This document shows positions 1 to 64,000 of a stretch of DNA of 64,000 bases, piece by piece. This stretch comes from Candidatus Meridianibacter frigidus. Its GTDB lineage: Bacteria > Vulcanimicrobiota > Vulcanimicrobiia > Vulcanimicrobiales > Vulcanimicrobiaceae. Each line of letters begins with the position of its first letter. The stretch's first letter is position 1. Location of the stretch: NCBI GenBank assembly GCA_003243975.1, contig QHBJ01000006.1, forward strand, positions 1 through 64,000. Reading direction: 5' to 3'. The translations under genes and the position numbers were made by a program. The notes under the pieces were generated by a model. That model was not told the origin of the DNA, did no database searches, and was given only the letters and a program-made list of their open reading frames with translations.

Positions 1-2712
1 GGCTCGGGCGAAGCCGACATGCGCTCCGACATCATTCACGGCAACGGCATGTACAAATCCAACGACGCCGGCGTTACGTGGAAGCGCATCGGACTGGAAA
101 ACACGCGCCAGATCTCGCGCATCATCGTGGATCCGCGCGACGCCGGCCATCTGTATGTAGCGGCCCTGGGACACGCGTACGGACCCAACGAGCAACGCGG
201 TGTCTTCGAAAGCCGCGATGGCGGAGCATCGTGGCAGAAAATTCTTTACAGGGACGCCGACACCGGCGCCGTCGATCTGGCAATGGACTCGCAGGACTCA
301 AGAGTGCTGCTCGCTTCGCTCTGGCAAACGCGGCGGCCGCCTTGGAACATCTATCCGCCGTCGAGCGGGCCAGGCAGTGGTTTGTACAGATCCTCCGACG
401 CAGGAAAGACATGGTCGCGCATAACGGCCGGGCTTCCGAGCGGGCGCCTCGGTAAGATCGGCATCGCTTTTGCGCCCGGAGATGGACGCCGAGCGTACGC
501 GGTGGTCGATTCACCGGACGCGGGCGGCCTGTACCGGTCGGATGATCGAGGCAACAGCTGGACGTTGCGCGACAACGAAAGGCGAATCTGGCAGCTCGGC
601 TGGTACTTCTCGCACGTCGCCGTCGATCCTCAGAACGAAAACACCGTTTACGTTTCCGACACGGCGCTCTACCGCTCGAACGACGGCGGCCGATCGTTCG
701 ATGCGATCAAAGGCGCACCGGGTGGCGACGACTATCACATGTTATGGATCGATCCGGCCAATGGCGCGCGCATGATTCTTGCGAGCGATCAAGGCGCCAT
801 TATTACGCTAAATCGGGGACGCAGCTGGAGCAGCTGGTACAACCAGCCGACCGCGCAGTTCTACCACGTAGCGACCGACAATCGCTTTCCTTACTGGATC
901 TACGGCGCGCAACAAGACAGCGGCGCCGTTGCCACACCAAGCCGCAGTTCGCATCTCGGAATCTCGATGCGTGACTGGAAACCGATCACTGCCGGCGGCG
1001 AGAGCGGTTACATTGCTCCCGACCCGCAAGATCCGCAGAGCATTTACGGCACGAACGTCGAGCACGAAAACCTTTCCACGGAGCAGGATCAAGATCTCTC
1101 GGTTGAGCTCGCGCATCCCGCAATCTATCGGCATGCGTGGACCCTGCCGCTGGTGATCTCGCCGAGTGACAATGCGCTCTACTATAGTACGAACGTGCTC
1201 TTTCGCAGCCGAAACCGAGGCCGGAGCTGGCAGATCGTTAGCCGCGACTTGACCCGTGCGGACCCCGGGGTTCCCCAGAACCTCGACAATCCAGGTGCCA
1301 GCGATAGGCACGGGGGCCGCCGTCAAGGCGTCATCTACACCATCGCTCCGTCGCCGCTGTCGGCCGTTACCATTTGGGCTGGAACCGACGACGGAAAGAT
1401 TTGGCTTTCCACCGACGATGCAAGAACGTGGCGAGATGTAACTCCGCCTCAGTTGGGCCCCTGGAGCAAGGTTGGGATCATCGAGGCCTCGCACGGCAAC
1501 GTGCAAACTGCATATGCGGCCGTGGACCGCCACCGCTTGGAAGACGACCGGCCTTACATCTACCGCACGCAGGACTCCGGTAAGACGTGGACCCTGATTA
1601 CTTCCGGGCTTCCGATGGCAAATTTCGTTAATGCGGTGCGCGAGGATCCCATCACGCCCGGCCTGCTGTTTGCAGGAACCGAAAGCGGCGTGTACGTCTC
1701 CTTCGATGCGGGGACGGCATGGTCGTCGCTGATCCAGAATATGCCGGTCGTTTCCGTTCGGGATCTTTCCATCCGGCAGAACGACCTGGTCATCGCAACG
1801 CACGGCCGCTCGTTCTGGGTGCTTGACGATATAGCGGCGCTACGCGACCTACGCCTTAAGGCAGACCCGACAGATCAGTTGTTCTCCACCGCTCAGACCG
1901 TTCGAATGAAAAGCGCCGACGACGAAGGCACGCCCTTGCCCAAGGGTTTCGCACAAGCCAATAATCCACCAACCGGCGCGGTCTTCGATTACTATCTCAA
2001 CCGGCCGGCGGTTGTCTCGCTCGAAATCAGCGACGCGCACGACAACGTAGTTCGCCGCTTCTCCAGCACCGAGAAGCCGGAGGCGATAAACCCCAAAGCG
2101 CTCAGCATAACGCCGGATTGGCCCGCGCCCCCGCAAGTGCTCTCCGGTGACCCGGGCATGCACCGTTTCGTATGGAATTTGCGCACCCAAGGCGCCGCCG
2201 GCATGGGTCGCGGCCCGCTCGCCCTTCCTGGCCGGTATCGCGTGCAGTTGCGCGCGGGACAAACAACTATGAGTCATCTCTTCATGGTACGCGAAGACCC
2301 TCGCGTGCGCGCCGGCATCGGCGCTCTGCAGCAGCAGTACACACTCTCCGAATCCTTGGATCGCGCGCGCGCCCGGGCTGATGATGCGGTAGCCGAAGCG
2401 ACCCGCATGCGAGCAGCGTTAATGAAAAAGCGCCCACGCTCCCCGGTGCTGGCCCAGCTCGATGCCGTCGCGGGTGTGCCCGCACCGCAAGATCCGGACG
2501 ACTCCATCGGCGCACCACAAACCAATCTGCATTCGCTGCTTTACTTGCAGAACGCCCTCGAAGGTTTATTTGCCGGCGTGCAAAGCGCGGACGCGGCACC
2601 CACCGCCGGTCAGATAAGCGCTGCCCACATCTACACGACCGAACTCGATGCTGCCATCGCACGCTGGCAGACGGTGCGCGCGCAAGCGCAGCGCGCGCTT
2701 ACTTCGCCTTAA
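1..2712 (+). CDS. Sortilin/VPS10-like BNR-repeat glycosidase-type protein, 5' end outside window
   Basis: The reading frame is already open at base 1 (codons for GSGEAD precede the first ATG at 19), so the gene begins upstream of the window. About 900 residues are visible. The protein carries many Asp-box (BNR) repeats of the form S-x-D-x-G-x-T-W, for example KSNDAGVTW, RSSDAGKTW, RSDDRGNSW, RSNDGGRSF and RTQDSGKTW, spread over the first 570 residues. This predicts a beta-propeller of the sortilin/VPS10 type. A beta-rich and then helical tail follows after residue 600. Such proteins are large secreted or periplasmic bacterial proteins, often annotated as glycosyl hydrolases without a proven substrate. 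The stop overlaps the convergent S10 peptidase stop by 4 nt. The signal peptide, if any, lies outside the window. Confidence 0.9.
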   Translation, partial: GSGEADMRSDIIHGNGMYKSNDAGVTWKRIGLENTRQISRIIVDPRDAGHLYVAALGHAYGPNEQRGVFESRDGGASWQKILYRDADTGAVDLAMDSQDSRVLLASLWQTRRPPWNIYPPSSGPGSGLYRSSDAGKTWSRITAGLPSGRLGKIGIAFAPGDGRRAYAVVDSPDAGGLYRSDDRGNSWTLRDNERRIWQLGWYFSHVAVDPQNENTVYVSDTALYRSNDGGRSFDAIKGAPGGDDYHMLWIDPANGARMILASDQGAIITLNRGRSWSSWYNQPTAQFYHVATDNRFPYWIYGAQQDSGAVATPSRSSHLGISMRDWKPITAGGESGYIAPDPQDPQSIYGTNVEHENLSTEQDQDLSVELAHPAIYRHAWTLPLVISPSDNALYYSTNVLFRSRNRGRSWQIVSRDLTRADPGVPQNLDNPGASDRHGGRRQGVIYTIAPSPLSAVTIWAGTDDGKIWLSTDDARTWRDVTPPQLGPWSKVGIIEASHGNVQTAYAAVDRHRLEDDRPYIYRTQDSGKTWTLITSGLPMANFVNAVREDPITPGLLFAGTESGVYVSFDAGTAWSSLIQNMPVVSVRDLSIRQNDLVIATHGRSFWVLDDIAALRDLRLKADPTDQLFSTAQTVRMKSADDEGTPLPKGFAQANNPPTGAVFDYYLNRPAVVSLEISDAHDNVVRRFSSTEKPEAINPKALSITPDWPAPPQVLSGDPGMHRFVWNLRTQGAAGMGRGPLALPGRYRVQLRAGQTTMSHLFMVREDPRVRAGIGALQQQYTLSESLDRARARADDAVAEATRMRAALMKKRPRSPVLAQLDAVAGVPAPQDPDDSIGAPQTNLHSLLYLQNALEGLFAGVQSADAAPTAGQISAAHIYTTELDAAIARWQTVRAQAQRALTSP

Positions 2713-4193
2713 GGGGCGGCCTCTTGGTAGAAACGTACCAGATCACTGCGGAATTTTGCCAGCGCGGGCGTGTTCAGATAGATCATGTGTCCCGACTGGT
2801 AGTAGGTAAACTCAATATGGGAGCGTATTGCGGACGGCAAATCGAGATGGTTGAGCGTGTACTCGGTCGCGAAGAATGGCGTCGCGAAATCAAAGTAGCC
2901 ATTCGCGGACAGTACGTGCAGGTGCGGGTTTTTGACCAATGCATTCTGCAAATCGCCGGCCACGTCGGTAGCAACCGGCGCACTGCGCGGGCCGCGGTTC
3001 CAGTTCCACGCTCGCCCCACCACGGGATAGTTCGTAGCAAAGTACTCCAGGTTGGTCTTGAATCCTAAATCCTTGCGTACATAGTCGTTGAACGCGCCCA
3101 CGAACGCGCCACTCATGGCAACGTCCGAGGGATCATAATCCGCAGAGTCGCCCATCCGGTCCACATCGTACCCCACAAACCGGCCGTCGAGGCGGCCGAT
3201 CGTTTGACCCTCGTTGCGATAAAGTTCTTTTTCAAAGCGTCCGGGCGGCACGCGCAGTTGAGACTGCAGAATGTATACGCTGCTCAGACCGGTGTATTCG
3301 TGCAGGCGTTGCGCTACCGCATCGCGCTCGGCGGGCGGCAGGTCGGCCCCCTTCATGAGCGCCTGCGTGTAGGGCCCGGCCGCAAAAGCGCGCACGCTGC
3401 GCAGGAATGCATCCAGATCAGCCGGTTTGTTGGGCAATTTTCCGTGATACCATGCGGTGGCGGCCTGCGTGGGGAGAAAGGCGATGTAGGGGAGATCGCT
3501 GCCCCCGTCTGTAGCGATCAGCGATTCGAAGTTGAGGACGGTCGAGAGTAAAATGACACCATTGAACGACATGCCGCGCGATTGCAGGTAATTCACCAAG
3601 TTCGCCGCACGCGCGGTGCCGTAGCTCTCGCCGAACAGGAACTTCGGCGAATTCCAGCGCGCATTGCGCGAGACATACTGCTCGATAAACTGACCGAACG
3701 CGCGAACGTCTTCGTCGACGCCCCAGAAGTTTTTTCCGTCGCCTTTTCCGGCCACACGGCTGAAGCCCGTACCGACCGCGTCGACAAAAACGAGATCCGT
3801 TTTGTCCAATAAAGAGTACGGGTTATCGGTGAGGACAAAGGGAGCTGGCGCGCTGGCTTGTGCGTCCGGCGTCTGCACGCGTTTGGGACCGATGGAGCCC
3901 ATGCGCAGCCAGACCGATGAAGAACCCGGGCCGCCGTTAAAGCAGAACGTGATGGGCCGGCGGCTCGAATCGCCGGTGGCAACGTAGGCAGTATAAAAAA
4001 CGCTCGCGATCGGCGACTGCTGCTCGTTGCGCAACAGCATCGTGGCGGCAGTTGCAGTGTAGGGAATGCGGCGACCGTCAATACTTACCGCGTGCTGCGT
4101 AACGGAGCGTTTTTCGGGCGGTACCGGAGCGCTACGCGGCGTGGCGCCCAGCAGCCAGACAAATATGAGAACGACCGGGAGTGCACGCTTCAT
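2709..4193 (-). CDS. Peptidase S10 family serine carboxypeptidase, secreted
   Basis: The protein has the S10 hallmarks: an oxyanion-hole region FCFNGGPGSSS, the nucleophile motif GESYGT, a late Asp in NGYFDFATP and a catalytic His in YYQSGHMIYL. These enzymes release C-terminal residues from peptides, usually outside the cytoplasm. I chose the ATG at 4193 because it opens directly onto a signal peptide (MKRALPVVLIFVWLLG, then an Ala/Pro region). A GTG at 4232 in the same frame would overlap the upstream acyl-CoA synthetase stop in a GTGA junction and add 13 residues before the signal peptide. That start is also possible by translational coupling. Mature length of about 480 residues is normal for the family. 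Confidence 0.9.
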   Translation of the reverse strand: MKRALPVVLIFVWLLGATPRSAPVPPEKRSVTQHAVSIDGRRIPYTATAATMLLRNEQQSPIASVFYTAYVATGDSSRRPITFCFNGGPGSSSVWLRMGSIGPKRVQTPDAQASAPAPFVLTDNPYSLLDKTDLVFVDAVGTGFSRVAGKGDGKNFWGVDEDVRAFGQFIEQYVSRNARWNSPKFLFGESYGTARAANLVNYLQSRGMSFNGVILLSTVLNFESLIATDGGSDLPYIAFLPTQAATAWYHGKLPNKPADLDAFLRSVRAFAAGPYTQALMKGADLPPAERDAVAQRLHEYTGLSSVYILQSQLRVPPGRFEKELYRNEGQTIGRLDGRFVGYDVDRMGDSADYDPSDVAMSGAFVGAFNDYVRKDLGFKTNLEYFATNYPVVGRAWNWNRGPRSAPVATDVAGDLQNALVKNPHLHVLSANGYFDFATPFFATEYTLNHLDLPSAIRSHIEFTYYQSGHMIYLNTPALAKFRSDLVRFYQEAAP

Positions 4194-4228
4194 CGGAAAC
4201 GCATTCGCCTCATCGGGGCAAAGCCACT

Positions 4229-6016
4229 TCACATTTGCCGGGCATACATCTGCGCGATCTCCGCGGCGAACGTTTGCTCGACGACACGACGCTTGACTTT
4301 GAGGGTCGGCGAAAGCTCGCCGCCCTCGACGCTGAGTTCGCGCGGCAGAATACCTACACGGCGCACTTGCTCGAAAGTCGCAAGGTCGCGTGTGTGTTCG
4401 CGCACTTCCTGCGCAATGAAGGCGCGAACGTCCTCGCGATTGGCCAGCTCTTCGGCGGCAATGTCAGGGCCGATTCCCAGGTGCGCGCGCACCAGATCGA
4501 AGTTCGGCGAAATCAGCGCCGCCGGGTGCGGCTGCGATTCTCCGACCAGCATGACTTGATTGATGTAGATCGAGCGTTTAATGGCGCTCTCGACCCGCGC
4601 AGGAGCGATAAACTTTCCGCCCGATGTCTTGAAGAGTTCACGCTTGCGGTCGGTAATCCGCAGATAGCCCCGGGCATCCGCGGTTCCGACGTCGCCGGTC
4701 TTGTACCAGCCATCCTCCATGACAGCCGCCGAAGCGCCTTCATTTCTATAGTAGCCTCGCATGACATTACGGCCTTTGACCATGATCTCGCCATCCGGCG
4801 TCAACTTGACTTGCACGCCGGGAATTGGCTTGCCGACGGTTCCATAATCGTTATCCTCGAGGCGGTTGACGGAGACGACGGGCGAGCATTCGGTGGGGCC
4901 GTAGCCCTCCAAAACCGCAATCCCCAAAGCCAGCAGCGTCATGGCGGTGTCCGGATGCAACGGGGCGCTCCCGCTGACCAAGAATTTCACGGAACCCAGC
5001 CCCAGCATCGGGCGTACCTTTTTTAGCACGAGCGGGCGCGCAAGCATGTACTGCGCAGTAATCGCCGGCGAAGGGCGCCGGCCGAAGCTCTTGCTGTGCA
5101 TGTAGTCGCGCCCCACCCGCAGGGCCCACGGCACGAGCTTGGCTTTGAGGCCGCCTTGCGCCAGCGCGCGCTCGGCCACGGCAGCGACCATGCGTTCCAA
5201 GATGCGCGGCACCAGCGTAATCACCACCGGACGCACGTCGCGCAAATCGGCGAGCAGTGCTTCGGCGCGGTGGCAGATATGGTAACGCACGCCCGTGCGG
5301 ATGTAACCGTGAGCAATCATGTGTTCGTAAATGTGCGAGAACGGCAGGACGGAAAGAACCGCGTCGCCGCGTTTTACCGCGGCGAAGGCGTAATCGAAGG
5401 AAGATTCCGTCGTGAACGCCAGGTTGTCGTGCGTGAGCATCACGCCCTTGGGTGTCCCGGTCGTTCCCGAAGTGTAGATCAGAACCGCCAAATCTTCGGG
5501 CGAAATAGACCCTTCGTACTGCGCCGGCAACTCTGGGTGCGACGCCTTCGCCCGCTCGCCGCGCTGCTCTAAGGCGAGCAGCGATGCATCGCCGCCTTCA
5601 GCGAACACGAACGTCTGCGGAAGCGCACGCCCGATCGGCTCGAGCCGCTTCAACGCCGCACGAGAATGAATCAAGAGTACTTTTGCCTGGGAGTCCTCCA
5701 GAATGTACTGCACTTGGTCGAGCGCTTGCGTTGGAAAGATCGGGACGACGACGCAGCCGGCAAGAAGAATCGCGAAGTCGGAGATAAGCCAGTCCACGCA
5801 GTTCGGGGAGAGCAACGCTACGCGGTCTCCGGCACCGAGGTCCAAATCGCGTAGCCCGCAGGCCAAACTTTCGATGCGCGTGAGCGCTTGCCGGCTTGAA
5901 AGCGAAGTCCATTCGCCCCGATCGTTGCGTTCCAGCAAACAATCGTTGCGCTCTCGGCTCAGCGCCGACCGAATGAAATGCGGCAGCGTCTGCATGAAAG
6001 GATCAGCGTTTTGCAT
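4229..6016 (-). CDS. Long-chain fatty-acid--CoA ligase (AMP-forming)
   Basis: This 595-residue ANL-superfamily enzyme activates fatty acids with ATP and CoA. The P-loop-like AMP-binding motif IYTSGTTGTPKG is present, followed by GYGPTE around the adenylate pocket, the hinge region GWYKTGD and the C-terminal motif DRKRELFKTSGGK. These order as expected for the long-chain FadD/FAA-type family, including the characteristic FKTSGGK lysine region. The ATG at 6016 gives a normal N-terminus. It follows the comEA locus on the same strand by about 40 nt and its TGA overlaps a GTG of the S10 gene. The substrate range cannot be read from sequence. Confidence 0.93.
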   Translation of the reverse strand: MQNADPFMQTLPHFIRSALSRERNDCLLERNDRGEWTSLSSRQALTRIESLACGLRDLDLGAGDRVALLSPNCVDWLISDFAILLAGCVVVPIFPTQALDQVQYILEDSQAKVLLIHSRAALKRLEPIGRALPQTFVFAEGGDASLLALEQRGERAKASHPELPAQYEGSISPEDLAVLIYTSGTTGTPKGVMLTHDNLAFTTESSFDYAFAAVKRGDAVLSVLPFSHIYEHMIAHGYIRTGVRYHICHRAEALLADLRDVRPVVITLVPRILERMVAAVAERALAQGGLKAKLVPWALRVGRDYMHSKSFGRRPSPAITAQYMLARPLVLKKVRPMLGLGSVKFLVSGSAPLHPDTAMTLLALGIAVLEGYGPTECSPVVSVNRLEDNDYGTVGKPIPGVQVKLTPDGEIMVKGRNVMRGYYRNEGASAAVMEDGWYKTGDVGTADARGYLRITDRKRELFKTSGGKFIAPARVESAIKRSIYINQVMLVGESQPHPAALISPNFDLVRAHLGIGPDIAAEELANREDVRAFIAQEVREHTRDLATFEQVRRVGILPRELSVEGGELSPTLKVKRRVVEQTFAAEIAQMYARQM

Positions 6017-6055
6017 GCTGCGCGATTTCGCTTGGCAAAGAGGCCGCCCTTGCGC

Positions 6056-6669
6056 CTACTTTCCCACGATCAAGTACGGCGTAATCGAGTCGATGCGTCT
6101 AGGCGTCATCCCCGCAACGTCGGCAAGTTCGTCCAGCGAGGCGAAGGCGCCGTTGGCGTCGCGAAAGGCGATGAGGCGCGCGGCCATCTCGGGTCCGATG
6201 CCCGGGAGTTGCGCGAGCTCTGATGCGCTGGCGGCGTTGACGTCGATCGGCGCCATCGTAGCCGCCGGCTCCGTTTTCTTCTTCGAATGCTTTTTACGCG
6301 AACGATAGCTCGGCGTCCGCCGACGAGTTGGCGCGGCGCCTGGCGAATAGGCCGTCACCTGCTCGCCGTCTTCCAGCAGTTGCGCTAGATTAATCGCCGT
6401 CGCATCCGCGTCGGAACGCAGGCCACGCGCCGACGAACGGCATCGACTGCCCGCGCACCGCGCGGCAGCCGGAAGAGGCCCGGATAAATCAACGCGCCAG
6501 CAACGTAGACGACCAGCGGGTGCGCGGTAACCGCGTGACGATGCAAGCGCGTTTTCAACCCCGGCTGCATGGGCGCTTGTGCGACGCTTAGGGCTGCGGA
6601 CTTGGCTGGATGCAGGATTGCGGCCAGCACGACCACCATAGCGATGCCGCCGAACAAGTAAACCTTCAC
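6056..6669 (-). pseudogene. comEA: comEA, DNA-uptake protein, disrupted by a single-base frameshift
   Basis: Two overlapping frames together make one ComEA. The first, from a GTG at 6669, encodes a membrane anchor ([15 protein letters not shown]) and an SLBB-type beta segment (VVYVAGALIYPGLFRLPRG). The second ends at 6056 and encodes a linker rich in Lys/Arg and the double helix-hairpin-helix domain (IDVNAASASELAQLPGIGP ... AARLIAFRDANGAF), which binds DNA. Homology switches frame near 6428-6434, where one G appears to be missing: AVDAVRR is followed out of frame by ARGLRSDADA. ComEA is the periplasmic DNA receptor of natural transformation. Either the gene is dead or the base is a sequencing error. 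The comEC relic at 10.2 kb favours real loss. Confidence 0.8.
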
Positions 6670-6740
6670 GAGGGGCTTTCACGCGCGGCGTTTGGGGCGA
6701 AAGAGGGTTCACCGCGGCCGCAGCCGATGTTGAGCCTCTC

Positions 6741-9236
6741 ATGAACACGACCGTACCGGCGCAACGCGATGCGTATGACTTTCGTACCTTCGAACGCGCC
6801 TGGCAGGAACGCTGGGAACGCGAAGGTATCTTCGCCGCGCGCGCCGGCGACAAGCGCCCCAAGTACTATGTGTTGGTGATGTTGCCGTATCCGTCGGGCG
6901 ACCTGCACGTCGGACATGCAAAAAACTACACGTTGGGCGACGTAGTCGCGCGCATGATGCGCATGCTGGGATACAATGTCTTGCATCCGATGGGTTGGGA
7001 CGCGTTCGGGCTGCCGGCCGAAAACGCAGCCATCGAGCGCGGGGTGCATCCCGCCGAGTGGACGCAGGCGAACATCGCGAACATGCGGCGCCAAACGCGC
7101 CTGATGGGCACCAGTTACGATTGGACCCGTGAGATTTCAACGTGCGATCCCGAGTTTTATCGCTGGAATCAATGGCTATTTCTGCGGTTCTACGAGCAGG
7201 GCTTGGCGTACAAACGCGAAGCGCCGGTCAATTGGTGCCCGCGCGACCAAACCGTGCTGGCCAACGAACAAGCCGAAGGCGGCGTCTGCTGGCGATGCGG
7301 CACTGCCGTTGAGCGGCGCAACCTCTCGCAGTGGTTCTTAAAGATTACCCGGTACGCGGACCGTCTGCTCCAGGATCTCGAAAATCTAACCGCGTGGCCC
7401 GAGCGCATTCGTACCATCCAGCGCAACTGGATCGGTCGCAGCGAGGGGCTCACCTTTTCGTTCGGGGTCGAAAACAGCGATGCGACGATCTCCGTCTTCA
7501 CGACGCGTGCCGACACGCTATTTGGCGTTATGTATATCGCTGTCGCTCCCGAGCACCCAGTGGTGGAAAAGCTCCTCCAAATTGCGCCCAAGCGGCGCAA
7601 GAGTGTGGAGGCGTTCCGCGAGAGTTTGAAGTCGAAGTCGGAACTCGAACGAACCAGTCTCATGCAGAAGCAAGGCGTAATCACCGGCGCGTATGCGGTG
7701 AATCCACTCTCCCACGAGCGCGTCCCGATCTACGTCACGAACTACGTGCTCTCGGACTACGGTTCCGGCGCAGTGATGGGGGTGCCCGCTCACGACCAGC
7801 GCGATTTCGAGTTTGCGCGCTCGCATAAACTTCCTATCGCGCAAGTCGTGCTCCCAACCGGCTTGGTTGCGCAAGCACCGTTGACGGAAGCGTATTTGGG
7901 TGAGGGGCGCCTAATCGCAAGCGGCGATTTCACCGGTATGTCCAGCGAGCGCGCACGCGGCGCAATTGCCGACCGCCTCGCGGCCCTGGGCTGCGGTGAC
8001 CGGACGGTGCAATACAAGATTCGCGATTGGCTCATCTCTCGCCAACGGTATTGGGGCACGCCCATTCCCATCGTCTACTGCGAGCGCGACGGCGAAGTAC
8101 CCGTTCCCGACGATCAGCTCCCGGTACGATTGCCGGCAGATGTTGAAATTACGGGTGAAGGTTCGCCGCTTGCCCGCGACGTGCGGTTCGTGCACGCGAG
8201 CTGCCCGAAGTGCGGCGGTCCCGCGCGCCGCGAAACCGACACCATGGATACGTTCTTCGAATCATCATGGTACTATCTGCGCTACACGGATCCGAACAAC
8301 CGCGAGCAAATGTTTCTGCCCGCGACGGCCAACAATTGGATGCCGGTCGATCAATACATCGGTGGCGCAGAGCATGCCGTGTTACATCTGCTCTACTCGC
8401 GCTTTTTCTATAAGTTCATGCACGATGAAGGCTGGGTGAGTGGCCCGGATGAACCCTTTACCCGCCTTTTCAACCAGGGCATGGTTCTGCTCGGCGGTCA
8501 GAAGATGAGCAAGAGCCACGGCAACGTCATCGGAATCGACGACGCCGTTTCCCGGTACGGCGTCGATGCGATGCGGCTGTTCTTGCTCTACGCGACACCG
8601 CCCGAAGACACGATGGACTGGACCGAGGAAGGCGTGAGCGGCCGCGTGCGCTTCGTGAATCGCGTCTGGCGCGCGTGCGAACCGTTTTGCAGGGAAGCCG
8701 CCGCAGTTCCGCTGGACCATATCCCGGCCGCCGCCACGCCCGAGGAGAAGGCGCTGCTACGCGCAGTGCACGTGGCCATCAAGTCGGCGGTTGACGAAAC
8801 CGAGTCACGGCGCATGCACTACAACGTGACGATCGCCAAACTAGACGAATACGTAAATGCGCTGACGGCACTCGGGCAAACCACGCAAACCTCACCCGCG
8901 TTTCTTTATGCGGTTCACGCATTGCCGGTCGTGGTCGCCCCGTTTGCACCGCATTTGGCCGAAGAGCTCTGGCACCGTATGGGACACTCTTCTTCCGTAC
9001 ACATCGAGCGCTACCCCGAGGTGGATCAAACCGCGCTTGCGGTCGAAGAGATTACGCTGGTCCTACAAGTCAATGGAAAGATTCGAGCACGCATTTCGAC
9101 GCGTCCGGGTCTCGATGAAGAAAGCGCATTCGAATTGGCAGTGGCGCAACCGGGCGTTCAAACGCACCTGGACGGCAAAGAAGTGCGCAAGCGCATCTAC
9201 GTCGCCGACCGGCTCTTAAACCTAGTGGTGGGTTAG
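6741..9236 (+). CDS. leuS: Leucine--tRNA ligase
   Basis: This 831-residue class I synthetase charges tRNA-Leu. The HIGH motif is seen as LHVGH at residues 55-59 and KMSKS as KMSKSHGN from residue 588. The zinc-knuckle cysteines ([12 protein letters not shown] ... CWRCG) and an editing domain (CP1) lie between them, and a C-terminal anticodon-binding domain ends in a typical small beta fold (VNGKIRARI). Length is normal for bacterial LeuRS. The start ATG at 6741 precedes the conserved [15 protein letters not shown]. The gene is divergent from comEA with a 71-nt gap that must hold its promoter, and its stop overlaps the convergent epimerase by 4 nt. Confidence 0.98.
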
Positions 9237-10174
9237 CTTCCGGCCAGCGCCTGCGCTCGCTTGAAGTACTCGACCGTTTCGGCCATCCCGCTTCTCAGGT
9301 CGGTCTGCGGACCCCAGCCCATCTCGCTGCGCACCAGCGCAATATCGAACACCGCATCGCGGACGTCTCCCGCACGCTTCTCAGCGCGCACGACCGGGGC
9401 TTCAAAACTTGTAGCCGCGCAAAGCGCCCGATAGATTTCATTGACGCTCGTGCGCTTGCCGGTTCCGACCACAAAGCAGGATCCGCTTCCCCGTTGGAGC
9501 GCAGCGACGTTTAAAGCGGCAACATCTTTCACGTAGACGTAATCGCGCGTCTGCTCGCCGTCCCAGTCGATGCGAATCTCTTCCTTATTTAAGAAACGGG
9601 CGATAAAGATGGCGATCACTCCGGCCTCGCCGTTGGGGTCCTGCCTTGGCCCGTAGACGTTTCCGTACCGCAGCGCGGTAAAATCCAACCCGTGCTCGAG
9701 TCTATAAAACCGTAGATAATGTTCGGCCACCATTTTTGTTATACCGTACGGTGAAACGGGCCGCTGCGGGGTTTGCTCGTTGATGGGCAGGCGTTCGGGA
9801 TTTCCGTAGGTGGCGCCGCTCGAAGCGAAGATCACTTTGCGCGCGCCCGCCTTGACCGCATTCTCGAGTACATTGAGCAGACCGACAACGTTGACTTGCG
9901 CATCGAGCACCGGATCGCGGGCGCCGATCGTGACGCTATGCTGCGCGGCGTGATGCGATATGAGGTCGGGCTTGAAATCCTGAAAAATTCGCGCGATGTT
10001 TTCATCGCGGATGTCGCTGTGGATGAAGGACGCTCGGTCGGGTACGTTGATGCGCCGCCCGCCGCCATGCTCCCACAGCGAATCGATTACCAGTACGTCG
10101 TGACCTGCGCCTAGGAAGGCGTCCGCGACGTGCGAGCCGATGAAGCCGGCGCCGCCGGTGACGATAATGCGCAT
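9233..10174 (-). CDS. NAD-dependent sugar-nucleotide epimerase/dehydratase (UDP-glucose 4-epimerase-like)
   Basis: An extended short-chain dehydrogenase of 313 residues. The Rossmann motif GGAGFIGS is at residues 7-14, the catalytic Tyr/Lys pair is SPYGITK (Y143, K147), a Ser-Ser-Gly strand (FASSGATYG) precedes it, and the substrate-side motif [12 protein letters not shown] follows. These are the features of GalE-like 4-epimerases acting on nucleotide sugars for envelope polysaccharide. The exact sugar is not predictable. It stands alone, convergent with leuS and divergent from the comEC relic, so it does not belong to a sugar operon here. Confidence 0.9.
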
Positions 10175-10185
10175 CGGGCCCCGGT

Positions 10186-11220
10186 TTGCGTTTCGCTTAC
10201 GGCTCCCCTGGGTTGCGGCAAGTCACGCGCGTCGCAGTAGAGGGCGTGACCCGTTCGCCGCTGCTTGCGCTTGTCGCAGCCGCTTGTTTGCTTTGCTCCG
10301 TTTTTATTGCCGGACGCACGGAAGGTGGGATGATCTCGGCGAGGGTCACACGACTCGCTACATCGGAACCATTTTAGATGCCGCCCCGACGCAGTCCATC
10401 ACAACCGTTCACTTTCTTACAGACGACCAACATCGGCTGCAGGTTTTTTTGGTCAGAACCGCGCCGCTCGGGTGGGAGTGCTTCTCGGATGTACGCTCGC
10501 TCTCTGGCCGCCGCTGCTCCCGCAACACGATCTGCGCATATCGGTGCTCGATGTCGGCCAAGCGATAGTATCGTCTTACAAACGCCTGCGGGACATACGA
10601 TCCTGGTGGGATGGCGGAGGGGGGCTTGAGCACGGCGCCACGCAGAGCGGGCGCGCATCATCTGGACGCGATCCTGCAGTTGCATCCACCCGGCGATCAC
10701 GCTGGCGGTTTAGCACCGGCTACCTTATTTTGAGGTTCCCGGCGGCGTAAAAGTGCGGATTTCGACTCCACTACGTCGTAGGACGCTCTCATTTTTTGAG
10801 GTACCCTTCGGCGCACAAGAGCGCTATCAAGCGGACATCATTGACGGTGCACCCATGGCAACCTTACAAGCCGATGAAGACGCCATCACCGCGTTAACAA
10901 GCTCAGGCGGCGCGGGGCAATTAACGACTATAGGTATTTGGTATTTCTCTCGAACAGGATTTCAGCCAGATCCTTCACTTCGGTTCCAGATTGGGGTCGC
11001 GAGTAATTCATTCAATATGCCAGAGTTCATCGAGGCCGTGCATCCGAAGGTCGCGCTCATCTCGGTTGGACGCCACAATCTCTTCGGCCATCCCGCTCCG
11101 CTGACGATCGAAACGCTGCGCGCAGCGGGCGCGCAGATCTATCGCACGGATAAAAAAAGCGCGATCATGCTTTCCACCGATGGGTCCGCCCTGAACGTCC
11201 GGACCATGCTAGGGCCCTAG
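10186..11220 (+). pseudogene. comEC: comEC relic: competence channel gene with internal deletion and several frameshifts
   Basis: Fragments in all three frames line up in the order of a ComEC protein. An N-terminal piece holds hydrophobic helices (from 10186) and a DUF4131-like strand region (RYIGTILDAAPTQ, about 10355-10470). The text then jumps directly to the start of the C-terminal metallo-beta-lactamase-like domain (HDLRISVLDVGQ near 10520-10560), so the large membrane-spanning competence domain is missing. Further pieces IVLQTPAGHTILV, DGGGGLEHG, DAILQLHPPGDHAGGL and KVALISVGRHNLFGHP each need a different frame. Where ComEC normally has an HHGS motif the relic reads GVASN. ComEC is the inner-membrane DNA-uptake channel. 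A deletion this large is not a base-calling error. Confidence 0.8.
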
Positions 11221-11299
11221 CGTTGCAAGGCACGGCTCGCCGAATCCGCGTGTTTAATATGGAGGATCCAGTTGATGCAATGCAGATGTGTGCACGCTT

Positions 11300-11698
11300 A
11301 TGACACCAACTACACAGGCGATTTCACCGTTTTTCATCGTCAGCAACGTCAATCAAACCATCGCATTTTGTCGCGAGAAACTTGGCTTTGAGACGACATT
11401 TCAGCAACCGGATCGAGACCCTTTCTTCGCCATCGTCAGGCGCGAGGGAGTACAGATCCTCGCTAAGTCAGATAAAGACACACCGCCACTTCCGAACGCC
11501 AAGCGTAATCCGTCCATGAGGTGGGATGCATACGTCTATGCACCGGACCCCGATGCGCTCGCCGTCGAATTTGCCAATCGTGGCGCAGCATTCAGCTTAC
11601 CTATTAACGATACCCACGATGGTCTCCGCGGATTCGAAATCTGTGACCCTGACGGCTACGTCTTGTTCTTCGGCCGACCGCAGAAGCCGACGGAGTAG
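11300..11698 (+). CDS. VOC-family (glyoxalase/bleomycin-resistance fold) protein
   Basis: A protein of about 130 residues with one vicinal-oxygen-chelate unit pair: FFIVSNVNQTIAFCREKLGFE at the start and RGFEICDPDGYVLFFGRP at the end are characteristic. The family includes glyoxalases, dioxygenases and antibiotic-binding proteins, so the substrate is unknown. The start is uncertain: ATG at 11300 gives the cleanest N-terminus and ATG at 11288 is also in frame. The best Shine-Dalgarno sequence (GGAGG at 11261) instead serves an ATG at 11275 in another frame, which runs only to 11391. The gene may therefore be weakly translated or slightly damaged at its 5' end, like its neighbours. Confidence 0.75.
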   Translation: MTPTTQAISPFFIVSNVNQTIAFCREKLGFETTFQQPDRDPFFAIVRREGVQILAKSDKDTPPLPNAKRNPSMRWDAYVYAPDPDALAVEFANRGAAFSLPINDTHDGLRGFEICDPDGYVLFFGRPQKPTE

Positions 11699-11757
11699 AG
11701 ATCACTTGAACGTTCGGGACGATGCTTTGAGGAAGCTCGGCCCGCGGGTGCGCTTCG

Positions 11758-12416
11758 CTATGGACCTACATTGCAAGGCGTGGCCAAACGAATCAGCGTA
11801 TCTGAGAGCACCCGCTCGTGTTCCCCCTCTTTCTGCATGATCTTACCTAGATCGATGTCAACGGTGTCGCCGAGCGAAGAAAGCTGCCGCATCGTACCGG
11901 CGGGAAGGGCCATAGATTCCTTCGGGTGCGGTATGCCCGCGATTTTGTCAATCGTTTCATCGTTCCCGATTTCATTCTCCATGCGAAACGTTTCAATGAA
12001 ACACGACATCTGATTATGCATTGCCTTCTGGCCTTCCAACAATGCTTGATATTTATCACGCACTTCAAGCGCACTCTGGGTTTGGGCTTGATCTCCATTG
12101 CGTGCGGTTTCCGTCTTAAATCCTTGGAGTATCGCTTGCGTAGTTTCGATATTCTTCTGGAGGTCGCCGCCGGCTAGTGCAAGGCGGTTGACGGTAAGGC
12201 GCACATCTGAACCGCTGGTCACAGCGAAGCCTGACAGTTGCAACCCGTCGATCTTCCGCTTGAAGTATCGAACGATTTCATCTTTGATCTGCGTGGCGAG
12301 AATTGCCGGGGCCAACCCGTGCAGAAGGGTGTCGAATGTACGTGGCCGATCTCGGGTGGAACCGGGCTCGGACTTGGGTTCGTGCTAGCTGCAGTAAATA
12401 GCAGTGGAAGCAGCAT
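11758..12416 (-). pseudogene. Secreted hypothetical protein, frameshifted near residue 37
   Basis: The downstream frame (stop at 11758) encodes about 185 residues of a helical, charged protein with no domain I recognise. It has no ordinary start codon, only a TTG in mid-domain. The adjoining frame from an ATG at 12416 supplies a signal peptide (MLLPLLFTAAS) and a Pro-rich stretch ending STPFCTG, after which coding sense passes to LAPAILATQIKDEI in the other frame at about 12313. Adding one base there restores a single secreted protein of about 220 residues. Function is unknown. The break is either a true mutation or one missed base. Confidence 0.6.
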
Positions 12417-12478
12417 TGGAGATCCCGTTGCATGTTAATTTGGCAGATAACCCGCGTCCAACGCGCGCAAGGCTTGCA

Positions 12479-12770
12479 CTATAACCCTGGAGGAAAATCT
12501 TGCATTACTCCACCGTAGTTCCACATTACAAAGAGGTGAACGCATGGGTTGTCACCGTGCCAGACCTGATAGACTGTTTGCCACGCCTGCGCGTGCTGCA
12601 GGTCGGCCGCATACATTTTCTTCGCAACCACGATAGTTGCCCTATTTCCAGAAATCGCGACGCTTAACGGCGGAGCAAGGGGGTCAGTACCCAAGGCTCC
12701 CCCTCATCGACTGCGTAAAGCTTTTTCGCGGCGTCCAATAGATCTCTCGTTTCTGACCCTATGACCTGCT
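12479..12770 (-). pseudogene. Remnant of a hypothetical protein, no start, one frameshift
   Basis: The C-terminal frame (stop at 12479) reads PLSVAISGNRATIVVAKKMYAADLQHAQAW and continues as a plausible globular segment. It has no good start, only a TTG at 12694. In the neighbouring frame just upstream, SETRDLLDAAKKLYAVDEGEPWVLT reads as matching coding sequence and would join at about 12690 if one base were changed. Further upstream the sequence runs into the 3' end of the membrane-protein gene, so the N-terminus is absent. I do not recognise the family. It looks like the tail of a decayed gene. Confidence 0.4.
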
Positions 12771-13526
12771 CGGAGTCTCGCGGCGCCGCTGGTCGAGAAA
12801 GTCAGCGACAATCCACGCCGCCGCGGCGATCGCGAACGTCTCGACGCTTTCGGACCAGTTCTCAAAACCATGCGGATCGGCAAACAGCGCCGGTAGCCAC
12901 ACCAGCAACCCAAAGCCCAGAATCATGGCCGTCAATAATCGAGACGCGGGCCGCGCCATGGGCCCTGTGAGGAGAGCGATAGCGGCAAGAGCAAATGCGA
13001 TGGTAGTTGCGATCGCCCAGAACATTGAGCTCGGTGGAATCCATTTCGGAACAAGATTTGCCGTTGCAGAAAGATAGAAAGCCTGCTCAAGTGCGAACGA
13101 GACCACAGAAATACCAAACGCGTAGTAGCCGATCTGAGCTAGTCTTGCTGCCCGAGGCGAGGCGATGGGGCTAGAACCCGCATAGACGATCACGGCCGCC
13201 GACCCCAATGAGAACTGTTCGAAGAAGTTGCCAAACCCATTGTAGACCAGCGGATGCATGATTATCAGAGGCGTCCCCAGCAAGGCGAACGCGAAGTAGA
13301 TCGTACCCAGCGCAATGGCGCCGGCTCGTGCTGTTGCCGGCCATTGAATGGCTAGGCCGCCAACGATCTGGATCGTGCCCAGGATGTAGGCGAGAATTTC
13401 GCGGGTAGGGTCGCTTCCAAGCGCCTTGATCTGGTGCAAATTGGTGATGTCATGCCACGCAAAGGCACATAGACCAAACGCGATCGCCGCCAAGCCATAG
13501 ACGTACCGCCCCAAAGAGTATTTCAT
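12759..13526 (-). CDS. Seven-helix integral membrane protein, DoxX-like, function unknown
   Basis: A protein of 255 residues with about seven hydrophobic segments, beginning YVYGLAAIAFGLCAF and including GTIQIVGGLAIQWP, a motif reminiscent of the DoxX/SURF4 superfamily. I chose ATG 13526 because an AGGTGAG ribosome-binding sequence lies just upstream. A further in-frame start at 13556 lacks one. No catalytic motif is visible. It stands by itself between damaged genes. Confidence 0.7.
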   Translation of the reverse strand: MKYSLGRYVYGLAAIAFGLCAFAWHDITNLHQIKALGSDPTREILAYILGTIQIVGGLAIQWPATARAGAIALGTIYFAFALLGTPLIIMHPLVYNGFGNFFEQFSLGSAAVIVYAGSSPIASPRAARLAQIGYYAFGISVVSFALEQAFYLSATANLVPKWIPPSSMFWAIATTIAFALAAIALLTGPMARPASRLLTAMILGFGLLVWLPALFADPHGFENWSESVETFAIAAAAWIVADFLDQRRRETPSRS

Positions 13527-13830
13527 CGGCTCACCTTGCCCCGTTCTTACGCTCAACTTTCGACATGAAAACGATAACCGAACGCCCCGAGGACATGTGA
13601 CAAAGTGCGACGGCGTGCCTTTTTGCGGAACGATCCGAAGGGAACTGCTTGGCTTGCCGGCACGAGCGCGCTCGAGGTCTTGATCCCATCCATTTTGCTA
13701 CCAGTCCGTCGCCGAGCGCAATGTCTTGATCAATCCGCATCACCCATCTCTTAAGCAGATGCGGACCTTAAAAGAACACGCGTTGCAAGTCGATGCAAGA
13801 ATACTTGCTAAAAAGTAACGATCGAGTTGC
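13527..13830. other. Intergenic stretch without a convincing gene
   Basis: About 300 bases between the membrane protein and the DoxX-like gene. It contains one 70-codon open frame on the minus strand (13531-13743) with Arg/Ser-rich composition and no recognisable motif. I do not accept it as a gene. I see no terminator, tRNA or repeat here. The promoter of the gene ending at 12759 is presumably inside it. Confidence 0.5.
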
Positions 13831-14220
13831 TTATGCTTCCTGTTCTGCCTTCCGCGCAAAGAGCGGCGCGAAGTGCGCGCGCAACGGCCACGCGACCACG
13901 AACCAGAGCACCGTCGCAACCAACGCTAGCGGAATACCGCTGAGCTGCATCGTGATATGATAAACCAAAATGTTCGAGAGCACCGCGGCTAGCACGACGA
14001 TGGCCAGCGGCACGTACTGATTGGTCAGGAGCATCGCACCTGCAATAACCTCGACGCCAGAGACGAAAAGTATGAAGTGCGATGCCATGATGACCGCGAG
14101 GAATTGTTGCGGAAACCCCGTCATGGGGGGCGCCGGAATAAAGAACAGAAATCCGTTGAGCCCGAAGACGAAGAATATAAGGCCGAGCAGAATCCGCGCG
14201 ATCAGAGCAGCAATTTTCAT
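13831..14220 (-). CDS. DoxX family membrane protein
   Basis: 129 residues with four transmembrane helices, the first being IAALIARILLGLIFFVFGLN, which with GFPQQFLAVIMAS and VEVIAGAMLL is typical of the small DoxX family (also annotated as YphA/SURF4-like). Members are membrane proteins linked loosely to oxidative stress or thiosulfate:quinone reductase, and the precise role here is not predictable. ATG at 14220 gives a clean N-terminus. A longer open frame in another register (13808-14368) is a shadow. Confidence 0.8.
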   Translation of the reverse strand: MKIAALIARILLGLIFFVFGLNGFLFFIPAPPMTGFPQQFLAVIMASHFILFVSGVEVIAGAMLLTNQYVPLAIVVLAAVLSNILVYHITMQLSGIPLALVATVLWFVVAWPLRAHFAPLFARKAEQEA

Positions 14221-14273
14221 GCTGCCGCGTTCTCGGCTCGGGAGGGTCGCCCTTGCGGAACCAGTTGCCTAAC

Positions 14274-15437
14274 TTAACGGGCGATTTCAACCTTCGGAAG
14301 CGCGAGCCATCGCGCAAGGCTGTCGAGTTGCCCGTCCATAGCGGCGCGTGCTTCCCGCTGCTGAACACCGGGCTCGAAATGCTTGCCTTTCACCAGCAGC
14401 CGGACGTTGCCACGGTCCGCTTTGAGGTCGACGCGTCCGATCAGGTGGCCCGCGTGAAGAAGCGGGAGCACATAGTAGCCGTGAATGCGCTTGTGGGCGG
14501 GCGTGTAGATTTCGATGCGGTAGTGAAAGTCGAACAAACGGTGCGCGCGTTCGCGGTTCCAGATGAGCGAATCAAACGGAGAGAGCAGCGCGTCACGCCT
14601 ACACTCAGTCCTAGGGATGCGAGCGCCGGGCAGAACGTATGCCGTCTTCTTCCAACCCTCCACCGCAACGGAGCGCACCTCGCTGGCCTCCACAAGATCG
14701 CGCAAACCGCGCCTCGCGTCAAGGAGATCCAAGCGGAAATAGTCGCGCAGGTCGGATTCGGTTGCGACTCCCATGGCGCGTAAGGCCAGCGTAAGCAGCT
14801 GCCGATGGGATGCTCGCTCATCGGGCACTATCGAGCGAAGGACGCTTTCGCTGAAAACGCGCTCCGGCAGATCGTAGACGCGCTCGAATCCGTTCGTACG
14901 GCTCGAAGCCGTTACGTAGCCCGCCCAAAATAGGTACTCCAAAACCACCTTTACGTCGCTCCAGCCCCACCAGGCCCCACTTCCGCGCGCCTGTCGAAAA
15001 GACGATGCAGACGCCGGTCCCTCCAATTCGATCCGGCGTAATATCGAGGCCACGAACTTGCGTTTTGAACGGATGGCGGTCATGCGGCCCCACATTCCAT
15101 GGCCGCGGCGCGCGCGTTCCATCCGCCAACCGAAGAGCGGGCGCAACGCGAGCGGTATCAACGATGCCTCGTGCCCCCAGTATTCGAAAAGCATTCGCTT
15201 CGAGCGGGGACCCCACGCGGCATCTTGCAAGAGCGGGAAAGAGTACGGACCACCCCGCGAAAACAGCGGGAGATAATGCGAGCGCACTAAGACGTTGACG
15301 CTATCCATTTGGAAAAGATGGACGCGACGCAGCACGCGTTGAAGGGAAGCTCGGTCGGCTTGCGCCGGCACTTCGTCGTAGAAGCCTTGAGCATGGAGCG
15401 CCATGCGGCGCGCCTCGATCTTGGAAATGTCGGCCAA
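14274..15437 (-). CDS. Winged-helix DNA-glycosylase-like protein, AlkX/YcaQ family
   Basis: 387 residues matching the HTH_42/YcaQ family: a QMDSVNVLVRSHYLPLFSR block near residue 43, an EYWGHEASLIP block near residue 85, and a C-terminal YRIEIYTPAHKRIHGYYVLP block followed by RVDLKADR. Characterised members (E. coli YcaQ, the Streptomyces AZL enzyme) unhook DNA interstrand crosslinks as glycosylases, using a QxQ or QxD catalytic motif. Here the motif appears as QMD in the first block, so activity is plausible. The start at 15437 overlaps the start of the divergent cupin gene by a few bases, so the two share a promoter region inside coding sequence. Confidence 0.85.
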   Translation of the reverse strand: MADISKIEARRMALHAQGFYDEVPAQADRASLQRVLRRVHLFQMDSVNVLVRSHYLPLFSRGGPYSFPLLQDAAWGPRSKRMLFEYWGHEASLIPLALRPLFGWRMERARRGHGMWGRMTAIRSKRKFVASILRRIELEGPASASSFRQARGSGAWWGWSDVKVVLEYLFWAGYVTASSRTNGFERVYDLPERVFSESVLRSIVPDERASHRQLLTLALRAMGVATESDLRDYFRLDLLDARRGLRDLVEASEVRSVAVEGWKKTAYVLPGARIPRTECRRDALLSPFDSLIWNRERAHRLFDFHYRIEIYTPAHKRIHGYYVLPLLHAGHLIGRVDLKADRGNVRLLVKGKHFEPGVQQREARAAMDGQLDSLARWLALPKVEIAR

Positions 15438-15963
15438 ACCAGATACCTCGCGCGCTGCCTACCACTTCATAGGAGATATATCATTGCGCAAAGTGAATAC
15501 CCGGGACGTTCCCGACCTGACATGGATTTCGCCGAAGGGCAAGTTCGCCGGATCGGGCAAGCAAATATCCGAGGCACTCGGACGAAAACCGGCATCGACC
15601 GATTTAAAAGAACGGCATCCGTTCGATGTCGAGATCTTGCGAATTCCGCCTGGGAAGACGCCCTTTCCGTACCACTCGCACAGCGCGCAGTGGGAGTTCT
15701 ACCACGTGATCTCGGGAAGCGGAACGGTGCGTCATCAAGATGGGACGACGCCAATCGAGAGCGGCGACGCGTTCATCTTCGAGCCCGACCTTCCACACCA
15801 CCTCATCAATGACGGCTCGGAAGATCTGGTGGTCTACGTGGTGGCGGACAATCCGATCGGGGAGTCGTGTCATTATCCGGACAGCGGAAAGTGGGTTGTG
15901 CGCTCCCCGGAACGGCGGCTTATTCGCTCGGAGCCACTGGACTATTTCGACGGCGAGGAGTAA
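15430..15963 (+). CDS. Cupin-domain protein
   Basis: A single-cupin protein of about 177 residues. Metal-binding motif 1 is visible as HSHSAQWEFYHVISGSG (two His, Glu, Gly spacing) and motif 2 as GDAFIFEPDLPHHLIN (His). These ligands would hold Fe, Mn or Zn at the base of the barrel. The family covers isomerases, dioxygenases and binding proteins, so no substrate is assigned. ATG 15430 minimises the overlap with the divergent AlkX-like gene; ATG 15403 is in frame as well. The 3' end overlaps the convergent PEP-mutase-family gene by 44 nt. Confidence 0.8.
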   Translation, partial: SAKPDTSRAAYHFIGDISLRKVNTRDVPDLTWISPKGKFAGSGKQISEALGRKPASTDLKERHPFDVEILRIPPGKTPFPYHSHSAQWEFYHVISGSGTVRHQDGTTPIESGDAFIFEPDLPHHLINDGSEDLVVYVVADNPIGESCHYPDSGKWVVRSPERRLIRSEPLDYFDGEE

Positions 15964-16726
15964 AGTCTTCAGCCGCCGCACGGAATGCCGCCATGGTATG
16001 CCGGCGCGTCCACGCTCCGAAGCTAACGCGCTTCACGCCGGCATTCGTAAACCGGTCGAGCGGCGGGCCGTCCGGGGAGACAAGTACATTGAGCGGAGCG
16101 TCGATGGCACGAACCAGCCGCGCGATGCAATCCAAGTCCCTGAGCGTGATTGGATAGATGCAGTCCGCACCCGCGGCGAGATACGCGCGCGCCCGGTCCA
16201 GCGTTTCCTTTTCAAGTTGATCCGCGCTGCGTCCACCGTGAAGATATGTGTCGATGCGCGCATTGATCACGAAATCAAGACCCCGCGTCTGCGCGGTTTT
16301 GCGCACCGCTGCAATGCGAAGGCACTGTTCTTCGATCGGGCGCAGCGATGCGCCATCGCGCACTCCATCTTCGATATTCATTCCCACCGTCCCGGCTGAA
16401 ATTGCGCCTTCGGCGGTATCGGAAACCGCCTCCGCGCTTTGGCCATAACCGCCTTCCAGATCGGCAGTCACCGGCACCTCAACCGCGCACGCAATGCGCG
16501 AAACGGATTGCAACATCAGCTCGCGGCCGATCTGTTCACCATCGGAAAAGCCGAATGAGGAGGCGATGCCCGCGCTGCTGGTGGCTACCGCGCCAAAACC
16601 CAAAGATTCAACGATGCGGGCCGACTCGACGTCCCACGCGTTAAAGAGAACGAGGGGCTCTTTTGCTTCGTGCAGCTTGCGAAAGAGCCGCGCTTTGTTT
16701 GCTTGTGCCTCTAAAATAGATTCCAA
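15920..16726 (-). CDS. Isocitrate lyase/PEP mutase family protein
   Basis: About 268 residues with the family's TIM-barrel signatures: LVLFNAWDVESARIVESLGF, TSSAGIASSFGFSDG, PVTADLEGGYG (metal-binding acidic strand), GMNIEDGV and FVINARIDTYL. Relatives include 2-methylisocitrate lyase, oxaloacetate decarboxylase and PEP mutase, and this subgroup (often called PEP phosphonomutase family) mostly lacks an assigned reaction. The start is a TTG at 16726 in my reading, overlapping the glnA stop by 16 nt. No ATG or GTG fits the conserved N-terminus and longer frames run into glnA. The gene is therefore probably translated from the glnA message. Confidence 0.85.
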   Translation of the reverse strand: MESILEAQANKARLFRKLHEAKEPLVLFNAWDVESARIVESLGFGAVATSSAGIASSFGFSDGEQIGRELMLQSVSRIACAVEVPVTADLEGGYGQSAEAVSDTAEGAISAGTVGMNIEDGVRDGASLRPIEEQCLRIAAVRKTAQTRGLDFVINARIDTYLHGGRSADQLEKETLDRARAYLAAGADCIYPITLRDLDCIARLVRAIDAPLNVLVSPDGPPLDRFTNAGVKRVSFGAWTRRHTMAAFRAAAEDFTPRRRNSPVAPSE

Positions 16727-18168
16727 AGGTACTGGTTGTAGACTTCGTGATGATACTGCACTTCTTGCGCTTTCACGACCGTGCCGAGCAAACGCGGGCA
16801 CCGGTCGGCGCTGGCTTGTTTCAGATCCGCATAGCGCGTCTTGACATCCGCGCTTAAGAGCTTGGTCGTCCACTCGGACTCGCGGAAGGCGCGCAGCGAA
16901 TCGTAGATGTTGTCGGGCAGGTAGCGCTCGGCTTGGCGCAAATTTTTGTGCTTGCCGATAGTGCCTTCCAGACCTGTCTTGAATACAGCAAGTAACACCA
17001 TGTAAGGATTGGCGTCCGGCGCTACCGACCGAACCTCGACGCGCGCACTGCCTTCGTTGCCGATGGGGATGCGAATCATTGCTCCGCGGTCAACTGCCGA
17101 AGCTTTGATCTGATTGGGCGCCTCGAAGTGCGGGTCCAAACGCCGGTAGGCGTTCACGCTGGAGTTGAGCATCAAGCAGACGTCGTTGCCGGCGGTGAGA
17201 ATGCGATCCACGAACTGCCATGCAAACGGACTGAGCTTCTCGGCGCCCTTCGGATCCCAGAAAAGGTTCTTGCCGTTCTTGCTGACCGAAACGTTCGTGT
17301 GCATGCCGCTGCCGTTGACGCCTACCACCGGCTTGGGCAGGAAGCTGGCGGTCATTCCCAGGCGCGTGGCCACTTGGCGGCAGATCAGCTTGTAGAGCTG
17401 GATTTGGTCGGCGGCGGCAACGACCTCGCCGTAGCTGTAGTTTATTTCGAACTGCGAAGGCGCCACTTCGGGGTGGTCCTTCTCGTTTTCAAAGCCCATG
17501 GCGCGCTGGACCTCGGCCACGGTGTCGATGAACGTGCGCAGCGGGTCACCCGGCAGCGAATGATAGTAACCGCCGGTATTCACGTATTCGAATTTCCCGG
17601 TGCCATGGTAACAGCGCTCGGCATCCAGCCCCTGGAAGAGAAAGCCCTCAATTTCGTTGGCGGCGTTCAGCGTGTAGCCGTTTTTCTGGTAGTGATCGGT
17701 CGAGAGCGCCTTGAGCATGCCGCGAATGTCGCCCGCAAAAGGCGAACCATCGCGATCGATGACGTTGGCGAACACGAGTACTTTCCCGGGTCCGAACATA
17801 TCCGAAGGCGCCCAGTAGAATGCGCTCCAGTCCAAGATCAACCGCAGATCGCTCTCACGCTGAGGCGTGAAGCCGCGAATCGAAGAGCCGTCAAAGGTCA
17901 GGTTGTCGCTGTTCTTGAGCAGAAACTTCTTGTCGTAGTCGAGCATGTGCAGCCGGCCTTCGAGGTCGCTGAAGAGCACCGTTACGGCTTTAATGCGCTT
18001 TTCGTCAGTCAGATAACGCAGGCGTTCGTCTTGCATCTGATTGGCAGTCGCGCGGTCTTTGCGCTGCTGCTTGGCGCGCAGATTTAACTCCTCGAGTTCG
18101 GCGTAGGGAAGCATGAGAAAATCACGCAGCTCATTAGCCGGTGCGAAGCGGTCGGCACCTATGGTCAT
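16711..18168 (-). CDS. glnA: Glutamine synthetase (type I)
   Basis: A 485-residue ATP-dependent enzyme making glutamine from glutamate and ammonia. The beta-grasp N-domain carries DGSSIRGF, and the catalytic domain shows EIEGFLF, GYYHSLPGDP, the HPEVAPSQFEINY ammonium/glutamate site, the NGSGMHTNVS loop and RIPIGNEGSARVEVRS. The start ATG 18168 has an AAAGGAG site 7 nt upstream; an upstream ATG at 18213 lacks one. In the position of the usual adenylylation loop (NLYDLP) the protein reads DNIYDSL, so control by adenylylation is uncertain. A perfect inverted repeat sits 34-49 nt upstream of the start. Confidence 0.95.
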   Translation of the reverse strand: MTIGADRFAPANELRDFLMLPYAELEELNLRAKQQRKDRATANQMQDERLRYLTDEKRIKAVTVLFSDLEGRLHMLDYDKKFLLKNSDNLTFDGSSIRGFTPQRESDLRLILDWSAFYWAPSDMFGPGKVLVFANVIDRDGSPFAGDIRGMLKALSTDHYQKNGYTLNAANEIEGFLFQGLDAERCYHGTGKFEYVNTGGYYHSLPGDPLRTFIDTVAEVQRAMGFENEKDHPEVAPSQFEINYSYGEVVAAADQIQLYKLICRQVATRLGMTASFLPKPVVGVNGSGMHTNVSVSKNGKNLFWDPKGAEKLSPFAWQFVDRILTAGNDVCLMLNSSVNAYRRLDPHFEAPNQIKASAVDRGAMIRIPIGNEGSARVEVRSVAPDANPYMVLLAVFKTGLEGTIGKHKNLRQAERYLPDNIYDSLRAFRESEWTTKLLSADVKTRYADLKQASADRCPRLLGTVVKAQEVQYHHEVYNQYLWNLF

Positions 18169-18175
18169 CGGGCAG

Positions 18176-18182
18176 CTCCTTT
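18176..18182 (-). promoter_or_regulatory. Ribosome-binding site of glnA
   Basis: On the minus strand AAAGGAG lies 7 nt before ATG 18168. It decides between this start and the longer in-frame start at 18213. Confidence 0.8.
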
Positions 18183-18201
18183 GCAACAGCCGGCAGCTGA
18201 A

Positions 18202-18217
18202 CGATTTAAGCAAATCG
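18202..18217. promoter_or_regulatory. Perfect inverted repeat upstream of glnA (operator-like)
   Basis: CGATTT and AAATCG form a perfect 6-bp dyad separated by 4 nt, 34 to 49 nt upstream of the glnA start. Position and symmetry fit a dimeric repressor site or an early mRNA hairpin. No regulator is named by the sequence, and a 6-bp dyad can arise by chance. Confidence 0.35.
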
Positions 18218-18304
18218 GGCAGTCCCGCCTTGTGTATTTCGCAAAAGATTTATCCACAGGGTTGCGGCGCACGATACAATGCAACGCCGTTGGAGACAAG
18301 GCGT

Positions 18305-18886
18305 CTAGCGGCTAATCGCGTCCACGTCCACGGTGATGTCGACGTTGTTGCCGACGATCGGACCGCCGTAGGTCATCCCCCATTGCGTGCGGTCCAGCGA
18401 AGTTGTCGCGGTGAACCCCACGTGCGTATCGCCGCGCGGTCCCGCCGCCCGTCCAAGAAACTCGCCGTTCAACGTTACCGGATGCGTCTGCCCGTGCAGG
18501 GTGAGGTTCCCCACGATCACCAGATGCTTTTCATCGCCGGAAATCGCGGTGCTGGCAAAACTCATGTGCGGATAAATCGTAACGTCCAAGAAGTGCGGGG
18601 AACGCAGGTCGCCGTCGCGCATCCCATTGTGCGTATCAACGCCCGCCGGATCGAGCTCCGCGCTGACGGCGACCGGGACGTTGCTGCCGGAACGCAGTTT
18701 GATTACCGCGCTCTTCACCGGGATGGTACCGCTGACTCGCGATATGCCGAAATGGCGCACCGCAAAACTGGCAAACGAATGCACGAGGTCGGCATTAAAG
18801 GTCTGCGTTTCGGCTGCGCTTGCGATGCCGAACAGCGTCAGCGTTGCCAAGGCAAACGAAAGGGTGAATTGCCTCTTGATTCGCAT
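18305..18886 (-). CDS. YceI family periplasmic protein
   Basis: 193 residues beginning with a clear signal peptide (FTLSFALATLTLFGIASA, cleavage after AxA). The mature part has YceI lipocalin-like features: VHSFASFAVRHFGISRVSGTI, GMRDGDLRSPHFLDV and FASTAISGDEKHLVIVGNLTLHGQTHPVTL. YceI proteins bind isoprenoids or quinone-like lipids in the periplasm. This fits a quinone-using organism, but no partner is adjacent. It is divergent from the propeller gene at 18937. Confidence 0.92.
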   Translation of the reverse strand: MRIKRQFTLSFALATLTLFGIASAAETQTFNADLVHSFASFAVRHFGISRVSGTIPVKSAVIKLRSGSNVPVAVSAELDPAGVDTHNGMRDGDLRSPHFLDVTIYPHMSFASTAISGDEKHLVIVGNLTLHGQTHPVTLNGEFLGRAAGPRGDTHVGFTATTSLDRTQWGMTYGGPIVGNNVDITVDVDAISR

Positions 18887-18936
18887 AGTATTCCGGCTAA
18901 CGCTGAAAATTGTCTGAAAGTTGCCGAGGGGGTCGC

Positions 18937-19599
18937 ATGCAAACCATCAAGGGCAGGGTGAGGGAAGTCCGGCGCATTGCCAGCCCGGTACCGGAGCCGC
19001 AGGCGCTCGCTATCGCCGACGGATTCTTCTGGATGAGTTCGCGCGGCGTACCCACCCTGTATCGAGTCGATCCACAGAACTGGACGGTCGAGCATACCGA
19101 GAGTGCTCCCGGAGCGATTTGGGGCCTCGCGCCAGGGCCGCAAGGACTCGCCGCTGTTTGCGGCGTGGGCGCCGACGATGACCGGTATTTGTACCACTAC
19201 GATTTCGAAGGCGGATTCCGCGCCGACCATCACGCGCTCCCAGACCTTACCGGAGCGTACGTTGCGTACGACGACGCGTCGCAACTGTACCTCCTCACCC
19301 AATGGTACAAGAAGCGTGTCATCGAGCTGGACGATTGCGCGAAAGCCATACGCTCCATCGAAACGCCGCACGAACTCTGCGGCATCTGCTGGGTGGACGG
19401 CGGTTTCTATCTCTTAGGCACCGACGACGAAGACACGGATGAATACTTCGTCAGCCGCTTGGACTTCGGGGACGATGCGCCGCAAATCGAAGATGTTGCC
19501 CGCCTCGGCTTCCCCGGCCGTTCCGTCGCCTTCGAGGGGCGGCATCTCTGGAGCAACCATCGTGCGGCCGACGAAATTGTCGGGTTTGAATTGCCCTGA
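18937..19599 (+). CDS. Beta-propeller-like hypothetical protein
   Basis: 220 residues with repeated blade-like segments (ALAIADGFFWMSSRGVPTLY, GAIWGLAPGPQGLAAV, ELCGICWVDGGFYLLG, GRSVAFEGRHLWSNH), resembling YncE/glutamine-cyclotransferase-type propellers. No signal peptide is visible, so it is probably cytoplasmic. ATG 18937 has GAGGGG about 7 nt upstream; an in-frame ATG at 18910 has none. The function is not assigned. Confidence 0.7.
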   Translation: MQTIKGRVREVRRIASPVPEPQALAIADGFFWMSSRGVPTLYRVDPQNWTVEHTESAPGAIWGLAPGPQGLAAVCGVGADDDRYLYHYDFEGGFRADHHALPDLTGAYVAYDDASQLYLLTQWYKKRVIELDDCAKAIRSIETPHELCGICWVDGGFYLLGTDDEDTDEYFVSRLDFGDDAPQIEDVARLGFPGRSVAFEGRHLWSNHRAADEIVGFELP

Positions 19600-19610
19600 G
19601 GGAATCGAGC

Positions 19611-19827
19611 GCCCTTCGTCCTTCGACAGGCTCAGGATGACACAGTTACCGCGGCGTGCCTACGGTCAGGATGACACCGTGCGGTGCCGTGCGCCTATGC
19701 TCAGGATGGCACGGTGCGGCGCACGCCTGCGCTCAGGATAACACGGCGAGCCGGATGGGCCCGCCTTCGAGCGCTCCTTATTATGTCATCCTGAGCGAAG
19801 CGAACGAAGTGAGCGCAGTCGAAGGGC
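19611..19827. repeat. Intergenic repeat cluster: four direct and one inverted copy of a TCAGGATGACA-type unit
   Basis: The core TCAGGATGACAC occurs at about 19632, 19666, 19701 (TCAGGATGGCAC) and 19733 (TCAGGATAACAC), at a 32-35 nt period. The reverse-complement TGTCATCCTGAGC is at 19784-19796. The outer copies extend into CTTCGTCCTTCGACAGGC on the left and GCGCAGTCGAAGGGC on the right. The array fills the gap between a plus-strand stop and a minus-strand stop, so it lies between convergent genes and could fold as a terminator-like structure in both directions. Confidence 0.75.
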
Positions 19828-19846
19828 GGCGCTGCGCCGCCTGCAC

Positions 19847-20296
19847 TCAGCTTTCGAGCACCCTTGCAAGCGCTGCTTCGATGCGATCGTATCCTTTGTC
19901 GCCGGCCTGGAAATGCCGCAGTTCGTGCCGGCGGTTAAACACGTAGTAGCCGGGCACGAATTGATTCTCGAAGCGGTTAACGATGGCGTGCTCGTTGTCG
20001 ATGGCGCACGGTTGCGTCATCTTCATCTCTGAGAGCGCATCGACGGTGACCTTTTTAACGTCGAGTTCTTCCGCCGACCGAGGCTGGTGTATGCTCAGCA
20101 TCACCAGGCCGTGCTCCCCAAACTTATCGCGCCAGCTGTTCACTTGTTCCACCACGCTGTGGCAGATGTAGCAACTGATCGACCAAAAGTGCACGAGCAG
20201 CGGAAAACCACGCAACTCTTCGATTTTAGGCTCTCCGTTTAGCCATGCGGCAGCCCCTTCCAGCGACGGCAAGGGGCTGCGCATCCGCAGCGGCAC
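19847..20296 (-). CDS. Thioredoxin-like (TlpA/ResA type) protein
   Basis: 149 residues with a redoxin fold and an active-site CYIC in HFWSISCYICHSVVEQV. A central insertion precedes a cis-Pro-like region (FVPGYYVFNRRHEL), as in TlpA/ResA proteins that reduce disulfides. No signal peptide is visible, which would place it in the cytoplasm. The GTG at 20296 directly abuts the peroxiredoxin stop. An ATG four codons in is an alternative. The tandem arrangement suggests that it serves as an electron donor or partner for the peroxiredoxin. Confidence 0.85.
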   Translation of the reverse strand: MPLRMRSPLPSLEGAAAWLNGEPKIEELRGFPLLVHFWSISCYICHSVVEQVNSWRDKFGEHGLVMLSIHQPRSAEELDVKKVTVDALSEMKMTQPCAIDNEHAIVNRFENQFVPGYYVFNRRHELRHFQAGDKGYDRIEAALARVLES

Positions 20297-20851
20297 TTAG
20301 GCCTTTTGCAACAGCGCCGCGCCCGGCTTCCACTCCGCGGGGCAGAGTCCGCCCGTCTGCAGCGCCTGCAAGACGCGCATCGTTTCTTCAACGCTGCGGC
20401 CGACATTGTCGTCCGTTACGACCGCATACTTCAGAACGCCGTGCGGATCGATGATGAAGAGCCCGCGTTGTGCCGTGCCGCTATTTTCATCCAGTACTCC
20501 GTAAGCACGGGCCGTTTCTTTCGTGTAATCGGCGACCAGCGGGTAGCGCAAACCCGCGATGCCATTCTGCTCGCGGGGCGTCTTGATCCAGGCCCAATGG
20601 CTATGGACCGAATCGCACGACGCACCTAAGATCTCGGCGTCGTACTCTTTGAACTCATCCAAGCGGTCGGAGAGCGCCGTGATCTCGGTCGGGCAAACGA
20701 ACGTGAAGTCAAGCGGGTAGAAGAAAAAGATCAGCCACTTGCCTTTGTATTCCGAGAGCCGGATGCGTTTGCCCAGATCCTTGGCGCTCGAGGCGTCTTT
20801 AGTGCTTTCGAGATTGAAATCGGGTGCGGGCTTCCCCACCTGTGCCAACAT
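20297..20851 (-). CDS. ahpC: 2-Cys peroxiredoxin (AhpC/Prx1 type)
   Basis: 184 residues reducing hydroperoxides with thiols. The peroxidatic Cys53 sits in DFTFVCPTE and the resolving Cys170 in GGLCPAEW, the classic typical-2-Cys layout. Length matches the family. It is co-transcribed with the downstream thioredoxin-like gene with no gap. Its upstream region contains a perfect 6-2-6 dyad (20885-20898) and a GC-rich hairpin, candidates for redox control. Confidence 0.93.
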   Translation of the reverse strand: MLAQVGKPAPDFNLESTKDASSAKDLGKRIRLSEYKGKWLIFFFYPLDFTFVCPTEITALSDRLDEFKEYDAEILGASCDSVHSHWAWIKTPREQNGIAGLRYPLVADYTKETARAYGVLDENSGTAQRGLFIIDPHGVLKYAVVTDDNVGRSVEETMRVLQALQTGGLCPAEWKPGAALLQKA

Positions 20852-20884
20852 GTATCGTTCTTCACTTTCTTTTGAGGGCTGAGG

Positions 20885-20898
20885 TGTAACAGGTTACA
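20885..20898. promoter_or_regulatory. Perfect inverted repeat in the peroxiredoxin upstream region
   Basis: TGTAAC-AG-GTTACA forms a perfect 14-nt dyad 34-47 nt upstream of the peroxiredoxin start and 116-129 nt upstream of the divergent hydrolase. This is the size and place of an operator for a dimeric regulator. No regulator gene is adjacent. Confidence 0.45.
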
Positions 20899-20908
20899 GA
20901 CCCGCGCT

Positions 20909-20934
20909 CCCGGCCCCCGGTTGCGGCGGCCGGG
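20909..20934. repeat. GC-rich hairpin between divergent genes
   Basis: CCCGGCC at 20909-20915 pairs with GGCCGGG at 20928-20934 across a 12-nt loop. It lies between the peroxiredoxin and the alpha/beta hydrolase, with no T-run, so it is not a standard terminator. Confidence 0.4.
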
Positions 20935-21013
20935 CTCTTGAAGGCTGTAAACGACCTCAAAGTGTGGAAATAGCTAGTTTCCGATCCCGGAACTCGTGAA
21001 TAGGAGCCCCCGA

Positions 21014-21916
21014 ATGAAGTGCCTCTCCCTCGCCACGGTTTTATGCCTGGCAATTTTTGCAACCCCGGCCCTCGCGGCAACGCCGCCATCGCCCAGCGCC
21101 TCCTTTGAAGCCGGCACCGTCCACGTGGACCAATTTGGCGACGGCACGCCTGCCCTCGTGCTAATCCCCGGTTTGACCGACGGCGCATCCGTTTGGAATG
21201 ATCTCATCGCTCGATATGCTCCGAAGCGCCGGATCTACGCCCTCACCCTCCCCGGGTTCGGTGCTCGTGCACCGATCCGTTCGCCAATGCTCGAGACGGT
21301 CGCCCACGACATCGGCGCCTTTCTTCCCAAGGCGGATAAGCCGGTGCTGATCGGTCACAGCTTGGGCGGTTTCTTGGCGATACGCTTAGCCGAAGAGCAC
21401 AGCGAGCTACTCCGTGGCGTTGTCGCGATTGACGGATTGCCGGTCTTCCCCGGAATGGACAAGTACACGGCCGATCAGCGCGCGGAATTCGCCAGTCAAT
21501 ACAGCGCGCCCATCGCAACGGCGACTCCACAGCAGTTTCTGCAAGGCGAGCGCGCAGCGATGGCCTACATGACCAAGCCCGAAAACCTCAATGCCGTTGT
21601 CGCGCTGAGCGGGGGCGCGGATCCGGCAGCCACCGCCAGATACATGAACGAAATGATGGGTGCCGATTTGCGGCCGCAACTCGGCAACGTGAAAGTTCCG
21701 TTGCTGGAAGTGGTGCCCTTCGACGCGACGCTCGACCCAGTTCGGCCTTTCGGAGCGATTAAAACCACTGCGGAGAAGGACGCGTACTACAAATCGCTGC
21801 TGGCCGGCGATCCGACTGCCAAAACGGCGGTCGTCAATGATTCGCGGCACTTCGTGATGTTCGATCAGCCCAACGCACTCTACGGAATCGTCGACGATTT
21901 TCTAAAGGGGATATAA
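21014..21916 (+). CDS. Secreted alpha/beta hydrolase
   Basis: 300 residues starting with a signal peptide (MKCLSLATVLCLAIFATPALA). The hydrolase core shows LVLIPGLTDGASVW (oxyanion strand), the nucleophile elbow GHSLGG, and a C-terminal His in NDSRHFVMFDQP. AGGAG lies 8 nt before ATG 21014, which decides the start over an in-frame ATG at 20996. The substrate is unknown; esterase or amidase activity is possible. Confidence 0.88.
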   Translation: MKCLSLATVLCLAIFATPALAATPPSPSASFEAGTVHVDQFGDGTPALVLIPGLTDGASVWNDLIARYAPKRRIYALTLPGFGARAPIRSPMLETVAHDIGAFLPKADKPVLIGHSLGGFLAIRLAEEHSELLRGVVAIDGLPVFPGMDKYTADQRAEFASQYSAPIATATPQQFLQGERAAMAYMTKPENLNAVVALSGGADPAATARYMNEMMGADLRPQLGNVKVPLLEVVPFDATLDPVRPFGAIKTTAEKDAYYKSLLAGDPTAKTAVVNDSRHFVMFDQPNALYGIVDDFLKGI

Positions 21917-21961
21917 GAGTAACCCTCGCGCGCCTCGAAGGCGTTATAGATAAAGCCAGGT

Positions 21962-22942
21962 ATGACAGCAACCCTTAGCGCGCCGCCCGGCATCCCCGCG
22001 GTGGAATGGCCAGTTTACGAACCGCTCGTGCGCGAGATCAATGCGCTCAAGCGCGAACGCAACGCGGTCATTTTGGCGCATAACTATCAGGTCCCGGAGA
22101 TCTTCTACGGGATCGCCGATATCGTCGGGGACTCTCTGGGACTCGCCATGGATGCGGCCAAAACACAGGCCGACGTTATCGTCCTGTGCGGCGTGCACTT
22201 CATGGCCGAAACCGCCAAGCTCGTCAACCCCACCAAAACCGTGCTGGTTCCGGATCTGCAGGCCGGCTGCTCGCTGGCAGAGTCGATCACTGCCGACGAC
22301 GTGCGATTGATGCGCGAACGCTATCCCGGCGCGCCGGTCGTCACCTACGTCAACACCTCCGCCGCGGTAAAGGCGGAGTCCGACATCTGCTGCACTTCGG
22401 GAAATGCGGTTCAAATCGTGCGCGCGCTCGGCGTGCCGCGCGTGATCTTTCTGCCCGATGAGTACCTGGCAAAGTATGTTGCGTCGCAGCTTCCGGAGAT
22501 TGAAGTCATGGCATGGAAAGGCCACTGCGAAGTACACGAGCGCTTTCGCGGCGCGGACCTTCGGCGCTATCGCGAAGATGATCCCGGATTGCGCATTCTC
22601 GCACACCCGGAATGTCCGCCGGACGTGCTGGCGGAGGCCGACTACGTCGGTTCGACCTCGGCCATGGCGCGGTACGTCGGGACCCTCGAAGCGCGAGAAG
22701 CGCATCCGCGGGTCGTCATGGTTACGGAATGCTCGATGGCCGACAACGTAGCGGCGGCGCATCCTGGGGTAGAGTTCGTGCGCCCCTGCAACCTCTGCCC
22801 GCATATGAAGCGCAACACGCTTCCCAAAGTCTTGCGGTCGTTGCAAACCATGCAGTACGAAGTAACGATCGACCCTGCGATTGCCCAACGCGCGCGCGAA
22901 GCCGTGGAGCGCATGCTGGAATTCAGCCGCCAGGGCGATTGA
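21962..22942 (+). CDS. nadA: Quinolinate synthase A
   Basis: 326 residues. NadA condenses iminoaspartate with dihydroxyacetone phosphate using a [4Fe-4S] cluster. The three cluster cysteines are visible in [10 protein letters not shown], in [10 protein letters not shown] and in [11 protein letters not shown]. Also present are [10 protein letters not shown] and AHPECPPDV, diagnostic of the family. It is the first gene of nadA-nadB-nadC and overlaps nadB in a TGATG junction, so the three enzymes of de novo NAD synthesis are made together. Confidence 0.97.
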
Positions 22943-24441
22943 TGGAGCGGCTGCGCGCCGATGTGGCGATCGTTGGCGCCGGCATCGCCGGCCTGACTGC
23001 GGCGTTAAAGCTGGCACCGCTTCAGGTCCTAGTGCTCACGAAGACGGCCCTGGGAACCGGAGCGGCGACGCAGTGGGCTCAAGGCGGCATTGCCGCCGCA
23101 CTCGGAAGCGATGACTCCCCGGCGTTGCATTCGGCGGACACCCAAGCCTCCGGGGCGGGGCTTTCCGATCGGAAGATCGTCGAGATCCTCGCGCAGGATG
23201 CGCCCGCGCGCATCGAAGATTTGCTCGCCTTGGGAGCTCGGTTCGACCGCACCGCTCGCGGCGAACTGGATCTGGGCCAGGAAGGCGCGCACCGGCGTCG
23301 GCGCATCGTGCACGCCGGTGGAGACGCTACCGGCCGCGAAATTCTTGAAACGCTTATCGGCGCTGCCCGCAACCAAGAGCACATCCGCATTATCGAAGAC
23401 GCGCACGCGCAGGATTTAACGGTCGAAGGCGACCGGGTGGGCGGGCTTTTCTTTGCGGTGGACGGGCGGTTACTGCACGTCGAAGCCGCTTCCACAATTT
23501 TAGCAACGGGCGGAGTGGGACACATCTTTGCGCGTACAACTAATCCGGTGCAGGCGTGCGGCGACGGGCTGGCGATGGCAGCGCGCGCGCGGGCGCTGCT
23601 GGGGGACTTGGAGTTCGTGCAGTTTCATCCCACCGCAATCGACGTCGGTGCCGATCCGATGCCACTGGCGACTGAAGCGCTGCGAGGTGAAGGGGCAACC
23701 CTCATCGACGAACGCGGAAACCGCTTTATCGACGAACTTGCGCCGCGCGACGTCGTTGCGCGCGCGCTGTACTCGCGTTTGCAAGGCAACGAGCCAACGC
23801 TTCTGGATGCGCGCGGCATCGGCTCGCGATTTCCCATGGAGTTTCCCACCACATTTACGGCCTGCATGCAGCAGGGCATCGACCCGCGCACGCGGCCGAT
23901 TCCCGTTGCGCCGGCTGCCCACTATCACATGGGCGGCATCGCCGTCGATCAATGGGGCCGCAGCAGTCTACATGGAATGTGGGCGTGTGGTGAAGTAAGC
24001 GCAACCGGCGTTCATGGCGCCAACCGTTTGGGCAGCAATTCGCTGCTGGAAGCGCTGGTGTACGGCACGCGCGTAGCAACCGACATCCTCAACCTAGCGC
24101 GAGCCAAAGCGGGCCGCGACTCCAAGTACTCTGCACGAAGGGCTGCAAGCGACGAACGGGGGCCGATCGCGGAATTGCGCGCCGTCATGTACGATAAGGT
24201 CGGAATCGTGCGCAGCGCTGTGGGCTTGGAGCAAGCGCTGGAGGTGCTCGACCGATTGTCCGCCGCACATCCGCAGCGGGGCACGAAGTTCGAAAACATG
24301 TTGACGGTGAGCGGGCTCATCGCACGAGCGGCTCTGCGGCGCAACGAGAGCCGCGGAAGCCACTACCGCAGCGATTACCCGGATCGCAACGACGAACAGT
24401 TCGCGAAACGTTCGTTTTCAACACTCGGCGATGTCGCGTAA
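22942..24441 (+). CDS. nadB: L-aspartate oxidase
   Basis: 499 residues, an FAD flavoprotein that oxidises L-aspartate to iminoaspartate for NadA. The dinucleotide-binding motif IVGAGIAGLTAAL is at the N-terminus, followed by GAATQWAQGGIAAAL, EFVQFHPTAI, a catalytic Arg/His region (AAHYHMGGIAVD) and GANRLGSNSLLEALVYG, all typical of the fumarate reductase/aspartate oxidase group. The start ATG overlaps the nadA TGA. The gap to nadC is 5 nt. Confidence 0.97.
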   Translation: MERLRADVAIVGAGIAGLTAALKLAPLQVLVLTKTALGTGAATQWAQGGIAAALGSDDSPALHSADTQASGAGLSDRKIVEILAQDAPARIEDLLALGARFDRTARGELDLGQEGAHRRRRIVHAGGDATGREILETLIGAARNQEHIRIIEDAHAQDLTVEGDRVGGLFFAVDGRLLHVEAASTILATGGVGHIFARTTNPVQACGDGLAMAARARALLGDLEFVQFHPTAIDVGADPMPLATEALRGEGATLIDERGNRFIDELAPRDVVARALYSRLQGNEPTLLDARGIGSRFPMEFPTTFTACMQQGIDPRTRPIPVAPAAHYHMGGIAVDQWGRSSLHGMWACGEVSATGVHGANRLGSNSLLEALVYGTRVATDILNLARAKAGRDSKYSARRAASDERGPIAELRAVMYDKVGIVRSAVGLEQALEVLDRLSAAHPQRGTKFENMLTVSGLIARAALRRNESRGSHYRSDYPDRNDEQFAKRSFSTLGDVA

Positions 24442-24446
24442 CGCCG

Positions 24447-25286
24447 ATGCGTAATTTTGCCATCGAACCGCTCGTACGTGCCGCCCTCGCGGAAGATATG
24501 GGCCGCAGCGGCGATCTGACGACCGATGCACTGGTCGACGCGGAGCGCACTGCAAGTGCAACCATCGTGGCCCGCCGGGCCGGCACGATCTTCGGCCATG
24601 AGGCGGCCGCCTTAACTTTCAAACTCCTCGATGAGCAGATCGTCTACCGCATCGCCGTGGCCGACGGACAGCCGGTCGAAGCCGGCGCGCAGATCGCAAC
24701 CCTGCGCGGCCGCGCACGCACGTTGCTGACCGGCGAACGCACCGCACTGAACTTCTTGGGACACTTGTGCGGGATCGCCACCGCGACACGCGCACTCGTC
24801 GATGCGGTTGCCGGCACGGGGGCCCGCATCGCCGATACTCGCAAGACCACCCCGGGGTTACGGATGCTGGAGAAGGCCGCGGTGCGCGCGGGCGGCGGCG
24901 GGAATCACCGCTTCGGGCTCTACGATGCCGTGCTCATCAAAGACAACCACATCGTCCTGGCCGGCGGGATTAGGCCGGCGATCGCGGCCGCTCGTGTGGC
25001 AACCGGTCACACGGTCAAACTAGAAGTGGAAGTCGACACCCTTGACCAGCTGCGCGACGTGCTGGCCGAGCCGGGCGTCGATGCCGTCCTGCTGGATAAC
25101 ATGCCGGTTCCACTATTAAAGGAAGCGGTGCAACTCGCCGGAGGCCGCCTCGTCACCGAGGCATCGGGCAATATTTCGATCGCCAACGTGGCGGCGGTGG
25201 CACGCACAGGCGTGAACGTCATCTCGGTTGGCTGGCTCACGCACAGCGCGCCGGCGCTGGATCTCTCCATGGAGATCGCGATCTAA
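24447..25286 (+). CDS. nadC: Nicotinate-nucleotide pyrophosphorylase (carboxylating)
   Basis: 279 residues, converting quinolinate and PRPP to nicotinate mononucleotide. Family landmarks are [69 protein letters not shown] and VDAVLLDNM. It completes the NAD operon. Confidence 0.97.
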
Positions 25287-25325
25287 CACAGGGGCGCATG
25301 CGCACGCGGCCAAACTGCTGCTGCC

Positions 25326-26225
25326 ATGCTCTCGGTGCTGCACGTCAAGAAGAGTTTCGGCCCCGTGCCGGCCGTGCGCGACGTTTCCTTTGAGATCGAA
25401 CGCGGCGCGACGTTCGGGCTTTTAGGCCCCAACGGGGCCGGCAAGACGACGACGATGCGCATGATTTTGGGCATCTTGACTGCCGACGAAGGCAGCATAA
25501 CGTGGAACGGCACGCGCATCGACGGCCGCATGCGCCGCCGCTTCGGATACTTGCCCGAAGAGCGCGGACTCTATGCCAAAATGAAAGTTCGCGAGCAGAT
25601 CGCTTTCTTCGGCCGGCTGCACGGCATGACGGAGCCGGCGATCACGGAGCGCACCGACTATTGGATCGCGCATCTGAGACTGCAAGAGTACGCGAAACGC
25701 CCCGCAGGTGAACTTTCAAAAGGTAATCAGCAGAAAGTGCAGGTCGCCTGTTGCGCGGTGCACGAGCCGGAACTGCTGGTATTGGACGAGCCGTTCTCGG
25801 GGCTCGATCCGGTAAACGCAGAAACGTTGATGTCCACGCTCAAGGAATTGCAATCGCGCGGCACGACCCTGGTGCTCTCCAGCCACCAAATGTGGCAGCT
25901 CGAAGAACTTTGCACGCGTTTCTGCATCATTAGCGACGGTGAGAACCGTGCGGCGGGAACGCTCGCGGAACTGCGCGCAGCATGGCCGACGCGCGTGTTG
26001 CGGGTCGAGCCCGGCAGCAGCGCGGTCGAAGCCGTGTTGCAAACAGTTCCCGGGGCGCACCGGCTGGGATCGCAAGAGGGTAGGTTGGATTACCAGGTGC
26101 CCGCCAACGCCGATTTCCCCGGCACCCTGCGAGCGCTCGTTTCGGCGGAGGCGGTCACGCGCTTTGAGTCCATCGAACCGTCGCTGCAAGACGTCTACCT
26201 GCGCGCGATCGGGGCGGCTGCATGA
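25326..26225 (+). CDS. ABC transporter ATP-binding protein (NatA/ABC-2 exporter type)
   Basis: 299 residues. Walker A is GPNGAGKTT, the signature is LSKGNQQKV, and Walker B is LLVLDEPFSGLDP, with the H-loop in LVLSSHQMWQLEEL. The C-terminal extension is of the kind seen in DUF4162-bearing exporters. It overlaps the permease gene by 4 nt (ATGA). The substrate is unknown; sodium or a small molecule has been proposed for NatAB relatives. Confidence 0.93.
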   Translation: MLSVLHVKKSFGPVPAVRDVSFEIERGATFGLLGPNGAGKTTTMRMILGILTADEGSITWNGTRIDGRMRRRFGYLPEERGLYAKMKVREQIAFFGRLHGMTEPAITERTDYWIAHLRLQEYAKRPAGELSKGNQQKVQVACCAVHEPELLVLDEPFSGLDPVNAETLMSTLKELQSRGTTLVLSSHQMWQLEELCTRFCIISDGENRAAGTLAELRAAWPTRVLRVEPGSSAVEAVLQTVPGAHRLGSQEGRLDYQVPANADFPGTLRALVSAEAVTRFESIEPSLQDVYLRAIGAAA

Positions 26226-27442
26226 ACGAGTTCGTCACGGTGTTCTCGGCCGAAGTGACCCGCCGCGTGAAGTCACGGCCCTTTCTTATCGGCTTGGTGA
26301 TTGGCCTACTCGTCATCGCGGGCATGATACGCGCGCCGGCACTCTTGGGCGCAGCTTTCAGTCAAGAACTCAAGCAGATCGTCCTAACGGGATCGCCGCA
26401 GATGCTGGCGCGAGCCAAGTTACTCTTGGAGAAAGACTTCAACGTCGAGCTTCAGCCCGCAGCGCCCCAAACTCCCACTCTGTCTTATCTCCAGCACCAT
26501 CACAACGCCGGTGCGCTCGTGCGGCTCCAGGCAACCGGCAAGCAACTGCACGTTACCGTTCATACGCGCGATCTCTCGAGCTTCCCAAAGAGCACGCTCG
26601 AAGAAGACCTTGCGCCGCTCAACCTCGCCTTGGCGACCGCCTCATCGCAAGCCGTCATCGACAAGTCGATGAATGTTCCCATAACCGTAGTCGGGGTCAA
26701 CAGCAAGTTCGGCAATGAAGCCGCTTCCAAAGCCGCCGAAGGCATCGCGTTTACCCTGCTATTTTTTCTATACATTAGCATCTTGCTGAACAGCCAGCTG
26801 ATCATGACTTCCGTGGCCGAAGAGAAGACCAGCCGGATTGCGGAGCTCTTGATCGCCTCCGTCAACCCTTCAGCGTTGCTCGCCGGAAAGATTGCGGCGG
26901 CCGCGGTGATGGCGATCATTCAAATGGCTTCGTGGCTTGTCGTCGGCTTTCTGCTCTCGCCGCATGCGGGGACTTCCGCGGCTTCGCAGAGCGTCATGGG
27001 CCTGTCGGGAGCCTCCACGGCGATCACGCCGCTCGATATCTTCGCGTTCATCGCGTTCTTTATCTTGGGGTATCTCCAGCTCTCGACCCTCTTTGCCGGA
27101 TTGGCATCGCTCATCAACCGCACCGAAGACATCGGAAGTCTTTCGGGACCGCTGGTCTTCCCGGTCGTGGGCGCCTTCTTCTTGGCGATCTACGCGCTTA
27201 ATTCACCGGGCTCCATGCTGGTAACGGTCACGAGCTTTATTCCGATCCTTGCGCCGTTCGTAATGTTCGCGCGCGTTGCGGTCAGCAACGTGCCGCTCTG
27301 GCAATTCATCCTGTCGCTGCTCATCAATACCGCCGCCGTGTGGCTGATCGCATTGGCGGCGGGCAAGATCTATCGCGTCGGGATGATGCTCTACGGGCGC
27401 CCACCGAAACTCAAACAAATCTGGGCAACGTTGCGAACGTAA
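26222..27442 (+). CDS. ABC-2 type exporter permease (NatB-like)
   Basis: 406 residues: an N-terminal helix (PFLIGLVIGLLVIAGM), a large extracytoplasmic domain of about 150 residues, then about five helices from FTLLFFLYISILLNSQLI. The cytoplasmic EEKTSRIAELLIASV motif after the second helix is the standard NatB/ABC-2 coupling region. It partners the ATPase immediately upstream. Confidence 0.9.
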   Translation: MNEFVTVFSAEVTRRVKSRPFLIGLVIGLLVIAGMIRAPALLGAAFSQELKQIVLTGSPQMLARAKLLLEKDFNVELQPAAPQTPTLSYLQHHHNAGALVRLQATGKQLHVTVHTRDLSSFPKSTLEEDLAPLNLALATASSQAVIDKSMNVPITVVGVNSKFGNEAASKAAEGIAFTLLFFLYISILLNSQLIMTSVAEEKTSRIAELLIASVNPSALLAGKIAAAAVMAIIQMASWLVVGFLLSPHAGTSAASQSVMGLSGASTAITPLDIFAFIAFFILGYLQLSTLFAGLASLINRTEDIGSLSGPLVFPVVGAFFLAIYALNSPGSMLVTVTSFIPILAPFVMFARVAVSNVPLWQFILSLLINTAAVWLIALAAGKIYRVGMMLYGRPPKLKQIWATLRT

Positions 27443-27457
27443 CCCTTCGGGAGCACC

Positions 27458-28321
27458 GTGCCGTTAATCTTCGTACCCACGCCGCTAGGCAATTTGCGCG
27501 ACATCACCCTGCGCGCGCTTGACGTGCTGCGCGATTGCGATCTACTAGTGGCCGAGGATTCGCGGGTTGCCCAGCGACTGTTGGCTGCTTTGCAGCTGCC
27601 CGGCAAAGAGATCTGGACGTATCACGACCACAATGCCGCGGCCGCAACGCCGGTCATTCTGCAGCGCGCGCAAGATCGCACGGTCGCGGTGGTTACGGAC
27701 GCCGGTACGCCGGGCATATCGGATCCCGGCGCGCTGCTGGTCGCAAACGCGCGCGCGGCAGGGATTGCGGTGGAAGTCTTGCCCGGCCCCAGCGCCGCAA
27801 TCGGAGCGGCAGTGTTAAGCGGCTTTTCGATGCGGCGGTTTGTGTTCGCCGGGTTCCTCCCGCGCGCGGCGGTCGCGCGCCGAAAAATGCTGAGCGGCGA
27901 CTTTGCTTCGGGCGTTCCGCTCATCTACTATGAATCGCCCCAGCGCATCGTTTCCGCGCTGGCGGATATCGCCGCGCTCGATCCGAGCCGCCGCATCTTC
28001 TTGCTGCGCGAATACACAAAGGTGTACGAACAGCAGGTGTGCGGGACGGCCCAAGAGGTTTGCAGCGCGCTTGAGCAACCGGTGCGTGGTGAGCTTACGT
28101 TGGTCGTCGAGGGAGCGCCGGTTACGTTTTCACCTCCCAGCGAGGCCGAGATCGGCGCACGGATGGACAGAATGCTGAATGAAGGGCGCAGCGTTTCGGC
28201 CATCGCGAAGGCGCTGGCCGACGAGGGGTGTGGCCAACGCCGGCATCTCTATGCGCAAGCGGTGCACCGCAAAACGCAGTGGCAGGGCTCTGCCCAAGCG
28301 CGAAAAACGGCGGACTCATGA
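27458..28321 (+). CDS. rsmI: 16S rRNA (cytidine-1402-2'-O)-methyltransferase
   Basis: 287 residues, a tetrapyrrole-methylase-fold enzyme using SAM. VPTPLGNLRDITLRALDVL, AEDSR, SYHDHN-like TYHDHN, VTDAGTPGISDPG and LPGPSAAIGAAVLSGF are the RsmI signature blocks. Translation begins at GTG 27458. The TGA overlaps the metG ATG (ATGA). Confidence 0.95.
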   Translation: MPLIFVPTPLGNLRDITLRALDVLRDCDLLVAEDSRVAQRLLAALQLPGKEIWTYHDHNAAAATPVILQRAQDRTVAVVTDAGTPGISDPGALLVANARAAGIAVEVLPGPSAAIGAAVLSGFSMRRFVFAGFLPRAAVARRKMLSGDFASGVPLIYYESPQRIVSALADIAALDPSRRIFLLREYTKVYEQQVCGTAQEVCSALEQPVRGELTLVVEGAPVTFSPPSEAEIGARMDRMLNEGRSVSAIAKALADEGCGQRRHLYAQAVHRKTQWQGSAQARKTADS

Positions 28322-29829
28322 CGCGCGGCTTTTACGTCACAACGCCGATCTACTATATTAACGGCAATCCTCACATCGGCCATGCCTACACGACCATCGT
28401 AGCCGATGTTCTCGCGCGCGCCGGCCGAACGCGCGGCGACACGTTCTTTCTTACCGGCACCGACGAGCACGGACAGAAGGTAGCCGACGCAGCCGCCGCC
28501 GCCGGCGTCTCGCCGCAAGAGTGGTGCGACCGTCTGGTTCCAAAATGGCAGAATTTGTTTGGGCGCTTCGACGTATCGTATGACGATTGGATCCGTACCA
28601 CGCAGCCGCGCCACACGGAGAAAGTGCAGCGCGTGTTCGAACGGTTGCGCCGGAGCGGCGACGTCTACCTGGGCAAGTACGAGGGATGGTACTGCGCCAA
28701 CGACGAGACGTTCTGGTTGCAATCAAAACTAATCGACGGACGTTGCCCCAATCCAGAGTGCCGGCGAGAAGTACAGTGGCTCAGCGAAGACGACTGGTTC
28801 TTCCGGCTTTCGAAGTACAACGGCCGGCTACTGGAACATTTCCGCACGCACCCCGAGTGGGTGCGGCCGCGCTCGGCGTACAACGAAATGATGTCCATGC
28901 TGCAAGAGGGACTGGAAGACTTCAGCATCTCGCGCAGCAACTTTGCCTGGGGCATTCCGGTCCCCGACGGCGCGGGCGTTATCTACGTCTGGTTCGACGC
29001 GCTCCTCAACTACATTACCGCCCTAGGCTGGTCCGAGGACGACGAGCGTTTCGCACGTTACTGGCCCGCGAGCGTGCAGCTCATCGGAAAAGAAATTGCG
29101 CGTTTTCACACCATCATCTGGCCGGCGGTGCTCTGGGCGCTGGGCGAACAGCCACCGGAGCTCGTCTACGCGCACGGCTGGATCACACTGGACGGCCAGA
29201 AGATTGGAAAGAGTTTGGGCAATGCGGCCGATGCCTTCGAGTTGGTGGAACGCTTCGGTTCCGATGCCGTGCGGTACTTTCTCTTGCGCGAAGGCCATTT
29301 CGGCAGCGACTTTACCTACTCCGAAGCGAAGATTACGCAGCGCTACAACGATGAACTGGGCAACGACCTCGGCAACCTGTTGCGGCGCGTGCTGGCGATG
29401 CTTGAAAAGTATCGCGACGGCTTGGTGCCGCAGCCCGGATCCTCGGCCATGGGGGAACGCTTCGCGGACTTGCCGGCGCGCGTTCAGATGTTAACCTTTA
29501 ATCTGCAGTTTCGCGATGCGCTGGAGGCGATTTGGGAACTGGTAGCGGCGCTGAATCGCGAGATCGACGAACGCAAACCCTGGACGCTGTACCGGGAAGG
29601 GCGCTCGAGTGAGTTGGATGCACTATTGTACGATCTCTGCGAGGGGCTGCGATGGCTGGCCGTTATGCTTGCGCCCTTTATGCCCGGCAAGTCGGTCCAA
29701 ATGTGGCATCAGCTCGGCCTCGAGGACGGCATCGGCGACGACTGGCAACAGAGTCTGCAATGGGGCACGTTGGCCGCGGGCACGCAAACGGCGCCGGCGC
29801 AGCCGCTCTTTCCGCGCATCGACGCTTGA
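28318..29829 (+). CDS. metG: Methionine--tRNA ligase
   Basis: 503 residues, the short MetRS without a C-terminal dimerisation domain. HIGH appears as PHIGHAY, the KMSKS loop as KIGKSLGN (a conservative variant), and the methionine pocket and zinc-knuckle region include CANDETFW and CPNPECRREV. ATG 28318 overlaps the rsmI stop. The TGA overlaps tatD, so rsmI-metG-tatD is a translationally coupled set. Confidence 0.97.
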   Translation: MTRGFYVTTPIYYINGNPHIGHAYTTIVADVLARAGRTRGDTFFLTGTDEHGQKVADAAAAAGVSPQEWCDRLVPKWQNLFGRFDVSYDDWIRTTQPRHTEKVQRVFERLRRSGDVYLGKYEGWYCANDETFWLQSKLIDGRCPNPECRREVQWLSEDDWFFRLSKYNGRLLEHFRTHPEWVRPRSAYNEMMSMLQEGLEDFSISRSNFAWGIPVPDGAGVIYVWFDALLNYITALGWSEDDERFARYWPASVQLIGKEIARFHTIIWPAVLWALGEQPPELVYAHGWITLDGQKIGKSLGNAADAFELVERFGSDAVRYFLLREGHFGSDFTYSEAKITQRYNDELGNDLGNLLRRVLAMLEKYRDGLVPQPGSSAMGERFADLPARVQMLTFNLQFRDALEAIWELVAALNREIDERKPWTLYREGRSSELDALLYDLCEGLRWLAVMLAPFMPGKSVQMWHQLGLEDGIGDDWQQSLQWGTLAAGTQTAPAQPLFPRIDA

Positions 29830-30647
29830 TGATCGACACGCACGCTCACGTTCACGACAAAGCGTTCGACGACGACCGTGAAGCCATGCTCGAGCGCGCT
29901 CGATCACACGGCATCACGCAGATAATCAGCGTAGGTTGCGATCTCAGCGACAGTGTGCGCGCCTTGGAATGCGCGCTGCGGTACCATCTGTTTGCCAGCG
30001 CCGGCATTCACCCGCACGAAGCCAAGACGGCGCCCCCGATGCTGGAAGCGGCACTTGCGCCTCTGCTCGATGATGCGCACACCGTCGCGGTCGGCGAGTG
30101 CGGGCTGGATTACTACTACGATCATAGCCCCCGCGAAGTACAGCAGCGAGTTCTGCGCGAGCACATCGCGCTCGCCAAAGCGCGCACGCTGCCGCTTATC
30201 TTTCACCAGCGCGATGCCTTCGAAGACTTCACCGCCATCTTGCGCGAGGAACTGGGCGGCGCGCGCGGCGTGGTGCATTGCTTCACGGGAGACACGCACC
30301 AAGCGCGCGTCCTTATCGAAGAATTTGGTCTCTTGCTCGGTATCGGGGGCGTGCTGACGTTCAAGAATGCGCAACCGCTGCGAGATGCCGTGCGCACGGT
30401 CGGCGCAACTCATTGCATCCTGGAAACCGACGCGCCCTATCTGGCGCCCGTTCCGCACCGCGGAACCCGAAACGAGCCCGCATTCGTGGCGCACACCGCC
30501 GCGTACTTCGCGCAGCTCTGCGCACTGTCGCGGGAGGAAGTGGTGTCGGTGACGTCGCGCAATGCGGCCGCGCTCTTCGGGCTTAACCGCCGAATGGACG
30601 CGCGCGCGTCCAGTTTTCCTCGAAACACTGCCTCAGGGTCTGCGTAA
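29829..30647 (+). CDS. tatD: TatD family metal-dependent DNase
   Basis: 272 residues, a TIM-barrel hydrolase. The metal ligands are visible as IDTHAHVHD, SAGIHPHEAK, VAVGECGLDYYYDH, FHQRDAFEDF, GVVHCFTGD and LETDAPYLAP. Relatives are 3'-5' exonucleases or deacylases. The start ATG overlaps the metG TGA. The 3' end overlaps the convergent PLD-like pseudogene by about 65 nt. Confidence 0.94.
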   Translation: MIDTHAHVHDKAFDDDREAMLERARSHGITQIISVGCDLSDSVRALECALRYHLFASAGIHPHEAKTAPPMLEAALAPLLDDAHTVAVGECGLDYYYDHSPREVQQRVLREHIALAKARTLPLIFHQRDAFEDFTAILREELGGARGVVHCFTGDTHQARVLIEEFGLLLGIGGVLTFKNAQPLRDAVRTVGATHCILETDAPYLAPVPHRGTRNEPAFVAHTAAYFAQLCALSREEVVSVTSRNAAALFGLNRRMDARASSFPRNTASGSA

Positions 30648-31372
30648 ACCGCGCGTCGCGGCTGCGCAGGCCCCAGTCGATTGTATCTTCCAGCCCTGCG
30701 GTCGCGTTGGCCGAACTGATCCAGGAAGCGTGCCCGGAGAAGACCATCTTCTCATCGCTTTGCGTCACGCGCATGTCGACACCGCGGTCGCGTAGGCGCT
30801 TCAGCGCCGGCAATTCGCGCGCGGTTGCGTCGCGCGTGGCGACCAGAATCCGAACCGAAACGTTGGCAGCGCGCAACTTGGTGATCGCTGCATAGACGGG
30901 CCCAAAGTAGAACGACTGGCTCGGAATTGACACCGGCGCGTGGGCAGCGAGCGCTTCGTAGAGCAACTCCGTTTCCGCGCGCAGCGCCGTCCGCTTTTGG
31001 GTTGCGAGCGCTGCGGGCTCATGCGCACCGTTGGCTACAACGCCCAAAGCTGCGGCAACGTCGCGGGGTTGCGAATCCTTGACGATCGTGTCGGCACCAT
31101 CATCGGGCCAGTTGCGCTCATCCAAGTATAGCGCCCCGTCGACCACTGCGGCTTTCATGTGCAGCGGTGAGTTACCTGGCTCTTTCGATTCATGCAATGG
31201 AGCATCGGCCCCAAACGACGCAGCGTCTGCACCACGGCGGCATTCTGCTTCGCGAGTTTCCCATCCACGCCGCCGTACGGATGCGCCTCCAGCCGTACCA
31301 AATCTGCGCACCACCCTTGGCCGCAAGTGCGAGTGAATCAAAGACGCGGCCTGGCGAAGGACGTACGCACAT
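30583..31372 (-). pseudogene. Phospholipase D-like protein, broken by two frameshifts
   Basis: The downstream two thirds read as a PLD-like domain protein with degenerate catalytic repeats: SPLHMKAAVVDGALYLDERNW and, later, SGHASWISSANATAG with an Asn-rich turn. The N-terminal third is spread over two other frames. FDSLALAAKGGAQIWYG is followed by EAHPYGGVDGKLAKQNAA, which is followed by ADAPLHESKEPGNS in the final frame. One base is missing at about 31285 and another at about 31215. The protein would be about 260 residues. The apparent ATG is at 31372. Its role, perhaps lipid or nucleic-acid cleavage, is unproven, and the gene is probably not functional as written. Confidence 0.65.
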
Positions 31373-31380
31373 AGGGTTAC

Positions 31381-31416
31381 GCGATGGGCCGCGGCGATGG
31401 GCCGCGGCGATGGCCG
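31381..31416. repeat. 13-bp tandem repeat, about 2.7 copies
   Basis: GCGATGGGCCGCG is repeated exactly at 31381-31393 and 31394-31406, with a partial third copy following. It lies between the PLD-like pseudogene and menG, and contains the in-frame ATG 31410 that could extend MenG. Confidence 0.6.
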
Positions 31417-31505
31417 ACACAACCTCGCCACTCGAAACGACCGAGAGCACCGAGAACCTTACCGACGAAGGTCAGCGCTGCAAAGGCCGGAAAGCCAATG
31501 CCCCG

Positions 31506-32240
31506 ATGTCACTGAGTTCTCCGCCGTCGCAAACCGGCAAGGGCGCCTTCGTGCGCGAGATGTTTGCCGAAATCGCCCCGCGTTACGACGCCGCCAATCG
31601 CGTCATGACCGCTGGCCTTGACGAGGGCTGGCGGCGGCGCGCGATTGCCTTGCTGGCTCCGCCGCGCGGCGGCAGCGTTATCGATCTTTGTTGCGGAACC
31701 GGTGACCTAAGCTTTCATTTGGTTCGAAAAGATCCCACTCTCCACGTCACCGGCGTGGACTTCTGCGAGCCGATGCTGGCCGGCGCGCGAACGCGCGCGC
31801 AACGTGAGGCACGCGGTCGAGGCGTCACGTTCATTGAAGGGGACGTTATGGCCTTAGCATTTCCCGACGCTTCGTTTGACGGCGCAACGATGGGATTCTC
31901 CCTGCGCAATGTGGTCGATATCGATGCAACCCTGCGGGAAATACGACGCGTGCTCAGACCGGGCTCTCGCTTTGTGAACCTCGACGTTTCAAAGGCGCCC
32001 AATCTGCTTTTCAAGCGCCTCTTCGATCTCTATTTCTACCACCTGGTGCCGCTGCTCGGCGGCCTTATCGGTGGCTCGCGCGCGGCGTACACGTACCTGC
32101 CGCACTCGCTGACCAATCATCCTAATGCTCGGGACCTGCAAACGCGATTCGAGCGGGCTGGCTTTGCGAATTGCGGATACAAGCCCCTGATGGGCGGCGC
32201 CATCGCAATTCACTACGGCACGGTGGCCGAACGCCTATGA
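31506..32240 (+). CDS. menG: Demethylmenaquinone methyltransferase
   Basis: 244 residues, a SAM methyltransferase performing the last step of menaquinone (or a step of ubiquinone) synthesis. Motif I is VIDLCCGTGDLS, followed by the UbiE/MenG blocks AFPDASFDGATMGFSLRNV and SRAAYTYLPHSL. I call it MenG because a prenyl synthase follows and no ubiquinone gene is present. ATG 31506 gives a normal length; ATG 31410 would add 32 low-complexity residues. The TGA overlaps the next ATG. Confidence 0.92.
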   Translation: MSLSSPPSQTGKGAFVREMFAEIAPRYDAANRVMTAGLDEGWRRRAIALLAPPRGGSVIDLCCGTGDLSFHLVRKDPTLHVTGVDFCEPMLAGARTRAQREARGRGVTFIEGDVMALAFPDASFDGATMGFSLRNVVDIDATLREIRRVLRPGSRFVNLDVSKAPNLLFKRLFDLYFYHLVPLLGGLIGGSRAAYTYLPHSLTNHPNARDLQTRFERAGFANCGYKPLMGGAIAIHYGTVAERL

Positions 32241-33190
32241 TCCAGCAAACGCGCGCCGAGTTGGATTTGCACGCTCTGGTCGAAGAGTTCTTTGCAACCT
32301 CATTCGCGACGGATAACCCGCTCATAACCGAGGCGGTGCGCCGCATGCTGGCCGCAGGCGGAAAGCGGCTGCGCCCGCGCATCACGCTGCTCAGCGCACA
32401 GAGTTCGGGCGCGAACCCCAGAGAGCACTTGCAGCTCGCGGCGTATATGGAACTCATTCATGTGGCGACCCTGATTCATGACGACGTCGTCGACAGCGCG
32501 CAAACGCGGCGCGGCGTAAATGCGACCGCCGTGGACTTCGGCAACCGCGTCAGCGTGCTGGCCGGCGACTATCTGTTTGCGTGGATATTCAAGCACGTTA
32601 CCTGGGAGTATCCGCCGCCGGTTCCTCACATTCTCTCCGGAACGCTAGCCGAAATCTGCGACGGCGAGGTGCAGCAGTTGCGCGCGCATGGGAACATTGG
32701 GTTGGAGCTTTCCGAATACCTCGAGATCGTGCAGAAGAAAACCGCTTCGCTCTTCGCTGCTTCGGCCCAGTGCGGAGCGATCATGGGCGGAGCGAGGGCC
32801 CAAGACGTGGAAGCGCTGCGCGACTTCGGGCTGTATTTCGGCATCGCGTTTCAAATGCACGACGATCTGCTCGACATGACCGAGGATTCCCGCGTCCTGG
32901 GCAAACCGGCAGGCCACGATTTGGCGGAGCGCAAGGTGAGCATTCCATTAATCCTTGCGCTGAAAGCCGGCGATAGTGAATTTCGAACCGAAGTCGAACG
33001 TTTTTACTCCGGACCAGCCGGAGACGCCGCGCAACCAGTTATCGCGGGAATTGCACGCTGCGGCGGTTTGTCGGCCACCCGGGAGCAGACCGCACGCTAC
33101 GTAAATCGCGCAAAGGTATGTCTGCGTTCGCTTGAAAACTCGGCCGCGCGCGACGGGTTGACCGAGTTGGCGGACTGCCTGCTCGACTAA
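32237..33190 (+). CDS. Long-chain polyprenyl diphosphate synthase
   Basis: 317 residues with the two Asp-rich motifs of trans-prenyltransferases: IHDDVVDSAQTRRG (FARM) and MHDDLLDMTED (SARM), plus GGKRLRP near the N-terminus. The product is probably the quinone side chain (heptaprenyl or octaprenyl), as the gene is coupled to menG by an ATGA overlap. Chain length cannot be read with confidence. Confidence 0.94.
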   Translation: MIQQTRAELDLHALVEEFFATSFATDNPLITEAVRRMLAAGGKRLRPRITLLSAQSSGANPREHLQLAAYMELIHVATLIHDDVVDSAQTRRGVNATAVDFGNRVSVLAGDYLFAWIFKHVTWEYPPPVPHILSGTLAEICDGEVQQLRAHGNIGLELSEYLEIVQKKTASLFAASAQCGAIMGGARAQDVEALRDFGLYFGIAFQMHDDLLDMTEDSRVLGKPAGHDLAERKVSIPLILALKAGDSEFRTEVERFYSGPAGDAAQPVIAGIARCGGLSATREQTARYVNRAKVCLRSLENSAARDGLTELADCLLD

Positions 33191-33202
33191 GAGGGAGAAG
33201 CT

Positions 33203-33505
33203 ATGCACATCGTACCCGTCCTAGGCTGGGCCAGTCCGGAGATCATCGGGATCATCATCATCGGCGGACTCATCCTCTTCGGAGCGGAGAAGCTGCCCAA
33301 GCTCGCGCGCAGCGCGGGGGCTGCCAAGAAAGAGTTCATGATCGGCCAAGCCGAGGCCGACGTCGCCGCCGAAAAGGCGCGCGAAGAAGCGCGCCTGCGG
33401 GCCGAGAACGCGCGCCGCGATCCGATGGACAACGTGGCCGAAAATTCCGGGCTAGGCCAGCAAGTGCCGCCACCCAACCCCGGCAGTGGAACGCAGAGCG
33501 GCTAG
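33203..33505 (+). CDS. tatA: Sec-independent protein translocase component TatA
   Basis: 100 residues: a short N-terminal helix (EIIGIIIIGGLILFGAEKL), an FG hinge, an amphipathic helix (PKLARSAGAAKKEFMIGQ), then a charged tail. This is the TatA/TatE layout. It abuts tatC, so the pair encodes a minimal Tat exporter; no tatB is present. A likely substrate in the window is the Rieske protein. Confidence 0.93.
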   Translation: MHIVPVLGWASPEIIGIIIIGGLILFGAEKLPKLARSAGAAKKEFMIGQAEADVAAEKAREEARLRAENARRDPMDNVAENSGLGQQVPPPNPGSGTQSG

Positions 33506-34252
33506 TTGGACGAAGGCGGGTGGGATCAAAAAGAGATGACGTTTACGGAGCACCTTCGGGAGCTCCGTAAACGTCTCATCATCGCACTGGGAACCATCTT
33601 CGGCCTGGCAGCTCTGCTCTTCTATCCCTCGCGCTTCATCATCCCGTGGCTCATCCACCAATACTTCGGCGGCATCACATTGCACGCGTTCGGACCGGCC
33701 GACGTCATCATTTTGGAACTGAAGTTCTCGGTCTATGCGGCGATCATTATCGGACTGCCAGTCATTCTCTATCAGGTCTGGATGTTCGTCGTGCCCGCCT
33801 TTCATCCCAAAACGCGTCGGCTGGTCTACGCATACGTCGCGCCCTCGTTTATTCTAGCGGCGCTTGGAATCGGCTTTGCGCACTTCTTGGTGTTGCCGCG
33901 CGTCGTGCACGCCCTGATCTCGCAGACGACGCAACTGGCCACGCCCACCTTCGGCATCGAGCAGACGCTCACTTTCCTGATGATACTCCTGGTGCTCTTT
34001 GCACTCATCTTTCAAACGCCGGTCGTCTTGCTGATCCTGGCGCGCATCGGCATCGTTTCGGCAGCGTTTCTCCGCCGCTACCGGCGGCACGCGTTCTTTG
34101 CGTTTTTTGTCTTCGGAGGAATCGTCGCACCCGACGGCAACCCGCTCACCATGGCGCTGCTGGCCGCTCCGATGTACGTCCTCTTCGAAATCAGCATCGC
34201 TATCATCGCACTGCTTGAGAGATCATGGCGACCGCAGAACCTACCGGCATAG
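33506..34252 (+). CDS. tatC: Sec-independent protein translocase TatC
   Basis: 248 residues with six transmembrane helices. TatC landmarks are MTFTEHLRELRKRL near the N-terminus, PLxEE-like cytoplasmic tip residues, YQVWMFVVPAFHPKTRRL and FFVFGGIVAPDGNPLT. Translation may start at TTG 33506, which abuts the tatA stop, or at ATG 33536. A perfect 14-bp hairpin begins 2 nt after that ATG. The 3' end overlaps resB by 28 nt. Confidence 0.93.
   Translation: MDEGGWDQKEMTFTEHLRELRKRLIIALGTIFGLAALLFYPSRFIIPWLIHQYFGGITLHAFGPADVIILELKFSVYAAIIIGLPVILYQVWMFVVPAFHPKTRRLVYAYVAPSFILAALGIGFAHFLVLPRVVHALISQTTQLATPTFGIEQTLTFLMILLVLFALIFQTPVVLLILARIGIVSAAFLRRYRRHAFFAFFVFGGIVAPDGNPLTMALLAAPMYVLFEISIAIIALLERSWRPQNLPA
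33538..33575. repeat. Perfect 14-bp inverted repeat inside the start of tatC
   Basis: GACGTTTACGGAGC (33538-33551) is followed by a 10-nt loop and its exact reverse complement GCTCCGTAAACGTC (33562-33575). The stem is entirely within the first codons of tatC, right after ATG 33536, so the mRNA would form a strong hairpin at the translation start. No T-run follows. Confidence 0.85.
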
Positions 34253-35604
34253 GGTTTAACGTATCGGCGAGGGTGCGCCAGGGGTACGATGACTTCTTGC
34301 GCACGTTCTCTAACGTGCTCTTTGCCGTATGTCTGTTTGTCGTGTGGGGCATTCTCACGCTGCTCGGCGTCGTCATCGCGCAAGGCAAAGATGGGAGCAC
34401 TTACTTCGATTTATACGCAGCACCATTGGCGCGCCTGATCGTTCGTTTGGGCCTCGACAACGTGTACCACAGCACCGCCTACGTCGGCATCATCGGATTG
34501 ATTCTACTTTCCTTGGCGGTCTGCACGTTCAAACGCGTCATTCCGGCCCGCTTGCCCGCGCTGCGCCCCGTCAAAGTCGAGCATCTGACGCTCCACGATA
34601 GCTTCGAGGTTCCTGACGATCCCCAAACCGTCAAAGCAAGCGTCGCGGCATTTTTCGCGCGGCGCGGCTTTCTGGTTCGAAAGCGCGAATTCAACGGTGA
34701 CGAGTGGACGTTTGCTGATCGACACAACTGGGCGCGGCGCGGCGTGCTGGTGGCGCACGTCGGATTCGTGATCATCGCCGCCGGCACGGCCATCTATTGG
34801 GCGCGCGGCTTCTCCGGCGATAAGGCCATTCTTACCGGCCAGACGGCGAGCATCCCGCGCACCGGCGCGGCGCTAACCCTGCGTGATTTCCAGTACCGCA
34901 TCCAGCCGATTCAGACCAAGAGCGGCATGGTCTATCAGCCCGTCGACTACGTTTCCCGCGTTCGCGTGTCCGGCAGCAGCGATCCACCACACGACGCAGT
35001 CATTCGCGTCAATCATCCCATCGACGTGAACGGAACTCTGATTTACCAGTCGTCCTATGGCTTCGGGATGCAGTTTGCAGTACGGCAGTATGGTAAACCG
35101 GTCGGCGGCCTCCCACCGCAAACGCTCAAGGAGGGCGACGCGCTAACGCTGCCGCAAACGACGCGCCAAATTCAATACGCGCAGTTCGTTCCCACCATCG
35201 ACAAGGCCACCGGCGCGGCGACGGCCGATCCGCGAATCAGCAATCCCGGCGTGGTACTGAACGTCTTCGACGACGGGCAGCCCGTGGGTGCGACCCTCGC
35301 TCGGCTGGGCAAGCCGGTCGATTTGGGCGGTGGGTTTTCAATCGTGCCGCAGCGTTACGTCCTCTACAGCGGGCTGCAATACCGCTACGACCCCGGCATT
35401 CCGCTAGTCGGCATCGGCGCGTTCGTGTTGCTGGCGGGTTTGTGCATATCGTTTTACTTACTGCCCGCGCGCTTCTACGTGCGCGTGGAGATCGCGCCGG
35501 ATGGCTCGCGGGTCGGCATGGCAGCCACTACGGTGAAGGGTTCCGATATTTTTGCCGGCGAGTTTGCGGCCCTGACCGCAGCGCTTAAAGAGTCGCGCGC
35601 TTGA
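34225..35604 (+). CDS. resB: Cytochrome c biogenesis protein ResB/Ccs1
   Basis: 459 residues. Helices at the N-terminus (NVLFAVCLFVVWGILTLLG), then FKRVIPARLP, a further helix (GVLVAHVGFVIIAAGTAIY), a large extracytoplasmic domain and a last helix before the C-terminus (VGIGAFVLLAGLCISFYLL) match ResB. With CcsA it forms the system II haem-lyase that attaches haem to c-type cytochromes outside the membrane. It is coupled to ccsA by a TTGA overlap. Confidence 0.93.
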   Translation: MATAEPTGIGFNVSARVRQGYDDFLRTFSNVLFAVCLFVVWGILTLLGVVIAQGKDGSTYFDLYAAPLARLIVRLGLDNVYHSTAYVGIIGLILLSLAVCTFKRVIPARLPALRPVKVEHLTLHDSFEVPDDPQTVKASVAAFFARRGFLVRKREFNGDEWTFADRHNWARRGVLVAHVGFVIIAAGTAIYWARGFSGDKAILTGQTASIPRTGAALTLRDFQYRIQPIQTKSGMVYQPVDYVSRVRVSGSSDPPHDAVIRVNHPIDVNGTLIYQSSYGFGMQFAVRQYGKPVGGLPPQTLKEGDALTLPQTTRQIQYAQFVPTIDKATGAATADPRISNPGVVLNVFDDGQPVGATLARLGKPVDLGGGFSIVPQRYVLYSGLQYRYDPGIPLVGIGAFVLLAGLCISFYLLPARFYVRVEIAPDGSRVGMAATTVKGSDIFAGEFAALTAALKESRA

Positions 35605-36452
35605 ATCAGAACATGTCGTTGGATCAAGTTTTTCTTGTAATTTCGCTCTCGACGTATGCAGTCTCTGCGCTCGCGCTCGTCGCGTACTTCTTCTCGCGAG
35701 ATTCCTGGTTAAAGAATCTCGCGGTCCCTCTGGTGATTGTGGGCTGCGCCTGCCAATTTGCGCAGTTGATCGCGCGCTACGAGCTCACGCACATCTGGCC
35801 GCTGCTCAACTTGTACGGTTCGCTTTCGCTTTTCAGCGCGATGTCGGTCGCCATTTTCATCTTCTTTGCATTTCGCTACCGGCTGTGGTTCGCCGGTGGT
35901 TTTGTGGTGGCGCTCGCTGCCATCTTCCTGGCGTATGGTCTGACGTGGAACGAAGGATCGCTGCCGCCTGTCCCCTCGCTGCAATCCTACTGGGCCAAAA
36001 TTCACGTGCCTATCGTCGTCTCGTCCTATGCAGCGTTCATGGTTGCATCCGTGATCTCCGGAATCTATCTGATCAAGAACTATTTGGGAGCGCGGCCCGG
36101 CCGCGGGCAATTGTGGTTGAACACCATTCCGTCGCTCGCGCAACTAGACGTGCTAACCTATCGCATCGTCGCGGTCGGCCTGCCGCTTCTGACGGTTGGC
36201 ATTATCACGGGCGCGTGGTGGGCCAAAGAGGCGTGGGGCGCGTACTGGCAGTGGGATCCGAAGGAAACCGCCGCGCTATCGCTCTGGATATTCTATGCGG
36301 CCTACATGCATCTGCACACGCGCAACGCCTTTCGCGGAACGTTCAGCGCATGGCTGGGATTGCTGGGCTTTCCGCTGATGCTCTTCGTCTTTCTCATCGT
36401 TAACATCGTCATCGGCGGCCCCGGCATCAGTTTGCACAGCTATAAGATGTAA
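35601..36452 (+). CDS. ccsA: Cytochrome c biogenesis protein CcsA/ResC
   Basis: 283 residues, about eight helices. The WWD haem-handling motif is visible as WGAYWQWDPKETAAL, preceded by an invariant His in the PIVVSSYAAF region and followed by YMHLHTR. It binds haem and, with ResB, transfers it to apocytochrome. Start TTG 35601 overlaps the resB stop; ATG 35613 is the alternative. The target in the window is the fused cytochrome c at 37.8-39.3 kb. Confidence 0.94.
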   Translation: MNQNMSLDQVFLVISLSTYAVSALALVAYFFSRDSWLKNLAVPLVIVGCACQFAQLIARYELTHIWPLLNLYGSLSLFSAMSVAIFIFFAFRYRLWFAGGFVVALAAIFLAYGLTWNEGSLPPVPSLQSYWAKIHVPIVVSSYAAFMVASVISGIYLIKNYLGARPGRGQLWLNTIPSLAQLDVLTYRIVAVGLPLLTVGIITGAWWAKEAWGAYWQWDPKETAALSLWIFYAAYMHLHTRNAFRGTFSAWLGLLGFPLMLFVFLIVNIVIGGPGISLHSYKM

Positions 36453-36457
36453 GGGGG

Positions 36458-37030
36458 ATGCATCCGTCGGCGAACGCCTTCGACTACCTCATCATCCTGC
36501 TCTCAATCATCTTGGGGCTGGCGATTGCAACCCTCCTAGGAAACTTTGCGCGGCTGATCGACAACCGCGAGCGAATCAAGCTGTACTGGGTGAGCGTGCT
36601 CTGGGCGATACTGCTCTTCTTAATCCAGATCCAGCACTGGTGGTCGGAGTACGCGTTGCAGAGCGTGGCGCACTGGACGTTCGGTTTGTTTCTTCTGGTC
36701 CTGCTTACGCCCGTCGGGCTCTTCTTGCTGAGTTCAATCGTGTTGCCGCAAACCATTGACGGGAACGAGGACATCGAGGCATGGTACTACCGGAACCGCG
36801 TTTGGTTCTTCTCCATCTGGATGACCCTACCGCTCATCAGCTTCGCTAAAGACGCCGTGAACGGATCCTTTGCGTGGAACCTCAACAACGGCCTGCAACT
36901 CATTGCGTTCTTCTTATTGGGCACGGCGCTGTTCACCGAAAACCGGCGCGCGCACGCCGCGCTTGTAATCGTGCTCGCGGCTCTCATCTTCTACTATTTG
37001 GTGGCGCTCTTCGTGCAGCTCCCCGGCTAA
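36458..37030 (+). CDS. Six-helix membrane protein, unknown
   Basis: 190 residues with about six hydrophobic helices (YLIILLSIILGLAIATLL, WTFGLFLLVLLTPVGLFLL, GLQLIAFFLLGTALF, AALVIVLAALIFYYLVALF). A conserved-looking charged loop RLIDNRERIKLYW follows helix 1. I do not recognise the family. It sits 6 nt after ccsA and before the Rieske gene, so a role in the respiratory block is possible but not shown. Confidence 0.75.
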   Translation: MHPSANAFDYLIILLSIILGLAIATLLGNFARLIDNRERIKLYWVSVLWAILLFLIQIQHWWSEYALQSVAHWTFGLFLLVLLTPVGLFLLSSIVLPQTIDGNEDIEAWYYRNRVWFFSIWMTLPLISFAKDAVNGSFAWNLNNGLQLIAFFLLGTALFTENRRAHAALVIVLAALIFYYLVALFVQLPG

Positions 37031-37129
37031 AGTCATTCATGCGAGCTTAGTCGGCGCCGAAGCGTAAAGGGCGGCCGTATCATCGAGGAAAAAGAGTCGC
37101 CACAAGTTCCATCCTAGCGGAGAAACAGC

Positions 37130-37798
37130 GTGTACAATCCACCGAGCGATGCCGCCCACCGGCGCCACATCGCAAGTGCGTACGACGAACCCGGCACCGG
37201 GCAGGAGATTGATCGCCGGACTTTCATGGCCAACGCCACGTTGGCGATCGGCGGTATCGTCGGACTGGTGCTGGCCATCCCGATCATTGGTTCGCTGGTT
37301 CCCACCGGCGGGGCGGGTGAGGGCACATGGGCAGCGCTGGATCCGAAGGAATGGAGCCAGTTGCAGACCGCAACCGACAAACCCGTGCGTCTCAACTTCT
37401 CGGTAAAGTATAAGGATGCGTATCTTCCCGAAGGAACGCTCGATGAATTTGTCTGGGGCATCAAAACCTCGGAGGTGAAAATGCGCAAGGCGCGTCCGGA
37501 GCTTTTCTCACAAACCCGAGCCGGCGTTCCGTATCCAGCGGTGGTCATGGGATTTACCGTATTCAGCCCTATCTGCCCGCATCTGGGGTGCCGCTATAGC
37601 TGGAACTCCGATATGAATAAGTTTGCATGCCCGTGCCACGGATCGACGTACAATTTCGAAGGCGTTCACGAGGCGGGGCCTGCGCCGCGCGGCCTGGATC
37701 CGCTGCCCTTACGCGAGCGCAGCGGCAAAGCCGAAGTCACGTGGATTCGATACGACAAGGCCACCCCCGACCGCGTCGTCATTTCGTACGCGAGCTAG
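37130..37798 (+). CDS. Rieske iron-sulfur protein (QcrA-type)
   Basis: 222 residues. The cluster motifs CPHLGC and CPCHGS bind the [2Fe-2S] centre by two Cys and two His. A twin-arginine motif (EIDRRTFM) precedes the anchor helix [18 protein letters not shown], consistent with Tat export. Translation begins at GTG 37130 after an 18-nt gene gap that follows a 99-nt intergenic region; a promoter may lie there. It pairs with the cytochrome b downstream as a quinol oxidase complex. Confidence 0.95.
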
Positions 37799-37816
37799 CG
37801 CGAGGATACGGCATAC

Positions 37817-39277
37817 ATGCTAAACTGGCTGGACAAACGGACGGGCTTCGTTTCGATGACGAAGGACTTCTTGACCGAAGATGTGCCGGGCGGCGCCAGC
37901 TACTGGTACGTTTTTGGAAGCGCCACGCTCTTTGCGATGATCGTGCAGATCGCAACCGGCATCTTCCTGACGTTCTACTACGCGCCATCGGCCACTACGG
38001 CGTGGGAATCGACCGACGCGATGTACCACAACGGCTTCCAGCATCTGGTGTTGAGCATTCATTCGTGGGGCGCCTCGGCGATGATCGCCCTGGTCTTCTT
38101 GCACCTCCTGCAAGTGGTCATTTGGGGCGCCTACAAGGCGCCGCGCGAGTTGCAATGGATCGTCGGAGTTCTGCTCTTGATTGTTACGCTTGTCCTCGGC
38201 TTAACCGGATATCTCTTACCGTGGGACATGAATGCGTACTTTGCCTCGCAGGTGGCAATCAATATCTCGGGCATCGCTCCGGTGCTGGGGCCGGCCATTC
38301 AAAAGTTCTTGCAAGGCGGCGCCGTGATGGGCACGCTGACCATTAACCGTTTCTTCGGGATTCACGTCTGGCTGATGCCCATCGCGCTGTTAGGGTTGGT
38401 CGGCGCGCATTTGGCCATCTTCCGGCATAATGGCGCGGCCGGACCGCCGGTTGAAGATCCGCGCCCATTGCGCTCCGGCCGGTTTTGGCCCGATCAAATG
38501 TTCATGGACGCGATGGCCTCGTTCATCGTCTTCGTCATCATCATGTTCCTGGCGCTGGTTTTTCCGCCGTTCTTAGACGCGAAAGCCGACCCGTCAAACG
38601 TAACTTTCATCCCGTATCCGGCATGGTATTTCTTATCGCTGTTTGGCTTGCTCAACATCATGCCGCCGAACACGTTCGGCGAACTGCTGGGCGCAATCAT
38701 CATTCCGACAGTTGCGATCCTGTTGCTGTTTCTGCTGCCGTGGCTTGACCGCAGCACGGTGCGCACGTTCGGGTCGCGCGTGCCAATTCTCTGGGGAGCG
38801 ACGCTGGCCATCGCCGCGGTGGTGGGGCTCTCGATATTTAGCCAGCTTTCCATCGCCGGTAAACAGGCCGTGGCGGCGCCGGCCGGACCGGCAGCCGGTG
38901 GATCGAAACCCGTGGCTGCGGCACCCGCTGCGCCCAGCGCTGCTTCGTCACCGCAAAACGCGGCCGGTGCCAAAGTATTCACCCAAAACTGCTCGAGCTG
39001 CCATGGAGCCACCGGCCAGGGCGCGCCCGGCGCGTTTCCACCGCTGGCAAACAATCCGTTTGTCATGGGTGATCCGAAAAAGGTCGAAACGGTGGTCTTA
39101 AAGGGCCTCTCCGGCTCGGTTCAAATCAACGGAGCTACCTACAGCGGACAGATGCCGCCGTGGAAGGGACAACTCAGCAATAAAGACATCGCCGACGTGA
39201 TCACGTTCGTCCGCAATTCGTGGGGAAATAAAGCGACACCGGTCTCCGAGACCGACGTCGCCAAAGCCGCCAAGTAA
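37817..39277 (+). CDS. Cytochrome b fused to a C-terminal cytochrome c domain
   Basis: 486 residues. The N-terminal 350 form a cytochrome b6/b core: SIHSWGASAM and IHVWLMP carry haem-ligating His, with LTGYLLPWDMN and IPYPAWYFLSLFG as the Qo-site landmarks (a PDWY-type PAWY). An Ala/Pro-rich linker (about residues 355-385) leads to a cytochrome c domain with CSSCH at residues 392-396 and a distal Met in SGQMPPW. The c domain must receive haem from ResB/CcsA outside the membrane. It replaces a separate cytochrome c1 or f and makes a two-gene bc complex with the Rieske protein. Confidence 0.94.
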   Translation: MLNWLDKRTGFVSMTKDFLTEDVPGGASYWYVFGSATLFAMIVQIATGIFLTFYYAPSATTAWESTDAMYHNGFQHLVLSIHSWGASAMIALVFLHLLQVVIWGAYKAPRELQWIVGVLLLIVTLVLGLTGYLLPWDMNAYFASQVAINISGIAPVLGPAIQKFLQGGAVMGTLTINRFFGIHVWLMPIALLGLVGAHLAIFRHNGAAGPPVEDPRPLRSGRFWPDQMFMDAMASFIVFVIIMFLALVFPPFLDAKADPSNVTFIPYPAWYFLSLFGLLNIMPPNTFGELLGAIIIPTVAILLLFLLPWLDRSTVRTFGSRVPILWGATLAIAAVVGLSIFSQLSIAGKQAVAAPAGPAAGGSKPVAAAPAAPSAASSPQNAAGAKVFTQNCSSCHGATGQGAPGAFPPLANNPFVMGDPKKVETVVLKGLSGSVQINGATYSGQMPPWKGQLSNKDIADVITFVRNSWGNKATPVSETDVAKAAK

Positions 39278-39281
39278 AGGT

Positions 39282-39518
39282 CTAGGTGTCGTTGCGGATG
39301 TCGCGCTTGGTTTTGTCGTACTCCGCCTGAAGGTTTTCCTTGCCTTCGTTCAACACCGACCCTGCCTTCTCTTCGGCCGTCATCTCATCTCCGGCCACGT
39401 CGCGTTTCGCGTGCTCGCCTTCGGCCGCGCCCCGATGACCGGCTTCGTTGAACGTGTCGCGCACGTTGTCTACGGTATCCTTGACTCCATCGGCGAATTT
39501 ATTCGTGGCATCATCCAT
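39282..39518 (-). CDS. CsbD-like stress protein
   Basis: 78 residues, strongly charged and helical, with repeated KDTVDNVRDTFNEAG and EKAGSVLNEGKENLQAEYDK segments like CsbD/YjbJ proteins induced by general stress. The start ATG 39518 has AGGAG 9 nt upstream. The stop is only 4 nt from the cytochrome b stop on the other strand. Confidence 0.7.
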   Translation of the reverse strand: MDDATNKFADGVKDTVDNVRDTFNEAGHRGAAEGEHAKRDVAGDEMTAEEKAGSVLNEGKENLQAEYDKTKRDIRNDT

Positions 39519-39596
39519 GGTGAAACGCTCCTCTCGTTGGGAAAGGGTCATACCCAAAAAGTGCGGCGGAATCACGCGCCCGGTAGCAGCCTGCGT

Positions 39597-41243
39597 CTAC
39601 TTGCACGGCGGTCCGTCGTAACGCAAGAGGATATCGTTGTTATCGCTTGCCACCAGGGTTCGCTCGCGTCCGAAGGTCGGGTCGAACCGCGGCCGGCGCT
39701 TGGAGGTTACCACGAAGGTACGCGCCGCGCGGCAGATGACCGTGCGGGGGTTCTGCAATTCCACGGGATGTGGGACGTCGGCTGCCGCCAGCGTTTGCAC
39801 GCCGGGTTGCGTGTAAAAGACCAGAGCATTGCCCCCGGGCACGCCTTGGATGGCAACTGCGTCGCCGGCGCGGCGTTGCGCTTGAATAATTGACGCCAAC
39901 CGGGGAACCGGCTTGAACCGCTCCGCGACCGGTAAGGCAAAAACAGCCAAGATGAAGATTGACAGCGTCGCTCCCGCTCCGAGCGCAACGGGCCCCGCCA
40001 CAACGGTGCGTGCCGACATGAACATCACGGTAGCCAGCACCGAGCCCGCAAAGATCATCGCGCCTACGGCCAGGAGATCACCGGCGAGTTGATGCGCGCC
40101 CGCGCCCAGGCGGTTTTCGTGCGAAAAGATAACGATCGCCGCCGCGATCAACCCGATTGTGATGGGAATGGCCGCCGCGGAGATTAGGAGCGAACGGCGC
40201 CGATATCGTTTTACGACCGAATCGAAGTAGAGGGCAATCAGAAGCGCCAAGCCGGGGAGCTCGAGCGCGATATAGTTAGGGAGCTTGGTTTTCGCCAGAC
40301 TGAAGAACGCCAGGGGCAGCACCACCCACACAACGGCCAGCCGCAGGAGCGGACGGACGTCGTCGTCCGGGGGTTGCGCCCGCAATTGATTGGCCGCATA
40401 GAGAAGCGCCGCGGGAAGAAACGCAACCCAGGGAAAGAGCGCGATGACCAGCACCGGAACGTAGTACCAAAGCGCACCGCCCTGATTTTCGATCGTGCCG
40501 GTGTAGCGTCCGAACGTATAGTGTCCAATCATCTGGGCGAGCGCAGCACCACCTGCCCGGGCCGCCAGCGCGCTGAACCATGGTGCTACGATGAGCGCGA
40601 ATGCGCCGAGTCCGAGCGCCGTGGCGCGTAGGCTGGGTGCGAACGTCGCGGCCGCTCGCCGATTCCACACATAGAACGGCACGATGACCAGCAGCGCCGC
40701 GGCCAGCGCGACGGGTCCCTTGGCCAAGCAACCGAACGCCGCGGCAATCCAACCCCAGATAAAGTATTTGTCCGCGCCGGTTTGCAGGCCACGGTACCAC
40801 CAGAAAATCGTCAGCGCGATCGTGAGATCGAGCAATGCATCCATGATCGCGAGGCGCCCCACAATGGCTTGCATCAAACTCGTCGACAAGATGATGGCGG
40901 CAAACGCTCCGGCGCGCGCGCCCGCGGCGCGCGTCACCGCATACCCCGTCATGGCGCTCATCGCGATGGTCGCCAGCGCCGACGGGAGCCGAAATGCCAG
41001 CGACCCGACGCCAAAGACCTTTCCAAAGAGGGCCGCGACCCAAAAATAGAGCGGAGGCTGCACGAACCAGGGCGCGCCGTTGAGATGCATCACCACGCCA
41101 TCGTGGAAGAGGAGGATTTCGCGTGCGACCTCGCCGTAGGCCGTTTCGCTGTTGTCCCACAGCGTGCCGGTACCAAGACCGGGCAGCGTGAGCACCGCGG
41201 CAATGAGCGCCCCCAGCAGCGCGATACGCCACGGTCGTTGCAT
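39597..41243 (-). CDS. ArnT-like membrane glycosyltransferase (GT-C, PMT family)
   Basis: 548 residues with about eleven helices. The GT-C acidic motif is in the first loop, WDNSETAYGEVAREIL, followed by GAPWFVQPPLYFW, a pattern typical of ArnT/PMT-type lipid-linked sugar transferases. A soluble C-terminal domain follows from about residue 430. They transfer sugars to lipid A or proteins on the outer face of the inner membrane. Acceptor and sugar are unknown. It is divergent from hemC with a 45-nt gap. Confidence 0.9.
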   Translation of the reverse strand: MQRPWRIALLGALIAAVLTLPGLGTGTLWDNSETAYGEVAREILLFHDGVVMHLNGAPWFVQPPLYFWVAALFGKVFGVGSLAFRLPSALATIAMSAMTGYAVTRAAGARAGAFAAIILSTSLMQAIVGRLAIMDALLDLTIALTIFWWYRGLQTGADKYFIWGWIAAAFGCLAKGPVALAAALLVIVPFYVWNRRAAATFAPSLRATALGLGAFALIVAPWFSALAARAGGAALAQMIGHYTFGRYTGTIENQGGALWYYVPVLVIALFPWVAFLPAALLYAANQLRAQPPDDDVRPLLRLAVVWVVLPLAFFSLAKTKLPNYIALELPGLALLIALYFDSVVKRYRRRSLLISAAAIPITIGLIAAAIVIFSHENRLGAGAHQLAGDLLAVGAMIFAGSVLATVMFMSARTVVAGPVALGAGATLSIFILAVFALPVAERFKPVPRLASIIQAQRRAGDAVAIQGVPGGNALVFYTQPGVQTLAAADVPHPVELQNPRTVICRAARTFVVTSKRRPRFDPTFGRERTLVASDNNDILLRYDGPPCK

Positions 41244-41288
41244 AAAGCCGACACCTTCTCAAAGTTCGAACGGAGACCCTAGGAAAGA

Positions 41289-42215
41289 ATGCTCCAGGTG
41301 AAAACGTTGACGTGCGCCACGCGCGCGAGCCGCCTCGCTCTTATCCAAGCGCAAACCGTGGTAGCCGCGTTGGAAGCCGCCGGCCGCCACAGTGAGATTC
41401 TGGAAGTGACAACCACGGGTGATCGAGTGCAGGACCGTTCGATTGCATCCATCGGCGTGCAAAGTCTCTTTGTCAAAGAGCTCGAGACCGCACTGCGCGA
41501 TGGCCGCGCCGACTACGCGGTTCACTCATGCAAAGATTTGCCGAGCGTACTTCCGGATGACATGGAGATCGTCGCGGTCTCCTCCCGCGAGGATCCGCGC
41601 GACGCATTCTGCAGCGAACGCTTCGCGGACTTCGACGCACTGTCGAGCGGCGCGCGCGTGGGCACGTCAAGTCTGCGCCGCCGCGCCCAACTGGCCGCCT
41701 TGCGGCCAGACCTTGCGTACATAGACGTGCGCGGCAACGTGGACACGCGCCTGCGCAAGCTCCGCGAAGGGCAATACGACGCCCTGGTCCTGGCCATGGC
41801 CGGCTTGCAGCGTTTGCAGTCGGCCGCAAAGTATACTGTGCCATTCAGTCCCGAGCTCATCGTGCCGGCCGCGGGTCAAGGAGCGCTGGCAGTAGAGATG
41901 GCGCGTTCCCGCGCAAGCGAGGAGTTCGGGCTTCGTGAGACACTGAACGTCGAAGCGGTAGAACTTGCGGTGTTGGCCGAGCGTAGCGCGTTGGCGGAAT
42001 TGCGGGGCGGGTGCCAAGCGCCAATCGGCATCTACGCGACCTATACCGGTGCTGCGATGCGTGTTACCGCACGTGTGGCGTCAATCGATGGCGCGAAAAC
42101 GATCCGCGCGGCGCGCTGGCGTCTTCATCCGGATAAGGAGGCCGCCATCCGGATGGGGCGTGAGGTCGCCGGGCAGCTGTTAGCTTCGGGCGCGGCCGAG
42201 TTGCTCGCAGCATGA
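41289..42215 (+). CDS. hemC: Hydroxymethylbilane synthase (porphobilinogen deaminase)
   Basis: 308 residues. It links four porphobilinogens through a dipyrromethane cofactor, bound by the Cys in GGCQAP. Conserved blocks are ATRASRLALIQA, TTGDRVQDRS, HSCKDLPSVLP, GTSSLRRRAQL and DVRGNVDTRL. ATG 41289 begins the hem operon. It overlaps hemB by 4 nt (ATGA). Confidence 0.97.
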   Translation: MLQVKTLTCATRASRLALIQAQTVVAALEAAGRHSEILEVTTTGDRVQDRSIASIGVQSLFVKELETALRDGRADYAVHSCKDLPSVLPDDMEIVAVSSREDPRDAFCSERFADFDALSSGARVGTSSLRRRAQLAALRPDLAYIDVRGNVDTRLRKLREGQYDALVLAMAGLQRLQSAAKYTVPFSPELIVPAAGQGALAVEMARSRASEEFGLRETLNVEAVELAVLAERSALAELRGGCQAPIGIYATYTGAAMRVTARVASIDGAKTIRAARWRLHPDKEAAIRMGREVAGQLLASGAAELLAA

Positions 42216-43216
42216 AGCAGGCGCCGGAGCTTGCGGCGAAGGCGCGCGGAATGGAAGTCCGGATGCGCCGCCTGCGCACGACACATGCGATGCGCCAGCT
42301 CGTGCGCGAAGCGGACGTGCGGCCGCACAAACTCATACAGCCGCTGTTCGTGGTGGAGGACGAGTCCGCGGCCGGTCCGATTTCCAGCATGCCGGGCATC
42401 CTTCGCATGACGAAGGGGCAGGCGCTTGAGGAATGCCGTGCGCTGCACGATGCCGGAATGGGAGGCATGCTGCTCTTCGGGCTTCCAAAAGTGAAAGACG
42501 CGGCGGCCAGCTCGAACGCGGATCCGGACGGCATCGTGCAGCAAACTGTGCGCGCAGTCAAAGATGCGCTGCCGGACTTCGTTGTTATCGCGGATCTCTG
42601 CAACTGCGAGTATACCGATCACGGACACTGCGGGGTGTTGAACGCGCGCGGCGATATCGACAACGATGCAACGCTCGATCTGCTCGCGCGGACCGCCCTC
42701 TCGTATGCACGCGCGGGCGTGGACGTGGTGGCTCCCTCGGACATGATGGACGGCCGCGTACGCGCCATACGAGCGGCGCTGGACGACGACGGATTTACGC
42801 ACACCGCCATCATGTCGTACGCCGCCAAGTACGCCTCGGCATTTTACGGCCCATTTCGCGAAGCCGCCAATTGTGCGCCGCAGTTTGGAGACCGGCGCAC
42901 CTATCAAATGAACCCGGCCAACGGTCGCGAGGCGATGCGCGAAATCGAACTGGACATCCAAGAGGGCGCGGATATCATCTTAATCAAACCCGGGCTCGCC
43001 TATCTGGACATCGTTGCGCAAGCGCGTCGGCGTTTCGACGTTCCACTGGCGGTCTATAATGTGAGCGGTGAATACGCCATGCTACACGCAGCCGCGGAGA
43101 AGGGATGGATCGAACGGGAAACGGCAATCGACGAACTGCTAGTTTCGTTCGCGCGCGCGGGCGCCGACATCATCATCACCTACTTTGCAAAGGAGTACGC
43201 ACGGCGTGCAGGGTGA
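42212..43216 (+). CDS. hemB: Delta-aminolevulinic acid dehydratase
   Basis: 334 residues, condensing two aminolevulinates to porphobilinogen. The active-site lysines lie in SYAAKYASAFYGPF and LIKPGLAYLD. A Cys-rich zinc-type site, DLCNCEYTDHGHC, is present. It is coupled to hemC upstream and overlaps the mobA-like gene by 11 nt. Confidence 0.97.
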   Translation: MKQAPELAAKARGMEVRMRRLRTTHAMRQLVREADVRPHKLIQPLFVVEDESAAGPISSMPGILRMTKGQALEECRALHDAGMGGMLLFGLPKVKDAAASSNADPDGIVQQTVRAVKDALPDFVVIADLCNCEYTDHGHCGVLNARGDIDNDATLDLLARTALSYARAGVDVVAPSDMMDGRVRAIRAALDDDGFTHTAIMSYAAKYASAFYGPFREAANCAPQFGDRRTYQMNPANGREAMREIELDIQEGADIILIKPGLAYLDIVAQARRRFDVPLAVYNVSGEYAMLHAAAEKGWIERETAIDELLVSFARAGADIIITYFAKEYARRAG

Positions 43217-43742
43217 GCCCCCGGTGGTGTGCCTGCTCGCCGGCGGCCGCGCTACTCGCCTGCCCAGAAAATTGCAGCGCCGCATCCACGGCCAAACATT
43301 GCTCGCGCGCGTGCACGCGCGGTTTGCTGCGCACTACAAGGTGGCCCTATCAACGGCCGCAAGTGACTCAGTTCCAGACGCAGGGCCGCTTGGTGGCATC
43401 GTTTCGGTGTTCGAGCGATGCGAGCACGAACGAATCTTTGTGGTTGCGGCGGATATGCCCCATGCCGACCCGCGCCGGGTCGAGCAGTTTTGCGCCGCAT
43501 GGAGCGACGAACTTCAAGCTGTCGTCGCGCGCACGCCAGCCGGTTGGGAACCGCTGTATGCCTTGTACGAGCGGCGCGCATTCCTGCATGCCGCGCGCTC
43601 CGTTCTGCGCGGAAGCCGCGCGGTCACCGACGTGGTTGCAAAGTTGAAGGTTCTCTCCATTGACGTTCCGGCCCAGGAGGCCGCTTCCGTGAACACGCCG
43701 CAGGACTTCGAAATGCTTTTGGCACGCGAGGTTCGGATTTGA
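43206..43742 (+). CDS. mobA: MobA-like molybdenum cofactor guanylyltransferase
   Basis: 178 residues, a nucleotidyltransferase fold. LLAGGRATRLPRKLQ is the N-terminal GTP loop, VAADMPHADP the metal-binding DMP motif, and SVNTPQDFEML the C-terminal block. The start is GTG 43206. MobA adds GMP to molybdopterin, giving the bis-MGD cofactor that the formate dehydrogenase at 55.4 kb needs. Its place in the haem operon, between hemB and hemL, is unusual. The activity is inferred from motifs, and the loop is slightly divergent from the usual one. Confidence 0.8.
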   Translation: MQGEPPVVCLLAGGRATRLPRKLQRRIHGQTLLARVHARFAAHYKVALSTAASDSVPDAGPLGGIVSVFERCEHERIFVVAADMPHADPRRVEQFCAAWSDELQAVVARTPAGWEPLYALYERRAFLHAARSVLRGSRAVTDVVAKLKVLSIDVPAQEAASVNTPQDFEMLLAREVRI

Positions 43743-45037
43743 AATTCGAACGCTCGATCTCCGCGTTCTCACGGGCGCGACGCACCATTGCCGGCGGCGT
43801 AAACTCGCCCGTGCGGGCTTTTCGAGCGGTCGGCGGGACGCCCGTCTTCATGAAGGAGGGCCGCGAGGCCACGCTATTCGACCTGGACGGCCACGAATTC
43901 ATCGATTACGTGCTCTCATGGGGTCCGCTGATTCTGGGGCACGCGCATCCCGCGGTCGTCAAGGCCATACAGTCGGCCGCACTGCGCGGCACGTCGTTCG
44001 GAACGCCCACCGAAGCGGAGAGCGAGTTGGCCGAACTGGTGAGCGCGCGCTTTCCATCGATGCAGCGTCTGCGTTTCACTTCTAGCGGCACCGAAGCCAC
44101 CATGAGCACGGTGCGTCTGGCGCGCGGATTCACCAAACGCGATCTGATCGTAAAGTTTGCGGGCTGCTATCATGGGCACGCCGACGCCTTTCTCATTGCG
44201 GCCGGCAGCGGCGCGCTGACACACGGAGTCCCCGATTCACCCGGCGTCCCCGCGGGCGTCGCCGCGGATACTCTCGTGCTTCCATTCAACGACATGGAGG
44301 CGGTGCGCGAAGCATTCGAGCGGCACGCTCGGCGCATCGCCGCCGTCATCGTTGAGCCATACGCCGGCAACATGGGACTGGTGTTGCCGCGGGGCGGCTA
44401 TCTGCGCTTCTTGCGTGAGGTGACGCAGCAGGCGGGCTCGCTGCTGATTTTCGATGAGATGATTACGGGGTTTCGCGTCGCGCCCGGGGGCGCGCAAGAA
44501 GTCGAGGGAATCGTGCCGGATCTGACAACGCTGGGCAAGATACTGGGCGGCGGCCTGCCGGCGGGCGCGTTCGGCGGCCGGGCCGACATCATGCAAGAAC
44601 TCTCTCCGGAGGGTCCCGTGTATCAGGCCGGGACGCTGTCGGGAAATCCGCTCGCCATGGCAGCGGGCGTCGCCACGCTGCGCGCGCTGGAGGACCAGCA
44701 GCTCTACGCGCGGTTGGAAGATCTCTCCGCGCAACTCTGCGATGGATTGACGGCGGTCTTCGACCGCCACGGCATTGCAAACCAGACATATCGTACCGCC
44801 TCCATGTTCTGCACGTTCTTCGCCGACCGGCCGGTCCACGATCTGGAAACCGCGGGCGCGGCAGACACGAACCTTTATGCGAAGTACTTTCAAGCGATGC
44901 TTGCCCGGGGAGTCTATCTCCCACCTTCGCAATTCGAAACCGCATTTCTCAGCGCCGCGCATACGCAGCGCGATATCGAGCGCACGATCGCCGCTGCGGA
45001 GGAAGCGGTCGAATCGCTGCTCATACCTGCTCGATGA
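43739..45037 (+). CDS. hemL: Glutamate-1-semialdehyde 2,1-aminomutase
   Basis: 432 residues, PLP enzyme making aminolevulinate. The PLP lysine is in TLGKILGGGLPAGAFGG. Other blocks are GGVNSPVRAFRAVGGTP, FTSSGTEATMSTVRLAR, GCYHGHADAFL and LIFDEMITGFR. Start is TTG 43739, overlapping the mobA stop as TTGA. With HemA it shows the C5 pathway of tetrapyrrole synthesis. Confidence 0.97.
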   Translation: MKFERSISAFSRARRTIAGGVNSPVRAFRAVGGTPVFMKEGREATLFDLDGHEFIDYVLSWGPLILGHAHPAVVKAIQSAALRGTSFGTPTEAESELAELVSARFPSMQRLRFTSSGTEATMSTVRLARGFTKRDLIVKFAGCYHGHADAFLIAAGSGALTHGVPDSPGVPAGVAADTLVLPFNDMEAVREAFERHARRIAAVIVEPYAGNMGLVLPRGGYLRFLREVTQQAGSLLIFDEMITGFRVAPGGAQEVEGIVPDLTTLGKILGGGLPAGAFGGRADIMQELSPEGPVYQAGTLSGNPLAMAAGVATLRALEDQQLYARLEDLSAQLCDGLTAVFDRHGIANQTYRTASMFCTFFADRPVHDLETAGAADTNLYAKYFQAMLARGVYLPPSQFETAFLSAAHTQRDIERTIAAAEEAVESLLIPAR

Positions 45038-45047
45038 AAGGTCACTG

Positions 45048-46334
45048 ATGCCGCTGGTCTGCTTGGGCCTCTCGCACCATACGGCCCCGCTTGAAGTTCG
45101 CGAGCGCCACACGTTTCCGGCTTCGCGCATGGCCGAGGCACTGATCGCGCTTCGTGACTATGAAGCGGTTAAGGAAGCGGCCATGCTCTCGACTTGCGGG
45201 CGATTGGAGATCTACGCGGAGCTCGACGACTACGAAAGCGGCGTTACGCAACTCAAGGCGTTCCTCGAGAATTTTCGGCACGGCGATGTGGACGATTTGG
45301 AAAACTATCTCTATACGCTGTTGGGACGCCAAGCCGTGGAGCATCTCTTTCGCGTTAGCACCGGATTAGATTCGATGCTCATCGGTGAGGCCGAAATATT
45401 GGGTCAAGTCAAAGATGCCTACGTGCAAGCGCAGGCCGCGCAATCGCTCGGCACGACTCTGCACAAGCTTTTTCGCGAGGCGCTGAACGCCGGTAAGCTT
45501 GCGCGATCCCAAACTCACATCGGGAACGAGTCGGTCAGCATCGCGACGGCGGCGATCGAGCTGGCACGTTCTCACATAGGCGATCTGGCGCAGAGGTCCG
45601 TGGTGGTCATCGGCGCGGGCAAGATGGCGAAGATTGCGGCGCGGCGCTTGCGCGAAGCCGGAGCCACACAGCTGTACGTCACGAATCGCACGATTGCGCG
45701 CGCGCAAGACCTGGTCGCACAAATTGGATATGGCGACGCTATCGATCTGCCGGGCCTCGGAGATGCGGTTGCGGCCTGCGACCTCGTCGTAACCTCGACC
45801 GGCGCACCCGACTTCGTCCTTACCAAAGAAAATGTCGCCGCCGCCATGGCGCGACGGCCACATCAACCGATCCTCATTATCGATATCGCGGTACCGCGCG
45901 ATGCCGACCCGCAGATCGCCGAACTTGAAAACGTAAGCTTGGTCGATGTTGACGGTTTGCGCAATTCCGTGGACTCGACTCTGCAGAGCCGCCGCGCTGC
46001 CATTCCAATGGTCGAAGAAATTATCGACGAGTACATCGAGCGGTTCAACCAGTGGTATCAAGGCCGCACGGCCGTGCCCGTCATCGCCTCCTTGACTCGA
46101 AAGGCCGAAGCCATCCGGCAGGCGGAAATGGAACGCCTTTTTGCGCGTTGCCCGGATTTGAGCGAACGCAACCGGATGCTGGTGACCGGCATGTCGTTGA
46201 AGATCATCTCCAGGCTGCTCCACAACGTCGTGACGAGGATCCGCGACAAGGCCGTCACGAATTACGACGAAGCCCAGATGCATGCGCGCATGCTCGACGA
46301 ACTCTTCGATCTGCGCATCGATGACGCGCCGTAA
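45048..46334 (+). CDS. hemA: Glutamyl-tRNA reductase
   Basis: 428 residues, reducing glutamyl-tRNA to glutamate-1-semialdehyde. The catalytic Cys50 lies in MLSTCGRLEIYAE (normally STCNR). GLSHHTAPLEVRER opens the protein, and the NADPH domain has VVVIGAGKMAKIAARRL. A coiled C-terminal dimerisation domain follows. AAAGG lies 6 nt upstream of ATG 45048. The 3' end overlaps hemD by 14 nt. Confidence 0.97.
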   Translation: MPLVCLGLSHHTAPLEVRERHTFPASRMAEALIALRDYEAVKEAAMLSTCGRLEIYAELDDYESGVTQLKAFLENFRHGDVDDLENYLYTLLGRQAVEHLFRVSTGLDSMLIGEAEILGQVKDAYVQAQAAQSLGTTLHKLFREALNAGKLARSQTHIGNESVSIATAAIELARSHIGDLAQRSVVVIGAGKMAKIAARRLREAGATQLYVTNRTIARAQDLVAQIGYGDAIDLPGLGDAVAACDLVVTSTGAPDFVLTKENVAAAMARRPHQPILIIDIAVPRDADPQIAELENVSLVDVDGLRNSVDSTLQSRRAAIPMVEEIIDEYIERFNQWYQGRTAVPVIASLTRKAEAIRQAEMERLFARCPDLSERNRMLVTGMSLKIISRLLHNVVTRIRDKAVTNYDEAQMHARMLDELFDLRIDDAP

Positions 46335-47100
46335 CCCGCTGGCCGGCAAGCGCGTCCTTATCACGCGGCCGGAACATCAAAGCGGCGCATTTGCACGGTC
46401 GTTATCGGAGGTGGGCGCTTCTCCGATCGTGGCGCCGGTGGTGGAAATCGTCCCGCCGGACGATCCCGACAGCGTCCGCGCCGCGGTGCGCGACCTCAAT
46501 TCCTACGATTGGCTTGTCCTTACTTCCGTTAACGGCGTCAGCGCATTCTTCGGAGCCTTGGACTCGTTCAGCCCGGGTGTGCGTGACCTCAAGCTAAAGC
46601 TTGCGGCCATTGGTCCGCGGACGGCGCATGCACTGGCGCTGCACGGTGTACGGGCCGCTCTCGTGCCGGAGGAGTACGTCGCGGAAGCGCTCGCGGACAA
46701 GCTGCTGGCCGTCTTGCCCAAAAGCGCGCGGATCTTGCTCCTGCGTGCTGCGGAAGCGCGAGACGTGTTGCCGGAGCGGCTGCGCGCGGCCGGACACAGC
46801 GTGAGTGACGTGGCGGTTTATCGCACGCGGATCCGACGAGACGACAACTTGGCGAAAAAAGTTCGCGCATGCGACATCTTGACGTTTACCTCGCCCAGTA
46901 CCGTGAAGGGCTTCGCAGAGAATGGCGCGCTCGGCGAGGTGGGCACGAAGGTCGTGGCTTGCATCGGACCGGTGACGGCGCAAGCGGCACGGGCGGCGGG
47001 TATGAACGTTACGGTGGTTGCGCGCGAATACACGGTGGACGGATTGCTCGCTGCACTGCTGGACAGGCTGCAATCGACCGGCTCAGTCTCAGCCCGCTAA
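46321..47100 (+). CDS. hemD: Uroporphyrinogen-III synthase
   Basis: 259 residues, cyclising hydroxymethylbilane with inversion of ring D. The family is poorly conserved; KRVLITRPEHQSGAFARSL, YDWLVLTSVNGVSAFF, ILLLRAAEARDVLPERLR and LTFTSPSTVKGF are the usual weak blocks. Its position after hemA confirms the call. The 3' end overlaps the open frame of the DUF92 protein. Confidence 0.92.
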   Translation: MTRRNPLAGKRVLITRPEHQSGAFARSLSEVGASPIVAPVVEIVPPDDPDSVRAAVRDLNSYDWLVLTSVNGVSAFFGALDSFSPGVRDLKLKLAAIGPRTAHALALHGVRAALVPEEYVAEALADKLLAVLPKSARILLLRAAEARDVLPERLRAAGHSVSDVAVYRTRIRRDDNLAKKVRACDILTFTSPSTVKGFAENGALGEVGTKVVACIGPVTAQAARAAGMNVTVVAREYTVDGLLAALLDRLQSTGSVSAR

Positions 47101-47885
47101 CCAATTTCGATCTCGGCGCATTCTTTGCGGTCATCATCTGCGTGACCGCATGGCGCACGAGGGTTCTCTCGCCAACGGGAGCCATCGCGGCGTTTTTTGT
47201 GGGCTCGATTATCTTCGGTGCTGGTGGCTGGCCGTTTGTGCTGACCTTATTTGCGTTCTTCGTACCGGCGGTACTGCTCTCGCGCATCGGTTTGGCACAC
47301 AAGCGCGCGCTGCAAACACTCGGAAAAGAGGGCGTGCGCGACGGCGCCCAGGTGCTCGCAAACGGGGGCGTCGCAGCCCTGTGTGCCCTCCTGGCAATCG
47401 CGGGAAGTCAATTTTGGTTGGCCGCTTTTGCGGCGGCGCTAGCAACGGCCGCGGCCGACACCTTCGGCACCGAAATCGGCACGCTGTCGCCTTCGCCGCC
47501 TCATTCTATTCTGACGGGCAAAACGGTTGGCACCGGACTCTCGGGCGGCATTACGCTCCTGGGCACGTTGGCAGAGATTGCGGGCGCGTTCTTGGTTGCC
47601 GGTGTCGCGCGCATTGCACACGTTTCACCAGCGTTCTTTGCCGTTGCCATCGGAGGAGTCGCGGGTGCATGCATCGACTCGCTTCTGGGCGCAAGCGCGC
47701 AAGCGCTGCGTTATTGCGGCGGATGCAACCTGTTCTGCGAGAGCGAGCGGCACCGGTGCGGGGCAGACACGCGTTTGGTTCGCGGCCTGCCGTGGCTCAC
47801 GAATGACGGCGTGAACTTCCTGGCAACGCTCGGCGGCGCGCTCACCGCCGGGGCACTCTTGTTTTACTTCCCGAACTTCTTTTGA
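47085..47885 (+). CDS. DUF92/TMEM19-family membrane protein, start codon unclear
   Basis: About 265 residues, six or seven helices, with DUF92 landmarks TGAIAAFFVGSIIFGAGGW, AAADTFGTEIGTLS, VGTGLSGGITLLGTLAE and a C-terminal Cys-rich turn (CGGCNLFCESERHRC). Homology begins at about 47085, but no ATG, GTG or TTG lies there in frame. The nearest in-frame candidates are an ATG at 46869, deep within hemD, and a GTG at 47142 inside helix 1. The function of the family is unknown, with a phytyl/farnesyl phosphate role reported only for some plant relatives. The stop overlaps the convergent glutaredoxin gene by 22 nt. Confidence 0.75.
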   Translation, partial: SLSPLTNFDLGAFFAVIICVTAWRTRVLSPTGAIAAFFVGSIIFGAGGWPFVLTLFAFFVPAVLLSRIGLAHKRALQTLGKEGVRDGAQVLANGGVAALCALLAIAGSQFWLAAFAAALATAAADTFGTEIGTLSPSPPHSILTGKTVGTGLSGGITLLGTLAEIAGAFLVAGVARIAHVSPAFFAVAIGGVAGACIDSLLGASAQALRYCGGCNLFCESERHRCGADTRLVRGLPWLTNDGVNFLATLGGALTAGALLFYFPNFF

Positions 47886-48109
47886 AGGTAGGCGATGATC
47901 ACGTCGTCGTCGTCAAAGACCGCGTCGCCGTCGACCATTACGGGGATCCCGGTCTGGCCGGAGATCTCTTTGACCAGTTTGCGCTGCGCGTGATCGCGCG
48001 GCACGTTGACGATTTTATAGTCGAGTAAGAGCTCGGTCATCTTGGCTCGCACGCGCGCGCAGTACGCGCACCACTCGGCCTGATAGAGGACGATATCGGT
48101 GCCGGTCAA
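47864..48109 (-). CDS. Glutaredoxin-like protein
   Basis: 81 residues with a redox-active CAYC (Cys14, Cys17), a cis-Pro loop (GIPVMVDGDAVF) and a C-terminal helix (DDVIIAYLQKKFG). This is the short glutaredoxin/NrdH-like layout, thiol-disulfide exchange in the cytoplasm. The gene lies head-to-tail opposite the DUF92 gene. Confidence 0.9.
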   Translation of the reverse strand: MTGTDIVLYQAEWCAYCARVRAKMTELLLDYKIVNVPRDHAQRKLVKEISGQTGIPVMVDGDAVFDDDDVIIAYLQKKFGK

Positions 48110-48210
48110 GCAGACGCTCCTTTCACGCGGTTCCCCATCCTAGTCGTGACCTTCCCAGGACCGCACGCAATCATGCATCCTTCCCGGCTCGAAGCGACGA
48201 ATACGCGAAA

Positions 48211-49017
48211 ATGATGGGACGCTCGCGCGAGGATTCCCAGCGCATGCGCAAGGCGTACGCCGCCTCGCTACTCTTTCATGCACTGATTTTCGTCGCCATC
48301 GTCCGGCTGCCACACCGCGGGGAGCCGGCTCCCAGCAATCCCCTCGTGTTCGTTCACGTTAATGCTCTGCGCGCCGAACGCCGTCCGAGTGCCCGGGCAG
48401 TCGCCCGAATCACGCCAGCATCGGTGGTGGTCAAACACGTCGCCCTCAGACCCACTCCGCAGAAGCCGCCCGTAAAGCCATCCCGCCGCAAGCATTCCCG
48501 TCCTACACATGAGGCAAAGCGCGGGCAAGCCTCGCCGGCGCCGCCGAATCTGCCGGTCGTGGCAGAGGTTCCGGAGGTCGCAGCCACACCGCAGCTCACC
48601 GCGCAGCCCGCCGCGAATCCCAGGCCGCTTCCGGTGCGGGCAGCCGCACCAACCCAAGTTCCCGTCGCTACGGCGGCGCCGGCTGCCAGCGCGGCGCCCG
48701 CCGGACAGCACGCAAATGCCACCTCGCAGATCACCGGCAATCGTGGTGGCATTGCGATCTTTGGATCGACCTACCAAGAACCGGTGCTCGACCCCCATGC
48801 ACGGGAAGAATTGCAGAAGCGCTTTCGCCTGAATGTCACGCTGCACGTGCTGGTCGGCGACGATGGAAAGACCAAGGCCGTTTCATTTGACCCGCCGCAA
48901 GCACCCGAAACCGAAAAGCAGATTCGTGATTATCTGGCTAGCGCGAATTGGGACGCGGCGGTCTGCGGCGGCGGCATTACCTGCGAAGGCGAAACGAAAA
49001 TCACCCTGCGGCCGTGA
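48211..49017 (+). CDS. TonB-like periplasm-spanning protein
   Basis: 268 residues: an N-terminal anchor (AYAASLLFHALIFVAIVRL), a long Pro/Ala/Lys-rich linker (about residues 40-180) and a C-terminal domain (LNVTLHVLVGDDGKTKAV) like a TonB carboxy domain. TonB couples the proton motive force to outer-membrane transport. No ExbB/ExbD is nearby, so it may be a stand-alone energy transducer or a TonB-related protein of other function. Its presence suggests an outer membrane. Confidence 0.7.
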   Translation: MMGRSREDSQRMRKAYAASLLFHALIFVAIVRLPHRGEPAPSNPLVFVHVNALRAERRPSARAVARITPASVVVKHVALRPTPQKPPVKPSRRKHSRPTHEAKRGQASPAPPNLPVVAEVPEVAATPQLTAQPAANPRPLPVRAAAPTQVPVATAAPAASAAPAGQHANATSQITGNRGGIAIFGSTYQEPVLDPHAREELQKRFRLNVTLHVLVGDDGKTKAVSFDPPQAPETEKQIRDYLASANWDAAVCGGGITCEGETKITLRP

Positions 49018-49555
49018 GCTGCAAACGTGCGCACAGCGGCGTGCCGATCGCTTCGTAGCTTCTTTTTTGACTCACGTCTTCATTCGTAATGAACCGTCGG
49101 ATGAAAATGCCGTAGGTGCCGTCGGGCGCCACCGCTGCCGAAAAGAATCCGAGATCCTGCAAACCGACGCGGCCGCGCGGAAGCCGCGCGAACAGCACGC
49201 AAGCCGGCGGCGCACCCCGCAAGCGATTGCGCAAGAAACGCATTCGGCGGATGCGCGCATCGCGTTCATCCTCGACGATGCTCGTGGCCGCGATCTGCAG
49301 CGGCGTATCCGCGATGCGGGCGCGCACGGCCAGATATCCGCGACGCTCGAAAGGACGGCCGAGCGGCGCCGGCAGGTATTCTTCTTGCACCCGCGGTCCA
49401 TCCAGCATGCGCCGCCAAAAGATCGCTTCGCCGCCACGATACGCCCACTGGCGCGCAAAACGCGTTGCGATGGCCAGCGCATCGCCCGATTCAATCTCGC
49501 TCAATCCAAAGATGTCGGGGTTGCGCTCGTCTAAGAACGCAGCGAGCGAACGCAT
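49001..49555 (-). CDS. Endonuclease/exonuclease/phosphatase-family-like protein, N-terminally short
   Basis: 184 residues. The start MRSLAAFLDERNPDIFGLSEIESGD and RGYLAVRARI resemble the EEP/DNase I fold around the catalytic Glu, but the first beta strand with its Asn and the C-terminal Asp-His motif are not visible. It may be a degenerate or shortened member. The 3' end overlaps the TonB-like gene by 17 nt. A TTG at 49573 is a longer alternative start. Confidence 0.55.
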   Translation of the reverse strand: MRSLAAFLDERNPDIFGLSEIESGDALAIATRFARQWAYRGGEAIFWRRMLDGPRVQEEYLPAPLGRPFERRGYLAVRARIADTPLQIAATSIVEDERDARIRRMRFLRNRLRGAPPACVLFARLPRGRVGLQDLGFFSAAVAPDGTYGIFIRRFITNEDVSQKRSYEAIGTPLCARLQLTAAG

Positions 49556-49599
49556 GGCGCCCGCTCTCCACAAACCCGAAACGCGTGCGTAGCACGCAT

Positions 49600-50493
49600 T
49601 TATAGAATCGATTTTCCAAGTCCCGACAGGATCAAACCGACGGCCAGCGCGGCAGTTTGATTGCGCTGATCCAAAATTGGATTGATCTCCACCATCTCGA
49701 TGGATCCCAGTCTGCCCGACTCCGCGAGCATCTCCATGGCTAGATGCGCTTCGCGGTAGCTCAGTCCGCCCTTCACGGGCGTGCCCGTACCGGGCGCTTC
49801 GCTGGGGTCGATTCCATCCATGTCAAACGATACGTGTATCTTTCGGTCGCTCCCGCCCGTAATCTGGATGGCCTGCTCCATGACGTGCGTCATCCCCAAT
49901 CGGTCGACGGCGCTCATGGAAAACGCCTTCACTCCGGAATCGCGCAGGATGCGCTTCTCCGTACCATCGACGTCTCGCAGGCCGATCTGAACCGTATGCG
50001 CGGGGTCGGCAACGCCGCTGCGCAAGGCAAACCAAAGCGGCATGCCGTGCACATTTCCCGTGGACGAAGACTGTGGACTGTTGATGTCGCTGTGCGCATC
50101 GATCCACACTAAGCCCGCCGGCGCGCCGTACGCGCGGCGCAATCCTTCGAGAGTACCCATTGCGATGGAGTGATCGCCGCCCAAGATGATGGGAAATCCG
50201 TCCTCGCGTGCAATGCGCTCGATAAGGTCGGCCAGCTCTTTGCAGACTTGGTCGATGACCTCCAAGTACTTCGCATCGTCGCGGTCTTCACGGACGGACT
50301 CGCGGTCGGGCACGCGTAAATTGCCGTGATCTTCGATGCGCGCGATGCCGAAACGATGCAGCCTTTCGCGCAACTTGGCATAGCGCACCGCGGACGGCCC
50401 CATATCGACACCGCGTCGGCTTGCGCCCAAATCCATCGGTACGCCGACGATGTCAACGCGCGCGGGCACCCGAGGCAGTTCCGTGGCCGTCAC
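49600..50493 (-). CDS. rocF: Arginase
   Basis: 297 residues, hydrolysing arginine to ornithine and urea with a binuclear manganese centre. The metal ligands are in ILGGDHSIAMG, WIDAHSDINSP and VSFDMDGIDPSEAPGTGTPV. The VGVPMDLGASRRGVDMGPSAVR N-terminus is arginase rather than agmatinase style. Start is GTG 50493. The open frame of the upstream transporter overlaps it by 41 nt, probably because of a one-base error in that gene. Confidence 0.94.
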   Translation of the reverse strand: MTATELPRVPARVDIVGVPMDLGASRRGVDMGPSAVRYAKLRERLHRFGIARIEDHGNLRVPDRESVREDRDDAKYLEVIDQVCKELADLIERIAREDGFPIILGGDHSIAMGTLEGLRRAYGAPAGLVWIDAHSDINSPQSSSTGNVHGMPLWFALRSGVADPAHTVQIGLRDVDGTEKRILRDSGVKAFSMSAVDRLGMTHVMEQAIQITGGSDRKIHVSFDMDGIDPSEAPGTGTPVKGGLSYREAHLAMEMLAESGRLGSIEMVEINPILDQRNQTAALAVGLILSGLGKSIL

Positions 50494-51706
50494 GCCGAAT
50501 GGCGTTCGCGCCGCCTGCGTCCCTCCCTACACTCCGGGCTCCGGCTCGATTTCCAAGGGCGTATCGATGCGCGCTTCTTCCGTCAGCGGGCTGAGCTTCT
50601 TCCAACGTCGCTTTAGCGGGCATGATGTGGTACGCGATGACGCGCAGCATGCCCGCCGCCGGAACGGCGATGAACATCCCGACCAGCCCCATCAATTCGC
50701 CGCCGATTAAGATCGCCAAGATCACGGTAAGCGGACTGAGCGAAACCGTTTTGCTGACGATATTGGGAGCAATGAGGTGCCCCTCCATCTCGAAGATGGC
50801 GATAAAGAGGACGGCTACGACGATGGCGTTGCCTGCGCCATGGTTGAAATACGCGAGGAGTACGGCGGGCACGAAGGTCACGACGGCTCCCACGTATGGA
50901 ATTATGTCCACGATCGCCGCGCTGAGGCCGATAAGCGCCGCGTAAGGAACGTGCATGATCATCAGCATGAGGGTGATCAATATGCCGACCGAAATCCCCA
51001 CCAAGAGCTGGCCACGGATAAACCCGCCAATCACCTGCTCGAGTTCCATGAGCACGTCGAGCGAACGCTCGCGCCGCTTCTGGGGAATCAAGGCGATGAA
51101 GTAGCGCTTGATGTTCTCCGAATCGAGCAAGAGATAGGCAGAGAGAACGGGCACGATGACGATCGCCGCCAGAGCGGTTGCGGATGCCACAAGGAATCCG
51201 AGCGCTCCAAGCGTCGCATCGTAGCCATGCGTGCGCACCCACCGCGCCAGTGTGCCCGGCGCGTTCACCATTTCGTTTCGCATCCACATCGGCAGCCGCC
51301 CGAACAACCGATTTGAGGGATCGCGGATATCTGTTTGCAGGTGTGCCACGGTACTCGGATAGTGGTTGGCGATCTGCACGATGTCGTAGCTTACCGCCGG
51401 CACGATAAAGGTCAGCGACGCAACGATGAGGACGGCGATGAATGCGTACACGATCAGGACGCATGCGACCAAGGGCAACCGTTCGTTTAGTTTGCGCACA
51501 GCCGGATAGAGAAGGTAAGCAAAAAAGATCGAGGCGATCAGGATGATCGAGATCGACCCAATGCGCTCCAGAAACGTGAGAACGCCGCCCAAAACGTACG
51601 CTGCCAAGACGAGCAGAAGCAGCACCTTCGCCCAATACGTGACACGCGCTTCGGTAAACCAATCGTAGACTTTTGGACGTGCCTCCATCCGGGAATCATT
51701 CTCCAA
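50453..51706 (-). CDS. AI-2E family transporter (PerM-like); C-terminus likely frameshifted
   Basis: About 400 residues with eight helices, and the family blocks ISIILIASIFFAYLLYP, QVIGGFIRGQLLVGISVG and IPYVGAVVTFVPAVLLAY. The family exports small molecules or acts as Na+/H+ antiporters; the substrate is unknown. After EEAQP the written frame gives an Arg-rich tail running into arginase. The neighbouring frame reads LTEEARIDTPLEIEPEPGV and stops at 50527, which is a better ending. One extra base in the CCC run at 50588-50590 would explain this. Confidence 0.88.
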   Translation of the reverse strand: MENDSRMEARPKVYDWFTEARVTYWAKVLLLLVLAAYVLGGVLTFLERIGSISIILIASIFFAYLLYPAVRKLNERLPLVACVLIVYAFIAVLIVASLTFIVPAVSYDIVQIANHYPSTVAHLQTDIRDPSNRLFGRLPMWMRNEMVNAPGTLARWVRTHGYDATLGALGFLVASATALAAIVIVPVLSAYLLLDSENIKRYFIALIPQKRRERSLDVLMELEQVIGGFIRGQLLVGISVGILITLMLMIMHVPYAALIGLSAAIVDIIPYVGAVVTFVPAVLLAYFNHGAGNAIVVAVLFIAIFEMEGHLIAPNIVSKTVSLSPLTVILAILIGGELMGLVGMFIAVPAAGMLRVIAYHIMPAKATLEEAQPADGRSAHRYALGNRAGARSVGRDAGGANAIRRDGHGTASGARAR

Positions 51707-51721
51707 TAGGAGGGCCGACTA

Positions 51722-51823
51722 ATGCTCGCGGAAACACCGCACCCGGGCGAGCCGCCCGAAGACCCGCAACCCGATCAGCCGACGATCCCGCCGCGGCCGC
51801 ATCCCGTACCGCCGGCGGCCTAG
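51722..51823 (+). CDS. Small proline-rich ORF (33 residues) with a strong ribosome-binding site
   Basis: ATG 51722 follows TAGGAGGG at a normal distance, one of the best Shine-Dalgarno sites in the window. The 33 residues are rich in Pro, Glu and Asp (HPGEPPEDPQPDQPTIPPRP). It ends 1 nt into the convergent DUF5069 stop. Short acidic proline-rich proteins of this type exist in many bacteria, with no known role. It could also be a leader peptide, but no gene follows on this strand. Confidence 0.5.
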   Translation: MLAETPHPGEPPEDPQPDQPTIPPRPHPVPPAA

Positions 51824-52278
51824 TCGATCTCGGTAGCCCGCGAGGGCCACAAGCGCTTCACCATGGCGGTGAGCAGGTTGCTGATCATATTGGCGGGAGG
51901 GCGCAATCCGGCCAGAGCCGGCGATGCGGCGTAGCCGTCATCGACATCAAAAATCCACATCATGAGAGCACTCCGCCGGCCGAGTTGTTCGCCCCATACA
52001 CGTGCGCGCTCGATCCCCTGGGGACTGCGGGCGTAAAGTTCTCGAAAGACATCGTCGTCGGTGGCCGCATTGGCCACGATGCGCGAAAAATCTCGATATC
52101 CCAAACCCAGCGCGCGCAACAGGGCGCGGTCGAATGGACTCTGACCGTACAAGTACGTCCCCAGGGTCCCGGCGAGCGCGGCGCGGGCCTTATCGATCAG
52201 GCGCGGCAACCATTTGATCCCGTCCAGATCGGCGTTCCAGCGGCGAGGCGGCGTTTTGCTCAAATCGGGCGCTTTCAC
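51820..52278 (-). CDS. DUF5069-domain protein
   Basis: 152 residues with the DUF5069 pattern: LSKTPPRRWNADLDGIKWLPRL at the N-terminus, then IDKARAALAGTLGTYLYGQSPFDRALLRALGLG. The family is a cytoplasmic helical protein of unknown function. No operon partner is near. Confidence 0.85.
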   Translation of the reverse strand: MKAPDLSKTPPRRWNADLDGIKWLPRLIDKARAALAGTLGTYLYGQSPFDRALLRALGLGYRDFSRIVANAATDDDVFRELYARSPQGIERARVWGEQLGRRSALMMWIFDVDDGYAASPALAGLRPPANMISNLLTAMVKRLWPSRATEID

Positions 52279-52489
52279 ACGGCGATCTTCGTGAAGAGAG
52301 TAGCGTCTCCAGCCACCATTGTCGCCCGGCGCTCTTGTCGTGCAACTAGCTCCCGGTTAAACTAGATCAAGCTCTCGCGCAGCAAGGCACGCCGAGCAAC
52401 TTGAAATGGGCAGCTCCCGGCGCCTGCGCAGGCATTGCACGGTGCCAGTGCGTAATCTTGGAGAACCTAACCGAAGAGGTTGCCGCACC

Positions 52490-53479
52490 ATGAAGATGCG
52501 AGGTCTGGTCGTTACCCTTTGCGCTTTGCTGCCGGCACTATTGCCGCTGTGCGCAAGCGCGCAGATTGCCGGCCCGGTGGCCGAACTTCAATTGCAACTT
52601 GCATCGATCTCTTTGCATGCCCCCGGACACGTCGCCATGGAGATCAAGGATTTGGGCAGCGGCGCGATCTCTTCGGTCAACGCGCGCGCCAGCATGCCGG
52701 CTGCATCAACGATCAAGATTCCGGTCATGGTGGAGGTCTTCCGCCAGCTCTCAAACGGCCGCTTCGATTTCAATACGACGGTCGGGCTTCGCCGCAGCGA
52801 CAAGGATTGGGGCTCGGGCTCATTATGCAATGCGCGCGCTGGGACGAGATATTCGGTGTTGCGCTTGCTAAAAGCGATGATTACGGTAAGCGACAACACT
52901 GCCACCAACATGCTTATCCGCTTGGTCGGCCGACAAAACATCAACGACGATATGCTTTCTATCGGGTTGCAGCACACACGCCTTTCCGATTACATCCGTT
53001 CGCAAGGCGACGACATTCGCTACGCGCTGCGCAGCTCGCCGGCAGATATGGTAATGCTGCTCGAACAGATGGCCGGCAATGAACTGATCGACCGGTGGTC
53101 GTCGCGCGAGATGATTTCAATCCTGGAAGGGCAGCGGCACAATGGGCTGCTGCCCGAACCGCTGCCGATGGGACTGCCCATTGCACACAAGACCGGCACG
53201 CTGCACGATACCTTAAATGATGTCGGCATCGTGTTCGCCGATCCGCAACCCTATGTAATCGCGGTCATGACGACCAACTTGCCGTCGCTCTCTGCGGGCC
53301 GCCGTTTCATTCGCGGCGTTTCGCGATTGGCATACGATCAGATCGAGCAGCTCGCAGGCGAAGCCCCGGTTAAAGCTCCCGCACCGAGCGACGATACCGG
53401 AAGCGATACTCCCATGTGGGACACTAGCGCTCCCGCGGCACAACCCGCAGCGCAGCCAGCGCCAACCGCAACGCCCTAG
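52490..53479 (+). CDS. Class A beta-lactamase-fold serine hydrolase, secreted
   Basis: 329 residues. A signal peptide (VVTLCALLPALLPLCASA) is followed by the three active-site elements: Ser73-x-x-Lys76 (STIK), Ser134-Asp-Asn136, and Lys234-Thr-Gly236 in HKTGT. The omega-loop ExxLN motif that class A beta-lactamases use to deacylate is not visible between residues 160 and 185. A Pro/Ala-rich tail (about residues 300-329) is unusual. It could be a penicillin-interacting protein or a weak lactamase rather than a resistance enzyme. AAGAGG lies about 11 nt upstream of ATG 52490. Confidence 0.85.
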   Translation: MKMRGLVVTLCALLPALLPLCASAQIAGPVAELQLQLASISLHAPGHVAMEIKDLGSGAISSVNARASMPAASTIKIPVMVEVFRQLSNGRFDFNTTVGLRRSDKDWGSGSLCNARAGTRYSVLRLLKAMITVSDNTATNMLIRLVGRQNINDDMLSIGLQHTRLSDYIRSQGDDIRYALRSSPADMVMLLEQMAGNELIDRWSSREMISILEGQRHNGLLPEPLPMGLPIAHKTGTLHDTLNDVGIVFADPQPYVIAVMTTNLPSLSAGRRFIRGVSRLAYDQIEQLAGEAPVKAPAPSDDTGSDTPMWDTSAPAAQPAAQPAPTATP

Positions 53480-53495
53480 CCCTAGACCTCCGCCG

Positions 53496-54440
53496 CTAGA
53501 CCGGAGCGCGCCGCTCCGCATAGGTCGGCGTGACCCAATCGCGGTAGCGCGGTTCGCGTGCACGCACGGCGCGATCGTAAAACTCGGAGAGTTTGCGCGT
53601 GATGGGGCCCATCGCCCCATCGCCGACTTCGCGCCGGTCGACCGATGCCACGTGCAGTACGCCGATGGCCGTACCGGTAAAGAATATCTCGTCGGCGCAG
53701 TAGAGTTCACCGCGGTCAATTGACCGCTCGACGATCGGAATCGAGAATTCATTGCGCGCAATTTCCATAATCGAGCGCCGCGTGCACCCCTCTAACACGT
53801 TCTGCGAGGGATCCGGAGTATAAAGCACGCCGCGCCGGACCAGGAAGATGTTCTCCGCCGATCCCTCGGCCACGTGTCCGTCGTGCGAGAGCATAATCGC
53901 TTCGTCGAAGCCGTTCTCTTGCGCTTCGCTCTTGGCGAGCGCAGAGTTTACGTAGAGGCCCGTAATCTTCGCGCGAGGCGGTGCGCACGAGTCGTCGACG
54001 CGCCGCCACGAACTGGTGCACGTTCGCAGGCCGCCCGTCACGTCCAAATACTTCTTGAAAGGAATCGGGATGATCGCAAAGGCATCCGGAACTCCATGCA
54101 GGCGCACTCCGATGTCCTCAGCCGCCTTGAAGATACAGGGGCGGATGTAGATGTCGGTTTCAAACTCGTTGCGGGCGACCAGTTCGCGCGTAAGCTCCGC
54201 CATCTCGGACGGCGTGTGCGGCAGCTTCATCGTAAGGATTTTTGCCGAGAGCGCAAGGCGCTCGTAGTGCTCGAGCAGTTGCAGCAGCCACAGTTCGCGT
54301 TCGGCTGCGTCCCAATATCCGCGGATACCCTCGAAGCACCCGGTTCCATACTGCAAGCCGTGGGTGAGCAGGCCGACTTTCGCATCTTCGTAAGCGGTGA
54401 AGACGCCGCCGGCGTAAACCACGGTCCGCGAAAGATTCAC
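53496..54440 (-). CDS. ilvE: Branched-chain amino acid aminotransferase
   Basis: 314 residues, PLP class IV transaminase for Val, Leu and Ile. The PLP lysine is in PRAKITGLYVNSALAK, with GLQYGTGCFEGIRGY, EGSAENIFLV and EIFFTGTAIGVLHV as family landmarks. GTG 54440 has AGGAG 8 nt upstream and gives the usual N-terminus; a longer frame from 54491 is not needed. Confidence 0.94.
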   Translation of the reverse strand: MNLSRTVVYAGGVFTAYEDAKVGLLTHGLQYGTGCFEGIRGYWDAAERELWLLQLLEHYERLALSAKILTMKLPHTPSEMAELTRELVARNEFETDIYIRPCIFKAAEDIGVRLHGVPDAFAIIPIPFKKYLDVTGGLRTCTSSWRRVDDSCAPPRAKITGLYVNSALAKSEAQENGFDEAIMLSHDGHVAEGSAENIFLVRRGVLYTPDPSQNVLEGCTRRSIMEIARNEFSIPIVERSIDRGELYCADEIFFTGTAIGVLHVASVDRREVGDGAMGPITRKLSEFYDRAVRAREPRYRDWVTPTYAERRAPV

Positions 54441-54514
54441 AAGTACACTCCTGGGCCGGCAAGTTTTTCCCGGGCCGGAGCGTTGCACCACCTAGCCGAA
54501 TTGGACCTTCTATC

Positions 54515-55234
54515 GTGAACCTATTTCTGCTGGCTGGAACCTCTGCGCTGGCCTCTTCGGTAGAAGCCGTCGAGGCAGTCACGATCGTTCTGGCCGTAGG
54601 ATTCACCCAAGGATGGAAGGCCGCCCTGACGGGAGCTTTGTGGGCGCTGGTTGCGCTGCTTGGGATCGTCGGCATCCTCGGATCGGCACTGCTGCGCTAT
54701 GTTCCGCTGGCGACGCTGCAAACCGTGATCGGATTATTCTTGGTGCTCTTCGGATACACGTGGCTGCGCAAGGCGATCTGGCGGTACGCCGGGCGCAAAG
54801 CGTTGCACGACGAGGAGGCGATCTTCGAAAAGGAAGTCGCACACCTGCGCGAAGTTCGCTCCAGCCGCGTCGCGATGGCGACGGCGTTCAATGCGGTGCT
54901 GCTGGAGGGACTGGAGATCGCCGTCATCGTGATAACCTTCGGGGCGGCAAGTTCGGCCGGGCTCATTGCCGCAGCTAGCGGCGCGGTGGCCGCCGCCGTT
55001 GTGGTAATTGCCGCCGGGGTAATCTTGCGTAAACCCTTCTCTCGCGTGCCGGAGAATCTCATGAAATTCGTCGTCGGGATTATGCTCGTTTCCCTGGGGA
55101 CGTTCTGGAGCGGTGAGGGCTTGGGCGTCAACTGGGTATTCGGCGACACGACGCTGTTGGCAATCATTCTGCTGTACGTGCTCACCGCGCTTGAGCTGGT
55201 GCGAATGCTCAAGCGCACGGCGCCTGCACCGTGA
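54515..55234 (+). CDS. Membrane protein with duplicated acidic motif, COG4280-like
   Basis: 239 residues, about seven helices. Two related helices carry paired acids: SSVEAVEAVTIVLAVG near residue 14 and LLEGLEIAVIVITFG near residue 128. These resemble the ExxE motif of FTR1-type iron permeases and other cation transporters, but I cannot confirm membership. GTG 54515 starts it. It overlaps the next small gene as TGATG and probably leads the formate dehydrogenase operon. Confidence 0.75.
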   Translation: MNLFLLAGTSALASSVEAVEAVTIVLAVGFTQGWKAALTGALWALVALLGIVGILGSALLRYVPLATLQTVIGLFLVLFGYTWLRKAIWRYAGRKALHDEEAIFEKEVAHLREVRSSRVAMATAFNAVLLEGLEIAVIVITFGAASSAGLIAAASGAVAAAVVVIAAGVILRKPFSRVPENLMKFVVGIMLVSLGTFWSGEGLGVNWVFGDTTLLAIILLYVLTALELVRMLKRTAPAP

Positions 55235-55413
55235 TGGATGCCGTCTACGAATTCATTGCCGATCGCTCTCGGATTCTTCCGCTGGGCGTGATCCTTGCGG
55301 GGCTCGCCGCATTCTTCAGCCGCACGGGCCCCTTGCACCGCTACGGCGCAGGTGTTTTTCTCGTCGCCTTGATCGCAACGCTCTGCGCGGGCGCTTTCGA
55401 GCGCCAGCGCTAG
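55234..55413 (+). CDS. Small membrane protein (59 residues)
   Basis: Two hydrophobic helices (ILPLGVILAGLAAFFS, AGVFLVALIATLCAGAF). ATG 55234 overlaps the upstream stop; a GTG one codon earlier is also in frame. It precedes the formate dehydrogenase gene by 17 nt. Function unknown. Confidence 0.6.
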   Translation: MDAVYEFIADRSRILPLGVILAGLAAFFSRTGPLHRYGAGVFLVALIATLCAGAFERQR

Positions 55414-55430
55414 GTTACAAGGAGGGTTTC

Positions 55431-58400
55431 ATGCGCATCGGAGCATTGCCGAACGTCACCTCACAAAGAACTGATAACCTGCGCGCGCGGACGCGCGGCG
55501 CCAAAGCCGTGCCGAGCATCTGTTGTTACTGCGCGGTCGGCTGCGCGACGCTCGCGCACGTCGACGACGGCGGAAAGCTGCTGAACGTAGAGGGCGACCC
55601 CGAGAGTCCCATCTCCGGCGGACACCTATGCCCCAAAGGGGCCGCACTCTTTGGCTTGACCGTCAACACCGCGCGCTGGACCACGGTAAAGTATCGCGCG
55701 CCCTATGCCGAGCGGTGGGAAGAGCGCCCGCTCGAGTGGGCCATGGATCGCATTGCCGGCTTGGTAAAGGAAACGCGCGAGCGAACCTTCGTTAAAGAAC
55801 GCGACGGCAAGCGCGTCAATCATACGCTCGGCATTGCATCGTTGGGGGGCGCGACGTTCGGAATCGAAGAGAACTACCTGCTCGGCAAGCTGATGCGCTC
55901 TCTGGGCGTCGTGTCAATCGAAAATCAAGCACGAATATGACATAGCTCGACGGTGCCTGGTCTAGGCACCTCGTTCGGTCGCGGCGGCGCAACCACGTTT
56001 GTTCAAGATCTGAAGAACTCCGATTGCATCCTGATCGAAGGTTCGAATTTTGCCGAGTGCCATCCAGTGGCGTTTCGCTTCGTCATGCAAGCCAAAGAGC
56101 GCGGCGCCAAGATCATTCACGTGGACCCGCGCTTCACGCGCACCTCCGCGCTGGCCGACACCTACGTGCCCATCCGCAGCGGCACCGACATCGTTTTCTT
56201 GGGCGCCATTATCAATTGGGTTCTGCGCAACGAACGTTACTTCAAAGAGTACGTGCAGCATTACACCAACGCTTCGAGCATTCTCACCGAAGAATTCCGG
56301 GACACGGAAGACCTGGAGGGTCTCTTCTCCGGCTTCAACGAATCCGCGCGGTCCGGCGGCGGCGGGTCCGCCCAATCGCACGAAGGCGCATCGCAAAGCC
56401 GTGGCGAGGCCGCGCCGGGAGGCGGCTACGATACGCAGAGCTGGCAATTCGAAGAGGAAGAAGTGCCGCGCTTCGACGGCACAGGCACCGCGAGCGTCGT
56501 ACGTCGCGATCCCAGTTTGCAACACGAGCGCTGCGTGTTCCAAGTGCTGCGCCGCCACTTCGCGCGCTACGATGCGCAAATGGTGCAGGACGTTTGCGGA
56601 ACGCCGCGCGCGCTCTTCGAAGAAGTCTGCGAAGCCCTGGCGAGCAACAGCGGACGCGAACGCACCGCGGCGATTGCCTATGCGGTGGGCTGGACGCAGC
56701 ACACCGTCGGCGTGCAATACATCCGAACGGCAGCCATCCTGCAACTACTGCTCGGAAACGTCGGCCGTCCCGGCGGCGGTATCATGGCATTGCGCGGACA
56801 CGCAAACATTCAAGGCGCAACCGATATCCCCACACTCTACGACCTCTTACCGGGATATCTGCCCATGCCCGCCATCCAGCGCGACGAGCAAGACTTGGCT
56901 TCCTATTTGAAATCCAACGCGAAGCCGACCGGTTGGTGGGCGAATCTGCCGAAATACATGGTTTCGCTGCTCAAGGCTTTTTACGGCGATGCGGCCACCA
57001 AAGAAAACGGCTACTGCTTCGATTACTTGCCGCAACTTACAGGCGATCACTCCATGATCCCAACCCAGGTTGCGATGAAGGATGGCGAGGTCAAAGGCTA
57101 CTTCGTCATCGGTCAAAATCCGGCCGCCTCCGGATTGAACGCAGAGTTGGGCCGCGCTGCGATGGAACGCTTGGAGTGGATGGTGAACCTCGACTCGTAT
57201 GAAACGGACACCGCGTCGTTCTGGCGGCGCGAGGGCGCGGACCCCGCAAAAATCCCGACCGAATGCTTCTTCATTCCGGCCGCCACCGTACTCGAGAAGG
57301 ACGGCACGCTCACCAATACCAATCGTCTGCTGCAGTTTCACGAGAAAGCGGTCGAGCCGGCGGGAGCGAGCCGCAGCGACCTGTCGTTTATCTACCAGCT
57401 CGGTTTGCGACTGAAAGAATGCTACAAGACTTCGACCGATCCAAAGGACCGGCCGATCCTGGATATGACGTGGGCATACGCGCACGAAGACGAGCGCGAG
57501 CGCAGTCGCGGCGAACCCTCGGCGCTGGCGGTCATGCAGGAGATCAACGGCTACCGCGTGAGCAGCGGTGAACAGGTTAGCGGCTTTACGGAGCTTCAGG
57601 AGGATGGAAGCACCGCGTGCGGCGGCTGGATTTACAGCGGCGTCTGCCCCGACAAGCAGACGCACCGAGCGCGCAATCGCGAAGCCGACGATTATACTTC
57701 GCCGGACTGGGGCTTTTCATGGCCGGCAAACCGGCGCATGCTCTACAACCGCGCGTCCGCCGATCCGGCCGGCAAACCCTGGAGTGAGGCCAAGAAGTAC
57801 GTCTGGTGGGATGAGCGCGGGCAAGAGTGGACCGGGTACGACGTGCCCGACTTTCCGCTAACCAAAGCTCCGGACACCCCGGCCAAACCGGGAGCAACCG
57901 GCATGGACGCACACTCTGGCAGCGATCCATTCATCATGCAGCTCGATGGACGCGGCGCGATCTTCGTGTCCAGCACGCTGAAAGACGGGCCGCTCCCCAC
58001 GCACTACGAGCCGCTGAATTCGCTCGTGCCCAACGCGCTCTATAAACAGCAGCATAATCCGGTAATGTGTGAGTGGAAGCGCCGCGACAATCCGTACAAC
58101 GGTGTGGCCAACGAAGATTATCCGTACATTCTTACGACCTACCGTTTAACCGAGCACTCGGGCATCATGACGAAGTACGTTCCGTGGCTCGCCGAACTCC
58201 AGCCGGCACTCTTCGCGGAGATCGATCCGGAGCTGGCCGTGGCTCGCAACCTCAAGAACGGCGATTGGGTGACCATTCGCACGGCCGTCGGCGAGATCGA
58301 AGCCCGCGCGCTAGTCAGCGGACGCATTCAGCCATTGCGCTTGGCAAAAGGCAGGTGGGTGCATCAAATCGGCCTGCCCTACAACTACGCGCCGCTCGGG

Positions 58401-58616
58401 CTCGCGCACGGCGACTCGTCCGGCGATTTGGTGCCGTTGGTAATGGATCCCAACGTTTCCATCCATGAGGCAAAGACGCTTACGTGCAACATTCGCGCAG
58501 GCCGTCGAAATAAACGGAAACGCTCGCACGTGGATGAGGATGTTCCGGCTGCGCAACGCTCCCAAGAGGGCGCGCCCACCGCTCACGGCCGCGATTTTCC
58601 CGGTCCGCAGCGATGA
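55431..58616 (+). CDS. fdnG: Formate dehydrogenase alpha subunit, selenocysteine-containing (TGA at 55938 read through)
   Basis: 1061 codons with an in-frame TGA at 55938-55940 as residue 170. The context IENQARI-U-HSST followed by VPGLGTSFGRGGA matches the active-site selenocysteine of E. coli FdnG, and the reading frame continues without another stop to 58616. A SECIS hairpin follows at the right spacing. The N-terminal [4Fe-4S] motif is Cys31, Cys34, Cys38 and Cys67. Bis-MGD binding regions (WTQHTVG, LRGHANIQGATD) follow. AAGGAGGG lies 6 nt before ATG 55431. No Tat signal is visible, unlike FdnG. A Gly/Ser-rich insert lies near residues 305-335. The partners are the beta and NrfD subunits. 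Simple annotation would call two genes, 55431-55940 and 55953-58616. Confidence 0.95.
55941..55977 (+). promoter_or_regulatory. SECIS element for selenocysteine insertion
   Basis: Eleven nt after the TGA, GGTGCC (55952-55957) pairs with GGCACC (55965-55970) around a loop TGGTCTA. The GGTCT in the loop matches the apical GGUCU of the E. coli fdhF SECIS, which starts at the same 11-nt distance. A lower CGA/TCG stem can extend it. SelB would bind here. Confidence 0.85.
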
Positions 58617-59461
58617 GCACGGGGTTCTTCACCGACACGACGCTGTGCATCGGATGCAAGGCCTGCGAAGTTGCCTGCAAGCAGTGGAACGAGCTGCCCT
58701 CGGACGGCTTCGAGTTTACCGGGGAGTCGTACGACAATACGACCGAGCTATCGGCAACCACCTGGCGACACGTTTCCTTCTCTGAGAAAGTGGAGCGCAA
58801 GCCCGAACTTCCATATCCGCAAACGCGTTGGCTCATGTCCAGCGATGTGTGCAAGCATTGCACGCATGCCGGCTGCCTCGAAGCCTGCCCCACGGGCGCG
58901 ATCATCCGCAATGAGTTCGGCAATGTGTACATTCAACCGGACGTTTGTAACGGTTGCGGCTACTGCGTGCCCGCGTGTCCCTTCGGCGTCGTGGACCTCA
59001 TGCAGATGGTTGGCGGTAAGGACGGCGATCCCAAGTACAACACGAACGTCTTGCGTGCAGATCGCATGGAGCATACTGCCGTGCAAGCCATCGGCGGGAT
59101 AGCCGGAAAGTGCACGCTCTGTTACGACCGCCAGCGCTCCGATTTGGAACCGGCGTGCTCAAAAGCGTGCCCCACCGAATCGATTCAATTCGGCGACCTT
59201 GACGAACTTCGCGAGCGCGCCCGAAAGCGCGTCGAGCAATTGCAAGGCCGCCAGGTTCAAGCACGCCTGTATGGGGTGGATGAAAACTGGTCGGTCGGTA
59301 CGCTGGGCGCATTCTTTCTGTTAACCGATGCGCCCGCCGAATATGACCTGCCCGAGCGCCCCGTGCTGCCTTCAACCCATCAGCCCGCTGCGTACGCAAG
59401 CGCAGCGGTGGCCGCCACCGCTCTTTTTCTTATCGGGTCGCTCATCTTCACGCGCAGCTAA
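58613..59461 (+). CDS. fdnH: Formate dehydrogenase beta subunit (four [4Fe-4S] ferredoxin-like)
   Basis: 282 residues. Four cysteine clusters are visible: CIGCKACEVACK, CKHCTHAGCLEACP, CNGCGYCVPACP and CTLCYDRQRS...CSKACP. They carry electrons from the alpha subunit to the membrane subunit. A C-terminal helix (AAYASAAVAATALFLIGSLIF) anchors it, as in FdnH. The ATG overlaps the alpha stop. Confidence 0.95.
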   Translation: MSTGFFTDTTLCIGCKACEVACKQWNELPSDGFEFTGESYDNTTELSATTWRHVSFSEKVERKPELPYPQTRWLMSSDVCKHCTHAGCLEACPTGAIIRNEFGNVYIQPDVCNGCGYCVPACPFGVVDLMQMVGGKDGDPKYNTNVLRADRMEHTAVQAIGGIAGKCTLCYDRQRSDLEPACSKACPTESIQFGDLDELRERARKRVEQLQGRQVQARLYGVDENWSVGTLGAFFLLTDAPAEYDLPERPVLPSTHQPAAYASAAVAATALFLIGSLIFTRS

Positions 59462-60324
59462 TGCAGGAGAAGCCCATTCTGAAAGCCCCGGATTGGGGCA
59501 CGAGCGTGATCGGCTATCTATTTTTGGGCGGCCTGATGGGAGGCAGCGCCATTCTTGCTGCGCTCGCTCAAAGCAACCACTCAAAGGCCGAAGCCCGTTT
59601 GCAGCGCAATGCCGCGCTCTCGGCCTTCTTGCTCGCGGGCGCGTGCCCGGCGGTCTTAATTTCCCACCTGGGGCGCCCTGAACGTTTCCTGAACATGTTG
59701 CGCGTGGTGAAGTTCAAATCGCCGATGTCGCTGGGCGCTTGGGCATTGGTGGCGTTCTCGGCCGTGTCGGGATTGAATCTCGTGACCCGCTCCAGGCCCC
59801 TTGGCATGCTGGCCGCTGCGATCGGCGCATTCGTCGCGGGATACACCGGCGTGCTGCTGAGCGCGACCGCCGTTCCGCTTTGGGCGAAGGGGAAGTATCA
59901 CATCCCGGCGATCAGCTTGTGTTCGGCCGTTTCCGGCGCGTGCGCGCTGCAAAACCTTCTGCTCTTGCGCGGCGACAATGGCGCCGCACGCGAGCGTTTG
60001 GAGCGCCTCGAGATTGCCGCCTCATCGGCAGAGCTTCTATTGCTGCTCTCCTTCGAACGCTTTAGCACGCAACTCGGCGCACCGATGTGGCAGGGCGCGC
60101 GCGGCCGCCGCTTTCAGATGGTGACGATGCGTCTGGGTCTTCTCGCCCCCATCGCCATGCACGCCGCGCTCTTGTTTTCCTATCGATCCCGGGGGGCTAC
60201 GCCGTTACGCGCGTTACCGTCGCTTCTCTCACTCTGTGGCGGTTACGTCTTGCGCGAAACGCTGGTGCAAGCGGGGAAAGAGTCCGCCGCGCAACGCGCA
60301 CCGGCACTACGGCAAGTTCGATGA
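59461..60324 (+). CDS. NrfD/PsrC-type membrane subunit
   Basis: 287 residues, about eight helices. TSVIGYLFLGGLMGGSAILA and HLGRPERFLNMLRVVKFKSPMSLGAW are typical of the NrfD family quinone-reacting subunits. It replaces the haem-b subunit FdnI of E. coli FDH-N, so electrons would enter the menaquinone pool without haem b. Starts with a TAATG junction. Confidence 0.93.
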   Translation: MQEKPILKAPDWGTSVIGYLFLGGLMGGSAILAALAQSNHSKAEARLQRNAALSAFLLAGACPAVLISHLGRPERFLNMLRVVKFKSPMSLGAWALVAFSAVSGLNLVTRSRPLGMLAAAIGAFVAGYTGVLLSATAVPLWAKGKYHIPAISLCSAVSGACALQNLLLLRGDNGAARERLERLEIAASSAELLLLLSFERFSTQLGAPMWQGARGRRFQMVTMRLGLLAPIAMHAALLFSYRSRGATPLRALPSLLSLCGGYVLRETLVQAGKESAAQRAPALRQVR

Positions 60325-61145
60325 GCACGTCATCGGTGGACGTGCTTCGCATCGAGCGTGCGACGCGCGAACGCGGCAGTGACGACGTGGCGACCGAAGA
60401 GCCGCTGCAGATTCGCTACGGAAGTGGGGATGGCGCGCTCCGCGATCTGGCGATAACCATGCGCACGCCCGGCAACGATTTCGAACTGAGCGCAGGATTC
60501 GTGTTGAGCGAAGGGCTCATCGCGCAGCGGTCCGATCTGCATTCATTAACCTACTGCATCGACCCGCACGTCGATCTCGAGCAGCGTTTCAACATCGTCA
60601 ACGTCGTGCTGGAGCACGCTCGCGCGCCCACGCGCGAACTGGAGCGGCACTTTACCGTCGCCAGCTCCTGCGGCGTCTGTGGGAAGGCGCACCTGGAAGC
60701 ACTCGAAATGCGCGGCGTGCAGCCGGTGCAAAGCGACCTTGTGGTGCAGGAGCAGACGCTGCGCGCCTTGCCCGACGCGTTGCGTGCGCATCAACGCGTG
60801 TTCTCGAAGACCGGGGGACTGCACGCATCCGCCCTGTTTACAGCCGCCGGCGAAATGGAGGTTCTGCGTGAGGACGTCGGCCGCCACAACGCCACCGATA
60901 AAGTCATCGGCTGGGCCTTGATGAACGGCCGCCTTCCGGCGACCCAATCGGTGCTGCTGGTAAGCGGGAGATCGAGTTTCGAAATCGTACAGAAGGCGGC
61001 CGTCGCTGGAATCTGCATGGTAGCATCGGTCTCCGCACCCAGCAGCCTGGCGATAGAGACCGCGAAGCGCTTCGGCATCACGCTGGTTGGATTCTTACGC
61101 GATGGACGGTTCAACGTGTATACTCATCCGGGCCGCGTCCTTTGA
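60321..61145 (+). CDS. fdhD: Formate dehydrogenase accessory sulfurtransferase FdhD
   Basis: 274 residues. EEPLQIRYG and TPGNDFELSAGFVLSEGLI, then the Cys loop SSCGVCGK that receives sulfur from IscS, TGGLHASALFTAAGE, EDVGRHNATDKVIGWAL and LVSGRSSFEIVQKA are FdhD signatures. It sulfurates the molybdenum cofactor of FDH. ATG 60321 overlaps the NrfD stop (ATGA). Confidence 0.96.
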   Translation: MSTSSVDVLRIERATRERGSDDVATEEPLQIRYGSGDGALRDLAITMRTPGNDFELSAGFVLSEGLIAQRSDLHSLTYCIDPHVDLEQRFNIVNVVLEHARAPTRELERHFTVASSCGVCGKAHLEALEMRGVQPVQSDLVVQEQTLRALPDALRAHQRVFSKTGGLHASALFTAAGEMEVLREDVGRHNATDKVIGWALMNGRLPATQSVLLVSGRSSFEIVQKAAVAGICMVASVSAPSSLAIETAKRFGITLVGFLRDGRFNVYTHPGRVL

Positions 61146-61822
61146 ATACCCGTGCATTGCTGCTCGATATCGACGGCACGTTGGTACAGAGCAATGGTGC
61201 GCATGCGCAGTCGTGGTGCGAGACCTTCGCGGAGTTCGGGTACGACCTCTCGCGCGATCGGATCAGGCCTCTCATCGGCATGGGTGGCGACAAAATTCTG
61301 GCCACACTAACGCCGGGACTAAATCCGGAGCAGGGGTTGGGCAAAGAGATTTCAGATCGGCGTAAGGCGATCTTCCTGAAGCAGTTTGCACCCGGACTAC
61401 AACCGCAGCCGGGCAACCGCCCGCTCCTGCAGGCCTGCTTGGAACGGTGCTATCGCTTGATCGTGGCCACGTCGGCCAAAACGGACGAACTGCAAACGCT
61501 CTTGCGCGCGGCCGGTATCGACGACCTCATCCACGACGCAGCGACGTCCGACGACGCCAGCAACTCTAAACCCGATCCGGACATCGTCGAAGCTGCGCTG
61601 GAAAAAGCGCGGGTTGACCGTTCGCACACCCTTATGCTAGGGGACACACCGTACGATATCTTGAGCGCTCACAGCGCGGGCATAAAGATCATCGCTCTGC
61701 GCTGCGGCGGTTGGCGCGAACCTGACATCGGTGACGCGGAAGCAGTTTACGACGATCCCGAGGATTTGCGAAAAGCACTCGTCCGTTCAAACTTCCGCGT
61801 ACTTGAGGAACTCTTCCAGTAG
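61142..61822 (+). CDS. HAD-superfamily phosphatase
   Basis: 226 residues, subfamily IA. Motif I is LLDIDGTLVQSN, motif II ATSAK, motif III KPDPDIVEAAL, motif IV MLGDTPYDI. Phosphoglycolate phosphatase-like, substrate unknown. Start TTG 61142 overlaps the fdhD stop as TTGA; whether it belongs functionally to the FDH operon is unclear. Overlaps the convergent hydrolase by 36 nt. Confidence 0.9.
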   Translation: MNTRALLLDIDGTLVQSNGAHAQSWCETFAEFGYDLSRDRIRPLIGMGGDKILATLTPGLNPEQGLGKEISDRRKAIFLKQFAPGLQPQPGNRPLLQACLERCYRLIVATSAKTDELQTLLRAAGIDDLIHDAATSDDASNSKPDPDIVEAALEKARVDRSHTLMLGDTPYDILSAHSAGIKIIALRCGGWREPDIGDAEAVYDDPEDLRKALVRSNFRVLEELFQ

Positions 61823-62587
61823 CGCGTTGAAATAATCCGGCGCATCGGCGTTGGTAATGTGAGATGCCCCGTGTATGATCTGCAGGCGCGCGCCTGGAAC
61901 GCCCGCCGCGATTTCCTGCGACAGTGCGACCGGCGCGATGGGATCCAGGTCGCCGCAAATCACGAGGACGGGAATGGTAATGCCGCCCAAGAGGGAGCGG
62001 TAGTCGCCCGTCCAGGTCGCGCGCGTGGCGGCGATGTAACATTCCCTCGATTTTGCGGCCATCTGCTCGATGGTCGCTTGGACGCGCTCCGCGGGAGCGT
62101 CCGGTGGTAAGATACGCGGCGTGCGATCCACCGCAAAGGCGTGCATGGAATCCGCAGAGCGGACCGCAGCGGTAATATTCTCGACGGTTTGCTGCGCATT
62201 CGGATACGCCGCAAAGCTTCCGACCAAGACCATCGATGCAAGCCGCTCGGGCACGTGTTTCCACAGTTCGAAACCGACCACTCCGCCTAAGCTGCAGCCA
62301 ACCAGATGGAACCGCTGCGCTCCGGCCGCGTCGGCGACCGCGAGCACATCCCGCATGAATCCGGCGCGCGTGACCAACGCCGGATTGGGATCGGGAAGTG
62401 CGCCGTTGCCGCGCAGTTGGACCGCGAGGCCCCGCGTGCGACCGGCGAAGGCCTCCAGCTGATCATTCCAAATGGCCGCACTGGAGCCGACGCCGTGAAC
62501 GTAGATTAGCGTTTTGCCGCGCGCGCCGGATTGCAGTGCGCCGACTTCCAATCCGTCGCTCGCGCGCGTCTTTACTGCGGCGATCAT
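61787..62587 (-). CDS. Alpha/beta hydrolase
   Basis: 266 residues. LIYVHGVGSSAAIWNDQL (oxyanion), nucleophile elbow LVGCSLGGVVG with CS replacing the usual HS, an Asp in ICGDLDPIAPV and His in IHGASHITNADAP complete the triad. Similar to 3-oxoadipate enol-lactonase-like hydrolases, substrate unknown. ATG 62587 overlaps the polX stop (ATGA), so it is translated with polX. Confidence 0.9.
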   Translation of the reverse strand: MIAAVKTRASDGLEVGALQSGARGKTLIYVHGVGSSAAIWNDQLEAFAGRTRGLAVQLRGNGALPDPNPALVTRAGFMRDVLAVADAAGAQRFHLVGCSLGGVVGFELWKHVPERLASMVLVGSFAAYPNAQQTVENITAAVRSADSMHAFAVDRTPRILPPDAPAERVQATIEQMAAKSRECYIAATRATWTGDYRSLLGGITIPVLVICGDLDPIAPVALSQEIAAGVPGARLQIIHGASHITNADAPDYFNALLEEFLKYAEV

Positions 62588-64000
62588 GCAGGTACGCGCT
62601 TGCGCTTCACGAACGCGCGCACTTCTGCCAGCGGCCACGTGTTGAGGACGTCCCTTTTGGTGAGGCCGGCACGGCGCGCTTGGCCGACCGCCAGCTCGAT
62701 GTTCGAAAGGTCCGATTGGCGATGCGCGTCGCTGTCGGTGGTAAAGATTGCGCCAAGCTCTTTCGCGCGGCGCGCAAGCGGCGCGGGCAAATCGAGGCGA
62801 TTGGCCTGGCCGTCGATCTCCAGCGCGGTTCCGGTGCGCGCCGCGGCCCGAAAAACCTCGTCGTAATCGAATTCGTAACCCGCAAAGCCCTCGAGCATCC
62901 GACCGGTCGGGTGACCGATGATGTTCACGTAAGGATTCTCGCAAGCGCGAACGATCCGCGCGGTCATCTCTTCTCGCGATTGATTCGTGGCCGTATGCAC
63001 GCTCGCAACCACGATGTCGAACTTCGCCAAGACGTCGCTGGGGTAGTCTAAGGCGCCGTCGGGCAGAATGTCGACCTCGCTGCTCCACAAGACCTGCGTG
63101 CTCCCGCCGTTCTGCAGCCGGCTTACGACCTCGCGCTGGGCCCTCAATCGTTCAAAATCCAAGCCCCAGCGGCCGCGGCCGCGTGAATGGTCGCTGATGC
63201 TTTGGTACTCATGTCCTCGAGATGCAGCCGCGGCAACCATTACCTCGAGCGTGTCGTCGCCATCGCTCCACGTGGAGTGCATGTGAAAGTCGCCGCGTAT
63301 GTCGGCAAGCTCGACCAAGTCGGGGAGTCTTCGCGCGCGAGCCGCTTCGATCTCTCCAATGCCGCTGCGCAGCTCCGGCGGAACGTACTGCATGTCCAAC
63401 GCAGCGTACACTTCATCCTCGCTACGGCATGTGACCGCCGCGCCGCTCTCCACGTTGAGGATACCGTTTTCGCTGACGCGCAGGTTTTTGCGCACCGCAT
63501 GCTCGCGCAGCTGAATGTTGTGTTCGCGCGAACCGGTGAAATGCTGGAGTAGGTTTCCATAGAGGTGGTCGGGCAGAACGCGCAGATCGATTTGCAGTCC
63601 GCCCGCCAACCAGATGCTGGCCTTGGTGGGCCCTTCGGCCAGCACGGATTCCGCGCGGCGCCAATTCACGAAATGATTGATGACGGCACCAGCCAGGGAT
63701 GACGTGCAGACGATATCGATGTCACCAACCGTAACTTCGGCTCGCCGCAAGCTCCCGGCAAAGCTCAATCGCTCGCTGGGCGGCCCGGCTTTCACGTATG
63801 CGAGCACCTCGCGCGCGATACGCAATGCCTTCGGCAGCGGCGTGCGGTGGCGGCGTCCTTTGTAGGCCAGAATGCCGCGCTTGATGTTTTGGATCGACTT
63901 GGGACCCATGCGCGGCACGCCATTGAGCGTGCCACTTTGGATTGCCGCTTCCAGATCCGCGAGCGAAGCGATGCCAAATTGCGTGAAGAGTACCGCTGCG
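62584..64000 (-). CDS. polX: DNA polymerase/3'-5' exonuclease PolX, 5' end outside window
   Basis: The visible part is about 470 residues and the frame is still open at the window edge. Helix-hairpin-helix GPKSIQNIKRGI precedes the polymerase X domain (FAGSLRRAEVTVGDIDIVC, metal-binding DID; ASIWLAGGLQIDLRV). A C-terminal PHP domain follows with HMHSTWSDG, SISDHSRG, SEVDILPDG, HTATNQSREE, IGHPTGRM and FTTDSDAHR holding the metal ligands. PolX works in base excision repair. The first part of the HhH and the start codon are to the right of the window. Confidence 0.95.
   Translation of the reverse strand, partial: AAVLFTQFGIASLADLEAAIQSGTLNGVPRMGPKSIQNIKRGILAYKGRRHRTPLPKALRIAREVLAYVKAGPPSERLSFAGSLRRAEVTVGDIDIVCTSSLAGAVINHFVNWRRAESVLAEGPTKASIWLAGGLQIDLRVLPDHLYGNLLQHFTGSREHNIQLREHAVRKNLRVSENGILNVESGAAVTCRSEDEVYAALDMQYVPPELRSGIGEIEAARARRLPDLVELADIRGDFHMHSTWSDGDDTLEVMVAAAASRGHEYQSISDHSRGRGRWGLDFERLRAQREVVSRLQNGGSTQVLWSSEVDILPDGALDYPSDVLAKFDIVVASVHTATNQSREEMTARIVRACENPYVNIIGHPTGRMLEGFAGYEFDYDEVFRAAARTGTALEIDGQANRLDLPAPLARRAKELGAIFTTDSDAHRQSDLSNIELAVGQARRAGLTKRDVLNTWPLAEVRAFVKRKRVPA

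Follow-up and report, generated by a model that had tools for sequence, protein, structure and literature searches.

Remains of comEC beside leuS and galE in Candidatus Meridianibacter frigidus and the probable loss of natural transformation

The comEC locus

The window analyzed here is a stretch of 64,000 nucleotides from Candidatus Meridianibacter frigidus (positions 1 to 64,000 of contig QHBJ01000006.1). It contains, among others, leuS and a galE-like epimerase gene, followed by the degenerate remains of comEC (Table 1). The gene order leuS(+)-galE(-)-comEC(+) is conserved in sister genera and is the same in the window, with the remains in the place of comEC; we therefore regard the relic as the orthologous comEC locus. 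The first-pass annotation had described the surrounding region as one of intact genes: this holds for leuS and galE, but not for comEA, which is frameshifted 4 kb away.

Table 1. Coordinates of the features discussed (positions in the window unless another locus is named)
Feature	Position	Strand	Remarks
comEA, frameshifted	6065..6678	-	Frame-aware alignment to ComEA of relatives; HHH_3 match
leuS, intact	6741..9236	+	831 aa; end-to-end alignment with relatives; synteny anchor
NAD-dependent epimerase (galE-like), intact	9233..10174	-	313 aa; end-to-end alignment; adjoins comEC in relatives
Probable ComEC N-terminal remnant	10248..10477	+	On the galE side of block 1; weak alignment, ComEC columns 7-104
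comEC block 1 (first part of the C-terminal metallo-beta-lactamase-like domain)	10478..10717	+	ComEC columns 494-593
Lower-GC stretch without recognizable ComEC similarity	10718..11001	+	HHGS expected here
comEC block 2, C-terminal end of ComEC, single open frame	11002..11220	+	Columns 717-782 (aligned part from about 11017 to 11214), 44 identities
dprA relic (L164)	G000:C10:37788-37340	-	92 bits versus 15-19; conserved dprA locus, other contig
comEC split sites	L071 near 8474; L079 near 6330; L078 9145; L072 15316 and 9859
comEC split sites, continued	L194 6231 and 13081; L196 632; L197 10018; L207 12599; L208 3479

The DNA of the window was aligned, with frame changes allowed, to a profile of 22 ComECs from the same family. 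A degenerate comEC is recognized at 10478-11214 (+) with a score of 191 bits, versus 17-19 for shuffled sequences and 25 for the reverse complement. Searched against 60 genomes of relatives, the frame 10714-11220 hits the ComEC C-terminus in 55 of them (best E = 1.6e-23); this result and the orthologous position bear out the original identification of a comEC relic. Pfam searches with the single frames of the relic returned nothing relevant; ComEC was detected only by the profile alignment that tolerates frame changes. Block 1 contains frame changes near 10564, 10610 and 10638 as well as a 20-column gap, and it is separated from block 2 by one further frame change and about 285 nt with a GC content of 0.52-0.55. 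These intervening nucleotides (10718-11001) have no recognizable similarity to ComEC (score of 24 versus 17 ± 3), and no match to them, as a sign of a foreign source, was found in any fetched locus.

Just upstream of block 1 about 350 codons are absent, including the whole Competence domain. Since neither the columns of this domain in the relic nor a PF03772 match anywhere in the genome could be found, the first-pass annotation was correct in reporting the domain as missing. It had also reported a fusion of N- and C-terminal pieces of ComEC. The C-terminal piece stands, with its 191 bits, while the N-terminal one is plausible by position and weak by score: the segment 10248-10477 reaches a score of 32 against the N-terminal columns (shuffle mean 16, sd 3; none of 100 shuffles as high), but with other penalties the match is borderline (22 versus 14-20). 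The loss of HHGS likewise agrees with our alignment, in which the columns that hold this motif are unrecognizable; in addition, the metal motif HxHxDH is changed from HPHGDH to HPPGDH. In comparison with the ComECs of relatives, which have about 735-807 codons, there is no continuous frame, but a 168-codon C-terminal frame preceded by several frame changes. The relic thus resembles the ComEC/Rec2 family of DNA-uptake channels (PF03772) in its orthologous locus and its recognizable C-terminal remnants, and differs from it in having lost the channel domain, the metal motifs and any usable frame. Because about 350 central codons with the membrane channel, the reading frame and the metal-binding motifs are gone, the relic is incapable of making a DNA channel.

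A complete comEC elsewhere was sought in the whole genome of the organism (a draft of 1.95 Mb in 43 contigs, 96.2% complete). Neither PF03772 nor the relic frame 10714-11220 identified one, the only match to the latter being itself. By contrast, comEC is present in 44 of 45 good relatives, and PF03772 in 50 of the 57 genomes of the family with at least 90% completeness; the genomes searched do not include a congener of the window's organism. With leuS as query, the closest organism bearing a name is a 'Candidatus Eremiobacterota' metagenome genome (66%), and the window's organism probably belongs to this phylum.

Other genes of the DNA-uptake route

The Pfam DprA model covers only 61 positions in the window's genome, versus a DprA match in 45/45 good relatives. 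In the frame-aware alignment, what remains of dprA shows a 60-column gap besides multiple shifts of frame, and its neighbours are conserved and intact. In comEA a one-base frameshift near 6430 separates the membrane-anchor/SLBB part from the helix-hairpin-helix DNA-binding part, the latter being well preserved; an intact comEA, as could be assumed from the HHH_3 match, is ruled out by this frameshift. As a side observation, the naive list of open reading frames gives a misleading 268-codon frame for the region of comEA. The comFC gene has an open frame of 172 codons that lacks about 35 conserved residues ahead of the phosphoribosyltransferase motif.

The core genes of the type IV pilus, for which we considered the motor ATPase (T2SSE), the platform protein (T2SSF) and the secretin, have no match at all in the window's genome; each of the three is found in 17 of 18 sampled good relatives, and T2SSE in 16 of 18 genomes in the rest of the family, the window's genome counted. 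The T2SSE family of Pfam also takes in VirB11, so that the absence of any T2SSE match in the window's genome argues against a VirB11-driven uptake system as well. To look for a scar left by the loss of the pilus cluster, we compared the regions flanking this cluster in three relatives; these regions are not conserved.

Probable loss of natural transformation

Each of these lesions alone could have another cause. Taken together, the lesions of comEC, dprA, comEA and comFC and the lack of pilus core genes indicate that the lineage has very probably lost the uptake of outside DNA, a phenotype that is read here from the state of the genes. The first-pass annotation had seen in the comEC relic evidence of lost natural transformation; the claim now has support beyond comEC, from the dprA relic, the comEA frameshift, the shortened comFC and the missing pilus motor, platform and secretin. 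Some points weigh on the other side: as the draft is 96.2% complete, its missing remainder could hold the pilus genes that were not found, although many relatives carry these at more than one locus, and the lesion of comEA is a single frameshift while comFC is still an open frame. Overall, we are highly confident that the remains are the only comEC of this genome and are decayed, that decay extends to the rest of the uptake route, and that the lineage no longer transforms. Selection on the uptake pathway would have been lost first, and the genes of the pathway would then have decayed one after another.

The deletion and the frameshifts could in principle be artefacts of sequencing or of metagenome assembly, comEC being intact in the organism, and a draft of 43 contigs invites this suspicion. 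However, the neighbouring genes match those of relatives over their full length, the metal motif in the relic has an amino acid change beyond the indels, and a second gene of the pathway, dprA, is also ruined between intact neighbours on another contig. Sequencing error is very improbable as an explanation when two genes of one pathway that are not linked carry lesions independently of each other while the genes around them are intact. We give an equally small chance to the idea that the locus is not simply dead and that the ComEC C-terminus has been put to new use in a functional protein encoded by the frame 10714-11220. In its favour, 168 codons run without a stop, GC3 (0.72) is similar to that of leuS, and 44 consensus residues are kept over the last 66 columns; but the first 100 codons show no similarity to Pfam families or to the fetched loci, the frame has no metal motif of any kind, and such open frames are frequent by chance in GC-rich DNA, with many in the list for this window.

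A third explanation would have the comEC loss begin, as in sister genera, with an island integrated at the HPHG|DH codons that has since departed. It draws on the several sister genera whose comEC is split at these same codons, and on the large serine recombinase that adjoins two of the left halves. In the relic, however, the HPPGDH codons are contiguous and there is no junction sequence, and a homologue of the recombinase is absent from the window's genome. With neither recombinase nor junction found, we rejected the island as the cause of the comEC loss in this genome; we consider such an origin improbable, if slightly less so than the two preceding alternatives. Decay of comEC along with the rest of the pathway remains our preferred reading.

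Loss of transformation is known in other bacteria and the present case is ordinary in kind, but it is unusually well documented: a whole DNA-uptake pathway is clearly seen in decay where almost all relatives retain it, and comEA, comEC, comFC and dprA represent different stages of decay. The sister genera offer a natural setting for comparing how genomes evolve in the presence and in the absence of transformation. Our literature searches turned up no account of transformation in Eremiobacterota. In Streptococcus suis, ComEC is the transformation component most often inactivated (n = 22; 400 strains), mostly by early stop codons, and the whole gene set is kept in 85% of strains (PMC12479173). 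The inactivation of comEC is common to both cases; the difference is that in the window's genome most of the pathway is gone.

Splitting of comEC at the metal-motif codons in sister genera

A recurrent break in the comEC of sister genera falls precisely on the HPHG|DH codons of the metal motif (Table 1). In two genomes, G035 and G024, the left half of the gene stops at HPHG, with a large serine-type recombinase directly behind it (Resolvase and zinc-ribbon matches in both). Right halves that start at the next codons, D-H, are located elsewhere in the genome in G024, G035, G028, G029 and G032 (the junction of the right half in G035 was read from the sequence), and left halves ending at the same codon occur also in G077 and G085, and twice in G004. 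The latter genome also has, at G004:C3:872591-907572 (L205/L206), a comEC split by an insertion of about 34 kb at another site, a linker (columns 483/487); two further ComEC pieces inside the insertion end at the HPHG codons. The letters common to the junctions are GCGA or GA. A scan for serine-recombinase motifs identified recombinases beside the left halves of G024 and G035, but not beside the other split copies. From these sequences, the metal-site codons of comEC look like a repeated site-specific insertion point of islands. No trace of such a split, or of its recombinase, was found in the window's genome.

Fragments of comEC alone do not prove a loss, since some of the genomes that carry them (G028, G029, G032) keep an intact comEC. 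In G024, G019 and G035 (L212, L213, L214) the sole good T2SSE match is TadA-like, the others being absent or weak; on this basis a type IV pilus may be absent from these genomes as well. A more far-reaching proposal is that in this family islands with a large serine recombinase have specialized on the metal-site codons of ComEC and repeatedly disable transformation of their hosts, the window's genome being an end stage whose entire pathway decayed following such a hit; we regard it as doubtful, with perhaps a slim chance of being right. The insertion point would offer a test of the idea that mobile elements profit from disabling transformation. The splitting of comEC in sister genera may matter more than the relic in the window.

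Mobile elements that disrupt competence genes are known from many species, in comYC, comFA, comK and comM, and as a mefA cassette in pneumococcal comEC (PMC4774983). The relatives of the window's genome are similar in having insertions inside comEC, and differ in the site of insertion, which is formed by the metal-motif codons. The comEC of the window differs from these examples in showing a deletion and frameshifts, and no island; its loss is a further instance of a known phenomenon. Judging by titles and abstracts, neither of two papers found on comEC together with serine integrase appears to deal with such insertions. A separate kind of lesion is seen in the comEC of G003:C59 (L061 near 9646), which is full length apart from a frameshift plus a gap of 25 columns close to the beginning of the metallo-beta-lactamase-like domain.
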